The notes beneath the pieces were generated by a model. It was not told where the DNA came from. It was given only the letters and a program-made list of their open reading frames with translations, and did not search any database. This document shows positions 1 through 52,616 of a stretch of DNA of 52,616 bases, piece by piece. The position numbers and the translations under genes were made by a program. Position 1 is the first letter of the stretch. Each line of letters begins with the position of its first letter. The stretch is taken from positions 1 through 52,616 of IMG/VR virus record IMGVR_UViG_3300048433_000716; one strand, 5' to 3'. The stretch is from a virus.

Positions 1-26
1 TTTTTCTTAACTATCTTTTTAGCCAT
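1..26 (-). CDS. Terminase small subunit, 5' fragment cut by the window start
   Basis: Only the first eight codons (MAKKIVKK) are present. The sequence equals the start of the complete small terminase gene at 51330-51818, because the window ends overlap around a circular genome. Confidence 0.75.
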
Positions 27-214
27 TATAAACTCATTTCAAATTGTTCATCTTCATTCAAAATTATATCTACATTTTTTTCAAAGCCTACTTTTTCATT
101 AGCTCTTAGCCTTTTGTATAGTTTTAAGTCCATATTCTTTAAGGTCATCATAGCATCTTCATATTTTTTATCTAATATTTTTTGCTCTTCTTCAGTGATA
201 TCGCTTACTAGCAT
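26..214 (-). CDS. Small acidic/helical hypothetical protein (first copy)
   Basis: A 62-residue charged, probably all-helical protein of unknown function. Its TAA overlaps the ATG of the small terminase (TAATG), so it is translationally coupled to packaging genes. A diverged second copy lies at 51818-52006: the last 30 or so residues are identical, while the N-terminal region differs at several positions (for example SDITEEE versus SDITEDE). The two copies mark the overlap of the window ends. Confidence 0.7.
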   Translation of the reverse strand: MLVSDITEEEQKILDKKYEDAMMTLKNMDLKLYKRLRANEKVGFEKNVDIILNEDEQFEMSL

Positions 215-362
215 TTACATTCTCCTTTGGAAGATATACTTCTACATAACAATCACACTTAGGACATGTTAAGTTTGTAACGATAGAGTACTCATCTGTT
301 TCTTCTTCTATGTCATGGTCGCCACCCCATATCAAACTTGTTTCACACCACCAACAATTCAT
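192..362 (-). CDS. Small zinc-ribbon protein (first copy)
   Basis: A 56-residue reading frame starting MNCWWCETSLIWGGDHD with two CxxC knuckles (CWWC near residue 3 and CPKC near residue 32), a typical small zinc ribbon. It overlaps the start of the next gene by 23 bases and sits just below the primase-helicase stop. A homologous copy with the same cysteines lies at 51984-52151. Conservation of the protein despite many base changes between the copies supports a real gene. Its role is unknown; DNA or protein binding is a guess. Confidence 0.7.
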   Translation of the reverse strand: MNCWWCETSLIWGGDHDIEEETDEYSIVTNLTCPKCDCYVEVYLPKENVNASKRYH

Positions 363-374
363 GACTTAACCCTC

Positions 375-2144
375 TTATTCATATTCATATTCACTAACCT
401 CTTCATATACCTTTTTCTCATTACTGAACGAAAAGAATGCTTGCCCTATGTGACCATAGATACCTTGCTCTCTAATCTTTCTTGTAATTATCTTAGTTGT
501 ATTATCCTCAAAGTCTCTATGCACCACTAAAGCAGCATCACTCATGTTTGCCCAATGTGCAGAACCACTCACTTGATATAAGTCTGGTGGAGGAACTACT
601 CCACTATCATTCCGCTGCAGCTTGTGAGGGTGAGCTACCATCCAAACCACTATTTGATGGTTTCTAGCAAACTGCTGACATTTAGCAATTATATCCCTTA
701 TATGCTCGTCTTCTCTCTTAGCATAATCTCTGTTAGGGCTAATCTGATTAAATGGGTCTATAACTAATCCCTTAATACCAAACCTTTGCTTAGCTACCTT
801 CGCCTTACTTAATATAAACTCTATGTCTGGGATTTCTTCTGTATTCTCTATAAACTTAAAATGATTGTCCAAGAACTCTATCCCACCATTTAGTTCATCT
901 TGTGTGAGCCTAGCATGTAAACCTATGTCAAAAGGCTTCCTACATCGCTTTTCAAGCAAACGCCTAATATGATTTGGTGTTGAGTGTTCTGGGCTGAATA
1001 TAGCAAAGTTCCAATTCTCTCTTTCAGCTAAATTTAATAACAACTGATCTAGAAAGTTACTTTTACCATGATTTGGTATGCCAGTTATTAGGTTAAATGT
1101 ACTTGGCATAATCTTATATATTTTATCTAACTCTTTGAATCCAGTGCTAAAAGCTTTCTGCTCATTACCATCATAGATATTCTGCACACTATCATGATAC
1201 TCTTTAACGCCATGTAACCCTTGTACTGGAAACTCTTCAGCATACTGTATACATTCTCTTAATACTTGTTTATCATATTTAATTAAACATTCATTGGCAT
1301 CTTTACATTGCCAATCATCTTCACGAGGGAAATTGACAACCTTACAAATGTCTTTACCAAATCTATGTATAATCTCCAATCTCAACGCCTTGCCATTTTC
1401 ATCAGCATCTGTGGCTACGATTACTTCGTCAGCATCAAAAATCCATTTAGAATGATCAAACGCCATAAACCTTTTATCATCAGATTTAAATTTCGCTGCT
1501 TGAGGTGCTCCATCTGGTAAGCTTACAACATTTCTAAAACCAGCTTCATGTAATGCTAATACATCCATTTCACCTTCTACAAATATAACAGACTTGAGCC
1601 CAGTTTCTTCCCAATGTGTCCTTAACATATCTATATTATACAAACACTTAGTGGCATTTTTCTCTTGCAGAAACCTTTTGTCTTTTGTTCTGCTTTTTAT
1701 ATTTACAATATCTCCTTCTAAATAATATGGGAAACATAGCTTCTGATCTTTAGTAAATAGCTTAAAAGCTTCTGCTGTTGCTTTTGATATCTTTCTGTTT
1801 CCTAACCAAATCAAAGAACCTTCTGACAAATTGTGATTCGCATTTGATAGAATTGGTATTGGTGGTGCTACTTCTTTTGGCTCTTCTTCAACAATTTTAG
1901 TATATCTTACTTGTCTTATTGGAAGATTAGTATTTTCCTTAACTCCTCCAGTCCAATCGCAATGGTGACACATCCACAATATTGATTCGTATGTTACTGT
2001 AACTGATAAGCAAGGGTCATGCTTCTTTCTTCTACCTGGCGAGCATTCTGGACATCTAGTTCTGTAGTCGCCTACCCCATAGCTATTTAAGTGTATTCCT
2101 TGTTCCATTGCTTTTTCTGCTAGTGTTTTTTCGTTCTTCATCAT
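375..2144 (-). CDS. Primase-helicase (T7 gp4 / DnaB type)
   Basis: This 589-residue protein should prime and unwind DNA at the phage fork. Seen in order: a zinc-binding primase motif (C31, C34, C59, C62), a TOPRIM region near 183-275 (VEGEMD with E190, then ATDADENG with D246 and D248), and a RecA/DnaB-type helicase domain from about 335 with Walker A GIPNHGKSN (355-363), Walker B GLVIDPFNQ and the MVAHPHK motif. This is the T7 gp4 layout. It follows the initiator gene by 4 bases. No polymerase gene is seen, so it probably serves a host replisome. The C-terminal part is repeated at 52319-52616. Confidence 0.9.
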   Translation of the reverse strand: MMKNEKTLAEKAMEQGIHLNSYGVGDYRTRCPECSPGRRKKHDPCLSVTVTYESILWMCHHCDWTGGVKENTNLPIRQVRYTKIVEEEPKEVAPPIPILSNANHNLSEGSLIWLGNRKISKATAEAFKLFTKDQKLCFPYYLEGDIVNIKSRTKDKRFLQEKNATKCLYNIDMLRTHWEETGLKSVIFVEGEMDVLALHEAGFRNVVSLPDGAPQAAKFKSDDKRFMAFDHSKWIFDADEVIVATDADENGKALRLEIIHRFGKDICKVVNFPREDDWQCKDANECLIKYDKQVLRECIQYAEEFPVQGLHGVKEYHDSVQNIYDGNEQKAFSTGFKELDKIYKIMPSTFNLITGIPNHGKSNFLDQLLLNLAERENWNFAIFSPEHSTPNHIRRLLEKRCRKPFDIGLHARLTQDELNGGIEFLDNHFKFIENTEEIPDIEFILSKAKVAKQRFGIKGLVIDPFNQISPNRDYAKREDEHIRDIIAKCQQFARNHQIVVWMVAHPHKLQRNDSGVVPPPDLYQVSGSAHWANMSDAALVVHRDFEDNTTKIITRKIREQGIYGHIGQAFFSFSNEKKVYEEVSEYEYE

Positions 2145-2148
2145 TTGT

Positions 2149-2772
2149 TTATCCTACTAATAAGTTTAAGTTTGTTTTTCGTTGTTTAGGTTGCTCTACA
2201 TCATTAAATCGCTTTTGCGATAACCAAGTCTTGGCGTGTGGGATAAATCGATCATCTTTCCCTGCCTGCGACTTAGCAAATGATCTTGTCTTATTTATTA
2301 AGTTTTCAAAAGTAATTTCTTTATTCTTCATAGTTATTTGGAACTTTTGTGAAGCTCCAAACTTATTGTCATTAGGTCTGTTTGGATACTCTTTCCAAAA
2401 CAATTCAAATTCCTTACTATATTCTTTTTTATTATGATAGGTTATTGGTGTCGCATTTTGCATAGGGGGTGGGGTGGCATTTTGCGACTGGGTATCTAAA
2501 TTCAATTTATATATGTTACTAGTTTGTCTGTGATTGTTGTTTTCAGTTAGCTGAAATCTTTTCTCAATATCAATAAAGCTCAGCTCTTTCAAACGCTTAA
2601 GTGACCTAATAACTGTATCTGTACTACATTCACATAGCTCTGCAATCTTCTTATGTGAAGGATAGCAAGTGTTATCAGCATCAGTAAAGTTAGCTAATAT
2701 TATTAATATAAGCTTGTCAGTGCTATTACCTACCTTAACTTCTGACGCCCATTTCAACGCTGACCATGACAT
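2149..2772 (-). CDS. Replication initiation protein with winged-helix N-terminus
   Basis: A 207-residue protein. Residues 1-75 form a winged helix of the HTH_36 kind found in phage and plasmid initiators (YPSHKKIAELCECSTDTVIR). Residues 120-195 have a second domain (ELFWKEYPNR, then IPHAKTWLSQKRF) seen in O-like or DnaT/DnaD-like phage replication proteins. It lies directly upstream of the primase-helicase, the classic initiator-plus-helicase pair. The middle of the gene contains paired GCATTTTGC boxes that could be origin iterons. Family-level assignment; specific function inferred. Confidence 0.75.
   Translation of the reverse strand: MSWSALKWASEVKVGNSTDKLILIILANFTDADNTCYPSHKKIAELCECSTDTVIRSLKRLKELSFIDIEKRFQLTENNNHRQTSNIYKLNLDTQSQNATPPPMQNATPITYHNKKEYSKEFELFWKEYPNRPNDNKFGASQKFQITMKNKEITFENLINKTRSFAKSQAGKDDRFIPHAKTWLSQKRFNDVEQPKQRKTNLNLLVG
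2450..2488. other. Candidate replication origin: paired boxes inside the initiator gene
   Basis: Two copies of GCATTTTGC (2453-2461 and 2477-2485) flank a G-rich tract (GGGGGTGGGGTGG). The outer edges form an inverted repeat, GTCGCA at 2450-2455 and TGCGAC at 2483-2488. Lambdoid phages carry origin iterons inside the initiator gene, so the position is suggestive. Two copies are few, and the region also encodes a low-complexity linker (QNATPPPMQNATP), which may be the only reason for the repeat. Confidence 0.3.
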
Positions 2773-2781
2773 ATAAGTTCT

Positions 2782-3114
2782 CTACCTCAAAACTTCTGTT
2801 ATCAATATTGGTGGATTGTATGTAGCTAGAATTTTCTTCCTCAGCATATAATCCCTTGTCTTAGTGGCTTTAGACTTTACATCCTCCACAACCACTTCAC
2901 CATCTTTTTTATAGCGAAAGTCTGCAGTATACCTACCTATCTTTACGCCATTACACATCAGATCAAACTTTGGATGTATTTCCAAATCTGATATTTCTTT
3001 GGCTCTAAGAAGGTATTCTAACTCAACAAACCTCTTAAGCTCACGCTTACTATCAAAAACCTCACCCTTGTAAGTTTGCTTGATGGCGTTGTATTTGTTT
3101 CTCGTAAAAGTCAT
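2782..3114 (-). CDS. DUF1064-type nuclease-like protein
   Basis: About 110 residues beginning MTFTRNKYNAIKQ. The pattern (NKYNA, GEVFDSKRELKRF, then HPKFDL, YTADFRY and VVEDVKSKATK) matches DUF1064, a small phage family with a PD-(D/E)XK-like core: E of the first helix, D of TADF, and ED-K of VVEDVK. A Holliday-junction or flap nuclease role is plausible but unproven. A longer frame reaches 3201, but the family N-terminus matches the ATG at 3114, which overlaps the end of the HTH gene. Confidence 0.7.
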   Translation of the reverse strand: MTFTRNKYNAIKQTYKGEVFDSKRELKRFVELEYLLRAKEISDLEIHPKFDLMCNGVKIGRYTADFRYKKDGEVVVEDVKSKATKTRDYMLRKKILATYNPPILITEVLR

Positions 3115-3283
3115 GACCAGTAACCTCATTATTAGTAAAGTCAAAAATAAGTTTAGCTTTATTAAATCGTGGTAGAGTTTCGCCCCTACTCCACTTTTCA
3201 ATATTCCTAAACGACACTCCTATTTCTTCACCAAAGGTTCTGTAGTTGTAGCCATTCCTTCTAATCCATTCTCCTAATTGCAT
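3062..3283 (-). CDS. Cro/CI-like helix-turn-helix regulator
   Basis: A 73-residue protein with an XRE-type HTH at about 14-38 (YRTFGEEIGVSFRNIEKWSRG), small enough to be Cro-like. It is the first gene of the leftward block and faces the divergent region 3284-3507, where a near-perfect palindrome covers the rightward -35 box. Most likely it represses or balances the two divergent transcripts. No integrase or partner repressor is seen, so a lysogeny switch is not implied. Confidence 0.75.
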   Translation of the reverse strand: MQLGEWIRRNGYNYRTFGEEIGVSFRNIEKWSRGETLPRFNKAKLIFDFTNNEVTGHDFYEKQIQRHQANLQG

Positions 3284-3351
3284 TAGATTTTCTCCATAAA
3301 AAAATTACACTAATACAGATTTAATTTTATGTAAACTAAAAAAACTTTTTA

Positions 3352-3372
3352 AAAGGGTTTGACAAACCTTTT
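3352..3372. promoter_or_regulatory. Palindromic operator over the rightward -35 box
   Basis: Ten-base halves AAAAGGGTTG and CAAACCTTTT flank a central A. Nine of the ten pairs are complementary; the mismatch is G3358 with A3366. The palindrome contains the -35 box TTGACA. Its place beside the HTH regulator gene suggests that protein's binding site (inference). Confidence 0.55.
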
Positions 3373-3387
3373 TTATGGGAGTACAAA
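3359..3387 (+). promoter_or_regulatory. Rightward early promoter candidate
   Basis: TTGACA at 3359-3364, a 17-base spacer, and a weaker -10 TACAAA at 3382-3387. The leader to the first early gene is long (about 120 bases) and ends with an AACGATTAACGAACAAGGAG box like those upstream of other early genes. A second TTGACG at 3403-3408 lacks a convincing -10. The control region 3284-3507 holds no gene. Confidence 0.5.
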
Positions 3388-3507
3388 ATTAATTATGGGT
3401 TATTGACGAACTCTTCGAGGTACTTAAATAAGTTTCATAACTTATAGGAAGTGAAACAGACTACTGATATAGCCCACACATAACGATTAACGAACAAGGA
3501 GAAAAAG

Positions 3508-3708
3508 ATGGCAAAAGGTTACTTAGGTACATATGGAGCAAGAAAGTGCAAAATATGTAAAGGCAATATCGAAATTGTAAATGGATATAGAGATGGTCAC
3601 AATGCTTTGCCTGTGGTTAAAGGTAGATGTTGTAGTGACTGCAACTCAACTGTAGTTATTAAAGCTAGACTAAATCAAATTGAAAAGTTTTTTGAGAAGT
3701 CAGCGTAA
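3508..3708 (+). CDS. Small zinc-ribbon protein, first early gene
   Basis: 66 residues with C17, C20 (CKIC) and a later CCSDC cluster, giving a four-cysteine zinc ribbon; the C-terminus is a short charged helix. It has a strong AAGGAG site and is first in the rightward operon, with its stop overlapping the exonuclease start (TAATG). Unknown function; a host-takeover or DNA-binding role would fit the position but is not shown. Confidence 0.65.
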   Translation: MAKGYLGTYGARKCKICKGNIEIVNGYRDGHNALPVVKGRCCSDCNSTVVIKARLNQIEKFFEKSA

Positions 3709-4469
3709 TGAAGAGCAACAATCCCTTCGAGGCTCATAACATAGATCATCTGTCACCTAGCAAGATTAACTTGTGGGTGGCAGACCCAGCCCTTTTTATA
3801 GGTACATATCTATGTGGTATGAAAGGTTCTTTTGGTGTAGGTGCATTCAGAGGAACTGCAGTAGAATATGCTTTGGAAAAGAAGCTGAACAAACAAGACT
3901 ATCCACAAAAAGCTATGGATGAGTTTTTGTATGGTAAATTTGATGCAGAGTGTATTGAGCATAATATTTCTATAGAAGACGACAAAGCACAGAAAGAGCG
4001 TAATTCTTTAGAAAGCTACTATAATGTTGCATCAGAAGCATACGAGGACTTTGGTACGCCTACTCATTATCAACAGAAGGTCTACTTTCAACACGAAGAC
4101 TTACCTATACCATTTCTAGGTTATATAGATTTTATGTATGAAAATAGCATTAGAGATTTAAAAACAGTTGGGGCAAGACCATCAAAGTTTACTGAAGCAC
4201 ACCAAAGACAATTAGCAGTATATTCTCACGCTTACCCTGATAAAGAAATGTGGTGTGACTATGTCACCAAAAAAGAAGCTATATCTTTTAAATTACAAAA
4301 CCCAAAAGACAAATTTAAAGAAGTAATTAAGATTTGCTTTGGCTTACAAAAATTCTTAAGTATTAGTAATGATGCTTTTGAACTAGCGTCTATGCTACAT
4401 CCCAACTATGACGATTGGAGATGGAGTGAAGATATGAAACAACAATCAAACAAAATTTGGAGTAACTAA
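3708..4469 (+). CDS. RecB-like PD-(D/E)XK exonuclease
   Basis: 253 residues. The N-terminus (HLSPSKINLW) matches the usual start of PDDEXK_1/Cas4-RecB nucleases. The active site reads GYIDF (D141), then RDLKT (D150, K152), followed by the QLAVY motif (168-172) typical of RecB nucleases. It would resect double-stranded ends so that the neighbouring ERF annealase can load. It is translationally coupled to the zinc-ribbon gene, with two bases before the ERF gene. No annealase is fused to it. Confidence 0.8.
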   Translation: MKSNNPFEAHNIDHLSPSKINLWVADPALFIGTYLCGMKGSFGVGAFRGTAVEYALEKKLNKQDYPQKAMDEFLYGKFDAECIEHNISIEDDKAQKERNSLESYYNVASEAYEDFGTPTHYQQKVYFQHEDLPIPFLGYIDFMYENSIRDLKTVGARPSKFTEAHQRQLAVYSHAYPDKEMWCDYVTKKEAISFKLQNPKDKFKEVIKICFGLQKFLSISNDAFELASMLHPNYDDWRWSEDMKQQSNKIWSN

Positions 4470-4471
4470 CA

Positions 4472-5203
4472 ATGAACTACCAATCTGAAAAAACTAATCT
4501 TGTTTTGCAAGCTATAGAAGATGCAAGGCAAGAGTTTTCGCCTTTAGAGAAAAGTGGAGTTAACGCCTTCTTTAAAAATAAAAAGGGTGACCCACACATG
4601 TATAGCACATTAGATAATATATTTGATGCATGTATGCCAGCCTTGCATAAACATAAATTATCTGTGGTGTATCAAGTGCAGATTATGCAAACCACAAACG
4701 CCTTGGAAAATGTACTTACAACTACAATAACTCATTTACCTTCTAATCAGTTTATTACCTCTTGCAGTACTTTGGGCAATCAAAGTGCTAAAAGCCAAGA
4801 TGTAGGTTCAGCTATTACTTATCTTAGAAGATATCAAATACAAGCTATGCTGAACTTAGAAGCTGACTTTGAGGATGATGGTAATTTGGCATCGGGTAAT
4901 AAAGGTGGCGAATCAAACATAATCGATAAAAAAGAAAACAATATTATGCCTAAGCGTAAGTATGTTTTGTTTAATAAGGATGGAAATATTGCTTCATCTG
5001 TATCAGCATTTGGAACTTATCTAGGTGAATTAAATAAAGCGATAACCATGATAAAGGGTAATCACTCTTGTTGTTCTGCGACTATAATTCAGTTGCAAGA
5101 TATTAAATTGTGGGCTGAAGAGCTAGGTGAAAAACATAAAAAAAACGCCACAACCATAATAAAGAAATGTGAACAATATATTAAACTTTTTAAAGGAGAA
5201 TAA
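4472..5203 (+). CDS. ERF-family single-strand annealing protein
   Basis: 243 residues. The first 135 match the ERF superfamily (NLVLQAIEDARQEF, MYSTLDNIFDACMPALHKHKL, then GSAITYLRRYQIQAMLNL), the P22 Erf kind of recombinase that anneals complementary strands. The remaining 100 residues are a lysine-rich, low-homology tail that may contact DNA or partners. With the exonuclease upstream it forms a two-component recombination system of lambda exo/bet logic, probably used for genome circularisation, concatemers and repair. Confidence 0.85.
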   Translation: MNYQSEKTNLVLQAIEDARQEFSPLEKSGVNAFFKNKKGDPHMYSTLDNIFDACMPALHKHKLSVVYQVQIMQTTNALENVLTTTITHLPSNQFITSCSTLGNQSAKSQDVGSAITYLRRYQIQAMLNLEADFEDDGNLASGNKGGESNIIDKKENNIMPKRKYVLFNKDGNIASSVSAFGTYLGELNKAITMIKGNHSCCSATIIQLQDIKLWAEELGEKHKKNATTIIKKCEQYIKLFKGE

Positions 5204-5204
5204 A

Positions 5205-5615
5205 ATGCAAAAGGATAATACAAATTCTGGAATATTATATAAAAACACTGATGATTGGCAAATTGTACAACAAGGCAAGTTAAACCTTGAGGGTGAAGAG
5301 CACAGAATTATTGGTGTAAAACGTAAAAATAAAGATGGTCAGCCTATGGTTGAGCTTTACAGAGCTATAGGAACTCTGAAGGCAAATGATAGTAAACAGA
5401 CTGATAAATCACCAGACGCTAAAGGTGTAGTTAATAAAATCATGAATAGTGGTGCTATGACTATTTCTGCTTGGAAAGACGTATCTGAGGCAGGGAACGC
5501 CTACACTAGTCTAAAAGCTAGGGAGTTCACTAATAATGAAGATAGCATAGACAATGATCCAACTAGTGAGAAAAATGTACTTTATAACAACAATATAGAA
5601 GATATTGGCTTCTAA
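5205..5615 (+). CDS. Conserved protein of the recombination module
   Basis: 136 residues from the ATG at 5205, chosen because AAAGGAG lies upstream and the preceding gene stops at 5203. The N-terminal half (SGILYKNTDDWQIVQQGKL, then AISAWKD-like strands) recalls DUF736-type small beta proteins. The C-terminus is acidic and disordered (NNEDSIDNDPTSEKN) and ends with a hydrophobic tip, IGF, as in single-strand-binding proteins. An SSB-like accessory role beside ERF is possible but not established. Confidence 0.5.
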   Translation: MQKDNTNSGILYKNTDDWQIVQQGKLNLEGEEHRIIGVKRKNKDGQPMVELYRAIGTLKANDSKQTDKSPDAKGVVNKIMNSGAMTISAWKDVSEAGNAYTSLKAREFTNNEDSIDNDPTSEKNVLYNNNIEDIGF

Positions 5616-5616
5616 G

Positions 5617-5958
5617 ATGCTAATACCTAAATCTATTAAAATTAAAAACAAAAAGCACCTTATGTTTGTAGCTAAACAAGTATGTTGTCTGAATGGCATA
5701 GCTGCTGATTGGTGTAGGGGCAATGTTCAAGCTCATCATCTTCTGAAGCCATATGAAGGTAAAAGAGGTATGGGTATGAAATCAAGCGACAACAATGCAA
5801 TACCATTATGTTATTATCATCACGCTGAGTTACATGACACTCAAGGTGATGAGGATAATTTTTGGGGCAAGTACGATTTGCACGAAGATTTTGGTAGGGA
5901 TAAGGCTACATATTGGTGGAGTATCTCGCCATATAACCAAGAAAGATTTAAAAAATGA
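5617..5958 (+). CDS. HNH-type nuclease (DUF968/Ref-like)
   Basis: 113 residues from the ATG at 5617, immediately after the previous stop; a TTG four codons earlier is a weaker choice. It shows the HNH-related pattern VCC, WCRG, QAHHLL and NNAIPLCYYHHAELH, with cysteines for zinc and histidines for metal and catalysis. The arrangement resembles the DUF968/Ref nucleases that phages pair with recombinases. It sits directly after the exonuclease, ERF and accessory genes. Confidence 0.65.
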   Translation: MLIPKSIKIKNKKHLMFVAKQVCCLNGIAADWCRGNVQAHHLLKPYEGKRGMGMKSSDNNAIPLCYYHHAELHDTQGDEDNFWGKYDLHEDFGRDKATYWWSISPYNQERFKK

Positions 5959-6290
5959 ACGAACAAATAATTTCAGAAAAAGAAGTATCAAAAGCATTAG
6001 ACTATTTAAGAGACTCCGCAGCGGAAGTTGCTAAAGCTAAAGCAGAAAGAATATACTTGGAGGAGTACAGAAAATCACTTAAGGCATTAATAATGAAAGA
6101 CCATTTGGACATATCTGTTTCTGCACAAGAAAGAGAGGCTTATGCCAGTGATGAGTACACAAAACATTTACGAGCAATGCAAATTGCTATAGAAAGAGAT
6201 GAGAAGTTAAGATTTATGAGAATAGCTGCTGAGGCTAAAATTAACGCTTGGCAAACAATGTCAGCTAACTATAGATCAATAAAGTTATAA
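5955..6290 (+). CDS. Helical hypothetical protein of the recombination operon
   Basis: 111 residues, strongly helical and charged (EVAKAKAERIYLEEYRKSLKAL). It starts within the last codons of the HNH gene (ATGA overlap), so it is coupled to it. Proteins of this size and composition often sit beside phage annealases, but I cannot name the family. Last gene before the structured gap at 6293-6374. Confidence 0.6.
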   Translation: MNEQIISEKEVSKALDYLRDSAAEVAKAKAERIYLEEYRKSLKALIMKDHLDISVSAQEREAYASDEYTKHLRAMQIAIERDEKLRFMRIAAEAKINAWQTMSANYRSIKL

Positions 6291-6292
6291 TT

Positions 6293-6374
6293 CCACGCTG
6301 ATCTCTACCTCTGGGCGTGGATAGGGGTAAGTAGGTGGTTTCCTCCAATTCCTTTCTAGCCTACTTACCCTATA
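6293..6374 (+). ncRNA. Two strong tandem hairpins, possible structured RNA element
   Basis: Between genes there is CCACGC (6293-6298) pairing with GCGTGG (6315-6320), then GGGTAAGTAGG (6325-6335) pairing perfectly with CCTACTTACCC (6360-6370). The 24-base loop of the second hairpin holds TTTCCTCC, complementary to a Shine-Dalgarno core. No T-tract follows, so it is not a standard terminator. It could be a processed small RNA, a translational or attenuation element, or a protein site. It lies just upstream of the promoter at 6397. Confidence 0.4.
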
Positions 6375-6396
6375 ATGAAAAAACATTTCTTAAGGG

Positions 6397-6425
6397 TTGA
6401 CATTTGTATCTACAAAAATTATATT
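6397..6425 (+). promoter_or_regulatory. Sigma70-like promoter with internal TGTATCTACA box
   Basis: TTGACA (6397-6402), a 17-base spacer and TATATT (6420-6425). The spacer carries the dyad TGTATCTACA at 6405-6414, identical to that in the promoter at 8257. Downstream is the shared leader AACGAACAACAAAATGGAG. Confidence 0.75.
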
Positions 6426-6458
6426 AAAAAAATAACGAACAACAAAATGGAGATTAAA

Positions 6459-6806
6459 ATGAGATATTTACAAGTAGAAAGCATTTATGACAAACATGGT
6501 GACAACATTCTTAATAGAAAGAGTGAACACCAAGAGTTAACTTTTAATGTAAATCACTGCAGAGGAACTGCAAAATGTTACCTTATGGAAGACCAAAAAG
6601 AAGATAGGCTTTATATATTATCTACTGGTGCTTGCATCAAATCCCATTACACTGAAGCTGACTACGCTGAGGGTGATAGACTTTCTAAAGAGCTTCCACT
6701 TAATCATGGCGACATAGTCCAAATAGTAGGTCGATTTGGTAAAAAATATAAGGTTCATGTAAATGGCAACTATTCTGACTTAGGTGAACTTATTCCAACA
6801 AACTAA
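6459..6806 (+). CDS. Hypothetical early protein
   Basis: 115 residues starting MRYLQVESIYDKHG. The frame is open from 6375, but the promoter at 6397-6425 and the GGAG six bases before 6459 fix this start. The middle and end look like a beta-rich small domain (GDIVQIVGRFGKKYKVHVNG). No family recognised. It is a single-gene unit: promoter before, terminator after. Confidence 0.65.
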   Translation: MRYLQVESIYDKHGDNILNRKSEHQELTFNVNHCRGTAKCYLMEDQKEDRLYILSTGACIKSHYTEADYAEGDRLSKELPLNHGDIVQIVGRFGKKYKVHVNGNYSDLGELIPTN

Positions 6807-6809
6807 AAT

Positions 6810-6834
6810 AAGGGGTTTAATTACCCCTTTTATT
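6810..6834 (+). terminator. Rho-independent terminator
   Basis: Seven-pair stem AAGGGGT (6810-6816) with ACCCCTT (6823-6829), a six-base loop, then TTTATT. It directly follows the stop at 6806. Confidence 0.75.
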
Positions 6835-6837
6835 GGG

Positions 6838-6868
6838 TTGACTTACTAAATTACCTATGCAATAAATA
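6838..6868 (+). promoter_or_regulatory. Weaker rightward promoter with shared leader
   Basis: TTGACT at 6838-6843, preceded by GGG as in the other promoters. The best -10 is a poor TAAATA near 6863-6868 at a long spacing. The leader AACGATTAACAAAATTAGGAG closely matches those of the other early units. There is no TGTAYYTACA core here. Confidence 0.45.
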
Positions 6869-6898
6869 ATTAACGATTAACAAAATTAGGAGAATAAA

Positions 6899-7129
6899 AT
6901 GAACGAATTATTACACGATATAAAGGTTTTGGAAAAATTAGAGTACAACCTTAAATCTCATCAATCGCTATATGGCAAGGATAACTACTACATAGCCATG
7001 TCTGTGAAAACTATCAAAAAATCTATCACTGAAAAGAATAAAATTTTAGAGAATTTTGAAAAAGAAAATATGTCATACGCTGACTATGAGGAGCACATGA
7101 AGGGCGTAGGTCTTAACGATGTTGCTTAG
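6899..7129 (+). CDS. Small helical hypothetical protein
   Basis: 76 residues, helical and charged, with a strong AGGAG site. No domain recognised. It begins a run of six small genes up to 8238. Confidence 0.6.
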   Translation: MNELLHDIKVLEKLEYNLKSHQSLYGKDNYYIAMSVKTIKKSITEKNKILENFEKENMSYADYEEHMKGVGLNDVA

Positions 7130-7250
7130 TATCTTAAAATTATTGGGGGTTATAGCTTCAGCTATAGCCACCATGTATTTCTTTTATTATTTATTTTGGT
7201 TTTTGTGCCTAATAGATAATGTTTGTTACAACACTAACTTTGGAGTTTAA
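7119..7250 (+). CDS. Small membrane protein
   Basis: 43 residues, starting MLLSILKLLGVIASAIATM and continuing as one long hydrophobic stretch (YFFYYLFWFLCLI) with a short polar tail. One or two membrane spans are likely. It overlaps the previous gene by 11 bases and ends 3 bases before the next start, filling what would otherwise be a gap. Its ribosome site is weak (GTAGG). An inner-membrane host-interaction role is possible. Confidence 0.5.
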   Translation: MLLSILKLLGVIASAIATMYFFYYLFWFLCLIDNVCYNTNFGV

Positions 7251-7253
7251 TCA

Positions 7254-7586
7254 ATGAAAAATTATAGAACTGAGCTAATTAAAGGGAGTGCAACCTTTAT
7301 AAAAACAATGGCAAGGAATATAAACGATCATGATATTTTTTCACATATTTCTGATCATTCTAGAAAGATTATAAGATACGCCAACTCTCATAATAAAAAC
7401 TTGTTAAATAAATTTGAAATAAGTGATCTTCTCTATCTAATTGATTCTTTTAGAAGTCATGATGGTTACTATCACGATATGTCAGACGAAAAGTTAGATA
7501 ACCTAGAGGCTAAATTAAAGCTACAAGATAAAGAAGCAAAAGTTACTCAATATGAGAAACAAAAAAGAGAAAACATGTTGGGTTAA
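7254..7586 (+). CDS. Hypothetical early protein
   Basis: 110 residues, helical, histidine- and asparagine-rich in the middle, lysine-rich at the end. GGAG lies 8 bases before the ATG. No family recognised. Confidence 0.6.
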   Translation: MKNYRTELIKGSATFIKTMARNINDHDIFSHISDHSRKIIRYANSHNKNLLNKFEISDLLYLIDSFRSHDGYYHDMSDEKLDNLEAKLKLQDKEAKVTQYEKQKRENMLG

Positions 7587-7600
7587 TAGAAAGGTGTAAA

Positions 7601-7864
7601 ATGTATAAAAGATTAGTAACTAAACTATGGCAAGGAAAATACGTTAGCATTAGAGATTATGAGCTAGACAAAGCGATAAAGATGGGTGGTCTGATTATAA
7701 CTCATAATGACAAACAGATGCAGTTAAACGTAGAGGAGCTAAAAGCTCTTAAGCCTAGCCCAAAACCAATACAATCCAAATTCAAAGGAACTTATAAACT
7801 AGTAAATATAACTTTCAAACCTTTAACACACGACCCAATGCAAGGAGATTTTTTGTATGACTAA
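7601..7864 (+). CDS. Hypothetical early protein
   Basis: 87 residues with a compact N-terminal part (LWQGKYVSIRDYELDKAI) and a proline/lysine linker. A ribosome site (AAAGG) precedes it. It overlaps the next gene by 8 bases. Function unknown. Confidence 0.6.
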   Translation: MYKRLVTKLWQGKYVSIRDYELDKAIKMGGLIITHNDKQMQLNVEELKALKPSPKPIQSKFKGTYKLVNITFKPLTHDPMQGDFLYD

Positions 7865-8060
7865 TGGAAATAATGAAAATGAAGTGATTCGCCATAAACG
7901 TAGAGGATATTTAGCTTACTTCAAAGATGGCGTTCATGATGCAATTATTAATGAAGAGCAAGATACTGAAAAGACTTTCTCTGATTATTATAAACAAGGT
8001 TATAAACATGGTAGTTATATAAGAGATAAAATGTTAATTAAGGAAATACCATATGGCTAA
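7857..8060 (+). CDS. Hypothetical early protein
   Basis: 67 residues, mixed charge, no recognisable domain. AAGGAG lies about 10 bases upstream, inside the preceding gene. Overlaps its neighbours on both sides, as expected of a compact operon. Confidence 0.55.
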   Translation: MTNGNNENEVIRHKRRGYLAYFKDGVHDAIINEEQDTEKTFSDYYKQGYKHGSYIRDKMLIKEIPYG

Positions 8061-8238
8061 CTTGCTTGTTAAAGAAGCTTCAGATGAGGCTTTGCATCTC
8101 AGAAAGCTATTACAAAATTTTAAATCAGACACAAATCAAGGTAATTTGTCTAAAGAAGAAAGCCTTAATCACATAGAGAATATGGTTAAAGTAGCTTCGA
8201 TAATATATGCAAAATTAGAATTTATAAATAAAATATAA
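8053..8238 (+). CDS. Small helical hypothetical protein
   Basis: 61 residues, leucine-rich amphipathic helices. Last gene of the small-gene run, followed after 18 bases by a promoter. Function unknown. Confidence 0.55.
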   Translation: MANLLVKEASDEALHLRKLLQNFKSDTNQGNLSKEESLNHIENMVKVASIIYAKLEFINKI

Positions 8239-8256
8239 AAAAACTCTTTTTAGGGG

Positions 8257-8285
8257 TTGATTTATGTATCTACATATATTACATT
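8257..8285 (+). promoter_or_regulatory. Early promoter with internal TGTATCTACA box
   Basis: TTGATT (8257-8262), a 17-base spacer and TACATT (8280-8285). The spacer has TGTATCTACA at 8265-8274, and the leader reads AACGAACAACAAAATTAGGAG, almost identical to the unit at 6397. It drives the DUF932 and ATPase/GNAT group. Confidence 0.7.
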
Positions 8286-8320
8286 AATAAAATAACGAAC
8301 AACAAAATTAGGAGAGACAA

Positions 8321-8704
8321 ATGACTAAATACACTTACTCAGACGAACTAGTATCAGATTTACATAAAGATGCTTGGGGTTTTAGACCTCGTGAAAAATT
8401 TTGGTTTTATTGGGAAATTTCAGACCAAGATGCAAAGCAAGCTATTTGGGATAACCTTATTGATGATATGGTTAAAAACCAAGCTGAAGAAATTCAAACT
8501 AAAAAAGATAATGCTTCAATGCTTGCTGAAAGAATTAAAAGGGTTTGTAAGCTTGGTGCTCAAAATTACAGAACTGCAATTAAATGGATACTTGAAGCAG
8601 ATGAGTTAGAGCCTGACTTTCAATATGGTGGCGACCATTTAGCTTGGCATTACCATATTGAATACAGACACAGTAAATTATTTAAACTAGCGGGAGTAGC
8701 ATAA
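8321..8704 (+). CDS. Hypothetical protein upstream of the DUF932 gene
   Basis: 127 residues, tryptophan-rich (DAWGFRPREKFWFYWE near residues 17-32). Helical in the middle, with a C-terminal HLAWHYHIEYRHSKLF stretch. Similar small proteins are frequent next to DUF932 genes in marine phages, but I know no function. Its stop overlaps the DUF932 start (ATAATG). Confidence 0.65.
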   Translation: MTKYTYSDELVSDLHKDAWGFRPREKFWFYWEISDQDAKQAIWDNLIDDMVKNQAEEIQTKKDNASMLAERIKRVCKLGAQNYRTAIKWILEADELEPDFQYGGDHLAWHYHIEYRHSKLFKLAGVA

Positions 8705-9618
8705 TGTTAGATACAAAAATGGAAGAAGCGTTACAAGACGTATCATTTAAAATTGATGTGAGGGATATTCAAGGTATCCCTTCACATATGGGCAGAAAAG
8801 TAGTTCGCCTTAATGCCTATGGTCAGCAAGAAGGTGATCCTCTTGGTATCGTAGGTTCTAGATATAAACCTATACACCATATGGATGCTTTTGGTGGAGC
8901 TATAGAATCAATGAAAAATGGTGGTCTAGACTTTACTGATCATGAAATCAAAGTTGACACTTATGAAGATGGTGCAATGGCTAAGATGGAATTATTGCTT
9001 CCTGCACATAACACTAAAGTTGGCGACCACGATTTATCACTAAAGTTTGTAGCTAGAAATAGTTACAACGCTAGATGGAAGTTTCAGTCTTTCTTTGGTT
9101 GGATGAACCATGTATGTTTTAATACGTTAGTAAGTGGTCAAAAGATTGCTTATACTGCTAACAGACATACTACTCATTTCAACGTAGACGCCTCTAACAA
9201 AAAGATACAGAATGCAGTAAGTGCGATTACTAATGAAGCTCAAACTTTCAACAAGTGGTGGGATACTAAAGTAGAGGATGAACAAGTTATCGATCTGTTT
9301 AAATCTACTATTGCAAAAAGCCAAGCTAACGATATTAAAATTGCTAGTGGTCAGTCAGACACTAATAAAAAGCAACTATATCATTTAATGGGCTTATATG
9401 AGGCTGAGGTGGCTCAAATTCATGGAAGGGGTGATTATGGCAGAAATGGTGCTAAAGGCTCTCTATGGTGTGCTTATCAGTCAGCAACTGCTTGGTCTAC
9501 CCACTTAGGTGACGTAAAAGCTAATAGCACAAATAAATATATAGTCGAGCAACGTAGACAAAACGATGTGAGGTCTATGATTAATAGTAACAAGTGGAAA
9601 CAACTTGAAAATGCATAA
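8704..9618 (+). CDS. DUF932 / TIGR03299-type phage protein
   Basis: 304 residues matching the DUF932 family of phage and plasmid proteins: GSRYKPIHHMDAF, KMELLLPA, LSLKFVARNSYNARWKF, HVCFNTL and then the long helical tail. The family's biochemical role is unknown. It lies in the early block, followed at once by a hairpin that may cut or attenuate transcription into the ATPase/GNAT pair. Confidence 0.75.
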   Translation: MLDTKMEEALQDVSFKIDVRDIQGIPSHMGRKVVRLNAYGQQEGDPLGIVGSRYKPIHHMDAFGGAIESMKNGGLDFTDHEIKVDTYEDGAMAKMELLLPAHNTKVGDHDLSLKFVARNSYNARWKFQSFFGWMNHVCFNTLVSGQKIAYTANRHTTHFNVDASNKKIQNAVSAITNEAQTFNKWWDTKVEDEQVIDLFKSTIAKSQANDIKIASGQSDTNKKQLYHLMGLYEAEVAQIHGRGDYGRNGAKGSLWCAYQSATAWSTHLGDVKANSTNKYIVEQRRQNDVRSMINSNKWKQLENA

Positions 9619-9624
9619 TAATAG

Positions 9625-9649
9625 GGGAGCGAAAGCTCCCTTTACTTTT
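9625..9649 (+). terminator. Hairpin with GAAA tetraloop, terminator or attenuator
   Basis: GGGAGC (9625-9630), loop GAAA, GCTCCC (9635-9640), then TTTACTTTT. It lies between the DUF932 stop and the ATPase start, and there is no promoter after it, so read-through seems needed for the next two genes. Confidence 0.65.
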
Positions 9650-9661
9650 GAGGAGAAGGTT

Positions 9662-10807
9662 ATGGAAGATTTATATGGATACAAAAAAACTATATTAAGA
9701 AGTGAGGTGGAGCTTTCAGATATAGATAAAGAAATATTTAAAAACTTTGATTATAAGTTTGATGGGGTCACTGAGTTTGAGTTACCTCATTTCGAGCCTT
9801 TCAAGGAGGACTTTTCTATTGGCGTTATTTATGGGTCAAGTGGTAGTGGTAAATCCTCTATGCTTGCTCAGTATGGTAAAGAAGAGGAATTGACTTGGGA
9901 TAACAACAGAACCATAGCATCTCATTTTGATAGCGTAGAAGACGCCATAGAGCGATTTGGTGCAGTTGGTCTTAATACTGTTCCAACTTGGGCTAAACCT
10001 CGACATGTATTATCAAATGGTGAAGGCTTTAGATGCGACCTAGCTAGACGTTTAGGTAACGATATTGTTATTGATGAGTTTACTTCAGTTGTAAACAGAG
10101 ATGTAGCTAAGTCATGTTCATTATCTTTATATAAGTATGTAAAGCGTAAAGGGCTTAAGAATATTGTACTAGCCACTTGTCACGATGATATCTTAGAATG
10201 GCTGCAGCCAGATTGGGTATTTAACACTGATGTGAAGCGATTCGCATCAAGGGGGTTAGTTCGGCAACCCATTAAAGTTAAAATTGTCAAGGGGAACAGA
10301 AACCACTGGGAACTATTTAAAAAGCATCACTATCTAAGCGAAGACCTTCCAGCTTCTGCACACTGCTATCTTGCAGTTTGGAACGATAGAATTATTGGGT
10401 TTTCTTCAGTCATGTCTTTGCCTGGTTGGACACCACCTCTTTACGAAGGCGACAAGCGTCTTAAGTGGCGTGAGGCTAGAACAGTAGTCCTTCCAGACTT
10501 TCAAGGGCTAGGGATAGGTGTAAGGCTTTCTGACGCTATTGCAGATATGATGATAGAGAAGAATGTACGTTATTACTCTAAGACCTCACATATTAGAATG
10601 GGTGAATACAGACAAAAGTCACCTCTATGGAGGGCTAGTGCTAGTAATTTAAAAGACAGAAGTAGTGACATACATGACCATAAGAAGCGTCTTATACCTT
10701 TAGAAAGAGATAGAATTTGTTATTCTCACGAATATATAGGCGAAAACAATAAGTCATATGACCCCAAGTATAATCGCCCTGACGATCCACAACAAAGCTT
10801 GTTCTAA
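9662..10807 (+). CDS. ABC-type ATPase fused to a GNAT acyltransferase domain (COG2401-like)
   Basis: 381 residues from the ATG at 9662, chosen for GAGGAGAAGG upstream and for lying after the hairpin. The N-terminal half is a complete ABC ATPase: Walker A GSSGSGKS (about 58-65), signature LSNGE (117-121), Walker B IVIDE (135-139) and H-loop TCHDD (H174). Residues 203-360 are a GNAT fold with the acyl-CoA motif QGLGIG (281-286) and a conserved HHYLS near 222. This two-domain plan is known as COG2401, whose substrate is not known. It is cytoplasmic, with no membrane segment. A GNAT-only relative follows. Confidence 0.8.
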   Translation: MEDLYGYKKTILRSEVELSDIDKEIFKNFDYKFDGVTEFELPHFEPFKEDFSIGVIYGSSGSGKSSMLAQYGKEEELTWDNNRTIASHFDSVEDAIERFGAVGLNTVPTWAKPRHVLSNGEGFRCDLARRLGNDIVIDEFTSVVNRDVAKSCSLSLYKYVKRKGLKNIVLATCHDDILEWLQPDWVFNTDVKRFASRGLVRQPIKVKIVKGNRNHWELFKKHHYLSEDLPASAHCYLAVWNDRIIGFSSVMSLPGWTPPLYEGDKRLKWREARTVVLPDFQGLGIGVRLSDAIADMMIEKNVRYYSKTSHIRMGEYRQKSPLWRASASNLKDRSSDIHDHKKRLIPLERDRICYSHEYIGENNKSYDPKYNRPDDPQQSLF

Positions 10808-11400
10808 TGATATTTGAATATCATAAAGACAATTCTAAATATCTATCTACAAAACTTACGAAGCCTAAAATAAATGTAGATATAATTCATGGTGATAGAA
10901 AGCTATGGGATATATTTAAGAAACACCATTATCTTAGTGAAGATTTACCTGCATCCACAAGATGTTACTTTGCTGTATGGGAGGGCAATATTATTGGATT
11001 TAGTGCTACAATTAGTTTGCCAGGCAAAATACCACCTTTATATGAAGGCGACATAAGAAAAAAATGGAGGGAATGCAGAACTGTAATAATACCAGACTTT
11101 CAAGGATTGGGTATTGGAACTAGATTTTCTGACGCTATAGCTGACATACACATAGAGCAAGGTTATAGATATTTTAGCAAGACATCTCACATGAGGATGG
11201 GGCTATATAGAGAAAAGTCATCTATATGGAAAGCAACAGCGACCAATCTAGCAGACAGATCGAAAAGCACCAAAGGAAAAAGTTGGGCACATCTTACGCT
11301 TGAAAAAGAACGAATATGTTATTCACATGAATATATAGGTAAAGATAGAAAATCCTATAACCCTAAATATAACGCCACTACTCACCCTTTATTGATCTGA
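10807..11400 (+). CDS. Stand-alone GNAT paralog of the preceding fusion
   Basis: 197 residues, very similar throughout to the C-terminal half of the previous protein: the same KKHHYLSEDLPAS, PPLYEGD, PDFQGLGIG, SKTSHMRMG and ICYSHEYIG blocks, in the same order. The ATPase half is absent. It starts on the stop codon of the fusion gene (TAATG), so the two are co-translated, and it overlaps the convergent leftward gene by 23 bases. It looks like a tandem duplication that kept only the acyltransferase, perhaps as a partner subunit. Confidence 0.8.
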   Translation: MIFEYHKDNSKYLSTKLTKPKINVDIIHGDRKLWDIFKKHHYLSEDLPASTRCYFAVWEGNIIGFSATISLPGKIPPLYEGDIRKKWRECRTVIIPDFQGLGIGTRFSDAIADIHIEQGYRYFSKTSHMRMGLYREKSSIWKATATNLADRSKSTKGKSWAHLTLEKERICYSHEYIGKDRKSYNPKYNATTHPLLI

Positions 11401-12145
11401 GGCTATCCATAACATCGCTAATACTAGGCTCTTTCCCATTAGGGTTTAGTACACATCTATAGCTCTTAGGGCATCCAACTCGAATATCTGTAAATTCCAT
11501 TTCGTATGTTTTTTGTGCTCCTCTATAAATACAAGCCATTTTGTCTTTATAAACCTTCTGCTTCATAAGTCTACATAAGGTCATTGTAGGAGGTGTTATT
11601 ATACCTTGATTAAGTTGTTGTTGTTTAGTTAGTCCTTTAAATTGAGTGTTTTTAGACTGATAGGTGTTACCTTTAGCAAATACTTTAACGCCTACTACTA
11701 AACCACCTAACAAAACACCTATACATGTAAAAATAATTCCTACCCATTTTACAGTCTCTAATAGCTCATCTTGCCTTTTCTTGGCTTGAAGTCTAGCTTT
11801 CCTTTGAGCTTCTTTAGCTTCATTTATTCTATTGGCTCTTTCTGCAAGTATCTGATCCCATGCCTGCGGCCCAAATCTTAGGTTAATTATCATTTTTAGT
11901 TCATGACGTTTTTCTTCTAAAAGCTTTCTATCTATAAAATCTGTTGCACTTGATTCTATTCCAAACTGCTCTTTAATGCTAAAGCCCTTACCTTGACCTT
12001 TATTCATCTGCTCTTCGCCTAGAAAAAAGCCATCGATTTGTTTAGCTATGCCTTGAATATCTTGAACTGTGGATATATTTTCTTTTATGAAGTCAACACT
12101 TTTTTTGACTAGTGCTATACCTGTAAGTATTTCAGCAACGACCAT
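11378..12145 (-). CDS. Membrane-anchored virion-type protein, last leftward gene
   Basis: 255 residues with an N-terminal helical part, a charged coiled coil (about 95-130), a transmembrane helix (about 133-156, IIFTCIGVLLGGLVVGV) and a cysteine-containing C-terminal domain. It ends the late operon after the internal virion proteins, which suggests an ejected protein or one acting at the host membrane. The 3' end overlaps the convergent early gene. Confidence 0.5.
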   Translation of the reverse strand: MVVAEILTGIALVKKSVDFIKENISTVQDIQGIAKQIDGFFLGEEQMNKGQGKGFSIKEQFGIESSATDFIDRKLLEEKRHELKMIINLRFGPQAWDQILAERANRINEAKEAQRKARLQAKKRQDELLETVKWVGIIFTCIGVLLGGLVVGVKVFAKGNTYQSKNTQFKGLTKQQQLNQGIITPPTMTLCRLMKQKVYKDKMACIYRGAQKTYEMEFTDIRVGCPKSYRCVLNPNGKEPSISDVMDSLRSIKGE

Positions 12146-12150
12146 ACCAT

Positions 12151-14163
12151 TTACCTAACACCAATTACCTGTAATAACTTTTGTTTAGTTTCTTCATCTA
12201 GGTCTTTGATGATTGGCTCTATAGCTTGATTAACTTGCTGATCTTCTGCATTTTCTTCAGTGGCTAATGCATCTGTAACTATTGAAGCGTTTTCAGTTAA
12301 ATCACTAGCTTCTTGTACGCCAGCCTTTGCTAATCCTGCTACAAACCTATCTGCAAGTTCATTTATTTTTTGAACAAGTTGTTGCCTTGCTTCATTGTTA
12401 GTAAGAGCATTTCTAAGTAAGTCTTTATCCTCGCTTATCAAAAGCCTAGCCACTTGTGTCATTTGCTCATCATTTAATTGATTTGATTTTGTAGGTATAA
12501 ATTTTTTAAGAAGTTGTACCCCTGCTCCAATATCAGTACCACCAGACGCCAGAACTCTAGTTAATGCATAGGCGTCATCAACTGTACCAACTCGACTTGT
12601 TGCTTTGGTAGTTTCTGCAGTTGGTGAACCACCCATAATTCTTCCTTGTGCCATAATAGAAGCTTTTGCTAGATTAATTTTATCTATTACATTATCTAAG
12701 GCTTCGTCTGGGTATATTTTTTGAAGTATCAGACTTTCTTTTGTATTTAAATCACCTAATTTATTGATAAAATTAACAGATGTGCCACCTTGTTTTTTGC
12801 CTCTTATGGCTGAAGCAACGCCTGCTCTAAAACTATCTATTGCTTCTCTATCACCACTAGCCAATAATCTTTCAAATATAACCTCAGCCTCATCTGCTTG
12901 TTTTGTAAAGATTGATCTTCCAACATCAAAACTTTCTTTGGCTTTCATAATCCTAGCCCAGTTATTTCTTGCTACTGAAAGCTCTGGACTTGCCTCATCT
13001 ATTATACCTCTGAGATTTTTTTCTAAAGAACTTGCCACCTCACCTAACCTACCATCGCCACTTTGATAAAGTTTATTTGCTCTTTCAAGTAGTAATCCTC
13101 TGATATTTTCAGCAGTTTCTAAGTCTACATCTTGAGTTAATTTTAAAACTCCATCTTTTACTTCAAAGGGAGTGCCCTTACCTAACGCAGTCATCAACGA
13201 TCTTATTTTAGGTCTTAGTTGTGGTTGCTTTTGCAATGCTTCTTCAATTGCTAAGTTAATATTGTTACTTCTGAAATTACCAAACTTATTATAAATTTGT
13301 TTGTAGTTGTCACTAGCACCACTCTTGATAGCATTCATAGAGCCAGTTATGTATTTGTATACGTTTCCAATTTGCTCGTTGGGCGATAGGTCTTTTTGTA
13401 AATTACCAAAAACATCTTCCATGCCTTGTTGTTTTCTTGAAACAAGTGATTCAGCTATGATTGGTTTACTCTTTTCAGAAGCGACATAAAAACCCCTAAC
13501 TTCTGCTGCTGCGGTCTCTGAGAGTTCTGGTATTGTTTTACCACTTGCTATTTGCTCAATTATTTCATCTGTAGTCATTCCAGAAGAATTTGCTATTCTT
13601 GCTAATTCGTCTTCTACTGGTTTTGCTAGTTGTCCTTTAATTCTTCTTATAATTGGCTCAGATATCTTACCTATGCCTTCTATCATTTTACCACCAACTT
13701 TTTGTAGTAGTGGGTTTGCTACTGCACCTCCTGCAGTTGAAAGACCAACGTCAACATAGTCTGTGTCACCTTCTTGCCTTCCTAATGAACTTACACCACC
13801 TTGTATAGCTCCTTGTGTCATAAGTTTGCCACCAGTTCCTATGGCGTATCTTCCAACAGTTGCTGGAATAGATGTGCCTGCAGTAAATGGTGCTAACGCT
13901 AGAGCGGGTGCTATTGCCCCACCTATTTCATATTTTAATGAGCCTTCTTTTTCTTGTGCCTTTTTAAGAGCTTCTCTTTCTTCGCCTAATGCCTCGTCAT
14001 AGGTTTCGCTACCTAGTGCAGACCTAACCATTGCAAAGAACTCATCACTAAAGTTCATTAGAGCACCTTGTGCCATAAGCCTAGCTCTATCTGCGAATGT
14101 TAAATCTTGCAGAGCTATTTGAGTATCAAGTAATTTATCTAAGTCGTCTAATTCTGCACTCAT
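12151..14163 (-). CDS. Large internal virion / DNA-ejection-type protein
   Basis: 670 residues, mostly helical, alanine-rich, with a glycine/alanine hydrophobic patch near 80-150 (GGAIAPALALAPFTAG) of the kind seen in ejection proteins that cross membranes. It is one of three consecutive large proteins (with 14160-15785 and 15788-17266) at the position where podoviruses encode their ejectosome. No enzymatic motif seen. The function is inferred from size, composition and place. Confidence 0.5.
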   Translation of the reverse strand: MSAELDDLDKLLDTQIALQDLTFADRARLMAQGALMNFSDEFFAMVRSALGSETYDEALGEEREALKKAQEKEGSLKYEIGGAIAPALALAPFTAGTSIPATVGRYAIGTGGKLMTQGAIQGGVSSLGRQEGDTDYVDVGLSTAGGAVANPLLQKVGGKMIEGIGKISEPIIRRIKGQLAKPVEDELARIANSSGMTTDEIIEQIASGKTIPELSETAAAEVRGFYVASEKSKPIIAESLVSRKQQGMEDVFGNLQKDLSPNEQIGNVYKYITGSMNAIKSGASDNYKQIYNKFGNFRSNNINLAIEEALQKQPQLRPKIRSLMTALGKGTPFEVKDGVLKLTQDVDLETAENIRGLLLERANKLYQSGDGRLGEVASSLEKNLRGIIDEASPELSVARNNWARIMKAKESFDVGRSIFTKQADEAEVIFERLLASGDREAIDSFRAGVASAIRGKKQGGTSVNFINKLGDLNTKESLILQKIYPDEALDNVIDKINLAKASIMAQGRIMGGSPTAETTKATSRVGTVDDAYALTRVLASGGTDIGAGVQLLKKFIPTKSNQLNDEQMTQVARLLISEDKDLLRNALTNNEARQQLVQKINELADRFVAGLAKAGVQEASDLTENASIVTDALATEENAEDQQVNQAIEPIIKDLDEETKQKLLQVIGVR

Positions 14164-15785
14164 TGATTAGATGTCCTTTTTTTCTTTACTAAATCTTTAA
14201 CGAACTTTAATTGTTGTAAATTTAAATCTTGATTTACAAGAATGTCTCTTAATTGTGGTATAGTCATCTTTTCTATTTTTTGCTCATCGAAAACAAATGT
14301 CTCTACCTTTATTTTGTTTATGTCTATTAAATCTTCTAATGGTACTTCTGGCTCTACAGTAAAGAAATCAAGCCTTGCACCTTGCTTGTCATCTTGCAGA
14401 TCAGACGCTAATAAACCTTTAAATTTATTAATTATGTCTACTGCTTTCGTTCTTTCTGTATTAAATATCTCTATTGATCTATTATAGATATCTGCTCTTA
14501 ATCTAGGTGGTAGTGCTCCCATTCCATTGAGGGCATTTATTAATGCTGCTTTTACTGAATCAGGTAAAGATCCAGCCTTTTGCACTGCAGCTACCTCGCC
14601 CTCTCTCGCAACACTTCCTGGATCTATTAATTTAGCAAATTGAACTGCTAGACCATAATCACCAATCGGTCCTTTTGTATCATAAAACTTTTTGATTTTT
14701 TGATAACCAGACTGTATATCTCTAAAATCTTTTGTTAGCTTTTCTATTTCTGATCTATATTGCTTAACATAACCCATCTCAACTTTATTTAATCTTTTAA
14801 GTTTTGGCTTTTCTTCTTCTTTTATTTCAAGTTCTGTGTCGTCAATGTCTTCTTGGTTTTCAGCCTTTTTTGCTTTTAGTACATCACTAACCTTTTGACC
14901 TTCAAATGGTCCTGTTAGATACCTTTTATCACCAAATTCATCTTCAAAGGTTTGTGGTTTTTCTGGCTTCTCAGTTGAGAATTTTCCAGAGCCTAATTCA
15001 GTTTTATACTCATCACCAAACTCCTCGACCATCTTTATTGTACCAGTTCCAATTTCATAGATTGGCACTTGTTTTCTAGGCGTTACCTTTTCATAACCTA
15101 CCAATGATCCTCTTGGCACTTTATTAAATTCGTTTGCAGTTAGCGAAACTTTATCACCTTGTTTAAAATTAGTGCCTAGACTTCTATTTACAAAATTAGC
15201 GTCTACTACAGTATAGTCTTTAGGTGCACCAGTTGGCTTGTCTTTAGCGTACAGTTGTGTAGCTAGGCTTACCACACCTTGCTTTTCTTTAAGCTTTCTT
15301 GCTCTTTCTTTATTAATTCTATCGATATATGATTTAGCAGTATCTGCACCAGCAATATTAGCTGCCCCAAATGCAGTAGCACCTGGCTTTGATGCCTCTG
15401 CTCCCATCTTAGTAAAGAAGTTGAGGAACATAAGTCCAGTGTTTATTCTGTCTTCTCTTTCTTGTTGCTCTGGTGTTTTGCCATATAATGTGTTCATTAT
15501 AGTTTGGGCTTGAGGTATATAATCAGTTATATTGTTTAGAGCACCACCACTAAGGGCTTGTGTGTTTGTGCCAGATGCACCAAACATTTGATTTTTAAGT
15601 TGGGTTGCTGTGTCAATATTGCTCATATTTTGTTTTAGAAGTAATGTGTTATAATCGCCAGCTTTAGGTATATAGCTGTATTCTCCTGGCGTAAGATTAT
15701 CTACACCCAACGTATTTTTAAATATGTTGATTTCATTTGGTGTAAACTTATCAATATCTTCTTGTCTTAAAAGAACTTGAGCCAT
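14160..15785 (-). CDS. Internal virion-type protein
   Basis: 541 residues. The N-terminus (VLLRQEDIDKFTPNEINIF) is followed by a charged, low-complexity middle (KAENQEDIDDTELEIKEEEKPKLKR is in the 300s) and a helical C-terminus. Start and stop overlap or abut its neighbours. No known catalytic motif. Probably part of the ejection machinery with the neighbouring proteins. Confidence 0.5.
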   Translation of the reverse strand: MAQVLLRQEDIDKFTPNEINIFKNTLGVDNLTPGEYSYIPKAGDYNTLLLKQNMSNIDTATQLKNQMFGASGTNTQALSGGALNNITDYIPQAQTIMNTLYGKTPEQQEREDRINTGLMFLNFFTKMGAEASKPGATAFGAANIAGADTAKSYIDRINKERARKLKEKQGVVSLATQLYAKDKPTGAPKDYTVVDANFVNRSLGTNFKQGDKVSLTANEFNKVPRGSLVGYEKVTPRKQVPIYEIGTGTIKMVEEFGDEYKTELGSGKFSTEKPEKPQTFEDEFGDKRYLTGPFEGQKVSDVLKAKKAENQEDIDDTELEIKEEEKPKLKRLNKVEMGYVKQYRSEIEKLTKDFRDIQSGYQKIKKFYDTKGPIGDYGLAVQFAKLIDPGSVAREGEVAAVQKAGSLPDSVKAALINALNGMGALPPRLRADIYNRSIEIFNTERTKAVDIINKFKGLLASDLQDDKQGARLDFFTVEPEVPLEDLIDINKIKVETFVFDEQKIEKMTIPQLRDILVNQDLNLQQLKFVKDLVKKKRTSNQ

Positions 15786-15787
15786 AC

Positions 15788-17266
15788 TTATCCACCTGCT
15801 CTATTTCGTGACATAAAGTAAGCACTTCCTAATGCACCCAATCCACCAATTGTCTGTCCATATATACTTGGTGACTGAATGAACTGTTGACCTTGTGTAA
15901 GGCTTATATTTCTAGTGTCGTAAGGTGTTCCTTGTAATACGCCTAATGCGTAGTTTATTTGTTCATAAGGATATTCCCTTTGCTCAACATAATCTGCATA
16001 AGCCATATCTAAAGCTCTTTGGTCTAGCTCTCTTTGAGCTTGTCCAGAGGTAAATAAACCTGCTGCTGCCTGATCACTTAGGGCTTGTGTAAGTGGTGCA
16101 AAACCTTGCAAGGCTTCTGTGGCTCTTAATCTACTAGCTTCTTCAGTCTCAAATGCTGATCTTGCTGCATCTTGTGCCCCAAATCTAGCTTGCCTTTCTG
16201 CATCATATCTAGAACGCATGACGTCTTCTGCACCAAAACGTGCACTTCTATCCCTTTCAGCCTGTGCTCTGTCTTGCTCAAAGCGACCTCTCATAACATC
16301 TTCAGCACCAAATCTAGCTGACCTATCTCTTTCTGCTTGTGCTCTATCTTGTTCGTATTGGCTTCGCATTAGGTTTTCTGCAGTAAATCTACCTTCTCTA
16401 TCTTGCATAAATTGACTACGAAGTAAGTTTTCTGCTCCAAACCTTGCTTGTCTGTCACGTTCAGCTTGTGCCCTATCTTGGTCATACCTTCCTGCCGCAA
16501 ACTGTAGCCCTTGTGCTGCTGCCTGTGCTCTTAAATCAGCAGAACCTCTTGCTCCTTCACTTTGTGTTAGGGCTTCTTGTATTCCTAATCTTGACCCACC
16601 AAAAGCACCAGACCTAGCTGCTGAAGCTCTATTTCTGGCATTAGCTCTCGCAGTTTGCCTTTCTAACTCTGCCACTGAGGCGTCTTGTGCACCTTGATAT
16701 ATGTCAAGGAAAGGTTGTGCAGTTTCCATAGTAAATGGCGACATACTATCGCCTACTAATTGCTCTCTAGTAGCACCAGTGTAATTACCTAATAAATCTT
16801 CACGACTTGCACCTTCATATGCAGGAAGAGAGCTACCTATCAAATCTGCTCTTGATGCACCTTGATATGTTGGCAATGCACCACCAAGTAATTCTTCTCT
16901 TGATGCCCCACGATATGGACTACCTATTAACTCACTTGTAGACATTCCTTGAAAGCCTTTACCTAAACCACTAGCCATATCTGAGGCTCTATCTATGTAG
17001 TCTTGATATCCAGTCGCATTGTCTCTTAAAAGTCTTTGAGCAGCTAATTCGTCTGGGGATAGTTTGGATGTTGCTCCAGTAACTGGGTCTGTATATGATG
17101 TTATTCTTGCATCTTCGTATGCTGGGTAAGGTGATCTTGCCAGTGATGACGCTTCTTCAAATAGTCTTTTACCACCCTCAGAAACCCAACCAGGTAATTG
17201 TGTATCTGTTACAACTTCGCTATAATCTGGAAGTGGGTCAACAGTTGTAGTGCAAAATCCACCCAT
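15788..17266 (-). CDS. Internal virion-type protein with two tandem-repeat arrays
   Basis: 492 residues. The N-terminal third has about five copies of a 17-residue unit built on GASREDLLG. The centre has about five copies of a charged helical unit around AQAERDRSARFGAEDVMR, likely a long coiled coil. A short C-terminal hydrophobic/glycine region follows. Shared neighbourhood with other large virion proteins suggests ejection or internal-core function. The repeats are visible at the DNA level (16170-16500 and 16720-16930). Confidence 0.5.
   Translation of the reverse strand: MGGFCTTTVDPLPDYSEVVTDTQLPGWVSEGGKRLFEEASSLARSPYPAYEDARITSYTDPVTGATSKLSPDELAAQRLLRDNATGYQDYIDRASDMASGLGKGFQGMSTSELIGSPYRGASREELLGGALPTYQGASRADLIGSSLPAYEGASREDLLGNYTGATREQLVGDSMSPFTMETAQPFLDIYQGAQDASVAELERQTARANARNRASAARSGAFGGSRLGIQEALTQSEGARGSADLRAQAAAQGLQFAAGRYDQDRAQAERDRQARFGAENLLRSQFMQDREGRFTAENLMRSQYEQDRAQAERDRSARFGAEDVMRGRFEQDRAQAERDRSARFGAEDVMRSRYDAERQARFGAQDAARSAFETEEASRLRATEALQGFAPLTQALSDQAAAGLFTSGQAQRELDQRALDMAYADYVEQREYPYEQINYALGVLQGTPYDTRNISLTQGQQFIQSPSIYGQTIGGLGALGSAYFMSRNRAGG
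16170..16500 (-). repeat. Tandem coding repeats, RDR-ARFGAEDVMR unit
   Basis: On the plus strand the string TCTTTCTGCTTGTGCTCT and near variants recur roughly every 70 bases. It encodes repeated AQAERDR and ARFGAE segments of the internal virion protein. Confidence 0.65.
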
Positions 17267-17706
17267 TATTCTTTCTCCACATATGTAGAGCCAGCTTTGA
17301 CTAGCCCTAATCTTTCATAGAATTTATCCTTTCGATCCAAGTCTCCAGAATAAATATGCCCTAATCTCACTTTAAGTTTAGCATCTTTTGCCACTTTGAT
17401 AAACGCCTTTATTAGTGATACTGCAGAATCAGTTTTTCTTTGTGAAGGCGTTACATAAAACCATACATCAGACAAATAAGGCTGATTAGACCACCAGTCA
17501 GTTGTGGTCATGCCACCTATAGAGCCAGTAATCATATTGTCTTTAATGCTTACCAAAACTAAACCCTTGTGAACCACTTCGTTGATTTTATTAATCAACT
17601 TGTATTCGTCTATGGGTGCTAAATTTATTTCAGTATTGCTATGCATCTCCTTGAGCATAACATACAAAGCTGATATTTCATTAGCACCAGCTCTAACAAC
17701 TTGCAT
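17266..17706 (-). CDS. GNAT-family acetyltransferase in the virion gene cluster
   Basis: 146 residues with a GNAT-like layout: a strand-helix start (VRAGANEISALYVMLKEMH), the ITGSIGG strand, LSDVWFYVTPSQR (the acyl-CoA region; the usual GxGxG loop is replaced by QRKTDSA) and YERLGLVKAGSTYV at the end. Small GNATs of this kind occur between virion genes of many podoviruses. Substrate unknown. Not closely related to the early GNAT pair. Confidence 0.65.
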   Translation of the reverse strand: MQVVRAGANEISALYVMLKEMHSNTEINLAPIDEYKLINKINEVVHKGLVLVSIKDNMITGSIGGMTTTDWWSNQPYLSDVWFYVTPSQRKTDSAVSLIKAFIKVAKDAKLKVRLGHIYSGDLDRKDKFYERLGLVKAGSTYVEKE

Positions 17707-18077
17707 TACATATTACCTAATGCACCCATGTCTTTAGGCATATCACCTATTCCCATCTGATCTTCTTCCATTGCATCGCCAGCACCACTTTGCTCAACCA
17801 TTTCAATTAATTGTTGCATTTCTGGCAATAATTTAACTAAAACACTAGCAACCTCTGGTGTGATTGCTTTGTCTAACATTTGCAACTCTTCTGGAGTCAT
17901 GTTTGTTAGCCTCATGAAAAGTGCATTTTTTATGCCTTCACTTGGTCTCATGATAACATCATTTGCCTCTTGAGGCATACCCATGTCTAGTTGAGGATTT
18001 GCAGGCATTCTATCTCTAATACCCATCTGAGCCTCCATAGGCATTCTTTCGCCCATCATTTCCATATCTTCAGCCAT
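17706..18077 (-). CDS. Methionine-rich hypothetical protein
   Basis: 123 residues beginning MAEDMEMMGERMPMEAQ. The ATG at 18077 is preceded by a perfect GGAGG, so the longer frame to 18113 is rejected. Very rich in Met, Asp and Glu, with a central helical domain (LTNMTPEELQMLDKAI). A similar Met-rich protein sits beside the portal (47025-47513). Function unknown; a minor virion or assembly component is likely. Confidence 0.6.
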   Translation of the reverse strand: MAEDMEMMGERMPMEAQMGIRDRMPANPQLDMGMPQEANDVIMRPSEGIKNALFMRLTNMTPEELQMLDKAITPEVASVLVKLLPEMQQLIEMVEQSGAGDAMEEDQMGIGDMPKDMGALGNM

Positions 18078-18079
18078 GA

Positions 18080-19462
18080 TTAAACCTCCTTTGTTTCGTA
18101 TAATACTGACCAATCTGTTTCTTTACAAAATAAGCCCAAAGTCCAACAAGCTGGCTCAAAGATTTTTCTATAAAGTTTACCAAGATAATCTGGCTTCTTT
18201 CTTTCGCCATATATGTAAGCTATTTCGTTTGCACGATGTTTTACCACATGTGTCCAAAATTTTACATATTTACCTTTTCTCATTTGCTTTACCATCCACA
18301 ATGCCCATAGATGATATCCATTTACATGTTTTGTAGATAGATAATCTCTAGTGAACTTGTAGTCATTGATAAGTTCTTTCCTTGTTATCAAGCCTTGTTT
18401 ATTCAATTCATTACATATCACTCGACCACCAAGTGCTCCACCAATCATACCTCCAATAGCTGTACCTATTCCTGGTAATATAGCAGTACCTATGGATTGA
18501 CCTATAGTAGTTCCAATCCCAGTCTTTGCTGCCTTTTCAACATCGCCTGTCAAAACAAGTGTGGTTGCTGCTGAAAACAACCCAGCAGTACCTGCCTGTC
18601 CAATATTTGCTTTACCTGCATCTGAAAATGGGTTTATTCTATCACCTACATTTTCAACATACCCAGATACCCCAGAAGCACTTGAAGATGTAACTGGTGC
18701 TCCAATATTTCCAAGTTTTGTTCCTTGTGTGGCAATATCATCGAAATCACCCATAAATTCAGGTGCTACTTTATATAAACCACCATCAGAACCAAATCCC
18801 ATACCTTGTTGAGCCATTGCACCTTGGTCATAAACAGACATTGTCATTTTGTCTGGGCCCAGCAAACTTGAGCTTTCTACTGTAATATCTTGCTGAAATG
18901 GCTCTAGTTGATTGTACAAAGCTTCGTTTCCAGTCATCTTTGCTGTTTTCAAAGTGTCTAATTCAGGAATATAAGCTTGATTAGTTTTTAAATTGGCAGG
19001 ATCAAAGCCTCTTCGAAGTTCATCTGTTAATCCATATGGGCTACGAGTAAATGTATCTAAAGCTCCCTCTCCTGCTCTACTTAATGCATCACCTTTGTAG
19101 TAACCACCTGGATTAACTATAGCTTCGCCAACTGCTGAACCAACTCTAGGGAGTACGCCTAATGCAGTTTCTGCTATAGCGTCAGCAAAAGTTGGAGCTT
19201 CTGGGTTCTGTAATCTGTATTGTTCATATTGCCTTTGGTATTCTCTATCTTCTGGTCTATTTGGGTCATAGGTTCTTTCCCCAACCTTGACTTGTCTAAT
19301 AAACTCAAAGATAGGCATAGCTTTTGTGCCATATACATTTTGTAAATTATCACCTTGACCACTTGAGTAGGCTCTATTTTCGTAAATATTATATGTTTTT
19401 GGTGTGTCAAGTGAATCAGATAAATTTAACACATTCCCAAGTTCATCATATTGCACAGCCAT
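18080..19462 (-). CDS. Virion-type protein with C-terminal conserved domain (copy B)
   Basis: 460 residues. The N-terminus is polar; the middle carries glycine/alanine-rich hydrophobic segments (about 315-345, GTTIGQSIGTAILPGIG) that could insert in a membrane. The last 115 residues form a separate domain starting GRVICNEL, with HLWALWMVKQMRKG, ANEIAY and ACWTLG motifs. The same domain ends the protein at 45900-47024. Likely an ejected or tail-associated protein. Confidence 0.5.
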   Translation of the reverse strand: MAVQYDELGNVLNLSDSLDTPKTYNIYENRAYSSGQGDNLQNVYGTKAMPIFEFIRQVKVGERTYDPNRPEDREYQRQYEQYRLQNPEAPTFADAIAETALGVLPRVGSAVGEAIVNPGGYYKGDALSRAGEGALDTFTRSPYGLTDELRRGFDPANLKTNQAYIPELDTLKTAKMTGNEALYNQLEPFQQDITVESSSLLGPDKMTMSVYDQGAMAQQGMGFGSDGGLYKVAPEFMGDFDDIATQGTKLGNIGAPVTSSSASGVSGYVENVGDRINPFSDAGKANIGQAGTAGLFSAATTLVLTGDVEKAAKTGIGTTIGQSIGTAILPGIGTAIGGMIGGALGGRVICNELNKQGLITRKELINDYKFTRDYLSTKHVNGYHLWALWMVKQMRKGKYVKFWTHVVKHRANEIAYIYGERKKPDYLGKLYRKIFEPACWTLGLFCKETDWSVLYETKEV

Positions 19463-19472
19463 TTTAAACTCC

Positions 19473-19793
19473 TTATGTAACCTCTAGAAAACTACCTACA
19501 ACATGCAATCTGTCTGCAGTTGCTGCAGTTACTTTTAGAATTTGATCTTCTTCTAGCACCAAAGGTTGCGTTAACAATTCTTCTGTTCCATTTGCACCAA
19601 TAGTCTTTGTTTTGTATATACTAAACACATTAGCCCCATTTGTTAAGGTTAAAGTTATAGTATCGCCACTTCCACTATCATCTGACACTAATATTGATTT
19701 GAATATCGCACTTGTTGCAGTAGGTGCAGTGTACAAAGTTGTTGCATCAGTTGTAGTCAAGTCTAGTAGTGCATTTTTATAACTATTAGCCAT
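19473..19793 (-). CDS. Small beta-rich virion protein
   Basis: 106 residues, alternating-strand pattern with Thr/Ser/Ala bias (ITLTLTNGANVFSIYKTKTI). This type is frequent in marine phage tail regions as a fibre-base or decoration protein. Overlaps the next gene by 8 bases. Confidence 0.55.
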   Translation of the reverse strand: MANSYKNALLDLTTTDATTLYTAPTATSAIFKSILVSDDSGSGDTITLTLTNGANVFSIYKTKTIGANGTEELLTQPLVLEEDQILKVTAATADRLHVVGSFLEVT

Positions 19794-19974
19794 TAAACCA
19801 ACTCACTGCCTCAGAAATCTCTTGTGTTGTTTTACTTGATGAATTTTGTGACAATATAATGTTTCTTGTCTGCAATTCTAATGAATTTACTAAAGAATTT
19901 GCCCACGTTGTGGAGTATGTGCCAGTTGGGGTAGGCATTCTAATATTAAGATTTGTTGGTGCTGACTCACTCAT
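19786..19974 (-). CDS. Small conserved virion-region protein
   Basis: 62 residues (NIRMPTPTGTYSTTWANSLVNSLELQ). Overlaps both neighbours. Unknown function, probably structural from its position between tail proteins. Confidence 0.55.
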   Translation of the reverse strand: MSESAPTNLNIRMPTPTGTYSTTWANSLVNSLELQTRNIILSQNSSSKTTQEISEAVSWFNG

Positions 19975-21875
19975 CTAAAACCATCCTGTCTTGTGTTTAT
20001 TCTAAAATCGCCTAATTGCCACTGATCTTCTGTACCTGTGCTTGCTATTTTCATTGTCATTTGTCTTGCTTTCGCTCTAGTGCTAACCTTTTCTGTTTGA
20101 TTAGTAACAGTAAAAGTGCCCTTTGTTATATCAGGGGCATTAGGGTATTTTCTAGTTTTTAACGTAATAGATAAACTTGTATCGTCAGTAGCAGTCAAGT
20201 CAGGTATAATTTTATCTACTAAAAATGTATTATCACCACCTTGTGATATTTCCATAGCAGAACTTTCTACAAAACTATTCATTGCAGAGCCATTGTCGCT
20301 TGTCCCAGTTTCATGATTATAAAGTATTCCATTTTCATCAAAAGCAAAAGGCACTTGCCTAACGCCAAATGCGTCTGACCAAACAGTTCTATTTAAAGTA
20401 CCTACTGACCAAGCTAATTCTTGATAATTGTATGTTACATAACTATCAGGCTCTGGGTTATCAGCTTCCCTTGGATTATCGTTGCTAACATAAAACCAAG
20501 TAATCTCATTAAATTTTTTGTTATGACCAACAACTGTTTTGTCAATATAATTTAGTTGCATTCTGTCATAAACGAAATACTGCACTGAGCAAGGCAAGTC
20601 TTTGACAATCCCATCATATATAAAGAAACTAGATTTCCCCATCCAATATACTGTGTTGTCTACAGATATAATTGTGTTTTTACCAGCAGCACCACAATTT
20701 GTAGCAAGTAACCTAAAGGAAAATATAAATGGCGGACCTATAAAACTCATGCCATAAGCTGCCTCGTCAGTAGCTATGAATGTTTCATCTTTGGCATTTG
20801 CTACGCCAATAATCTTAGTGCCCACCTCTAGCCTTTGGTCTCCTGCAGTATTAGTTACTGTTGGTTGCCATTGTGCAAAATTCTCTTGGTTTGACCACCT
20901 AACTAACATAGGGTCGATGTTGCCTAAGCTTCCTATTGGGTCGCTACCAAAACATACTAGATGTCTATCTGGAAAAGATATCAATGAAACTCTAGCAGTA
21001 GTAGGCACAGAAGTGGCGTCTGCCTCATCTGAAACCAATGAAGCTCTGGTCATCTCACCTACTGAGGTATCCCAATAATATATTTGTCCATTACGAACAG
21101 TAGCTATCAAATCTTCACCCCAAAGATTTAAACTCCATTGTGAATTTTCTAACCTAATATCACTTTGGTTAGTGCTTCTGGGTGTTCCCCATGTACCTGT
21201 GCTCCATGTGCCAACACCCCATCCTAGTGCTGGATCTGCTGACTGCTGACCTAATCCTTCTTGTACACCTATTAGATATTTAACATCTAAACTAGTGCCA
21301 CCACCAGTTGCAGTACTACTGGCTGCCGTTGGTACTGTTATACTATAACTATTGGCGTTTATATATGTTATTTGGTATCCTTCTATACGATTTAGTGTAT
21401 CAGCATCTATGCCTCCAACTGCAGTGGCTTGCTCCATAATTATAAAGTCACCATCTGAAGCACCATGAGATGTGTCAGTTACAGTTACAGTCGTGCTCCC
21501 ATCTGTAGTTGATAATGGATTGCTTAAATTTGTAGATGTGGCTCTTAATGGAGTTATGTCGTATAGAGCGTTATTTACAATCAAATATAGATGATTGTGT
21601 GTACCTATAGCAATTCTATCTTCGCCATCAGTATTTGCTCTCCATGATATCATGTTTCTAGCAATACCTTGTATTGTGGCTTCTTCATTAGTTATATCGC
21701 CATTTGCATCAACTTTGTCATATACTTCCTTTAACCATCCTCCAATTTTCTCTGCATAACCATTTTTAAATCTAATAAAGTTTCCATCTATCCAATACGG
21801 CCCGTTCTTACCAGCAGCATATTGTGTGATATCCTTTACTATTCCTGGTTTAATTTGCATCAATTGTAATGGCAT
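19971..21875 (-). CDS. Tail / packaged-DNA stabilisation-type protein (P22 gp10-like)
   Basis: 634 residues. The N-terminal KPGIVKDITQYAAG and GPYWIDGNFIRFKNGYAEKIGGW pattern is characteristic of the phage stabilisation family typified by P22 gp10, which plugs the portal channel after packaging. The rest is a beta-rich, propeller-like succession of Trp/Asp/Gly motifs. It is longer than P22 gp10 and may carry an extra receptor-binding part. Its presence supports a short-tailed virion. Confidence 0.6.
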   Translation of the reverse strand: MPLQLMQIKPGIVKDITQYAAGKNGPYWIDGNFIRFKNGYAEKIGGWLKEVYDKVDANGDITNEEATIQGIARNMISWRANTDGEDRIAIGTHNHLYLIVNNALYDITPLRATSTNLSNPLSTTDGSTTVTVTDTSHGASDGDFIIMEQATAVGGIDADTLNRIEGYQITYINANSYSITVPTAASSTATGGGTSLDVKYLIGVQEGLGQQSADPALGWGVGTWSTGTWGTPRSTNQSDIRLENSQWSLNLWGEDLIATVRNGQIYYWDTSVGEMTRASLVSDEADATSVPTTARVSLISFPDRHLVCFGSDPIGSLGNIDPMLVRWSNQENFAQWQPTVTNTAGDQRLEVGTKIIGVANAKDETFIATDEAAYGMSFIGPPFIFSFRLLATNCGAAGKNTIISVDNTVYWMGKSSFFIYDGIVKDLPCSVQYFVYDRMQLNYIDKTVVGHNKKFNEITWFYVSNDNPREADNPEPDSYVTYNYQELAWSVGTLNRTVWSDAFGVRQVPFAFDENGILYNHETGTSDNGSAMNSFVESSAMEISQGGDNTFLVDKIIPDLTATDDTSLSITLKTRKYPNAPDITKGTFTVTNQTEKVSTRAKARQMTMKIASTGTEDQWQLGDFRINTRQDGFR

Positions 21876-22327
21876 TATGTAACAAACCCTATATTTCTCA
21901 TTCTTTCACAAAGCCTATTAGCTCTATTAGGAACTTGTTTTGCCCATTTACTATCTTCCATTTGTATTGCTGCTTCTATCCAATTATGATCATCTACTGC
22001 CGCTTTCATTTTTTTAAATGCACTTAAACGAGGGCGACCAAGATTAAACATCATATTGGCAATGATTAATTGTGCCTCTTCTGGCAACTCATAAAAGTTG
22101 TCATAGAGTATGGTGCAGTCATCTAAGACCTTTTCTATGTCTTCAGCAAATAACTCATTTACTCTTTCTACAGAAACTGGATCTCCTACTTCTAAATTGT
22201 TTTCTGGGTCTGTAGCTCTACATAGATGCCCAATGCCACAAGTCTTGTACCCAAGATGATCTAGGTATATTTCGTACTCACAACCTTCGTCTTCTATTAA
22301 TTGCTGTTTTAAAACTTCTATATCCAT
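21875..22327 (-). CDS. T4-type lysozyme endolysin (GH24)
   Basis: 150 residues of T4-lysozyme type. The catalytic triad is aligned as E14 (DEG), D23 (LDHLG) and T29 (KTCGIGH), the spacing of T4 E11/D20/T26. It cleaves the glycan strands of peptidoglycan. There is no signal peptide, so release depends on the holin encoded directly upstream, whose stop overlaps this start. Confidence 0.85.
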   Translation of the reverse strand: MDIEVLKQQLIEDEGCEYEIYLDHLGYKTCGIGHLCRATDPENNLEVGDPVSVERVNELFAEDIEKVLDDCTILYDNFYELPEEAQLIIANMMFNLGRPRLSAFKKMKAAVDDHNWIEAAIQMEDSKWAKQVPNRANRLCERMRNIGFVT

Positions 22328-22722
22328 TACTTAGTTAATCCTTTTTGCTTCTCATATGTTCTGAGCCCGCCAAGTCCCAGCATTCCCATCAAAACGGTCA
22401 TAAGTGAACCCATATCAAAACTTGGCAAATCTGGTATAGTTACTCCTAAATATGCACATAAGAATATTGTAACAGGAGCTAGGACAAAATGCCAACATAA
22501 AGCGATACCACATGTCCAACCAATAAATGGTCTCCAGCCTGCAACAAATATTGATTTGTGTTGTGCTTCTGCTTTGTTGATTTCTAACTGACCTTTAGCA
22601 AGTTCTTGAGCATGTTTCTCAGACATGGTGGCTATATCGTGAGCCAATTTAGCCTTTTGGTCTTTGTCTTCTATGAATTTGTCTAAAAGTCCTGTAACGG
22701 GACCAATTAAAGCTTGCAACAT
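22327..22722 (-). CDS. Holin (GTA-type 3TM holin)
   Basis: 131 residues. An N-terminal charged helix is followed by WRPFIGW (63-69), then two to three membrane segments (about 70-94 and 104-120). The WRPFIGW motif is typical of the GTA_holin_3TM family. It lies immediately before the endolysin, with one-base overlaps on both sides, and should form the pores that release the lysozyme. Confidence 0.8.
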   Translation of the reverse strand: MLQALIGPVTGLLDKFIEDKDQKAKLAHDIATMSEKHAQELAKGQLEINKAEAQHKSIFVAGWRPFIGWTCGIALCWHFVLAPVTIFLCAYLGVTIPDLPSFDMGSLMTVLMGMLGLGGLRTYEKQKGLTK

Positions 22723-22916
22723 TAATATACCCTCACCTTATTTGTATCTACATTAGCTACCAATTTACACATACATTGATAAACTTGCTCTTTATCATTT
22801 TTTTTAATAATTTGATTATGCAACTGATTTTTATAAGCCAAACAGTCATTTATGTTTTTAAAGTATATAAATTCCATTGTAGCCCCTAAATAACAGACTA
22901 GCATGAACGCAGTCAC
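22722..22916 (-). CDS. Small secreted or membrane protein of the lysis cassette
   Basis: 64 residues with a hydrophobic N-terminus (MTAFMLVCYLGATMEFIYF) acting as signal or anchor, and then a small cysteine-containing domain (C25, C48, C50). Overlaps the holin start. Comparable small cysteine proteins sit in marine phage lysis cassettes; a spanin-like job is possible but no lipobox is visible. Confidence 0.55.
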   Translation of the reverse strand: MTAFMLVCYLGATMEFIYFKNINDCLAYKNQLHNQIIKKNDKEQVYQCMCKLVANVDTNKVRVY

Positions 22917-23221
22917 TTTCTAGACATCCATGCAGTAGTACCCATATATGCCCCTACAATACCAGCACCTGATAAATAAAATAGGTTCGATATATCAGAT
23001 AACGCCTTAACTCTTTCTATATCTACAAAAAACATAGCTAGTGTAAACAAGCCCATAGATATTAATGTATACCTAGCCATTCTCAGTTGGGCTAAGTGTT
23101 TTCTTAATTCGTCTTCAGTTTTTTTTATTTCTTTAACATGAGATAGCTCTTCGTCAGTTACGATACCATCGCCATCTTCATCGTATTCTTCGTATTTACT
23201 ATTTTTTTGAAATTTCTTCAT
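22913..23221 (-). CDS. EF-hand membrane protein of the lysis cassette
   Basis: 102 residues from the ATG at 23221. A canonical EF-hand loop runs from D14 to E25 (DEDGDGIVTDEE), followed by a charged helix and two membrane segments (about 50-66 and 77-97). A calcium-sensing membrane protein within the lysis genes is notable. It could be a holin partner or antiholin. The frame is open to 23257, but this start fits the stop of the neighbour at 23223. Confidence 0.65.
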   Translation of the reverse strand: MKKFQKNSKYEEYDEDGDGIVTDEELSHVKEIKKTEDELRKHLAQLRMARYTLISMGLFTLAMFFVDIERVKALSDISNLFYLSGAGIVGAYMGTTAWMSRK

Positions 23222-23222
23222 T

Positions 23223-23387
23223 TTACATTTTGTATATAATAGTTGCCATAAATACAATTAAAGTACTTGCAAAGCCTATCATTATGCTTTCAATTCTTTT
23301 AATACGAAGAATAGTTTCCTTCCAGCGTTCTGCACAAACTGCCTCGTGAGTGTCTAATTGAGCTTTAACTTCTGTTGTTTTTACCAT
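23223..23387 (-). CDS. Coiled-coil plus single-TM protein (XhlA-like)
   Basis: 54 residues from the ATG at 23387, chosen for GAGG six bases upstream. A short amphipathic coiled coil (QLDTHEAVCAERWKETILRI) precedes one C-terminal membrane helix (IMIGFASTLIVFMATII). This arrangement is like XhlA-type haemolysin or holin accessory proteins. First gene of the lysis group; the 57-base gap before it holds no clear promoter. Confidence 0.6.
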   Translation of the reverse strand: MVKTTEVKAQLDTHEAVCAERWKETILRIKRIESIMIGFASTLIVFMATIIYKM

Positions 23388-23444
23388 TTCAACCTCATTT
23401 GTATACATACATAATACACAAAAAAGACTTTTTAGACTAGCCCA

Positions 23445-24014
23445 TTATTTAAAAGGTTGTCCACAGAACCATGCTACTAAGGAGTATCTTGTTCCTTTTG
23501 TTACAGGTCTTACTCTGTGTACCATGTAAGATGGAAAAACAATTACAGTTCCCATTTTTTCTTTTATTAAGTTCTTGTCTTCAAAAAACTCAAACTCGCC
23601 ACCTTCATAATCTTCATTAAGCACAATTGTCATTGATAATTTTCTAGTTGTTCTATGAAGAAATTTGTTGATTGGGTTATTAAATCTTGTAAAGCCATCT
23701 CCATCAAAATGAAAATCGTAATGCCCATCTTTTTCGTATTCTGTTATTTGCATTGGCTCACAAGCACTAATTTCAAAGTTCCAGTTTGAGTTTTTGTTTG
23801 CAGTGTGTAAAAACTCCCAACATATATTAAAAAGCCATTCATCATTTGACCATGCCACATTGGTTTTTCTTTTTTCTTTGTCAAGTTTGATTTCTGTAGT
23901 CACACCTACTTTTGCTTCTTCCCATTTACCTTTTCCTAACTCAATAATTTTTTGACATATTTCTTTATTTAAAGCTTTATCAAAGACCCAATATGCATGT
24001 TTGGCATCACCCAT
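23445..24014 (-). CDS. 2OG-Fe(II) oxygenase, prolyl-hydroxylase type (1 of 3)
   Basis: 189 residues of the P4H/PiuC kind. Iron ligands read HFD (H102, D104) in YDFHFDGDG, with distal H166 in MVHRVRP; R176 would bind 2-oxoglutarate. It hydroxylates an unknown target. It directly follows two other members of the superfamily of quite different sequence, behind the fibre genes, which suggests modification of virion or host surface proteins, or of a nucleic acid. Confidence 0.8.
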   Translation of the reverse strand: MGDAKHAYWVFDKALNKEICQKIIELGKGKWEEAKVGVTTEIKLDKEKRKTNVAWSNDEWLFNICWEFLHTANKNSNWNFEISACEPMQITEYEKDGHYDFHFDGDGFTRFNNPINKFLHRTTRKLSMTIVLNEDYEGGEFEFFEDKNLIKEKMGTVIVFPSYMVHRVRPVTKGTRYSLVAWFCGQPFK

Positions 24015-24602
24015 TTAATTATTTTCTGTTATTAGTTTTAAATTAAATGATATAGCTATTCTACTTTTGCTCATATTTAAGTCTACTGAGTGTGGTAAAT
24101 CTGATTTCCATATAAATATATTACCTTTTTGTGCAGGAAAACGCCATTCGTTTGAATTGTATTTATTATACTCTTTAAAATGAAATCTTGAATTAGGGTC
24201 GTTAATAAATTCATGTCTATGAAATATTATATCCGCACTATTGGGTTCTGTATGCACATAAAAATTACCACTTAAATCACAGTATCCATTATGTCCATGT
24301 ACTTTATGTTGACCATATTTATACATCTCTGACACCCATATAGTTTCTATGGATACTCTATTTACATTTTGTATTTGTAATTTTTCACAATAAGCAAAAG
24401 CATTTTTAAAAATAAAATCATATAATACTTGAAACTTTTCGTTATATTCATTCCATATATTAGTATTAAAAAATGATGTCTTGCCAAATTTATATCTTCC
24501 ATCTTTAGGAAGGCGAGATAAAATGTCTTTACATGGCTGCAATATACTATCTGCTATAGCCTCGTCTTTGTTTCTTTGAATGTAGGTTGTGAATAAATCC
24601 AT
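24015..24602 (-). CDS. 2OG-Fe(II) oxygenase, TIGR02466 type (2 of 3)
   Basis: 195 residues starting MDLFTTYIQRN at 24602, four bases after the preceding stop; the frame is open to 24671 but that would overlap the neighbour. Motifs: HGHNGYCDLSGNFYVH, then ADIIFHRHE, GNIFIWKSDLPHSV and RIAISFNL at the end, matching the TIGR02466 family of phage-encoded putative 2OG-Fe(II) oxygenases. Substrate unknown. Confidence 0.75.
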   Translation of the reverse strand: MDLFTTYIQRNKDEAIADSILQPCKDILSRLPKDGRYKFGKTSFFNTNIWNEYNEKFQVLYDFIFKNAFAYCEKLQIQNVNRVSIETIWVSEMYKYGQHKVHGHNGYCDLSGNFYVHTEPNSADIIFHRHEFINDPNSRFHFKEYNKYNSNEWRFPAQKGNIFIWKSDLPHSVDLNMSKSRIAISFNLKLITENN

Positions 24603-24606
24603 CTTA

Positions 24607-25179
24607 TTACCAAAGATAGCTGAACCAACCAGTAATGATAGTTTTTTCTTGAGTTTTTGATATTTGACCACAATGTGTGTGTGTCCAATCAGCGGGCCAG
24701 ATAATTGTTTTACCCTTTTGTGCTTTTACAATTCTATTTTGATAGACAAATTTAGTTCCACCATCTTCTACATCATTTAAATATGTCATAAACACTAAAC
24801 ATCTTTTTAACGTCAAATTAAATGAGCCATCTCTTTCACAATGCTCCGCTTTAAAACCTTCATCCTTTTTGTAATGTTGTATATTGTAAGGCTCTGCCAC
24901 GTTGAATCTATATAATTTATTAACTTGTGGGTACGTTTCAACATACAGATTTAAACAATTTTGTAATTCGTTACGATAGTCTCCAAAGGGTCTGTCATTG
25001 TTATTAGGCTCAATACTTAAATCAGTAGATATTTTAATATCATCTTTTACTGTTTTCTTGTTTGTTGATTGTACAATTCCTTTGTGGTGTAAATGTATAT
25101 TATTTTTATAGTAATCTAATATTTCGTCACATATATATTCAGGTATTGTCCAACTTGATATAAAATCGCTACTCATCAA
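24607..25179 (-). CDS. 2OG-Fe(II) oxygenase (3 of 3)
   Basis: 190 residues. The pattern fits a P4H-like fold: IQHYKKDEGFKAEHCERDG (H113 and E115 as an HxE ligand pair), CLVFMTYLNDVEDGGTKF, then KGKTIIWPADWTHTHCG with distal H167 or H169, and K179 in place of the usual arginine. The HxE and Lys variants are unusual but occur in the superfamily. Its 3' part abuts the second oxygenase and its start overlaps the gene at 25169. Confidence 0.7.
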   Translation of the reverse strand: MMSSDFISSWTIPEYICDEILDYYKNNIHLHHKGIVQSTNKKTVKDDIKISTDLSIEPNNNDRPFGDYRNELQNCLNLYVETYPQVNKLYRFNVAEPYNIQHYKKDEGFKAEHCERDGSFNLTLKRCLVFMTYLNDVEDGGTKFVYQNRIVKAQKGKTIIWPADWTHTHCGQISKTQEKTIITGWFSYLW

Positions 25180-25636
25180 ATGTTAATAGTTCCCACCCTT
25201 GTGTGTTATCTGTTTGATAGGCATCTTCATTCCATGTGTAAGGCGTTTCATTGCTATCATCACTTGGTCTAGGAATAGGTGCTTCCCACACACAAGAAGT
25301 TTCATTTAATGACCAAGATGGATAAGTTTGAGGCTCATAAAAGGCATTTCTTGTTGCGTCATATATCCCACCTAATATTGGGTAATTTTTTCTAAATGCT
25401 TTACTTTGGTCAGAAGATGGTACAGTAGCTCTACCTTGCTCATCCCTTTCCCAATAAATACCCCCAATTGTATTATATGACGCTTGTTTCCAATTTGGGT
25501 GTCCAGTTAAATTAGTTAAAAAGTCAATTCCTAGTTGCTCTTGCTCTACACCATTCTCGTCAAGAATAACTTCATCAGCCACTCTAACTATGTCTTCTAC
25601 TATATTATCTGTTCCAATTTTTGCAAAGTGTGCCAT
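25169..25636 (-). CDS. Conserved tail-fibre-region protein
   Basis: 155 residues with N-terminal FAKIGTDNIVEDIVRV, central QASYNTIGGIYWERDEQG and AFRKNYPILGGIYDATRNAF blocks, then a Trp/Pro-rich end. This pattern is common beside tail fibres of marine cyanophages and pelagiphages and is thought structural. It starts on the stop of the glycine-rich fibre gene, so fibre and this protein are coupled. Confidence 0.6.
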   Translation of the reverse strand: MAHFAKIGTDNIVEDIVRVADEVILDENGVEQEQLGIDFLTNLTGHPNWKQASYNTIGGIYWERDEQGRATVPSSDQSKAFRKNYPILGGIYDATRNAFYEPQTYPSWSLNETSCVWEAPIPRPSDDSNETPYTWNEDAYQTDNTQGWELLTFDE

Positions 25637-26622
25637 TACGCAGTATAACTCCCAGAACCTGTAAACTTCATAATAGTATTACTTCCACTTGTTGTAACTG
25701 TTGGTGAACCAGTTGTTGTGCCTGAATAGTTAGATGTAGGCACACTTAATATTACTACGCCAGAGCCACCTGAGCCACCTCCTGAATTACTGTCAGTAGC
25801 ACCTCCACCACCACCTAGATTAGCAGTGCCAGGTGTCCCAGCAGTTCCTGTTCCTGCGGGTCCACCTCCACCAGAACCTCCAGGACCTTCTCTTACGCCA
25901 CCTCTTCCCGCAGCACCTCCACCACCTGCATAGGTTACTGAGCTTCCAGTTATATTACTTACTGAACCATTACCACCACCTGCTTCGTGTCCACTAGAGT
26001 TACTTCCTGTGTCTCCTACATTACCTGCACCTCCACCACCTCCACCTTGACCAGTGTTAGGACTACTAGTTCCTGCACTACCACCCCCATTGTTTCCTTG
26101 ACTTGGCGATACTGAAGGCACGTTACCTTGTCCTCCAGGTCTTCCTTGAATAGATCCTCCTCCAGACCCACCAGGGTCTGGGGTATAGATGGCGGGTCCA
26201 CCTGCATCAAAAGATATCCCACCTGCACCACCTGCACTTTGGATAGTTGTCAGTCCAGAACCTGATATAGTGGATGTTCCTCCAAATCCTCCATGTGAAG
26301 AGTTAGTTCCACCAGAGCCACCAGCACCAACTTGAACTGAAATTACAGTTCCACCATCTACAGTTTGCGTTGATGTTCTAAATCCACCTGCTCCTGCTCC
26401 AGAAGCTGCAAATCTATTTCCACCTCCTCCTCCTCCTGCAACTATAAGGAAGTTAACGCTATAGGAAGCTGAAGTTCCATAGAAGTCAGCGGCTAGTTCT
26501 ATTTGTCCAGATGCTGGGGCGTTACCTTTGCCATAATATTCTGATAAAGCGATTGGGTTAGAGCCACCAAATTCACCTTGAATATCAGATAAACTAATTT
26601 GACCAGAACTAGGAAGAGGCAT
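25636..26622 (-). CDS. Glycine-rich receptor-binding tip protein
   Basis: 328 residues. The start (SGQISLSDIQGEFGG, then ALSEYYGKG) is a fibre-attachment-like module; from about 60 to 290 the protein is a polyglycine and Ser/Gly array, like the polyglycine sandwich of T2/S16 adhesins. It should decide host range by binding outer-membrane receptors. It lies directly behind the S74 fibre gene. The sequence is very simple, so assembly errors are possible here. Confidence 0.65.
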   Translation of the reverse strand: MPLPSSGQISLSDIQGEFGGSNPIALSEYYGKGNAPASGQIELAADFYGTSASYSVNFLIVAGGGGGGNRFAASGAGAGGFRTSTQTVDGGTVISVQVGAGGSGGTNSSHGGFGGTSTISGSGLTTIQSAGGAGGISFDAGGPAIYTPDPGGSGGGSIQGRPGGQGNVPSVSPSQGNNGGGSAGTSSPNTGQGGGGGGAGNVGDTGSNSSGHEAGGGNGSVSNITGSSVTYAGGGGAAGRGGVREGPGGSGGGGPAGTGTAGTPGTANLGGGGGATDSNSGGGSGGSGVVILSVPTSNYSGTTTGSPTVTTSGSNTIMKFTGSGSYTA

Positions 26623-26625
26623 TTA

Positions 26626-28632
26626 CTAAGCTCCTTTTAATTCATTTATTTCTTGCTTAAGCTCTTTGATTGACTCAATTAGCAGACCTATGATTTGGTC
26701 GTACTGAACAGTCTTATATGCCACACCATCATCCATCTTCAATGGCAACTCTTTCTCTCTTACTGCACTTGGTAGAACTTTCTCTACTTCTTGTGCAATA
26801 ACACCAGCAGATTTCTTGCCATCAGCTTTGTATGTGAATGTGTAACCATTTAGCTGACTTACTTTGTCTGTAGCATTTTCAATCTTCTCAATGTCTGTCT
26901 TCAGTCTTTCATCTGATACAGTTGTTGAGTAAGCAATTACGTCCGCATCTGCATGGAAGTCACCATCTGACTGCATACGAAATTCATTGCTGTTGTTGAT
27001 GTAAAAATTAATATCACTTGCACCAATAACAATTTTATCTTGATTGCTTGCACCTTCAAATGCTCCACTTGATGACTGCACATTACCAGTTACATAGATA
27101 CCATCTGATTCTGTTCTAAATTTCTCTGAGCCATAGTGATATAAAATTACCTTCCCAGTTGAACCATCTGCTGTAAAGTAGTTAGTTGTTCCACCTGAAC
27201 TATTGTCTGATTGTATAAAAATATCGCCATCATTTCTTGATTGACGAATATACAGATTACCAGTTCCAGTATGTTCTAGATAGGTATTACTGGCGTCATG
27301 TCGCATATTAAAGTCATCGCCAGTACCTAGATAAATGTAATCACTATCTTGCAAGTCTACGTTGCCACCCATTGTGAGTGTGCCACTAATATCAGCATTG
27401 CCATCTACATCTAAACTATCTGATTGCAATTCTCCAGTTACGTCTACTCCATCTGATTTGGTGTTTAGTTTTGAACTACCATAATGATATAAAACTACCT
27501 GTCCTGTAGAACCATCACATATAATATAATCTGCGTCTCCACCTGAACCATTGTCAGATTGGAGAATAATATCCTTGTTTGCGTCTCTTTGTCTAATGTA
27601 AAGACTACCATCTCCTTCATGGTCAATAAACGCATTACTACCACTGTGTTGAATTTGCAAGTCATTACCAGTACCCATTACAAGAATATCACCATCTTGC
27701 ATATCAAGGTTGGAACTTAATGTAAGTGTGCCACTGATATTACCTGCACCATCAATGTCTAGGCTATCTGCTTGTAGTTCACCAGTGATGTCTACCCCAT
27801 CTGTTTTAGTACTAAGTTTGGTACTTCCATAATAGTTCAGTGTCACTACGCCTGTAGAGCCATCACATTGAATATATGTGGCTAAACCACCAGCAGCATC
27901 GTCTGATTGTATGCGAATATCTTGGTTATCAACGTTTTGCCTAATAAACAAAACACCTACGCCATCTGAGTCTATATAGCTATTAGAACTATCATGATAA
28001 AGCTGTAGGTCATTACTTGCACCAAAACGTGCTCTTTCATTATCACCAAAGTTAACAAACCCACTACTGTCAGCAGTCACTGTTTTTGATGCTTGCACTT
28101 GACCTAATGTAGAAATGTCATTGTAGTTTAGCTCTGTAGCAGTTGCAGTAATAGATGTGCCACCTATCTGTAATGTTGTGGCGTCTATAGTTCCAACATT
28201 TAAATCAGCAAAAGCATCTGTTACCGCTGCTGTTGATCCACCACCATCTAAATATACTGCTTTAGTAGCCCCAGTTGGAATTGTGACATTTGATCCACTG
28301 CCTTGAGATATATTTATAGACTGACCACCAGTTGTGGCATTTTCTATAAATTGCAACCTTGATACAGTATTTGGAGCTATAGTTAATGTTCTTGTCGCAG
28401 TTAATGTTGCTGACGATGTAACTTTAAAATACATCGCTCTGGCTGGATCACTTGCTCCATCTGCCACTGTAGTTGTAGCGTTTGCATCTGTAGTAAAACA
28501 ATCTTGAGTGCCATAACTTAAACCTTCACCTATCAACTCTAAGTTAAGGTTAGTTATTGTGCCCCAAGTACCACTAGCATCGCCAGTGCCTAATTCATTA
28601 AGCCTAAGATCATTAACATATGTGCTTGCCAT
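26626..28632 (-). CDS. Tail fibre/spike with S74 auto-cleaving chaperone domain
   Basis: 668 residues. The N-terminal region binds the virion; the middle has three repeats of about 110 residues (LQ-HD/HS-SN-YID, IRQ--N-DI-IQSD, DGSTG-V-L-YGS-K, DGV-VTGELQ), typical of a beta-helix shaft. The C-terminus is a Peptidase_S74 intramolecular chaperone: SDERLK with S573 and K578, GVIAQEVEKVLP, and a final coiled coil. The chaperone trimerises the fibre and then cuts itself off. Confidence 0.85.
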   Translation of the reverse strand: MASTYVNDLRLNELGTGDASGTWGTITNLNLELIGEGLSYGTQDCFTTDANATTTVADGASDPARAMYFKVTSSATLTATRTLTIAPNTVSRLQFIENATTGGQSINISQGSGSNVTIPTGATKAVYLDGGGSTAAVTDAFADLNVGTIDATTLQIGGTSITATATELNYNDISTLGQVQASKTVTADSSGFVNFGDNERARFGASNDLQLYHDSSNSYIDSDGVGVLFIRQNVDNQDIRIQSDDAAGGLATYIQCDGSTGVVTLNYYGSTKLSTKTDGVDITGELQADSLDIDGAGNISGTLTLSSNLDMQDGDILVMGTGNDLQIQHSGSNAFIDHEGDGSLYIRQRDANKDIILQSDNGSGGDADYIICDGSTGQVVLYHYGSSKLNTKSDGVDVTGELQSDSLDVDGNADISGTLTMGGNVDLQDSDYIYLGTGDDFNMRHDASNTYLEHTGTGNLYIRQSRNDGDIFIQSDNSSGGTTNYFTADGSTGKVILYHYGSEKFRTESDGIYVTGNVQSSSGAFEGASNQDKIVIGASDINFYINNSNEFRMQSDGDFHADADVIAYSTTVSDERLKTDIEKIENATDKVSQLNGYTFTYKADGKKSAGVIAQEVEKVLPSAVREKELPLKMDDGVAYKTVQYDQIIGLLIESIKELKQEINELKGA
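27100..27960 (-). repeat. Three tandem coding repeats in the tail fibre
   Basis: Units of roughly 330 bases, each encoding the IRQ...IQSD...DGSTG...YGS block. The DNA copies differ by many substitutions, so they are old, but they could still recombine. Confidence 0.7.
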
Positions 28633-28633
28633 T

Positions 28634-29056
28634 TTAGTCTATCCTTATAATCGCTGCTGCTCCTGCTGCTGGAAATACAATTCTAAATGTACCACTGGAT
28701 ACTGTGAAATCACCACCAAAGTCTAGTACTGCTATCGCTTTGTCGCCATTGGTACTATTGTAAATCAATGCACCTCTAGCAGTAAAACTTGCACTAGTCC
28801 ATGTTGGGTCATCTGCATCAAAATATGCAGTAGTTCCAGATGTATTCACTTCTTGAGTTGTAAGGGTTTCTCCCCCTGCAGTGTAACCAGTACCAGTTAC
28901 CTCGTTAGATGTAGTGTATGCAGTTGTAGTCGCACCTAATGTGGCAGAACTTGTATAAAGAGCTATCTTAATAGTATCTCCACCACTTGCTAGGTTGTGA
29001 CCTTCTTGCAATATTTCTGACTTAAAAGAAGTCGCCATTGCTTGTGTAATTGCCAT
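28634..29056 (-). CDS. Beta-rich virion protein
   Basis: 140 residues, Thr/Ser/Gly-rich (ALYTSSATLGATTTAYTTSNE, then GTGYTAGGETLT), ending with an alternating-strand hydrophobic tail. This pattern is frequent in marine phage tail modules. Start and stop are separated from neighbours by one to three bases. Specific function unknown. Confidence 0.6.
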   Translation of the reverse strand: MAITQAMATSFKSEILQEGHNLASGGDTIKIALYTSSATLGATTTAYTTSNEVTGTGYTAGGETLTTQEVNTSGTTAYFDADDPTWTSASFTARGALIYNSTNGDKAIAVLDFGGDFTVSSGTFRIVFPAAGAAAIIRID

Positions 29057-29059
29057 TTG

Positions 29060-29686
29060 TTAAATACCTCCTTCGTATTCTGCTCTATAATTACGTTGCA
29101 TCTCTTGTTGAAACAAAGCTATTGCTTCATCAAACTGAGCTTTATACAAGTTTACACTATCGGGTGCCTTTAGAAAAGAGGAACTTTCATATAGGCAAGC
29201 TGACAATAAAACTTGCTCTGCATTATCTCCTATCCAATTATTTGCATTGGAAACAGATAATCCTGTCTCTAGACCTACAAAATCTACCTCATAAGCAAGT
29301 GTTGCTGAAGGTACTGGGCCCAGTAATATTGTTATACCACTTGTGTCTGCATCTTTTGTGGCATACATAAATGGTGTTCCTTGTGTAGATGCATTTGGAA
29401 CATAATCTCTTAGATATGAATCTAATCTGTGTTTTAAGTATATTACATCACTATCTGCTTTTGTTACTGATACTTGCCTAATCATCCTAGCGTTAGCAAC
29501 TGAATATTCTGCAGTGCCAATAACAAGGTTACCTGATTGTTTTTGTCTATAACAAGGTAAGCTAGGCAATCTAGCAAATATCATAGCCTCTGCTTGTGTT
29601 ATAATGTCTGGTATAGAGTTTTGAAACTCTGTACTGTCATCTTCCATAAAATTTTGTATATCTGCTACTAAGTTTGTATAATTCAT
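29060..29686 (-). CDS. Head-tail adaptor protein
   Basis: 208 residues, mostly helical with a beta insertion (PSLPCYRQKQSGNLVIGTAEYSVA). The pattern (LVADIQNFMEDDSTEFQNSIPDII, then ARLPSL, and WIGDNAEQVLL) matches the short-tail adaptor proteins of the SU10 kind that ring the portal. It lies between other connector genes. Confidence 0.6.
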   Translation of the reverse strand: MNYTNLVADIQNFMEDDSTEFQNSIPDIITQAEAMIFARLPSLPCYRQKQSGNLVIGTAEYSVANARMIRQVSVTKADSDVIYLKHRLDSYLRDYVPNASTQGTPFMYATKDADTSGITILLGPVPSATLAYEVDFVGLETGLSVSNANNWIGDNAEQVLLSACLYESSSFLKAPDSVNLYKAQFDEAIALFQQEMQRNYRAEYEGGI

Positions 29687-30709
29687 TTATTCACCCCAAG
29701 CTCCTGAACTCCATGTATCTTCACCAAAACCTCTATTTACCTCAATGCTTGATGTTCCTATTGCTCCAGTTCCTGCCAAGCCAGTCTCAAAAGCTTCTGC
29801 AACCCCAGCTTCTTCACCTATAGCTCCAGTTGCACCAACACCACTTACGCCAGTGACTTGTAGTAGTATGTTACCATTGCCACTTACACCAAATGCTTCA
29901 GTAGCTCCAGTGCCATTTACACCAGTCACACTTAATTCTGCTTCTGGAACGTCTGCACCTATAGCTCCTGTTCCAGCTTCGCCAGAAGGTGTGGCGTCAG
30001 TTTGGAATGTTTCTTCACCTATCGCCCCAGTTGCTGACACACCAGTCTCACTAATCTCAGATTCTGGTATCTCTGAACCAATAGTACCTGTACCACTCAC
30101 ACCAGTTACTGGAGCGTCAGTGGTTATAAAGAATGTAAATGTGCCAATAGCTCCAGAACCTGCAACGCCAGTTAATGTGTCTGTTTGTGTATCAAATGTT
30201 TCGTCACCTATAGCACCAGTACCAATTGCACTTGTAGGCTCTGCTCCAGTATCAAATGTCTCAATTCCTATAGCTCCAGTAGCTGATACGCCAGTAACAA
30301 CTACATCTTCATTATCAGAAATAACGAAATCACCAATAGCCATAGTACCAGCAACACCTGTGGCATCCACCTTCATGTCTGCTCTAATTGTATCTAGGAA
30401 ACCTACTGAGCCAACGCCTATAATGCCTACACCTTTTTGTGAGCGTTCCACTCTTGATGCAAATATATCTTGTGTACTATACCCATAATATATAGATACA
30501 TTTTCTGGATCATTGTCTGGTCTTGGTTGGAATAATGCAGTTGCATCAACAACATTTTTGGCTGGCGTTAATTGAGGATGCTTCGGTTCCCATTCGCTAG
30601 GCTCAACTCGCAAACCATCCCAAGTTGTCTTAAGATCAGTATATTTAATCTTAAAACCACTTCTATCGCTTATCGCTACTGATTTTTTGCCACTAGCTAG
30701 TTTCGCCAT
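29687..30709 (-). CDS. Virion protein with GTGAIG tandem repeats
   Basis: 340 residues. The N-terminal 110 residues are a folded domain (WEPKHPQLTPAKN, VSIYYGYSTQDIF). After that, around ten units of about 25 residues are built on TGVSATGAIG or GTGAIGDETFDT, and the last 20 residues end in WSSGAWGE. It looks like a flexible or beta-stacked extension exposed on the particle. Overlaps the adaptor genes by 0-1 bases. No known family recognised. Confidence 0.55.
   Translation of the reverse strand: MAKLASGKKSVAISDRSGFKIKYTDLKTTWDGLRVEPSEWEPKHPQLTPAKNVVDATALFQPRPDNDPENVSIYYGYSTQDIFASRVERSQKGVGIIGVGSVGFLDTIRADMKVDATGVAGTMAIGDFVISDNEDVVVTGVSATGAIGIETFDTGAEPTSAIGTGAIGDETFDTQTDTLTGVAGSGAIGTFTFFITTDAPVTGVSGTGTIGSEIPESEISETGVSATGAIGEETFQTDATPSGEAGTGAIGADVPEAELSVTGVNGTGATEAFGVSGNGNILLQVTGVSGVGATGAIGEEAGVAEAFETGLAGTGAIGTSSIEVNRGFGEDTWSSGAWGE
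29745..30340 (-). repeat. Array of about ten degenerate coding repeats
   Basis: On the plus strand CCTATAGCTCCAGT and close variants recur every 60-90 bases. Because of the repeat's composition, the opposite strand is also open here, but that open frame is a shadow. Confidence 0.7.
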
Positions 30710-31383
30710 TATGTAATATTCAACGCTGTTGGCTGAACCCTCAAGCTAACCCCATCATTGTCACTTGATGCCGCAAAGTTAAAAGACCTTTCATACATCT
30801 CGTTTAACACTTGAAATTTCTCTGGTGCATACTTCATAGCTAGTTTTGAAGCTAATCCTGCACATATAGTGTCATTCCATCTATAAGGTATGTCTGCATC
30901 TTGATTAGATAAAGTCACATCTTCTAGTTGGTTCATAGCCCAATAAACCATAGAATATGTGGATGTATTAGGTACTGCCCAAAAGTAAACGACTGGCGTA
31001 TATTGCCTATCAATCATATATTGACTTGGCTTGCCTTCGCTATCTTTATTAGGTAATTGGTTATAATCTTGTATTGTAATTCTGTTTATTATCTGATCTG
31101 TACCACTTGAGCTATCTCTTATGACCGCATCTAATATATCTATAGTGCCTACTGGAAGTGTATAACTTGTAGTACCATTAACTAATGGCAATGTGTTTTG
31201 TGATAAAGTCCAATAGTTTATGCCTCTATTAGCAAACTCTGAGAATAATAAATTAATACTTCTTCTTGCTGATATAGCGTGGTCACCAGTCCTTGTCTGT
31301 ATATCTATGCCACAACGCTCAAATGATTCTGTTATTATCTCTTCTACGTTAGGTCTGAATGCAACAGTTCCTGAAGTTGCCAT
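30709..31383 (-). CDS. Head-tail adaptor / tail tubular A-type protein
   Basis: 224 residues beginning ATSGTVAFRPNVEEIITESFERCG, then SINLLFSEFANRGINYW, LPVGTIDILDA and APEKFQVLNEMYERSFN. The helical ends with a central beta part are seen in T7 gp11 / P22 gp4-type connectors. One-base overlap with the repeat protein. Confidence is moderate because sequence similarity among these families is low. Confidence 0.5.
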   Translation of the reverse strand: MATSGTVAFRPNVEEIITESFERCGIDIQTRTGDHAISARRSINLLFSEFANRGINYWTLSQNTLPLVNGTTSYTLPVGTIDILDAVIRDSSSGTDQIINRITIQDYNQLPNKDSEGKPSQYMIDRQYTPVVYFWAVPNTSTYSMVYWAMNQLEDVTLSNQDADIPYRWNDTICAGLASKLAMKYAPEKFQVLNEMYERSFNFAASSDNDGVSLRVQPTALNIT

Positions 31384-31385
31384 AT

Positions 31386-32171
31386 TTAAGCTCCATCATT
31401 TTGTATATATATAATATCTAATCCAGCAGACACTGCCAAGTCTGCATTTGATGAACTCGCTATTGCCCTAACTTCAATGTCTGTTTTCTCTTCGTATTTT
31501 CTTGGGTATGTAAAGGTTTGGTGTATTATGTCTTGTGATAATACAAATTTATCTTGAACATTAAATACGCCACCAAATGGTCTAGCTACTAAAGATACTG
31601 TACCATACTTATTAGCCACCTCTGTATTCATTGTTATGTCTAGTTGGTGCAAATAAGCAGTATACCCCCTTGGCACAGTCCAGGTACACATAAGTGTTTG
31701 GTTATCACCTATAGCTATAGTTGCATACTTGTTTGCAGGTACGCCAGAACTAATAGCTCCAGTTCCAGCATAAATGACGCCAGCATTTTGACCACCACTT
31801 CCTGCTGTCAATACTTTAATTCTATTGACCCTAATAAATTGATTACTTGTAGTTATAGCAGTTTGCCCTGCAAGAACAACTGTTTCAGTTAATTCATCGT
31901 AGTTAGCATCTAAACCAGATACTGCTATGGTTCTAGCACCAGTACCTGTTGAGCTATCATCAAGTGAACTACTAGACACTTTAAGGGCAGTAGCTGACGA
32001 TAAATAAGAATAAAGCCCACCTTCTGCCCATATTGTTTCTAACGAATTATCAACATCTGGGTTAAAGCCAAATTTAAAATTATCTTTGTGAAATGATATT
32101 TGATTACGAGCTACTTGAAGATAAAATGGCTCAGTAGTTCCAACCCTACTAATTGAAGATACTTGAGCCAT
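31386..32171 (-). CDS. Beta-rich head/neck virion protein
   Basis: 261 residues, mostly strands (TIAVSGLDANYDELTETVVL, YTAYLHQLDITMNTEVANK). Typical of marine phage structural proteins between capsid and adaptor genes. Function unknown beyond that. Confidence 0.55.
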   Translation of the reverse strand: MAQVSSISRVGTTEPFYLQVARNQISFHKDNFKFGFNPDVDNSLETIWAEGGLYSYLSSATALKVSSSSLDDSSTGTGARTIAVSGLDANYDELTETVVLAGQTAITTSNQFIRVNRIKVLTAGSGGQNAGVIYAGTGAISSGVPANKYATIAIGDNQTLMCTWTVPRGYTAYLHQLDITMNTEVANKYGTVSLVARPFGGVFNVQDKFVLSQDIIHQTFTYPRKYEEKTDIEVRAIASSSNADLAVSAGLDIIYIQNDGA

Positions 32172-32182
32172 ATTTAATCCCC

Positions 32183-32596
32183 TTAATAATCTTTGGATAC
32201 CCTAAGAACTACATGGTAAGCGTCACCAACAGCAGCGGACCCAGTCGTGGTAAATCTTATATCACCAGTTGGGCTAGTGCCAAAAGACTTAGTAGAAGGC
32301 AACCCACCAAATTTTTCAAAGTTTTGATATCCTTGTTGATCTTCTGCAAGATGTAACATGATAATATCAGTAGAGGCGTCAGCTAATACTTCTACTGTTA
32401 AGCCATGTAGCACCCACCAGCACTCTAAAATTCTCACCCCTGTACAAGCTTCGCCATTGGCGTTAGGTGCAAGGGATGAGACGTCTATTTTTAGGACTGC
32501 TGATTCATTTCCAGTATCTACATATTGATATTGAAAAGATATAATTGCTTCTTTTGTATTCTCTTCAATAGTAGTAGTGGTTGTTATATCAGCCAT
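32183..32596 (-). CDS. Beta-rich virion protein
   Basis: 137 residues, starting with a threonine run (DITTTTTIEENTKEAI) and containing VRILECWWVLHGLTVEVL. A probable minor structural protein. No enzymatic motif. Confidence 0.55.
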   Translation of the reverse strand: MADITTTTTIEENTKEAIISFQYQYVDTGNESAVLKIDVSSLAPNANGEACTGVRILECWWVLHGLTVEVLADASTDIIMLHLAEDQQGYQNFEKFGGLPSTKSFGTSPTGDIRFTTTGSAAVGDAYHVVLRVSKDY

Positions 32597-32609
32597 TTAT
32601 ACCCCCTAA

Positions 32610-33062
32610 TTATTGGTCAGCAAACACTGGGGCAGTCGCAGAAGTAACAGAACCCATAACTCTATAATTTGTGCTATCAACGCCTATAAATGTCACATCA
32701 AATCCTGCTGGCACATTTATTTGCAAGCTACTGTTTGAGTTTCCATCTGAGAACACAGAACTAATTTCATTGTCAGTGTCTAAGAAAGTTACGCCACCAA
32801 TATAAAAGTTAGCGTTACCAGGTGTTATGAATATAGCGTCTGTTGCATCGGCAGCAGCTCCACCATATACAAATCTGTAGGATACCCCAGCTTCTGGTGC
32901 TGGTAGTGTATATGTGTTGTCTTGACCACCATCTGGAACAAAGTTAATTCTTCCACCATGTGTTAATTTTGTAATTGTAATGTCACCATCAGCAAGTTCT
33001 ACTGGGGCAACTTGAAATCCATTGTTAGATATAACTGGACCTGTAAATGTTGTATTAGCCAT
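32610..33062 (-). CDS. Beta-rich virion protein
   Basis: 150 residues of Gly/Asn-rich strands (NFVPDGGQDNTYTLPAP, GNANFYIGG, then LQINVPAGFDVTFIG), resembling head-fibre or decoration domains. First gene after the capsid terminator. Confidence 0.55.
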   Translation of the reverse strand: MANTTFTGPVISNNGFQVAPVELADGDITITKLTHGGRINFVPDGGQDNTYTLPAPEAGVSYRFVYGGAAADATDAIFITPGNANFYIGGVTFLDTDNEISSVFSDGNSNSSLQINVPAGFDVTFIGVDSTNYRVMGSVTSATAPVFADQ

Positions 33063-33106
33063 ATTATTCTCCTTGTCGTGGCTAGTGTCTGCTTATGCAG
33101 TCAAGG

Positions 33107-33141
33107 TTAAAAGTAAAAGGAGAGGAGACTAGCCCCTCTCC
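33107..33141 (-). terminator. Terminator after the major capsid gene
   Basis: Leftward-reading hairpin: GGAGAGG and CCTCTCC (33119-33125 with 33135-33141), followed on the minus strand by TTTTACTTTT. It lies in the only sizeable gap of the structural block, 92 bases, just below the capsid stop. Confidence 0.75.
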
Positions 33142-33154
33142 ATGTGCGAGGTTC

Positions 33155-34057
33155 TTATGCTGCACCTTCTGTGCCAAAAACACCACGCCAGTCAGTGAAA
33201 CCAAAAGAATATCTTTCTCTCACTTTATAACGAATGTTTCCAGTCTCGAAGTCGCCTTCCATGCCTTTTTTCATTGGGCTTCTTTGGAACATCTTAAGTC
33301 CATCAGGCACATCAGTCTTAACAAAGAATGCATCACTGTCTGTTAATCTTCTCATCACATGATAGCCTTGTGGTAAGTATCCACCAGACTTAATAGCGTT
33401 GAGATCGTTATCAGCAGTTCCAGTTCTTAACTGACTCTCAAGTAATCTTTCAGCTACGAAAGTATAAGCAGTTGGGATAATAAGCATTGTGCCTTGTGCA
33501 GCAATTCTTAATCCTCTGTCATCCTTCATATCTGCAATGTTTATCAAGATGCTCTCTAAAGAAGTCTCTGATAAATCAGCCGCAGTAGCTAAAGTGTTAC
33601 TTTGGTTGCCATTTTGGGTTGGGTGTGATGTGCTCAATAATGAAACGCCATCGCCACCATTTGTTGAAGTAGCGTTATTTAAAACATTTGCTGCTTTGAT
33701 TTCTTTAGTAGAAGCCATAGACCTAGCTAATGCTTTTGTATAACGTGATGCAATTGACCCATAAAGACCATCTTCTTCAGCTTCTTCAGTAACTGAGAAA
33801 GCTAAAGCAATAGTTTCATGCTGATATCTAGCAGTCCACTGTTGAGATGCACTATCGTAACTTACGCTTGCACCTTCGTCTTTAGTTGGAGCCGCTCCAA
33901 AACCTGTCAACAATACATCTTCTTCAAATGCTTTTTGAGATGTGTTGCTTTCAAATACTGCAGCATACTCTGGTGGGTAACTGTCATATTCTAAGCCGAA
34001 CAAGGTATTCAAACCAGGCTCAAGCATTTTTGCAAATTGTGCTCTATTCATTGCCAT
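33155..34057 (-). CDS. Major capsid protein (HK97 fold, Mu gpT-like)
   Basis: 300 residues, the right size and place (after the scaffold, before the connectors). The middle, LLSTSHPTQNGNQSNTLATAADLSETSLE, followed by KDDRGLRIAAQGTMLIIP, resembles the Mu-like gpT major head protein. No cleavable prodomain is obvious. High expression is suggested by the terminator right after it. Confidence 0.7.
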   Translation of the reverse strand: MAMNRAQFAKMLEPGLNTLFGLEYDSYPPEYAAVFESNTSQKAFEEDVLLTGFGAAPTKDEGASVSYDSASQQWTARYQHETIALAFSVTEEAEEDGLYGSIASRYTKALARSMASTKEIKAANVLNNATSTNGGDGVSLLSTSHPTQNGNQSNTLATAADLSETSLESILINIADMKDDRGLRIAAQGTMLIIPTAYTFVAERLLESQLRTGTADNDLNAIKSGGYLPQGYHVMRRLTDSDAFFVKTDVPDGLKMFQRSPMKKGMEGDFETGNIRYKVRERYSFGFTDWRGVFGTEGAA

Positions 34058-34071
34058 TGTTTAAATCTCCC

Positions 34072-34626
34072 TTATATTCCAGCACTATCTTTGAGCAAGT
34101 GCTCATTGATAAGAACTTCCATGATTGCATTTGCACCAAAGGCGTTATCTGGAGCATCATATAGAGCTATGATTTTTGCAGTAGCCGCAGTGGCTGCCAT
34201 AGTTCCTGATATTTCAAATCCAGATTGTCCAGTGGTTGTAGAACCAGCACCCGCAACAACATCAGCACAATTACCAATGTTTGTCTGAGCAGTAGTTCCT
34301 GCAGATTGAACTTTAAACACAGTATAAGGATCGTCATAAACGTAAGCTTTAATATCTGTAGCAGTAGTTCCTGACGGCCAGTATTGTGAATAAACATAAG
34401 AGCCATCTGAAGCAGTGTATGAAACTCCAGCGAAAACGCCTATATTATTAACTTCTGTGGCAGTATGAGGTGTTACTACACCATCTGCAGTGATTATGCA
34501 GAGATCACCAGTAAAGATGTTCTCAGCTAAACCCGAAGTAATTGTATATACATTTGCACGAGAGTAACCATTACCACTAAGATGACGTACGGGTACAAAC
34601 CCAAAAGCAGCATCAACATTTGCCAT
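34072..34626 (-). CDS. Head decoration or minor capsid protein
   Basis: 184 residues starting MANVDAAFGFVPVRHLSGNGYSRANVY. It is beta-rich with Gly/Thr loops. Its location directly before the capsid gene and its size fit a decoration protein; similar sequences are common in marine phages. Confidence 0.6.
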   Translation of the reverse strand: MANVDAAFGFVPVRHLSGNGYSRANVYTITSGLAENIFTGDLCIITADGVVTPHTATEVNNIGVFAGVSYTASDGSYVYSQYWPSGTTATDIKAYVYDDPYTVFKVQSAGTTAQTNIGNCADVVAGAGSTTTGQSGFEISGTMAATAATAKIIALYDAPDNAFGANAIMEVLINEHLLKDSAGI

Positions 34627-34647
34627 TTTTTATCTCCTAGTTAATAG

Positions 34648-35130
34648 TTAGTCTTCCATAGCAGACAATTGTCTGCCACCACTAACTGAACTCTTCCTCT
34701 CTTGATAGATTCGTTGTCCAGTTCTTTGCCCTAATGCATCGAGGTCGCCTGCAAGTGATTCATTTTGTTCTACGTTCCTATTAGAGTAATAAGCTTTCAT
34801 CTGCTTATGTTTCTCTATAGGCATTTCGCATAACAACATGCCTTCAATTCCAATACAACCTTCCCACTGTCCATGATTAATAGTTGGGAACAACTTACTC
34901 TTCACAGTACTAGCAGGGCGAGCTTCCCACCCTTCACGCATTCTCTTGAATACATTGTCAGGTGTGTCCTTCCCCTGAATCGAGGTAGCTACCCATCGTT
35001 GAACATAACCAGGTCTCGGTTCTGGCGCATCCAACAATGCTGGTGGTGTCCAATGTGTCTGAGGTCTTGACTCCTCGTCTCGTACACCAGTTCGGGTTTC
35101 GTTTGCTCTCACATTTCTATTTTCAGCCAT
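34648..35130 (-). CDS. Conserved head-region protein
   Basis: 160 residues. An Arg/Asn-rich N-terminus is followed by a Trp/Pro-rich core (HWTPPALLDAPEPRPGYVQRWV) and FKRMREGWEARP. Conserved between scaffold and capsid in marine short-tailed phages as far as I can recall; function unknown. Confidence 0.55.
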   Translation of the reverse strand: MAENRNVRANETRTGVRDEESRPQTHWTPPALLDAPEPRPGYVQRWVATSIQGKDTPDNVFKRMREGWEARPASTVKSKLFPTINHGQWEGCIGIEGMLLCEMPIEKHKQMKAYYSNRNVEQNESLAGDLDALGQRTGQRIYQERKSSVSGGRQLSAMED

Positions 35131-35132
35131 GA

Positions 35133-36059
35133 TTAACTCCTTTGACTTTTCTGAATTTCTGAAGCGTATTTTTTCAAACCTGCCTCATCATTTATTCCAA
35201 GCTCTCTAGCCATTCGTAACTGATCCTGTGTCATTCGAACCCTGTTACCTCTATACGATGAGCCACCCGTAGTTGGTGTTACTATCTTTCTACTCTTACT
35301 CTTCGTACTTTGGTCGTTACTTGATACTAACTCTGGAAACACCTTTTGTAAACGACTATTTAATTGGTTGTAATAGTCCTCTGAGTTCTTGTCGAACCCT
35401 TCCAAGTCGAGTTGTACATCTATGGCTCTAGCCGCTGCCGTTTCTCTTTCATATCCTTGAGCATTAAACCATTGGTTTTGTTGCCACCAAGTCATCGCTT
35501 TTGGAGGTGCTGGATTAACTGCAGCTTGTTGTGCTCTGCCAACTGTAGGCGATTGTGTTTGTTGTTGTTGCCTTAGTTGTTTTTGCATTTCGCTAACTCT
35601 CATAGCTGCTCTCATATCAGCTAATTGTTCTGAGAAATTAACTTGAGCGTCAGTATCGCCTTCTTCAACTGCCTTATGCAAAGCTTGCTTTGTGAGTTGG
35701 TAACGATTTTCAAACTCACTTTGTGCTCTTGCAGTTTGTTGCTCTACATTTGTGTTTTCCAATCTAGCTAACCTAGCTTGTAATTGAGCAACTTCTTCTT
35801 GATACTTCTTGGCTTCTGTTTCAGCTTGTCGCCTTTGAGCAGACATTTTGTTTAGTCTAGCTTGCACTGCTTCGCTATACTTTTTGTCTTTCTCTTCTTT
35901 GGTTTCAGAAACTTCTTCGACTTCTTCAGTATTCTCTTCAGATTTAGCTTCAACTTTCTCTTCAGCTATCTCAATTTCAAAGTCATCTGACTGAGCTTTA
36001 CGCCTAGTCTCTTCTATTTCTTTTTCAATCTCTTCTATTGCACTATTTTTTTCTTCCAT
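35133..36059 (-). CDS. Scaffolding protein
   Basis: 308 residues, extremely Glu/Lys/Gln-rich. The N-terminal 60 residues are very acidic, residues 60-170 are a coiled coil (EAKKYQEEVAQLQARLARLE), and the last 30 form a small helical head-binding part. This is the usual design of scaffolds, just upstream of the capsid genes and just after a co-chaperonin gene. Confidence 0.7.
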   Translation of the reverse strand: MEEKNSAIEEIEKEIEETRRKAQSDDFEIEIAEEKVEAKSEENTEEVEEVSETKEEKDKKYSEAVQARLNKMSAQRRQAETEAKKYQEEVAQLQARLARLENTNVEQQTARAQSEFENRYQLTKQALHKAVEEGDTDAQVNFSEQLADMRAAMRVSEMQKQLRQQQQTQSPTVGRAQQAAVNPAPPKAMTWWQQNQWFNAQGYERETAAARAIDVQLDLEGFDKNSEDYYNQLNSRLQKVFPELVSSNDQSTKSKSRKIVTPTTGGSSYRGNRVRMTQDQLRMARELGINDEAGLKKYASEIQKSQRS

Positions 36060-36071
36060 TACAACCTCCTA

Positions 36072-36479
36072 TTATATGTATGCAGTTACATCTACGCCTT
36101 CAGGCAGTATGCTTGTAACCTCATCATCGTTTAATAAAAGAAACCTAACGCCATTGATTGTAAGTTTTTGTCCTGCATATTTACCATATGTGACCTTATC
36201 ACCTACCTTTGGCTTGTTATAGATACGCCAACTTGCTCCACTTTCTCTTTCTCTGTAAGCAAGCTCACCAATAGCTGCAACTGTTCCATGAGCAGTAAGG
36301 TATGCTTCGTTCTCTTTTGCCTTTTCTGGAAGTATTATGCCACTTTTGGTTTTCTGTTTGGCTTGGTTTGGTTGTATTAGAATTTTCCAACCCATAGGTG
36401 TTGGAAGTTGGTGGGAACCGATTGTAGCCTTTGACTCTTCATCGGTATATAGCTTTGCTACGTCATGTTGATGAGACAT
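36072..36479 (-). CDS. GroES-like co-chaperonin
   Basis: 135 residues. After a 25-residue phage-specific N-terminus comes a Cpn10 fold: GWKILIQPNQAK, the mobile loop KTKSGIILPEKAKENEA (SGIILP 46-51), HGTVAAIGE, KVGDKVTYGKYAGQ and FLLLNDDEVTSIL. T4 gp31 and related proteins replace host GroES to fold the capsid protein. The position next to scaffold and capsid genes supports the same role. The N-terminal extension is longer than in host GroES. Confidence 0.8.
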   Translation of the reverse strand: MSHQHDVAKLYTDEESKATIGSHQLPTPMGWKILIQPNQAKQKTKSGIILPEKAKENEAYLTAHGTVAAIGELAYRERESGASWRIYNKPKVGDKVTYGKYAGQKLTINGVRFLLLNDDEVTSILPEGVDVTAYI

Positions 36480-36481
36480 GT

Positions 36482-36679
36482 TTATTCATCTCCTTGATCT
36501 AAGTCAGTTAATGTTTTGTCGATTATAGCACAAGCATCTTCAAGTCCTTGAGCTATACCAACGTCTTTTTGATATGATTGAAAGTCTGTTTCTCTACCCT
36601 CAATCATCTTCTCTGCTATCGCAGATTTCTGTTCTCGTAGGTTGTTCTTTATTCTCTTCAGTAGTTCTATTGTGTTCAT
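36482..36679 (-). CDS. Small helical hypothetical protein
   Basis: 65 residues, helical (IELLKRIKNNLREQKSAIAEKM, then GIAQGLEDACAIIDKTL). Two bases separate it from the GroES gene. Small helical proteins of this sort occur in phage head regions; function unknown. Confidence 0.6.
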   Translation of the reverse strand: MNTIELLKRIKNNLREQKSAIAEKMIEGRETDFQSYQKDVGIAQGLEDACAIIDKTLTDLDQGDE

Positions 36680-36746
36680 TTAGTTTTACCTCTCCAGACA
36701 TAGAGACGCCAGTGACCACAACCTCTACATCTTTACTTTTTTCCAT
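36600..36746 (-). CDS. Possible small acidic protein in an overlapping frame
   Basis: 48 residues starting MEKSKDVEVVVTGVSMSGE, in a different frame from both neighbours. Overlaps the end of the lysine-rich peptide gene above and the start of the next gene. An AAGGCAAGAAG site precedes it. The frame stays open upstream to 36800 through the A-rich tract. Confidence 0.4.
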   Translation of the reverse strand: MEKSKDVEVVVTGVSMSGEVKLNEHNRTTEENKEQPTRTEICDSREDD

Positions 36747-36810
36747 ACTTCTTGCCTTTTTTCTTCGTTGTTTTTTTCTTTGTAGTGGTTTTTTTGCCAT
36801 ACATTTTCAT
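36733..36810 (-). CDS. Tiny lysine/threonine-rich basic peptide
   Basis: 25 residues (MKMYGKKTTTKKKTTKKKG and then KKYGKK), preceded by AAAGGAAAC seven bases before the ATG. The frame is open to an ATG at 36855 without a ribosome site. Such tiny polybasic peptides recur in this genome and may bind DNA or RNA. Confidence 0.5.
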   Translation of the reverse strand: MKMYGKKTTTKKKTTKKKGKKYGKK

Positions 36811-36893
36811 TTTGTTTCCTTTCGTCATTAGTGATGGGAATGATGTTCTATTCATGACAAATATAATAACGAATTAAAAATAAAAGCCAAATA

Positions 36894-37211
36894 TTATTTT
36901 TTTATCTCTATAATTGGTTCTGCGATGGCACTTTCAGAGTATACATACCCTGCTGAGACTTTTTGTACTTTCCCATACTCCAATTCGTTCACAGCCTTGG
37001 GGTCATCTTCAAAAACATTGCCACCATCTGATTCGTCAGTATTTGGGTTCATTGCATCTTTGCAAGCTTTAACAAAATCATAATTAGGTCTGTTTTCAGC
37101 TACAAGACAATCTGAGCAACATCTAGCGGCGTATCTTTTTTGAACTTGTTTTAGCCTGGTTCCACATCGTTTACAGAAGTCAAAGTTATTTTTCCCAACT
37201 GTAGAAGACAT
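36894..37211 (-). CDS. Zinc-ribbon hypothetical protein
   Basis: 105 residues from the ATG at 37211. A four-cysteine ribbon is visible (CKRCG, then CCSDC), followed by an acidic middle and C-terminal strands. Overlaps the end of the SleB gene. The 83-base gap after it (36811-36893) has AT-rich sequence with a possible -10 but no convincing -35. Confidence 0.6.
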   Translation of the reverse strand: MSSTVGKNNFDFCKRCGTRLKQVQKRYAARCCSDCLVAENRPNYDFVKACKDAMNPNTDESDGGNVFEDDPKAVNELEYGKVQKVSAGYVYSESAIAEPIIEIKK

Positions 37212-37662
37212 GATCACCAATTATCCTTATCTTACGTTTGGCATTAACCCAATAAGGTCTAACATAAATTGCATGATAATGTGTGGCATCTTTCACTAAA
37301 TCTATATTATCTAAATGCCCTTCATGTATAGACTTAGCTAAATGTAACGAATAATCCCAAGATTGCAAATCTTTTGGTTTATCTGATTTACCATCACACC
37401 ACCAACTAAACTGACATTTGTGTTTAATTGGCTGATTATCCCTATAATGACCTTGGAAAACCACGCCACATACAGTGTTTGGAAACCTTTCGTCTTTAAC
37501 TCTATTTAAAGTTACCATTGCTACTGCTAATTTGCCCACTGTGGGCTGATTTCGTGCTTCGTGGTATATGTTAAGGGCTAAACAGTTAACCTCATCACTG
37601 CGACAGTTATGGGCAAACATAGTGACTACTGCTAACAGTGTTAGCGTCAAAAGTATCTTCAT
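37186..37662 (-). CDS. SleB-type cell wall hydrolase
   Basis: 158 residues. A signal peptide (MKILLTLTLLAVVTMFA) is followed by the Hydrolase_2/SleB domain: NIYHEARNQP with catalytic E35, AMVTLNRV, CQFSWWCDG (83-91) and ATHYHA. SleB enzymes cut peptidoglycan glycan strands. The signal peptide would export it before lysis or let it act at the wall. It lies far from the holin/endolysin group, so it may work in the virion or during assembly. Confidence 0.8.
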   Translation of the reverse strand: MKILLTLTLLAVVTMFAHNCRSDEVNCLALNIYHEARNQPTVGKLAVAMVTLNRVKDERFPNTVCGVVFQGHYRDNQPIKHKCQFSWWCDGKSDKPKDLQSWDYSLHLAKSIHEGHLDNIDLVKDATHYHAIYVRPYWVNAKRKIRIIGDHVFYSWEK

Positions 37663-37707
37663 AATAAACCTCCCAGTCTATTAGTTTGCTTTTAATAATA
37701 TTACCTC

Positions 37708-37962
37708 CTAAGTAACTTTAGCTTCAACTTTGAAATATGGCTCATTAAAAAAATATTGCCACTTTAAATAAACCTCATACTCTTTAGTCAAATCCTCTAG
37801 CTCTTCCATAGGTAAATACTCTACTTCTCTTTCCTTGCACATTTGCATTGAAAGCATGCACCTTGGATAAAGACCAAAATCTTTCTTGGGGTCTAGGTCT
37901 TCTGGTAATTTGTTACCACGATGACTTTTAATTAATTCTTTATAAAATTTTATTGTTGCCAT
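37708..37962 (-). CDS. Hypothetical protein
   Basis: 84 residues, mixed charge, two cysteine/methionine-containing helices (RCMLSMQMCKEREVEYLPMEELEDL). Strong AGGAGG site upstream. Not recognised. Confidence 0.55.
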   Translation of the reverse strand: MATIKFYKELIKSHRGNKLPEDLDPKKDFGLYPRCMLSMQMCKEREVEYLPMEELEDLTKEYEVYLKWQYFFNEPYFKVEAKVT

Positions 37963-37972
37963 TTTTTCCTCC

Positions 37973-38122
37973 TTATGGTCTGTAAATTACAAATTCAGTT
38001 TCTAATTTATGTGCTAATTCTTTTAAAATCTCATACGCCTCTTGAGTTTTAGGTGTGCACTTTTCTACACCCTTATCTTCTATTAAATTAGTTATGTGAA
38101 CTAAAGCTTGTACTTCTTCCAT
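37973..38122 (-). CDS. Small hypothetical protein
   Basis: 49 residues (MEEVQALVHITNLIEDKG and so on), with a perfect GGAGG eight bases before the ATG. Its start follows the stop of the next upstream gene by one base. Confidence 0.55.
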   Translation of the reverse strand: MEEVQALVHITNLIEDKGVEKCTPKTQEAYEILKELAHKLETEFVIYRP

Positions 38123-38123
38123 A

Positions 38124-38249
38124 TTAATATCCTCCTTTTGAAAGTTTCTTGTCGAATTGTCTTTGCTTTTTATTGCCTCTTTTCTTCAAAGACTTTTCCC
38201 AACCTCTACTTGCTGAGTGTACTTTTGACTTTCTATCTTTAACTTTCAT
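38124..38249 (-). CDS. Tiny basic protein
   Basis: 41 residues, Lys/Arg/Ser-rich (MKVKDRKSKVHSASRGWEKS). TTGGAG lies upstream. First gene downstream of the leftward promoter at 38293-38321. Could bind nucleic acid. Confidence 0.55.
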   Translation of the reverse strand: MKVKDRKSKVHSASRGWEKSLKKRGNKKQRQFDKKLSKGGY

Positions 38250-38292
38250 TTTTTACTCCAAATTTTGTTAATCATTTTTCGTCTATTTAAGT

Positions 38293-38321
38293 AATATAAC
38301 ATTTGTAAATACATAAGTCAA
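38293..38321 (-). promoter_or_regulatory. Leftward promoter with internal TGTATTTACA box
   Basis: On the minus strand TTGACT (38321-38316), a 17-base spacer, TATATT (38298-38293). The spacer contains TGTATTTACA (38313-38304), the same core as the early promoters at 6397 and 8257. A GATTAACAAAATTTGGAG leader follows. It drives the basic-protein, SleB and GroES group and perhaps the capsid genes. Confidence 0.75.
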
Positions 38322-38356
38322 CATCTAATTTGGGTTTATTTAACATCTTTTATGGG

Positions 38357-38385
38357 TTGACATTGCTTTTTATACATGATAGAAT
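38357..38385 (+). promoter_or_regulatory. Rightward promoter of the internal cassette
   Basis: TTGACA (38357-38362), a 17-base spacer and TAGAAT (38380-38385), preceded by GGG and followed by an AACGAACAACTAAATAAGG leader as in the early region. It lacks the TGTAYYTACA spacer core. Back to back with the leftward promoter 35 bases away. The gap 38250-38419 holds only these sites. Confidence 0.75.
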
Positions 38386-38419
38386 CATTTCAACGAACAA
38401 CTAAATAAGGAAAAACAAA

Positions 38420-38653
38420 ATGAGCAAATACAAAAACTTTCTAATGGATATTGAAGAAACTATCGTAAGCAACATAACTGTTAATATGGTTTCAGACTCA
38501 GAAAATGTTACTGAGTTATTTGATATAACTTGTAATAAAATTAAGAAACTTGGCAATGGGCAATTTATCGTAGGTGCATATGACGACATGATTAGAGATG
38601 TTTGTGATTGGGCTTGGGATGAGTATTGGTCACAATATAGGGAGGGTTGCTAA
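38420..38653 (+). CDS. Small acidic protein, first gene of the rightward cassette
   Basis: 77 residues, acidic, aromatic C-terminus (DVCDWAWDEYWSQYREG). AAGGAAAAAC lies upstream. Overlaps the next start (TAATG). Function unknown. Confidence 0.6.
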   Translation: MSKYKNFLMDIEETIVSNITVNMVSDSENVTELFDITCNKIKKLGNGQFIVGAYDDMIRDVCDWAWDEYWSQYREGC

Positions 38654-39120
38654 TGGAGGTAGATTACAGATATCACGATGGTGGTAGGTCAAAGTATTTT
38701 AAAGGTAATGCTGGGGATTGTGTCGTAAGGGCAATCTCCATCTCTACCAATACTGACTATAAGGTTATTTATGACGAGTTATATCAAGTCAACAAAGATT
38801 ATAAGAGGTCACGAAATAACAAAGTATCTAAGAAAATGAAAAGTGCCACACCTAGAAATGGCAATTTTAAGAAGGTGTATCATAATTTTATTCTTGGGAA
38901 AGGTTATCGATATGTGCCATTAATTAAGTTTGGTTCTAAAGAAAGGACTAAGCTTGACCAACTGAGTAAGCTCAAAAACATTATTGTCTGTATAAATAGT
39001 CATATGATGGCTATGAAAGATGGTGTTGTTTACGATACTTGGGATACTAGGCACTCATATTGGGAAGGCGTCAAAGCTATTAGGACTGTTAACGCTTATT
39101 ACGAGAGGATAGAGGCATGA
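38653..39120 (+). CDS. Putative papain-like cysteine peptidase
   Basis: 155 residues from the ATG at 38653, chosen for GGGAGGG upstream. NAGDCVVRAISI (C23), the RNG and KVYHNFILGKGYRYVP blocks, then VCINSHMMAMKDGVVYDTWD (H117, D128 or D131) give a Cys-His-Asp order typical of papain-like peptidases. I recall the same pattern in many phage hypothetical proteins; the activity is not shown. It could cut a virion or a host protein. Confidence 0.6.
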   Translation: MEVDYRYHDGGRSKYFKGNAGDCVVRAISISTNTDYKVIYDELYQVNKDYKRSRNNKVSKKMKSATPRNGNFKKVYHNFILGKGYRYVPLIKFGSKERTKLDQLSKLKNIIVCINSHMMAMKDGVVYDTWDTRHSYWEGVKAIRTVNAYYERIEA

Positions 39121-39332
39121 CAATGATGAGTATGATAAAAGGGCACACTTCAGTGTTTCAGTGCATAGGTGACGCTTATATCAAGAGAGATGACCAAAGG
39201 TTTTATTATGCATACTTACTTTGCATAAGAGCTAAGACTGATTTAAAGGCATTGCATAAATATTTAATTAATAGATATAATTTCAATAGATTAGTTTGTG
39301 CAAAATTACTGAGAAAGGCTAGAATGAAATGA
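39117..39332 (+). CDS. Small basic hypothetical protein
   Basis: 71 residues, helical, Lys/Arg- and Tyr-rich (DDQRFYYAYLLCIRAKTDLK). Starts within the stop of the peptidase-like gene (GCATGA) and ends over the lipoprotein start (ATGA). Unknown function. Confidence 0.55.
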   Translation: MTMMSMIKGHTSVFQCIGDAYIKRDDQRFYYAYLLCIRAKTDLKALHKYLINRYNFNRLVCAKLLRKARMK

Positions 39333-39460
39333 AGGGTTTTGTAATTACAATTTTACTTCTGTTGTCATTAAGTTCTTGCACCTACAAATACCAAGTTTCC
39401 AAATGGGATAACAGTGTCTTATTAGGAACGATTATAGGTACTTTAGTTAGTTTGAACTAG
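39329..39460 (+). CDS. Small lipoprotein
   Basis: 43 residues. MKGFVITILLLLSLSSC is a complete lipoprotein signal with lipobox LSSC, followed by a 27-residue tail ending in a hydrophobic GTIIGTLVSLN. Candidate for an outer-spanin-like or superinfection-exclusion lipoprotein. It overlaps the convergent large gene by 4 bases, leaving no room for a standard terminator. Confidence 0.6.
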   Translation: MKGFVITILLLLSLSSCTYKYQVSKWDNSVLLGTIIGTLVSLN

Positions 39461-42111
39461 GTAGCATTAGCTTGGGTACTAGGCATATCGCTTAGTGCCC
39501 CTAACTGCTCCTCTAATCCTATCGCTGTTCCTGCACCCATAGTAAATAAAGATAATCCCTTCAGAACTTTTTCTTTCAATTCAGGCGTAATTTTTATTGT
39601 CCATGATGATTGCTTTTGGGTAGCATTTCTAAAATCAGCATTATTTTGTGCTTGTTCTAAGGTTCTAAATGATGCGACTGGCAGATCAGTGCCAACCTCT
39701 TTAACTTGATACACTCTATCTAATGGTGAACTACCTCTTAACATTACAACTGTATGTAAATTTTTTGGTCTTATTTCTACAATTTGTTTGCTGACATTTT
39801 CTTTTCCTGCAACCTTCTTCGCCATAGATGGTATCTTATCTTCATAGTGATCAAGTAATCCTTCATTGCCCCATCTATCAACTTGGACTTGTCCAGGTGA
39901 AAATGAAATACTGTCATGACCTTCTAGAACTGCTCTTTGCAATAATCTTTTGATACCAAATTTAGTCCACCCCTCAGTGGTTTCAACTACATCTCCACCA
40001 GGGATATTGCCAGATAATTTAGTGTCAAGACCATATCTTCTTGCTATCAAATCGTCTGCATAGTCTTCGAATGTCTTTGCATCTGGAAATTGATTGTTGC
40101 CTCTTAAATCATATTTAGTAGGTGGTGTATATCTCACGAATGTGCCAACTATATCCCTTTGAAGTTCTTTTGGCATTTTTTCAAAAGGCTCAACTACAAA
40201 TCCAGCTTTTCTCAAAGCCTTAAGTGGCTCTAAAGAAGTTGTTATAGAATCTTCCAAATTATTACTATTCACAAAATCTATGTAGTCAGCCATAGTCATA
40301 GTCTTATATTCATCAGGCATTCTGCTATTTTCGTAATCAAATACGTTTTCTGGCATTTTTGCACCTTGATTGTATTTTTCAGCCATTAATCCAGAAACAT
40401 CCTCTCGTAATGGCACTCTAATTGGTGGTCTGCCTGGGTTCTTCAGTGAATACAAAAGCTCTTGTTCTGGTGCAGTTAATTTGATTTTTAAATTTCTTAA
40501 TCCAAATAACTCGTCATCTACTTCATCAAACTTTTGTTTATTTTTCTCATATGACTTAGTGCCTGGTGCAAAGCCTCTTTGTCTTCCTGCCTGACCTCTA
40601 TCTGATTGCAGTTCTTCTACATATAATGTTTTGCTTCCATCTTCTAAAGTTCTGTCCTTTGTTCGAAGGTGAACAATTGGATTATAGTTAGGAAAGTGAA
40701 TTGGATTTTGATAATCATCGATATCGCTATACTCACCTAATCTTGCTGAGCTTGGATTATTAGATTGTTTGCCTATTACGAACTCTCTATAATTTGAGCC
40801 ACCTTGTTGAGTATTTTCACTAAACCTAGCGTCTTTCGCTACATAATCGCCATTTTGTATAGCATAACTTTCTGTCTGTACTATGGCTTCGTTAATGTTT
40901 CCTCTATTTGCAATTTCGTCAAATCTAAATGAATCCATATCCTCTCTATTATAATCCAGAATTTTATATTGTTCTGATTGAGTGATATCAAATATGTCTG
41001 CATTTTTATCAAATGTGAGAAAGTTTCCACTTTTATCGTCATAAACTATTCTGTACCCAGTTTTGTTATCCTCCAAAACTCTTGTAGGATTTGTTAACTC
41101 TGTTGCTGACCTTGTTTCATCTGATACATTTAGACCTTTGTTGAGTTCATCGATCTCATAATTACTAAATTTATTATACTGAGGCGTTTCTGATATCTTT
41201 TTTGTCATATCCTCAAATATTAATGTTGAGCCTTCAGTGATAGGATTATCTTGATACACATCTTCGTATAATTCTAGTTTATTAACATTTATTTTTGTTA
41301 ATATGTCTTTTTTTGTAATAGGTCTGTTGGTAACTTTAAATAAATCATCAAGACCAGTATCAACTAACTCTGCTTCAGTTACGCCTTGATTCTGAAAATA
41401 TTTTTTAAAGTCTGCTCCACTACCTTTGTTTTGTTTCATTTTATTAGCAACTTCTTCTGATTTATAGAAAAATCCTAATTCATCTAACTTTCTTGGATTT
41501 GTCATGACCATATTAGGTGGCATTCTTCTAGTGCTTGCTAACATTACTGGCTCTTTTGGCAAAGCCCCTACATTTGTAGGTACATTATCGCCTTTGAGCT
41601 TTTTTGATAGTGATTGAGAAAAGCCCTTGAGACCTTTTGCTATGGGTTTTGTTATAAGTGCACCCTCTAACACAGCAGCAGCTCCCTCAATAGCTGGGGC
41701 TATATAATCAGTTCCCTTTTGTGCTCTCTTAAATCCTCTTCCAGCTTCTTGAAGATAAAAAGGTATACCAAAAGGTGTAATATCTAATAAGCCAATTGAC
41801 TTACTAAACGTCTCAGCATTAGGGTCTCCCACAAAACCTCTAGCCACATTACTTATTGCTCCCTTTGGCGTGCCTAAATATGTTAGAAGGTCTCTTATGC
41901 CATAGTTTAGCTTTTCTCTCATGGTAGGCTTGTATGGCTCTAATGTAGCCCCTTGAGATTGTTGTATATTCTTTTCTAGTTGGTTAAGTGGCACATTAGA
42001 ATTGTATATCATAGAAGCATACTGAGGATTTTCAAAAACGCTAGGCTCTACGCTTTGAGCTTCCTTAATTCTGTTCTCTCTAAAAAACCTATCTAGCTCA
42101 TTCTCAGCCAT
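39457..42111 (-). CDS. Large multi-domain virion or polyvalent-type protein
   Basis: 884 residues. It has an N-terminal region with hydrophobic patches, a middle helical block (DELGFFYKSEEVANKM, ADFKKYFQNQGVTEAEL) and a C-terminal block with VEELQSDRGQAGRQRGF and GIKRLLQRAVLEGHDSISF. The last two are motifs I associate with large polyvalent phage proteins that enter the host with the DNA. No catalytic residues assigned. Lies just after the portal-side genes. Confidence 0.45.
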   Translation of the reverse strand: MAENELDRFFRENRIKEAQSVEPSVFENPQYASMIYNSNVPLNQLEKNIQQSQGATLEPYKPTMREKLNYGIRDLLTYLGTPKGAISNVARGFVGDPNAETFSKSIGLLDITPFGIPFYLQEAGRGFKRAQKGTDYIAPAIEGAAAVLEGALITKPIAKGLKGFSQSLSKKLKGDNVPTNVGALPKEPVMLASTRRMPPNMVMTNPRKLDELGFFYKSEEVANKMKQNKGSGADFKKYFQNQGVTEAELVDTGLDDLFKVTNRPITKKDILTKINVNKLELYEDVYQDNPITEGSTLIFEDMTKKISETPQYNKFSNYEIDELNKGLNVSDETRSATELTNPTRVLEDNKTGYRIVYDDKSGNFLTFDKNADIFDITQSEQYKILDYNREDMDSFRFDEIANRGNINEAIVQTESYAIQNGDYVAKDARFSENTQQGGSNYREFVIGKQSNNPSSARLGEYSDIDDYQNPIHFPNYNPIVHLRTKDRTLEDGSKTLYVEELQSDRGQAGRQRGFAPGTKSYEKNKQKFDEVDDELFGLRNLKIKLTAPEQELLYSLKNPGRPPIRVPLREDVSGLMAEKYNQGAKMPENVFDYENSRMPDEYKTMTMADYIDFVNSNNLEDSITTSLEPLKALRKAGFVVEPFEKMPKELQRDIVGTFVRYTPPTKYDLRGNNQFPDAKTFEDYADDLIARRYGLDTKLSGNIPGGDVVETTEGWTKFGIKRLLQRAVLEGHDSISFSPGQVQVDRWGNEGLLDHYEDKIPSMAKKVAGKENVSKQIVEIRPKNLHTVVMLRGSSPLDRVYQVKEVGTDLPVASFRTLEQAQNNADFRNATQKQSSWTIKITPELKEKVLKGLSLFTMGAGTAIGLEEQLGALSDMPSTQANAT

Positions 42112-42573
42112 TTAGAACCTATACTCTATATTTGCCCCAATATTCTTTTCTTTTCCAAGTGGCGTTCCATCCACTGGATCAAAGTAGTAAGGGTTTATTT
42201 GACCTTGTATATTTAAGCTTGTGTTTTCTGTAATTGGTATACCTAAATACGCTCTTAATTGATTTACTGTAAGACCTTGCCCAAACTGTTGGCTCTCTGG
42301 TGCTCCATATGCTTGTACCTCTTGTGGATAATCCACTTGCCCTTGCATATAGTTACCACTACCACCAACACCAAATACAGTAGGTTGCCCTTCTACCATA
42401 GAAGGTGCAGTAAAGTTTAAATCTACACTACCTTCTGCTCTGTTTTTTGTTCTAATAGCCTCAGTCTTTCCTGTAGGTAAATATATAGGCATTTCGTTTA
42501 CAGAACGCCCACCAATAATATTTACCTCTGGGGCTTTCATTTTTAATTTATTTAAAAAGCTTTTAACATCCAT
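42112..42573 (-). CDS. Hypothetical protein with beta-barrel-like C-terminus
   Basis: 153 residues. The second half alternates polar and hydrophobic residues and closes with KEKNIGANIEYRF, a terminal aromatic strand as in outer-membrane proteins. No signal peptide is visible, so secretion is doubtful; a virion beta protein is an alternative. Confidence 0.5.
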   Translation of the reverse strand: MDVKSFLNKLKMKAPEVNIIGGRSVNEMPIYLPTGKTEAIRTKNRAEGSVDLNFTAPSMVEGQPTVFGVGGSGNYMQGQVDYPQEVQAYGAPESQQFGQGLTVNQLRAYLGIPITENTSLNIQGQINPYYFDPVDGTPLGKEKNIGANIEYRF

Positions 42574-42767
42574 TACACTTGTCCTGCTGATAATGTTCTA
42601 GCCAATATCTCTAGCGTTTCTTGGAAACCTTTGTCTAGTTTCTTAGCTGCAGTAGCAAACTTCTTAGGGCTTACCTCATCTGATTCTAGACCTTTTGATT
42701 TTAAAAATTTCTTAGCAGCTCTTATTTCAGCGTTAGCTACCTTTTTTATTTTTGCTTTCTTAGCCAT
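42573..42767 (-). CDS. Small basic protein
   Basis: 64 residues with a Lys/Ala-rich start (MAKKAKIKKVANAEIRAAKK) and a helical C-terminus. One-base overlaps with both neighbours. Part of the basic-protein run at 42.5-45.6 kb. Confidence 0.55.
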   Translation of the reverse strand: MAKKAKIKKVANAEIRAAKKFLKSKGLESDEVSPKKFATAAKKLDKGFQETLEILARTLSAGQV

Positions 42768-43339
42768 TACTCAACCTTTACTTTGTCATTGCTAATAATA
42801 ACTTCTTGCTCATCAAATGTTCTGCCACCTCCAAAGAAGGCGTTTATATCTGGGCTTGCCAATATATCTTTTTTCTTTACTTTAAATGCTTGTAGTGGAC
42901 TTTGCAATCGCTTTTGCCAAGGTAAGCTAAGGTCAACATTATAATTAGGGTTTAATGTAAACGAACTGACGCCACTATTTTCGTCTAAATCGCCATATCT
43001 ATAAACTGTTACTTCTTCTGGTAAGTCTTTAAGATAATCTTGTGTAAGTTCTTGTATTTCTTTCTGAGCATCATTAAGTTCTTTGTCTGTCAATGATGGT
43101 GGCATATCTTCACTACCAAATTTTAAAGCTCCAGACTTTAACTCCCCACCATAACCTTTGGCAAACTCTTTATCTGCATGAAATAAGTTTTTGTAGGCGT
43201 CTGGCGTATCTAATTGTACACTTTGGTCAATAATATCAGAATACTCACTTAAGCTTTTGCTAGTGCTTGGTAATGCCCCTATTTTATTTCCTAGAGCATC
43301 TACAACATATGTGATGCCTTTTACTATAGGATTTACCAT
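42767..43339 (-). CDS. ADP-ribosyltransferase-like protein
   Basis: 190 residues. The C-terminal half shows VTVYRYGDL (R114), VSSFTLNP (S125-T128), AFKVKKKDILASPD and FDEQEVIIS (E177 and E179). This is the order R, S-T/S, ExE of arginine-type ADP-ribosyltransferases (T4 Alt/ModA, polymorphic toxins). The R-to-S distance is short, so the match is at fold level only. Such enzymes are often packaged and injected to modify host RNA polymerase; that role here is inference. Confidence 0.45.
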   Translation of the reverse strand: MVNPIVKGITYVVDALGNKIGALPSTSKSLSEYSDIIDQSVQLDTPDAYKNLFHADKEFAKGYGGELKSGALKFGSEDMPPSLTDKELNDAQKEIQELTQDYLKDLPEEVTVYRYGDLDENSGVSSFTLNPNYNVDLSLPWQKRLQSPLQAFKVKKKDILASPDINAFFGGGRTFDEQEVIISNDKVKVE

Positions 43340-43597
43340 TTACCAAGCCTTACATGACCAATATCTAGCTTTTGTTTTCGGGCCTGGATTGTCACAATTG
43401 TGTCTAGACCTAAAGCTTTTTCTATTACCTTTTTGGTTTTTCTTAATTCGCATGTTTGGGTCACCAAATGTCACACGCTTTACCTTATCACCATCCATTA
43501 CATAGACAACTGACTTCTTCTTGCCATAAGATGTTTCGCCCTTAGCTATTCTTCTAGGCTTGTTTAGAGATACACTTTTGCCTTTGTATTTAGCCAT
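43340..43597 (-). CDS. Small basic conserved phage protein
   Basis: 85 residues, strongly basic (KSVSLNKPRRIAKGETSYGK, MRIKKNQKGNRKSFRSRH) with C-terminal CDNPGPKTKARYWSCKAW. The short KARYWSCKAW end is a pattern I recall from many marine phage proteins. Role unknown. Confidence 0.6.
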   Translation of the reverse strand: MAKYKGKSVSLNKPRRIAKGETSYGKKKSVVYVMDGDKVKRVTFGDPNMRIKKNQKGNRKSFRSRHNCDNPGPKTKARYWSCKAW

Positions 43598-43769
43598 TAG
43601 CTTTCTTCGCTTTCTTTTTGGCTGCTGCCGATAAATCTTTCATGTGTACTAAGTACTTACTATTTTTTGTATGTTTAGCACCTGACATAACTTTACCCTT
43701 AGCATCTTTATGAGTTGCTCCCGTATACTTAGTGCCATCTTTAAAATAATGATTAACGCCTTTAGCCAT
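43590..43769 (-). CDS. Small basic protein
   Basis: 59 residues (MAKGVNHYFKDGTKYTGATH, later AAAKKKAKKANG). Fills the gap between two longer genes with small overlaps at both ends. A short GA-rich site precedes it. Lysine-rich C-terminus. Confidence 0.6.
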   Translation of the reverse strand: MAKGVNHYFKDGTKYTGATHKDAKGKVMSGAKHTKNSKYLVHMKDLSAAAKKKAKKANG

Positions 43770-44029
43770 TATGCTTTCCTCTTCTTTTTAACTATTGTTT
43801 TGACTTTTTTCATAGGATTAGCTCTTTTTCTTTTGACTGCAGACTTGATTTGTCCTTTTGACATAGCGTTTGCTTTTGCTCTAGGCACACACTTGGGATA
43901 TTTTCTCTTGGCGTCTTTCTTTTGTTTTGTTCTACCACACTTAGCATATCCTCCACCCTTCTTCTTAGAGCCAATATCTACCCAGTCTTCTTTAAACCAC
44001 TTTGTTAATCCACCACTACTCTTTGCCAT
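43769..44029 (-). CDS. DUF5872-like basic protein
   Basis: 86 residues. GGLTKWFKEDWVDIGSKKKG, GYAKCGRTK, then KYPKCVPRAKANAMSKGQ match a conserved family of small phage and algal-virus proteins (DUF5872, from memory). The two cysteines could bind zinc. Its C-terminus is poly-Lys/Arg. Overlaps both neighbours by a base. Confidence 0.65.
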   Translation of the reverse strand: MAKSSGGLTKWFKEDWVDIGSKKKGGGYAKCGRTKQKKDAKRKYPKCVPRAKANAMSKGQIKSAVKRKRANPMKKVKTIVKKKRKA

Positions 44030-44220
44030 TATGCTGACCTATAGCCTCCACCTCTTGACTTGTATGTTTTAACAAGCCATGCATTTGCATAAGCGGATGG
44101 GTATACATCGAACTTACGCTTTGCTTCTGCTTTTACTCTTGCATACAACGCCTTATTAGTTGGAACTGAACCTTTTTTCTTAGTTGACTTTTTCTTAGTT
44201 GTTCTCTTTTTAACTGCCAT
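44029..44220 (-). CDS. Lysine-rich small protein
   Basis: 63 residues: an N-terminal poly-KKRTTKKK tract, then ALYARVKAEAKRKFDVYPSA and YKSRGGGYRSA, a motif common in phage basic proteins. Likely a DNA-binding or internal head peptide. Confidence 0.6.
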   Translation of the reverse strand: MAVKKRTTKKKSTKKKGSVPTNKALYARVKAEAKRKFDVYPSAYANAWLVKTYKSRGGGYRSA

Positions 44221-44228
44221 ATCAACTC

Positions 44229-45485
44229 CTATGTAGCTGGTATTAAACTTTGAGCGTATTTATATGCTTCTTCATCGCCTAGTGTCCTTTGTATCTCTAA
44301 GAACTTAGACGCCTCATCTATCAATTGTTGGTCTACTGGTTGAACTGGCGTATTCATAGCCAACTTTCTATAATCTGCAGGCATAGATTTAAATTCACCA
44401 AGACCCTTGCCCTCCGCTCTGACCTTAGACATTGGGTCTCTAAGCATTATAGTTTTAGGTATACTAGTTCCAAAGGTAAAAACTTCTGCATCAGGTGCTT
44501 TCATAATTTGTGAATCATAACTTGGATGCTTGCTAGGGAAAACACCAGACTTTAAGTCTGCAAACCTAGAACCCATACCTAAAAAATCATCTGCTATTAA
44601 TCCTGGGTTGGTTGTGGCTAGTCGTATCTGACCTATGTTTGGTGCTCCTAAATTCTGCATTTCTGCTTTATCAAAAACTTCAACCAATTTTTTTCTTGAT
44701 GATCCAGGAAGATTTCTAAAATATGTTGCAAATTCATCTATATTACTTAGATTAGGTGCATCACTAAATGGTGTATAATTTTTACCTTTAATTGAATATT
44801 TATGATCTTTTATAACTTTAGACATTTCATTAAGGTTTTTCTTAGTATTTTTCCCAACTCTCAATGATTCAATAATTACGTTAGCAACATCTACTGAAAA
44901 GTCTCCACCTCTTTCACCCATTGTAACAGTCATTCCAACAGGATTGCCACCCATTTGCTCTACTGTTTCTAATTTTTTATTAAACTCTTCCATAGTTCCA
45001 AGCATAGATGCCCAGCCTTGGTTTGCATCATCCATAAATTGTATGCCCCCAAATGTTCTTACAGGGTTTTCAAACTGCAAATCACCTATCCCAGTGATAA
45101 TTACATCTCTACTAGTTCTATCTCCAACTAAAGGAATTATTGTTTTACCTTGTAAGACAGATGCATCTCTAGCAAGTGTAGGGTTTTGTTGCAATGCTCC
45201 TACTTGCCCTCTCATGTTAAAATCTTTTAGTGGGTCTCTAACAAGTTTAGTGTAACTTCTCTGAAATGGTGGAGGTTTATCTTTGATCATGTCTATGGCT
45301 CTTGTTTTGTCGCCAAAAGCACCAAGTATTTCATCACCTGTTATCTCAAACTTAGGTAATGCTCCAAATTCTTTCTTTATTTGCTCTGTAGTGGCTACAT
45401 TACCTAAAGCACCAAGTTCATTCTCACTGAATAAAGGCTTAAAGTTCTTAGTCAAAAACTCTAATAGAAACTTACTTTTAGACAT
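44229..45485 (-). CDS. Conserved hypothetical virion-region protein
   Basis: 418 residues, mixed fold, no membrane segment, no recognised catalytic motif. The N-terminus is helical and basic, the middle has GGIQFMDDANQGWASMLG and VTMGERGGDFSVDVAN. It sits between basic peptides and portal-side genes. A packaged enzyme or structural protein is possible. Confidence 0.5.
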   Translation of the reverse strand: MSKSKFLLEFLTKNFKPLFSENELGALGNVATTEQIKKEFGALPKFEITGDEILGAFGDKTRAIDMIKDKPPPFQRSYTKLVRDPLKDFNMRGQVGALQQNPTLARDASVLQGKTIIPLVGDRTSRDVIITGIGDLQFENPVRTFGGIQFMDDANQGWASMLGTMEEFNKKLETVEQMGGNPVGMTVTMGERGGDFSVDVANVIIESLRVGKNTKKNLNEMSKVIKDHKYSIKGKNYTPFSDAPNLSNIDEFATYFRNLPGSSRKKLVEVFDKAEMQNLGAPNIGQIRLATTNPGLIADDFLGMGSRFADLKSGVFPSKHPSYDSQIMKAPDAEVFTFGTSIPKTIMLRDPMSKVRAEGKGLGEFKSMPADYRKLAMNTPVQPVDQQLIDEASKFLEIQRTLGDEEAYKYAQSLIPAT

Positions 45486-45620
45486 TTATGCCTTCTTTGA
45501 TTTAGACTTCTTTTTCTTTAACATAGCTAGTTTTTTAAAATCAGCCCCAGTCAACTTGTTCTTTGGCTTTGCCATGTTAGCAATCTTTTTTTGTTTTGAT
45601 GAATATACTTTTCCTGGCAT
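45486..45620 (-). CDS. Tiny lysine-rich protein
   Basis: 44 residues (MPGKVYSSKQKKIANMAKPK, ending in KKKKSKSKKA). It fits exactly between the neighbours with 2-base spacing. Polybasic; function unknown. Confidence 0.55.
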   Translation of the reverse strand: MPGKVYSSKQKKIANMAKPKNKLTGADFKKLAMLKKKKSKSKKA

Positions 45621-45622
45621 GA

Positions 45623-45907
45623 TTACATTCCTATCTTTGGTGAGCCATGACCAAGTATCTCATCCATGACGCCTCGCATATCGCCACTATCTACTTTCAT
45701 GACTTTGACCTTAACGTCTCCATCCATCTCTTCGTAATTTTCTTCCTCTTCTTCGTCTGGAAGTATCATACCTTGATAGCATAACAACAGAAAGTTAACT
45801 AACTGATCATCAGATAGCTCTAAACCTGGTGCATTATGAGGAAAACCCATCTTTTCCATGAAAAGTTCAGCGTTCTCTTCCATGTTCTCTATGTTGATAT
45901 CAGCCAT
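45623..45907 (-). CDS. Acidic hypothetical protein
   Basis: 94 residues, Glu/Asp-rich with a helical centre (LSDDQLVNFLLLCYQGMILPDEEEEE). Contrasts with the many basic neighbours. Overlaps the next gene by 8 bases. Function unknown. Confidence 0.6.
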   Translation of the reverse strand: MADINIENMEENAELFMEKMGFPHNAPGLELSDDQLVNFLLLCYQGMILPDEEEEENYEEMDGDVKVKVMKVDSGDMRGVMDEILGHGSPKIGM

Positions 45908-47024
45908 ATTTTTCTCCTATAAGTTGCTTGATATTAGATACAAAACCCAAAGCGTAACAAATCCCTTCGCCCACTTTACTTATTACCTTAACTACCTTGC
46001 TCTTCTTGCCATATCTTCCCTTGGACAAGTCATAAGCCATTTGTTTAGCCCAAGCTAAAGCTAAAGGCTTGGTAATTTTGTAGACTATTCCTTTGTCTCT
46101 CATTTTTGTAGCTACATATTCTCCCCATACACAATAACCTTTATACACCAATGGGTCTACACGTTTTCCATATATCTGATCATATTTGTAGATATATTTT
46201 TTCATATCACCCATTTCATAAAGAGCAGTGCATATGTATGTAGATGAATCAGAAGAAGAAGCTGCGTCATCGCTGAATGTGTTTGATAAATCTTTGCCAC
46301 TAGTTGTGTCTGTTACAGAAGTCTCTGCCCCAGTCTGAGAACTTTGGCTAGGGTCTACCCCTTCTGACCTACCAAATCCTAAACCTATGCCCTTACTGCC
46401 AGTGTACCCAGATCCAGTTGCACCACCTAAGTCTCCAGTAGCACCAACACCACTTCCTATCCCACTTGAAATATTATCTACTTGTTGCTGAGTATATATG
46501 CTAGGTGTCGTTGTTCTAGCCTCATATCCTCCAAGCACACCACCACTTGGGTCAATCTTTCCTAGATTGGTAACACCAACTGTTCCCTTTGTATAGCCAC
46601 TCATTGGGTTTAACCCCACATTATATGATGTTAGCTTGCCTTGATTCATGCCAAAGTTTTGTGCCTCTCTTTTCGACACCACGCCATCTTTATTAACATC
46701 TGCCATACTTCTTGCAGTATCTAATGATGGGTCTGTAACCATGCCAGTTACTGTATCTACAAAACCTCTGTTCTGACCAAGTGCAGACTGAGCTGCTTTT
46801 TCTGCATTATAGCTTGTAATACCCTGAGCTACAGTTCCTAATGCACTTATTGCAGGATTGCCAGTTAATCCCAAGCCATATCCTAATGCTGAACCTTTGC
46901 TTACGCCAATCCCTCCCAAGTTCAATCCACTAGGATTAGTCATCTCAAAGCCTCGTGACAAGTCTCCATATTGACCTTGAGTTAATGAACCTAGTGCACC
47001 TAAGTTTTGATTGGCTCTTGCCAT
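45900..47024 (-). CDS. Virion-type protein with EF-hand and C-terminal conserved domain (copy A)
   Basis: 374 residues: Gly/Ser-rich N-terminus, one EF-hand loop at D109-E120 (DVNKDGVVSKRE), a low-complexity Ser/Thr/Gly linker, then a 114-residue domain from about 261 with YICTALYE, CVWGEYVATKMRDKG, ALAWAKQMAY and GICYALG. This C-terminal domain is also at the end of the protein at 18080-19462. A calcium-dependent virion component is likely. Confidence 0.55.
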   Translation of the reverse strand: MARANQNLGALGSLTQGQYGDLSRGFEMTNPSGLNLGGIGVSKGSALGYGLGLTGNPAISALGTVAQGITSYNAEKAAQSALGQNRGFVDTVTGMVTDPSLDTARSMADVNKDGVVSKREAQNFGMNQGKLTSYNVGLNPMSGYTKGTVGVTNLGKIDPSGGVLGGYEARTTTPSIYTQQQVDNISSGIGSGVGATGDLGGATGSGYTGSKGIGLGFGRSEGVDPSQSSQTGAETSVTDTTSGKDLSNTFSDDAASSSDSSTYICTALYEMGDMKKYIYKYDQIYGKRVDPLVYKGYCVWGEYVATKMRDKGIVYKITKPLALAWAKQMAYDLSKGRYGKKSKVVKVISKVGEGICYALGFVSNIKQLIGEKYG

Positions 47025-47513
47025 TTATCTGACCATGCCCTCAGCGAAAGGATCGATACCTCTTCTTAGCATATCCATCTGCTCTCTTGACATGCCACTT
47101 GCATCAAAAGGTCTTTGTGGTGGTGCTTGAGGTGGCATCTGAGGTAAAGCCCCTAACTGTTGTGGCATTTGTTGACCACCCATTGTCTGAGGTCTTGGCA
47201 TAGGAGCTTGCATTTGTTGCCCACCAAACTCTTCTGGTCTTACTGTGCCCATTGATCGTTCTCTAACAACTGCTTCAATAGCATCTTGCTCATTTAATCC
47301 CATGTCCATAAGTAAACGTACTTTGTCTATGTCTGTCATATCTCGTTGTGGCATCATGCTATCCATACCCATATCCATATTTGATGGTATGTTTTCTCTA
47401 GCCATTTGACTCATCTCGCTTTCACGAACAACGCTTCTTGGGTCTAACATTTGATTTATTTCGCCTTCTCTCATAACAGCTCTAGGGTCTGTCATTCTGT
47501 TGTCTTGCGGCAT
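47025..47513 (-). CDS. Methionine/glutamine/proline-rich portal-side protein
   Basis: 162 residues, starting MPQDNRMTDPRAVMREGE. Repeats of RxxMREGEI/RESEM segments and Met/Pro/Gln-rich stretches (QMQAPMPRPQTMGGQQMPQ). Overlaps the portal end by 32 bases. Disordered; composition recalls the protein at 17706-18077. Perhaps a minor assembly factor. Confidence 0.6.
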   Translation of the reverse strand: MPQDNRMTDPRAVMREGEINQMLDPRSVVRESEMSQMARENIPSNMDMGMDSMMPQRDMTDIDKVRLLMDMGLNEQDAIEAVVRERSMGTVRPEEFGGQQMQAPMPRPQTMGGQQMPQQLGALPQMPPQAPPQRPFDASGMSREQMDMLRRGIDPFAEGMVR

Positions 47514-49947
47514 CCTTTATAATCTCCTTTTGTATTTCAGCTTGGTTTTTCTCACGCTCCATCTGCAGTTCAAGTTCCAACTTGGCTACTTTGGCTTGTA
47601 AGTCTGCTTGTAGCTTGGCTTGCTCTATCTGCAAATCTTGTTTCGCTTCTGCTTCGTTAATTGCTAGTTTCTGTTGTGCTTTAGCTTGGTCAGCTTGTAT
47701 CTGCACTTGTGTTCTAGCTTTCAATGCTTCAGCTTCTAATTTTGCTAATTCTTGTGCATATTGTAATGGGTTTTGTTTCTGTTGCTGTTGTTGCATCATT
47801 TTAGCTAATGGTGCGATTGCTTCCATCTGAGGTGCTTTTGCTACAACTTCTGCTGCTCTTTCGCTTATAATCCTATCCATTTGTGGGTTAATGTCTTCGA
47901 ACTTGAACTTAGGGTCACGAAGCTCTGGCAAGGTTGGAAGGGATACGCCAATACTCGCTTGCATCTTTTGTCTGTATAACAGAGCAATGTGTTCAGCTAT
48001 ATGGGCTATCATGATTGGTTGCATAGCCGCAGCACCTGGATTACCAGCTAAAGATGGGTCTTGTAAAAACTGAAGGTGAACTGCAATGTGTGCTTCATGA
48101 TCTTGATCTGGAAAGGCTCTTATGGCTTTGCCATACATCAAGGCAGTATTTTCAGTTATTGGGTCTAACCTTGATGCATCGTCTGGCTTTTTTAGTATTT
48201 CGTCTATGTTGTTAATACGAATAGCTTCGAGCATTCTTTTGTTAGCTTCATACTGATCGTATAATTGTGGACTAGCAGTAGACATCTGAAGAACTGCTTG
48301 AGCTTGGGCAATTCTCTGTGCAGTACTAAATATGTTAGGGTCACTAACTGGTATTATATCTATTCTTTCGTCAAAGTCTTTTGCAAATATAGTTTCGCTT
48401 ATACCACCCATAGCAAAGGTAAAGCTCTCTGGCAGATATTCTGCATTAAGCTTCGCCAACATCTTGAACTCTTGACCTTGTGAATAATGTAGTCTTTTGT
48501 GTATGGCACTAAAGGCTTTACTACCTTGCTCAATCAGTGCAACTGTTGAACCCACGGGAGCGTTTGGGTTAACATCGCCAACATTAAGGTCTGCAGTACT
48601 AGCAAACCTTCTTCCAGCATCAGCGATAGCGTTCATAAGATTGAACAAGGTGCTTGAAGGCTCTTTAAATGGTAAAGGCATAATAGCTTTGTTTACATCA
48701 TCAACAGTGGCATCTAAATCTGCAAACTCACCAGGGTTTATCTGCATTTCTCCACCAGTCACTCTACCTTTGAGCTTAAATCCACCTTGCATGTTAGCGA
48801 AAGCTGCTGAATCTAATAATGCTCTTAGTGATCCAGTAGCCGCTTTACCTAGCCCACCTATCATGTGATACAAGCCAAAACCATAGAACCCAGTACCAGG
48901 CAAGAACTTATAACTTACAAACCAGTCTCTTCTTTTCTGTCTAGGGTCTTCTTCTCTCCAATTACGCCTTATGCTAACTATCTTTTCTGCATCGTAATCA
49001 ATTGTAATTACATAAGGTAACGCAACCATATTATCATCATCTTCTTCTTCGATAGTGTCTATGCCATCGAATGTTTGGTAAGCGTGTACCTCTAGAAGCG
49101 TCATAACCTCATCTTCACTATCACCATATGGGTCAACGCCCTCTATCTCACTACCTACGTCTCCACTAGGGTCTATGTCTTCCCCACTATACTTACTTGG
49201 TAAATAAAACCCAGCCTTAACATATTTGTTAAAGTCATTCTTAGGCATACGAATAACGTGAGTGTATCTGCTTGATGTGTATAGGTCTTTACTCTCTGGA
49301 GAAACTACAAAGTCTTCTGCCTTTACAAATTGTGAGCATTGCCTATCTAGGTTAGCATCCCACCAAACTTTTTTGAAAGTGTGACCAATTAGAGGTAATT
49401 GAAATAACATTTGGTCTAAATCAGGGAAGTACTCTGGCATATCTTGAGTGATCTGATAGTTCATAAAGTCTTTTACTCTACGAGCTTGCTCTTCCATCTC
49501 TTCGCTTGGGTCGCCAACTATTATTGTTTTAACTGGCCCGCCACTTGGATATAATTCTGCTATTGCTCTTGCATTAAATTGTGTAGCTGCTTCAGCTATC
49601 ATAGGATGAACTACATTGCTTAAACCTCTTGTAGCCCTTTGGTCTTCCTCTTCTTCTTGACCACCATGAACATCAAGAGTTTCTAACCCTTGCTTATATC
49701 TGTCTTCCCATTCTGATCTTGCTTCTTTGTCTGCTTCATAACTTGTGATTAATTGGCTTGCTACTGCATTTAGTTCTTTGGCGTCTATTTGTTCTGCAAG
49801 GTTCTGATCAAAAGATGTATCATCTTGCTCAACAATGTCTAAAGATGGGTCGCCTACTAAGACCTCATCATTGCCAATATCTTCTATTTGAAACTCATCT
49901 GAAGGCATACCTTCTGCAAAAGGAATTACTTGAGGTTCTCTAGCCAT
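47482..49947 (-). CDS. Portal protein (large, podovirus type)
   Basis: 821 residues, forming the DNA entry ring. The head-neck part has DKEARSEWEDRYKQGLETL, AIAELYPSGGPVK and EEMEEQARRVKDFMNYQI; the C-terminal 130 residues are an Ala/Gln/Lys coiled coil (QADQAKAQQKLAINEAEAK), as in the barrel of P22-type portals. Lies directly after the large terminase with an 8-base overlap. The length is large even for P22-like portals. Confidence 0.8.
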   Translation of the reverse strand: MAREPQVIPFAEGMPSDEFQIEDIGNDEVLVGDPSLDIVEQDDTSFDQNLAEQIDAKELNAVASQLITSYEADKEARSEWEDRYKQGLETLDVHGGQEEEEDQRATRGLSNVVHPMIAEAATQFNARAIAELYPSGGPVKTIIVGDPSEEMEEQARRVKDFMNYQITQDMPEYFPDLDQMLFQLPLIGHTFKKVWWDANLDRQCSQFVKAEDFVVSPESKDLYTSSRYTHVIRMPKNDFNKYVKAGFYLPSKYSGEDIDPSGDVGSEIEGVDPYGDSEDEVMTLLEVHAYQTFDGIDTIEEEDDDNMVALPYVITIDYDAEKIVSIRRNWREEDPRQKRRDWFVSYKFLPGTGFYGFGLYHMIGGLGKAATGSLRALLDSAAFANMQGGFKLKGRVTGGEMQINPGEFADLDATVDDVNKAIMPLPFKEPSSTLFNLMNAIADAGRRFASTADLNVGDVNPNAPVGSTVALIEQGSKAFSAIHKRLHYSQGQEFKMLAKLNAEYLPESFTFAMGGISETIFAKDFDERIDIIPVSDPNIFSTAQRIAQAQAVLQMSTASPQLYDQYEANKRMLEAIRINNIDEILKKPDDASRLDPITENTALMYGKAIRAFPDQDHEAHIAVHLQFLQDPSLAGNPGAAAMQPIMIAHIAEHIALLYRQKMQASIGVSLPTLPELRDPKFKFEDINPQMDRIISERAAEVVAKAPQMEAIAPLAKMMQQQQQKQNPLQYAQELAKLEAEALKARTQVQIQADQAKAQQKLAINEAEAKQDLQIEQAKLQADLQAKVAKLELELQMEREKNQAEIQKEIIKDAARQQNDRP

Positions 49948-51445
49948 ATATTGTCATCCTTCTCTCTTGAACTTCATCTTCTTCATCATAATCTGTAGAA
50001 TGAGTGATGAACCAACCTTTTCTTAATCTTAGCCAAGCCTGTGTACAAGTGTCAACTATATCATCATTATCACCCGCAGGGAAGGCTGAACATATATCAA
50101 TTAAGTTTTTAGCCCATTTTTTACCTTGTGGATAGAATATTCTTCCATCTTCGAGCAATGCAGAACTACTATGTGCCCTAGCAATCTTGTCTCTATCTGG
50201 TGAATAAGCTAATACTGGTATGCCACCCATCCTTAAATCTTGTAGTAAACTTTGTCCACTAGCTTTCTTTTCTATCAACACTGTATCTGGCTGCCAGTCA
50301 TCATATGCTTCTTGAGCAAGCTTTCTTAACTCTGGGTAAGTTACCTTGTCATACCACATTTCTACAACTATGGCGTTTACTTGTCCATTTTGCCTAAAGA
50401 TGCCCCACGTTGTTCTTGCACTGTAACTACTTGTTTCTTTCGTGCTGAACGCAGTATCGTAGCTTTGAACCAAGTATTCAATCTCTGGAAGATCATCTTT
50501 TTCCCAGGGTACCCACCATTCAGCTTTGAGGATACCACCTCCTTTGGGCATTGGTCTCTGTTGCAATTGACCAGCACTAGCGTATGAACCCAAACTTTTT
50601 TCCAAATTATCAAGAGTTTTTTCGTCAATCCTCTTCTCCCACAACAACTCCCCTTCTCTAGTTCTTGGGTCGCTAAAGCCAAGCGTTGATCTAGTTGGCG
50701 TTGGGTGACCAATTTCGTATCTTGCAGGTAAACATAAATGATCCCAATCATTGTACTCATTCGCTAATATGTGTCCAGTAAGGTCATTTTCATGAACCCT
50801 CTGCATAATTATAATAAATGCTCCAGTTCGTGGGTCATTCAGTCTAGTTTGCATAGCCTGATCCCACCATTCTAAAACGCCTTCTCTAACTGCTGATGAT
50901 TCAGCCTCTCTTACGTTGTGAGGATCATCAATGACAATTATGTCACCACCTTCACCAGTTAGTGCCCCATCTACTGAGGTCGCTATCCTCTGACCAGTTT
51001 TATCATTCTCAAATCTTTGCTTTTGATTTTGGTCAGTAGTTAATGAGAATATATCACCAAAGTGGCTTTTGTACCAAGGGCTTTCAATTAATCTTCTGCA
51101 TTTAACACTATCTCTGATAGATAATGACCCAGCATAACTAGCAAATAAAAATCTTTTTGATGGTTGTACAGTCCAAGTCCAAGCTGGTAATGCTACTGCT
51201 ACACTGATTGATTTCATGTGTCTTGGAGGTATGTTAATAATAAGTCTTTTAATGTCGCCTTCTACGACTGCTTGTAGGTGTTCTGATATAGCGTCTATGT
51301 GCCAATTATCATAAAACTCTCTGCCAGGTTCAATCGCTTGCCAAGAGTTTTTTGTGAACTCCTTCAATGACCTCTTCATTTCCTCCTTCTCTGCTAGTAG
51401 ATATAGCTCTGGCAAGGACTCTTTTAAGGTTTCTAAGTTCATCAT
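49940..51445 (-). CDS. terL: Large terminase subunit (TIGR01630-type)
   Basis: 501 residues. ATPase: the Walker-A-like IIINIPPRHMKSIS region and Walker B IIVIDDPH. C-terminal nuclease: QSYDTAFSTKE, TVLIEKKASG and DDIVDTCTQAWL carry the acidic metal ligands. It cuts and pumps DNA into the prohead with the small subunit. The frame starts at 51445, overlapping the small subunit gene by 116 bases. The ATG at 51379 (residue 23), preceded by AAGGAGG, is an equally good or better start. Confidence 0.85.
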   Translation of the reverse strand: MMNLETLKESLPELYLLAEKEEMKRSLKEFTKNSWQAIEPGREFYDNWHIDAISEHLQAVVEGDIKRLIINIPPRHMKSISVAVALPAWTWTVQPSKRFLFASYAGSLSIRDSVKCRRLIESPWYKSHFGDIFSLTTDQNQKQRFENDKTGQRIATSVDGALTGEGGDIIVIDDPHNVREAESSAVREGVLEWWDQAMQTRLNDPRTGAFIIIMQRVHENDLTGHILANEYNDWDHLCLPARYEIGHPTPTRSTLGFSDPRTREGELLWEKRIDEKTLDNLEKSLGSYASAGQLQQRPMPKGGGILKAEWWVPWEKDDLPEIEYLVQSYDTAFSTKETSSYSARTTWGIFRQNGQVNAIVVEMWYDKVTYPELRKLAQEAYDDWQPDTVLIEKKASGQSLLQDLRMGGIPVLAYSPDRDKIARAHSSSALLEDGRIFYPQGKKWAKNLIDICSAFPAGDNDDIVDTCTQAWLRLRKGWFITHSTDYDEEDEVQERRMTIYG

Positions 51446-51818
51446 CTGATATCCTACTTAAATCTATAGTTTGCCTTTTCTCTATTACTGTTTCTTTCTC
51501 TATCTTATCTTGCCATCCTGCTCTGTTCTTTAGGTAAAAGATCATTGCAGTATTATCTCCTTCTAGAGCCTTTTCATAAAGCCTATTTGTTATAGTCTGT
51601 ATGCCTTTACCCTTTCCTCTTTTTATAGCTTCTGCAAACTCTGTAAATTCATTCTGCTTTTCGTATAGAGTAGATAATCCTATACCTAACGCCATAGCTA
51701 TTTGTTCTTGTGTTAATCCTTGTGCTGCATAGGCTTCAGCCTTATCACACATTTCTTTTGTAACTACAAATTTAGGTCTGCCTACCTTACTGTTTTTCTT
51801 AACTATCTTTTTAGCCAT
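51330..51818 (-). CDS. terS: Small terminase subunit
   Basis: 162 residues. A basic N-terminus leads to a helix-turn-helix (about 28-55, GLTQEQIAMALGIGLSTLYE), then IKRGKGKGIQTITNRLYEKAL and AMIFYLKNRAGW, typical of small terminases that bind the packaging site. Adjacent to the large subunit. Its 5' end is coupled to the small helical gene at 51818-52006. Confidence 0.85.
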   Translation of the reverse strand: MAKKIVKKNSKVGRPKFVVTKEMCDKAEAYAAQGLTQEQIAMALGIGLSTLYEKQNEFTEFAEAIKRGKGKGIQTITNRLYEKALEGDNTAMIFYLKNRAGWQDKIEKETVIEKRQTIDLSRISDDELRNLKRVLARAISTSREGGNEEVIEGVHKKLLASD

Positions 51819-52006
51819 TATAAACTCATTTCAAATTGTTCATCTTCATTCAAAATTATATCTACATTTTTTTCAAAGCCTACTTTTTCATTAGCTCTTA
51901 GCCTTTTGTATAGTTTTAAATCAGTATTCTTTATATGCATCATAGCATCTTCATATTTTTTATCTAATATTTTTTGCTCGTCTTCAGTTATGTCGCTCTG
52001 TAACAT
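51818..52006 (-). CDS. Small acidic/helical hypothetical protein (second copy)
   Basis: 62 residues, homologous to the gene at 26-214 with substitutions concentrated near its 5' end. Its TAA overlaps the small-terminase ATG. Function unknown. Confidence 0.7.
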   Translation of the reverse strand: MLQSDITEDEQKILDKKYEDAMMHIKNTDLKLYKRLRANEKVGFEKNVDIILNEDEQFEMSL

Positions 52007-52151
52007 CTGTAACCTTCCTTGGTAAATATACCTCTACATATGTATTACACTTAGGACATGATAGATTTGTAACAATACTAAACTCCTCATCATCCTCAGT
52101 GTCATGGTCACCACCCCATATCAAACTTGTTTCACACCACCAACAATTCAT
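51984..52151 (-). CDS. Small zinc-ribbon protein (second copy)
   Basis: 55 residues, start MNCWWCETSLIWGG, cysteine pairs at CWWC and CPKC. It diverges from the copy at 192-362 mostly outside the cysteine motifs. Confidence 0.7.
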   Translation of the reverse strand: MNCWWCETSLIWGGDHDTEDDEEFSIVTNLSCPKCNTYVEVYLPRKVTDVTERHN

Positions 52152-52152
52152 T

Positions 52153-52335
52153 TTAATTCACCAACATTGTTTTATATTTTACGCCCAATAAATGCTCATG
52201 TAGCTTCATAGCCAAAGCATGTATATACAAAGCTCTTTCATCTACTGTTAAAAAGTGTGTGTCTTGCTCTACTTGGTCTATTATATCATCAACCATTTCA
52301 TGAACATACATTTCCATCTCATTGCTCGTATTCAT
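52153..52335 (-). CDS. Small helical protein present only in the right-end copy
   Basis: 60 residues from the ATG at 52335 (NTSNEMEMYVHEMVDDII, ALYIHALAMKLHEHLLGV). It overlaps the end of the helicase gene by 17 bases and ends just before the zinc-ribbon ATG. At the left end the helicase stop (375) and the zinc-ribbon start (362) are separated by 12 bases, so this gene is absent there. Function unknown. Confidence 0.6.
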   Translation of the reverse strand: MNTSNEMEMYVHEMVDDIIDQVEQDTHFLTVDERALYIHALAMKLHEHLLGVKYKTMLVN

Positions 52336-52616
52336 ATTCACTGACCTCTTCGTAAATCTTTTTCTCATTACTGAACGAAAAGAATGCTTGCCCTATGTGA
52401 CCATAGATACCTTGCTCTCTAATCTTCCTAGTAATTATCTTAGTCGTATTATCCTCAAAGTCTCTATGAACTACTAAAGCAGCATCACTCATGTTTGCCC
52501 AATGTGCAGAACCACTAACTTGATATAAGTCTGGTGGAGGAACTACTCCACTATCATTCCGCTGCAGCTTGTGAGGGTGAGCTACCATCCAAACCACTAT
52601 TTGATGGTTTCTAGCA
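52319..52616 (-). CDS. Primase-helicase, 3' part, second copy cut by the window end
   Basis: Same C-terminal sequence as the gene at 375-2144 (QVSGSAHWANMSDAALVVHR and so on), but ending SEYEYEQ rather than SEYEYE, and with silent differences. It is the second strain's copy over the circular junction. Confidence 0.8.
   Translation of the reverse strand, partial: ARNHQIVVWMVAHPHKLQRNDSGVVPPPDLYQVSGSAHWANMSDAALVVHRDFEDNTTKIITRKIREQGIYGHIGQAFFSFSNEKKIYEEVSEYEYEQ

What the first reader, a model, noticed from the sequence alone, without database searches (positions are those of the whole stretch)
9662..11400. ABC-ATPase/GNAT fusion followed by a GNAT-only duplicate: possible new DNA- or RNA-modification module
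The fusion has all ABC motifs (GSSGSGKS, LSNGE, IVIDE, H-loop) plus a GNAT with QGLGIG. The next gene repeats only the GNAT half and is co-translated. The COG2401 architecture is known but has no assigned reaction. The GNAT core (HHYLS, CYLAVW or CYFAVW, then a hydrophobic strand) recalls Mom-type GNATs of phage Mu that modify adenine; this last step is inference from pattern only. A catalytic GNAT plus a DNA-sensing ABC partner would make an anti-restriction or genome-marking pair.
Basis: partly seen in the sequence, partly recalled or inferred. Interest (0 to 1): 0.65.

Follow-up and report, generated by a model that had tools for sequence, protein, structure and literature searches.

The report
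Phage ABC-acetyltransferase module, likely DNA-modifying
A phage carries an ATPase fused to an acetyltransferase-type enzyme plus a second copy of the enzyme half, and in related phages this exact spot is filled instead by known DNA-modifying genes, so it most likely puts a still unidentified chemical mark on the phage's DNA.

Summary
In detail: 9662-10807 encodes an ABC-ATPase/GNAT fusion (381 aa). It is followed by a TAATG-coupled GNAT-only paralogue (10807-11400, 59% identical). Both keep every family-invariant residue, and the paralogue is under purifying selection (dN/dS 0.06-0.14). The GNAT is not a Mom-family enzyme by sequence or fold. [quoted passage not shown] New here is slot-exchange evidence. 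In the window's own phage group, near-identical contigs carry ABC-GNAT+GNAT2, ABC-GNAT+Mom, Mom alone, or ABC-GNAT alone after the same gene. ABC-GNAT also swaps with Mom in Porphyromonas and Arthrobacter phages. In Gordonia phages it swaps with a 7-deazaguanine cassette and with an ADDT/P-loop-kinase/TET-like hypermodification cassette. It is often led by a ParB-like gene and in three phage lineages followed by a formyltransferase gene. Best reading: an ATP-driven, acyl-CoA-dependent DNA base modifier that protects phage DNA, with the extra GNAT in the position Mom holds in sister phages. The chemistry is unproven. Cultured phages (Gordonia Shatter/Sour/CloverMinnie, Arthrobacter EastWest/Wyborn) make it directly testable by nucleoside mass spectrometry.

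The parts
9662..10807 (+). ABC-ATPase/GNAT fusion gene (381 aa)
9833..9856 (+). Walker A GSSGSGKS (residues 58-65)
   Evidence: G58, S60, G61, G63, K64 invariant in 112 homologues
10010..10024 (+). ABC signature LSNGE (residues 117-121)
   Evidence: S118 and G120 invariant
10064..10078 (+). Walker B IVIDE (residues 135-139)
   Evidence: D138 and E139 invariant
10181..10183 (+). H-loop histidine H174
   Evidence: invariant
10502..10519 (+). GNAT CoA-binding loop QGLGIG (residues 281-286)
   Evidence: Q281 and G282 invariant
10807..11400 (+). GNAT-only paralogue (197 aa), overlaps the fusion stop by one base (TAATG)
11101..11118 (+). CoA-binding loop QGLGIG of the paralogue (residues 99-104)
8704..9618 (+). 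DUF932 gene, left border of the exchangeable slot; also precedes Mom in L066, L067, L070
11378..12145 (-). convergent 255-aa gene, right border of the slot in this genome; function unknown

Best explanation
The two genes are a phage DNA-base-modification module. The soluble ABC half (no transmembrane part) most likely pairs on DNA and uses ATP binding and hydrolysis to open or position the duplex. The GNAT half then transfers an acyl group from acyl-CoA to an exocyclic amino group of a base, so that host restriction enzymes no longer cut. The second, ABC-free GNAT is an old, still-active paralogue. It sits where sister phages keep Mom, and probably supplies a second acyltransfer activity or assembles with the ABC half in trans, as the separately encoded GNATs of Firmicutes phages must. 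Shown: gene structure, conservation, selection, folds, slot exchange. Inferred: DNA as substrate, acyl-CoA as donor, which base, protection from restriction, division of labour between the two GNATs.
For: (1) Own phage group: L004 and L066 share DUF932 (97.7% DNA identity, 399 b) and the downstream genes (90.4%, 1550 b). Between them L004 has ABC-GNAT+GNAT2 and L066 has Mom (Mom by PF25680, E about 1e-38). L005, L006, L009-L013, L018 have ABC-GNAT then Mom 36 b later, where the window has GNAT2. (2) Porphyromonas: phage006a (ABC-GNAT+formyltransferase) vs 012a and 013a (Mom), about 85% identical flanks; 010a has an empty slot. (3) Arthrobacter: EastWest ParB+ABC-GNAT vs Martha and Wyborn ParB+Mom, both flanks conserved. 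(4) Gordonia: between ParB and terminase, Shatter has ABC-GNAT+formyltransferase; Sour has DpdA-like, QueC, QueD, QueE, GTP cyclohydrolase (terminase 81% DNA identical); CloverMinnie has Tet_JBP-like, ADDT, P-loop kinase. The same preQ0 gene set gives dPreQ0 at about 28% of G in Rosebush DNA (PMC6884629). (5) ParB-like gene within 400 b upstream in 62 of 72 genome loci, 0 hits in 591 kb of control loci; one ParB-ABC-GNAT single ORF, L218. (6) Mom is rare, 226 of 50,697 phage records, so repeated sharing of its slot is unlikely by chance. (7) GNAT keeps an invariant Q-G pair and a near-invariant Q-G-x-G-x-G CoA loop.
Against: No biochemical or mass-spectrometric data exist here. The GNAT falls among generic GNATs, not Mom. 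Slots can turn over without shared function. ABC-GNAT and Mom also occur side by side, so they are not simple substitutes. The window itself has no ParB, formyltransferase or Mom, and outside this group ParB adjacency in IMG/VR loci is only 11 of 83. The phage still avoids GC-only palindromes strongly, so any mark does not remove all restriction pressure.
Confidence: 0.74

Rival explanations
1. RNA modification: the ATPase-GNAT acetylates tRNA or another RNA, as TmcA (ATPase plus GNAT) acetylates tRNA-Met C34.
For: TmcA 2zpa is a Foldseek hit of the fusion model (rank 32, E 1.1e-5, but TM-score only 0.27). NAT10-type RNA cytidine acetyltransferases appear weakly in the profile search (E about 0.08). 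ATPase-then-GNAT order is shared.
Against: The ATPase is of ABC type, not a helicase. The slot partners, Mom, preQ0 and ADDT cassettes, are DNA-modification genes. No tRNA gene or tRNA-modification gene is consistently adjacent.
Confidence: 0.09
2. Protein acetyltransferase used for host takeover or as a toxin, like phage Rac or AtaT; the ABC half recruits or regulates it.
For: Generic GNAT fold; best PDB neighbours are protein or small-molecule acetyltransferases.
Against: Does not explain exchange with three different DNA-modification machineries, the ParB association, or the wide chromosomal spread in Planctomycetes with ParB.
Confidence: 0.09
3. GNAT2 is not a second enzyme but a regulatory or structural partner of the fusion (heterodimer subunit). 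This concerns only the second gene and is compatible with the best explanation for the fusion.
For: TAATG coupling; only present next to the fusion, never alone, in the loci seen. Absent from isolate phages.
Against: All family-invariant and CoA-loop residues kept in all five orthologues. It takes the place of the independent enzyme Mom in sister phages.
Confidence: 0.25
4. The slot is only an accessory-gene hotspot and the shared position with Mom carries no functional information.
For: Slots next to structural genes often hold varied accessory genes; L068 and L069 hold neither gene, Jawnski holds two small unknown genes.
Against: Four independent phage groups exchange ABC-GNAT with DNA-modification genes, which are rare overall.
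Confidence: 0.12

Closest known systems
ABC-ATPase-coupled GNAT predicted to acylate a DNA nucleobase (Iyer et al., cited in PMC7824862; example Tenacibaculum phage pT24); phrog_11143
   Same: Same domains and family: pT24 ABC and GNAT genes match the fusion at 37%, E 3e-50; phrog_11143 E 1e-105
   Different: Fused in one chain here, split in pT24; extra GNAT-only paralogue; no ParB neighbour
Mom family (PF25680; phage Mu Mom, PDB 8bv8), adenine N6-methylcarbamoylation
   Same: GNAT superfamily; shares or exchanges genome slot in three phage groups; both can follow a ParB-like gene
   Different: No profile similarity beyond the GNAT fold; Mom alignment shows no Q-x-x-G-x-G loop at the matching place; no ABC partner
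7-deazaguanine phage DNA modification (FolE-QueD-QueE-QueC-DpdA; PMC6884629)
   Same: Occupies the same ParB-to-terminase slot in Gordonia phage Sour
   Different: Unrelated enzymes and chemistry
TET/JBP-kinase-ADDT pyrimidine hypermodification
   Same: Occupies the same slot in Gordonia CloverMinnie
   Different: Unrelated enzymes
TmcA tRNA(Met) cytidine acetyltransferase
   Same: ATPase followed by GNAT, CoA-dependent acylation of a nucleobase (from knowledge); weak fold hit
   Different: Helicase-type ATPase, RNA substrate, no ABC signature

Membership tests
ABC-GNAT (phrog_11143; PMC7824862 prediction) | full ABC nucleotide-binding motifs incl. signature and H-loop | tested here: met
ABC-GNAT (phrog_11143; PMC7824862 prediction) | C-terminal or adjacent GNAT with Q-G-x-G-x-G loop | tested here: met
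ABC-GNAT (phrog_11143; PMC7824862 prediction) | homology to the pT24 example | tested here: met
   E 3e-50; the paper's accession itself was not fetched
ABC-GNAT (phrog_11143; PMC7824862 prediction) | acyl modification of a DNA base | not testable with these tools
   needs nucleoside mass spectrometry
COG2401 | match to the COG2401 model | not testable with these tools
   no COG library held; no paper held names it
Mom (PF25680) | match to Mom profile | tested here: not met
   no hit for either protein
Mom (PF25680) | profile-profile similarity to Mom | tested here: not met
   probability 5.7, 46 columns
Mom (PF25680) | fold closer to Mom 8bv8 than to other GNATs | tested here: not met
   not among the 50 best PDB hits shown; a viral Mom only at rank 20
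TmcA | helicase ATPase and tRNA-binding domain | tested here: not met
   ABC-type ATPase, no such domain
housekeeping peptide acetyltransferase (RimI type) | specific match to a curated family | tested here: not met
   only the broad Acetyltransf_1 model passes its cut-off; no NCBIfam cut-off reached

The most novel reading that the evidence does not exclude
ABC-GNAT enzymes make a DNA base not yet described (an acylated exocyclic amine, further formylated in lineages with the linked formyltransferase), with ParB-like loaders placing them on DNA, and the window's phage group exchanges Mom for a second GNAT and so writes two different acyl marks.
Probability: 0.4. Interest if true: 0.82.

Novelty: new variant of a known kind. 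Interest (0 to 1): 0.62.

Why it matters
The ABC-GNAT family is widespread: at least 442 hits among species-representative genomes (the listed best 80 mostly Planctomycetes) and 51 phage records. A DNA-modifying role has been predicted, but the reaction is unknown. Near-isogenic phages that carry it, Mom, a preQ0 cassette or nothing in one slot turn an old prediction into a simple comparison of virion nucleosides. A new DNA base would add to the few acyl-type marks known and give a new anti-restriction mechanism that may need ATP.

Tried and rejected
Mom kinship by sequence or fold: rejected. Known defence-system membership: only a 24-residue P-loop match in PADLOC, rejected. ParB, Mom or formyltransferase elsewhere in the window: none. 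Slot survey in 80 more distant relatives of the downstream gene: neither ABC-GNAT nor Mom outside the window's group, so the exchange is local to this group and the named isolate groups. Mom-like hits in L029 and L196 are below the PF25680 cut-off and were not counted. Restriction-site avoidance as a test: strong, but shared by relatives with and without the modules, so uninformative. Pfam scan of all immediate neighbours gave few recurrent families because ParB_N is too broad; a local profile was needed. Komp_PAO1_1 slot relatives were too distant to use.

Full report
WHAT IS THERE. The record is a 52,616-base virus contig. ORF 9662-10807 (+) encodes 381 aa with a full set of ABC ATPase motifs followed by a GNAT domain. 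ORF 10807-11400 (+) overlaps its stop by one base (TAATG) and encodes 197 aa that are 59% identical to the GNAT half. Pfam gives Acetyltransf_1 for both (2.6e-6, 2.8e-5) and no Mom; PHROGs gives phrog_11143, unknown function. The left neighbour is a DUF932 gene, the right neighbour a convergent 255-aa gene of unknown function.

CONSERVATION AND FOLD. In 112 homologues, 21 positions are invariant. They include Walker A, signature, Walker B, H-loop, and on the GNAT side F219, H223, Y224, R273, P278, Q281 and G282. The paralogue keeps all of the GNAT residues. Among five orthologues of the paralogue dN/dS is 0.06-0.14, so it is a working gene. The tree puts all GNAT2 copies in one clade (100/99) next to the fusion GNATs of this phage group (90/70). 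The duplication is therefore probably older than the present members, with later loss or exchange. AlphaFold models are confident (fusion pLDDT 91.1, pTM 0.86; GNAT2 86.7, 0.81). Foldseek finds ABC nucleotide-binding domains for the fusion and generic GNATs for GNAT2.

IS IT MOM? No. hhalign of the GNAT family against a Mom alignment gives probability 5.7 over 46 columns. The family profile finds 30 PDB chains, nearly all generic GNATs, but not Mom 8bv8, which the Mom profile finds at 1.5e-73. The Mom alignment has H-Y and an E-L-x-R-type strand, but shows no Q-x-x-G-x-G loop at the matching place.

SLOT EXCHANGE IN THE WINDOW'S OWN GROUP. Contigs with fusions 75-100% identical to the window's show four states after DUF932. 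ABC-GNAT then GNAT2: window, L001-L004, L007. ABC-GNAT then a 215-aa Mom 36 b later: L005, L006, L009-L013, L018; L026 starts inside the GNAT. Mom alone: L066, L067, L070. ABC-GNAT alone: L014-L017. Mom is confirmed by PF25680 at about 1e-38. L004 and L066 are 97.7% identical over 399 b of DUF932 and 90.4% over 1550 b downstream, and differ by exactly the exchange of ABC-GNAT+GNAT2 for Mom. L068 and L069 hold neither.

SLOT EXCHANGE IN ISOLATES. Porphyromonas phages: phage006a has ABC-GNAT+formyltransferase, 012a and 013a have Mom, 010a is empty; flanks are mostly 82-90% identical. Of ten relatives, five carry ABC-GNAT and four carry a gene annotated acetyltransferase, which was checked as Mom only in 012a and 013a. 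Arthrobacter: EastWest has ParB+ABC-GNAT, Martha and Wyborn have ParB+Mom, Jawnski has ParB and two small genes, all before the same AlpA/HTH gene and sliding clamp. Gordonia: the segment between ParB (gene 1) and terminase is ABC-GNAT+formyltransferase in Shatter. In Sour it is a preQ0 cassette (annotated TGT; QueC 8e-53, PTPS 1.9e-13, GTP cyclohydrolase 4.6e-51; QueE as annotated). In CloverMinnie it is a Tet_JBP-like (5.7e-4, below the curated cut-off), ADDT (5.9e-26), P-loop kinase (9e-59) cassette. Terminase DNA identity to Shatter is 81% and 77%, and the ParB genes are homologous. Mycobacterium Akoma has a PAPS-reductase-like gene there. The preQ0 set FolE-QueD-QueE-QueC-DpdA is known to put dPreQ0 into Rosebush DNA (PMC6884629).

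PARTNERS. With a local profile, a ParB-like gene lies within 400 b upstream in 62 of 72 genome loci and in 11 of 83 IMG/VR loci outside the window's group. There was no hit in 591 kb of control loci; in L218 ParB, ABC and GNAT are one ORF. Formyl_trans_N genes follow ABC-GNAT in a Pseudomonas, a Porphyromonas and a Gordonia phage; in Gordonia the gene is annotated 'tRNA-methyltransferase'. In several phages of Firmicutes hosts, and in pT24, ABC and GNAT are separate genes, so a free GNAT must work beside a free ABC subunit there.

INTERPRETATION. The simplest reading is that ABC-GNAT is a DNA-base modifier of phages. The domains imply acyl-CoA chemistry and ATP-driven action. The slot exchange implies DNA as substrate. 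The ParB link implies loading on DNA. None of the three is proven. GNAT2 is probably a second acyltransferase placed where relatives keep Mom; a partner-subunit role is the main alternative. RNA or protein acylation would not explain exchange with preQ0 and ADDT cassettes. Co-residence of ABC-GNAT and Mom in some contigs suggests the two marks add up rather than merely replace each other.

PRIOR ART AND NOVELTY. PMC7824862 states that a GNAT coupled to an ABC ATPase was predicted earlier (its reference 136, not held; from memory Iyer et al. [quoted passage not shown] The general idea is therefore not new. I found no held paper describing the GNAT-only paralogue, the slot exchange, or the formyltransferase link; most subscription papers are not held. 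Verdict: new variant of a known, uncharacterised kind.

Noticed in passing
whole window: GC-only palindromes are nearly absent (CGCG 0 of 16 expected, GCGC 1 of 50, GGCC 8 of 75) while GC-only non-palindromes are not depleted; shared by relatives, weaker in relatives with neither module (O/E 0.31). Suggests strong host restriction pressure on GC-only sites.
   Followed up: partly
L047 1805-2452 (Gordonia phage Shatter gene 3): Annotated 'tRNA-methyltransferase' but matches Formyl_trans_N (1e-8); same family follows ABC-GNAT in Pseudomonas Komp_PAO1_1 (L042) and Porphyromonas 006a (L049).
   Followed up: partly
L054 4654-4728 (Microbacterium phage Appa): A tRNA-Gly(ccc) gene lies directly beside the ParB-Mom pair; could hint at glycyl-tRNA use by Mom.
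   Followed up: no
L218 5221-6987: ParB-like, ABC and GNAT domains in one 589-aa reading frame in a Gemmataceae genome.
   Followed up: partly
L308 801-3926 (Gordonia CloverMinnie): Genes annotated oxidoreductase, hypothetical protein, adenylate kinase match Tet_JBP (weak), ADDT and Ploopntkinase3: a probable, unannotated hypermodification cassette.
   Followed up: partly
L242 3275-3904 and Aeromonas phage PX29 (NC_023688 36309-36881): Mom co-occurs with ABC-GNAT in unrelated phages: 1.1 kb upstream in L242 (PF25680 2.8e-41) and elsewhere in the PX29 genome.
   Followed up: partly
L029 9014-9568 and L196 9296-9796: Small GNAT-like genes with sub-threshold Mom similarity (1e-3, 2e-4); in L029 the gene overlaps the end of ABC-GNAT.
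   Followed up: partly
window 8704-9618: The DUF932 gene is the constant left neighbour of the slot in this phage group; its function is unknown.
   Followed up: no
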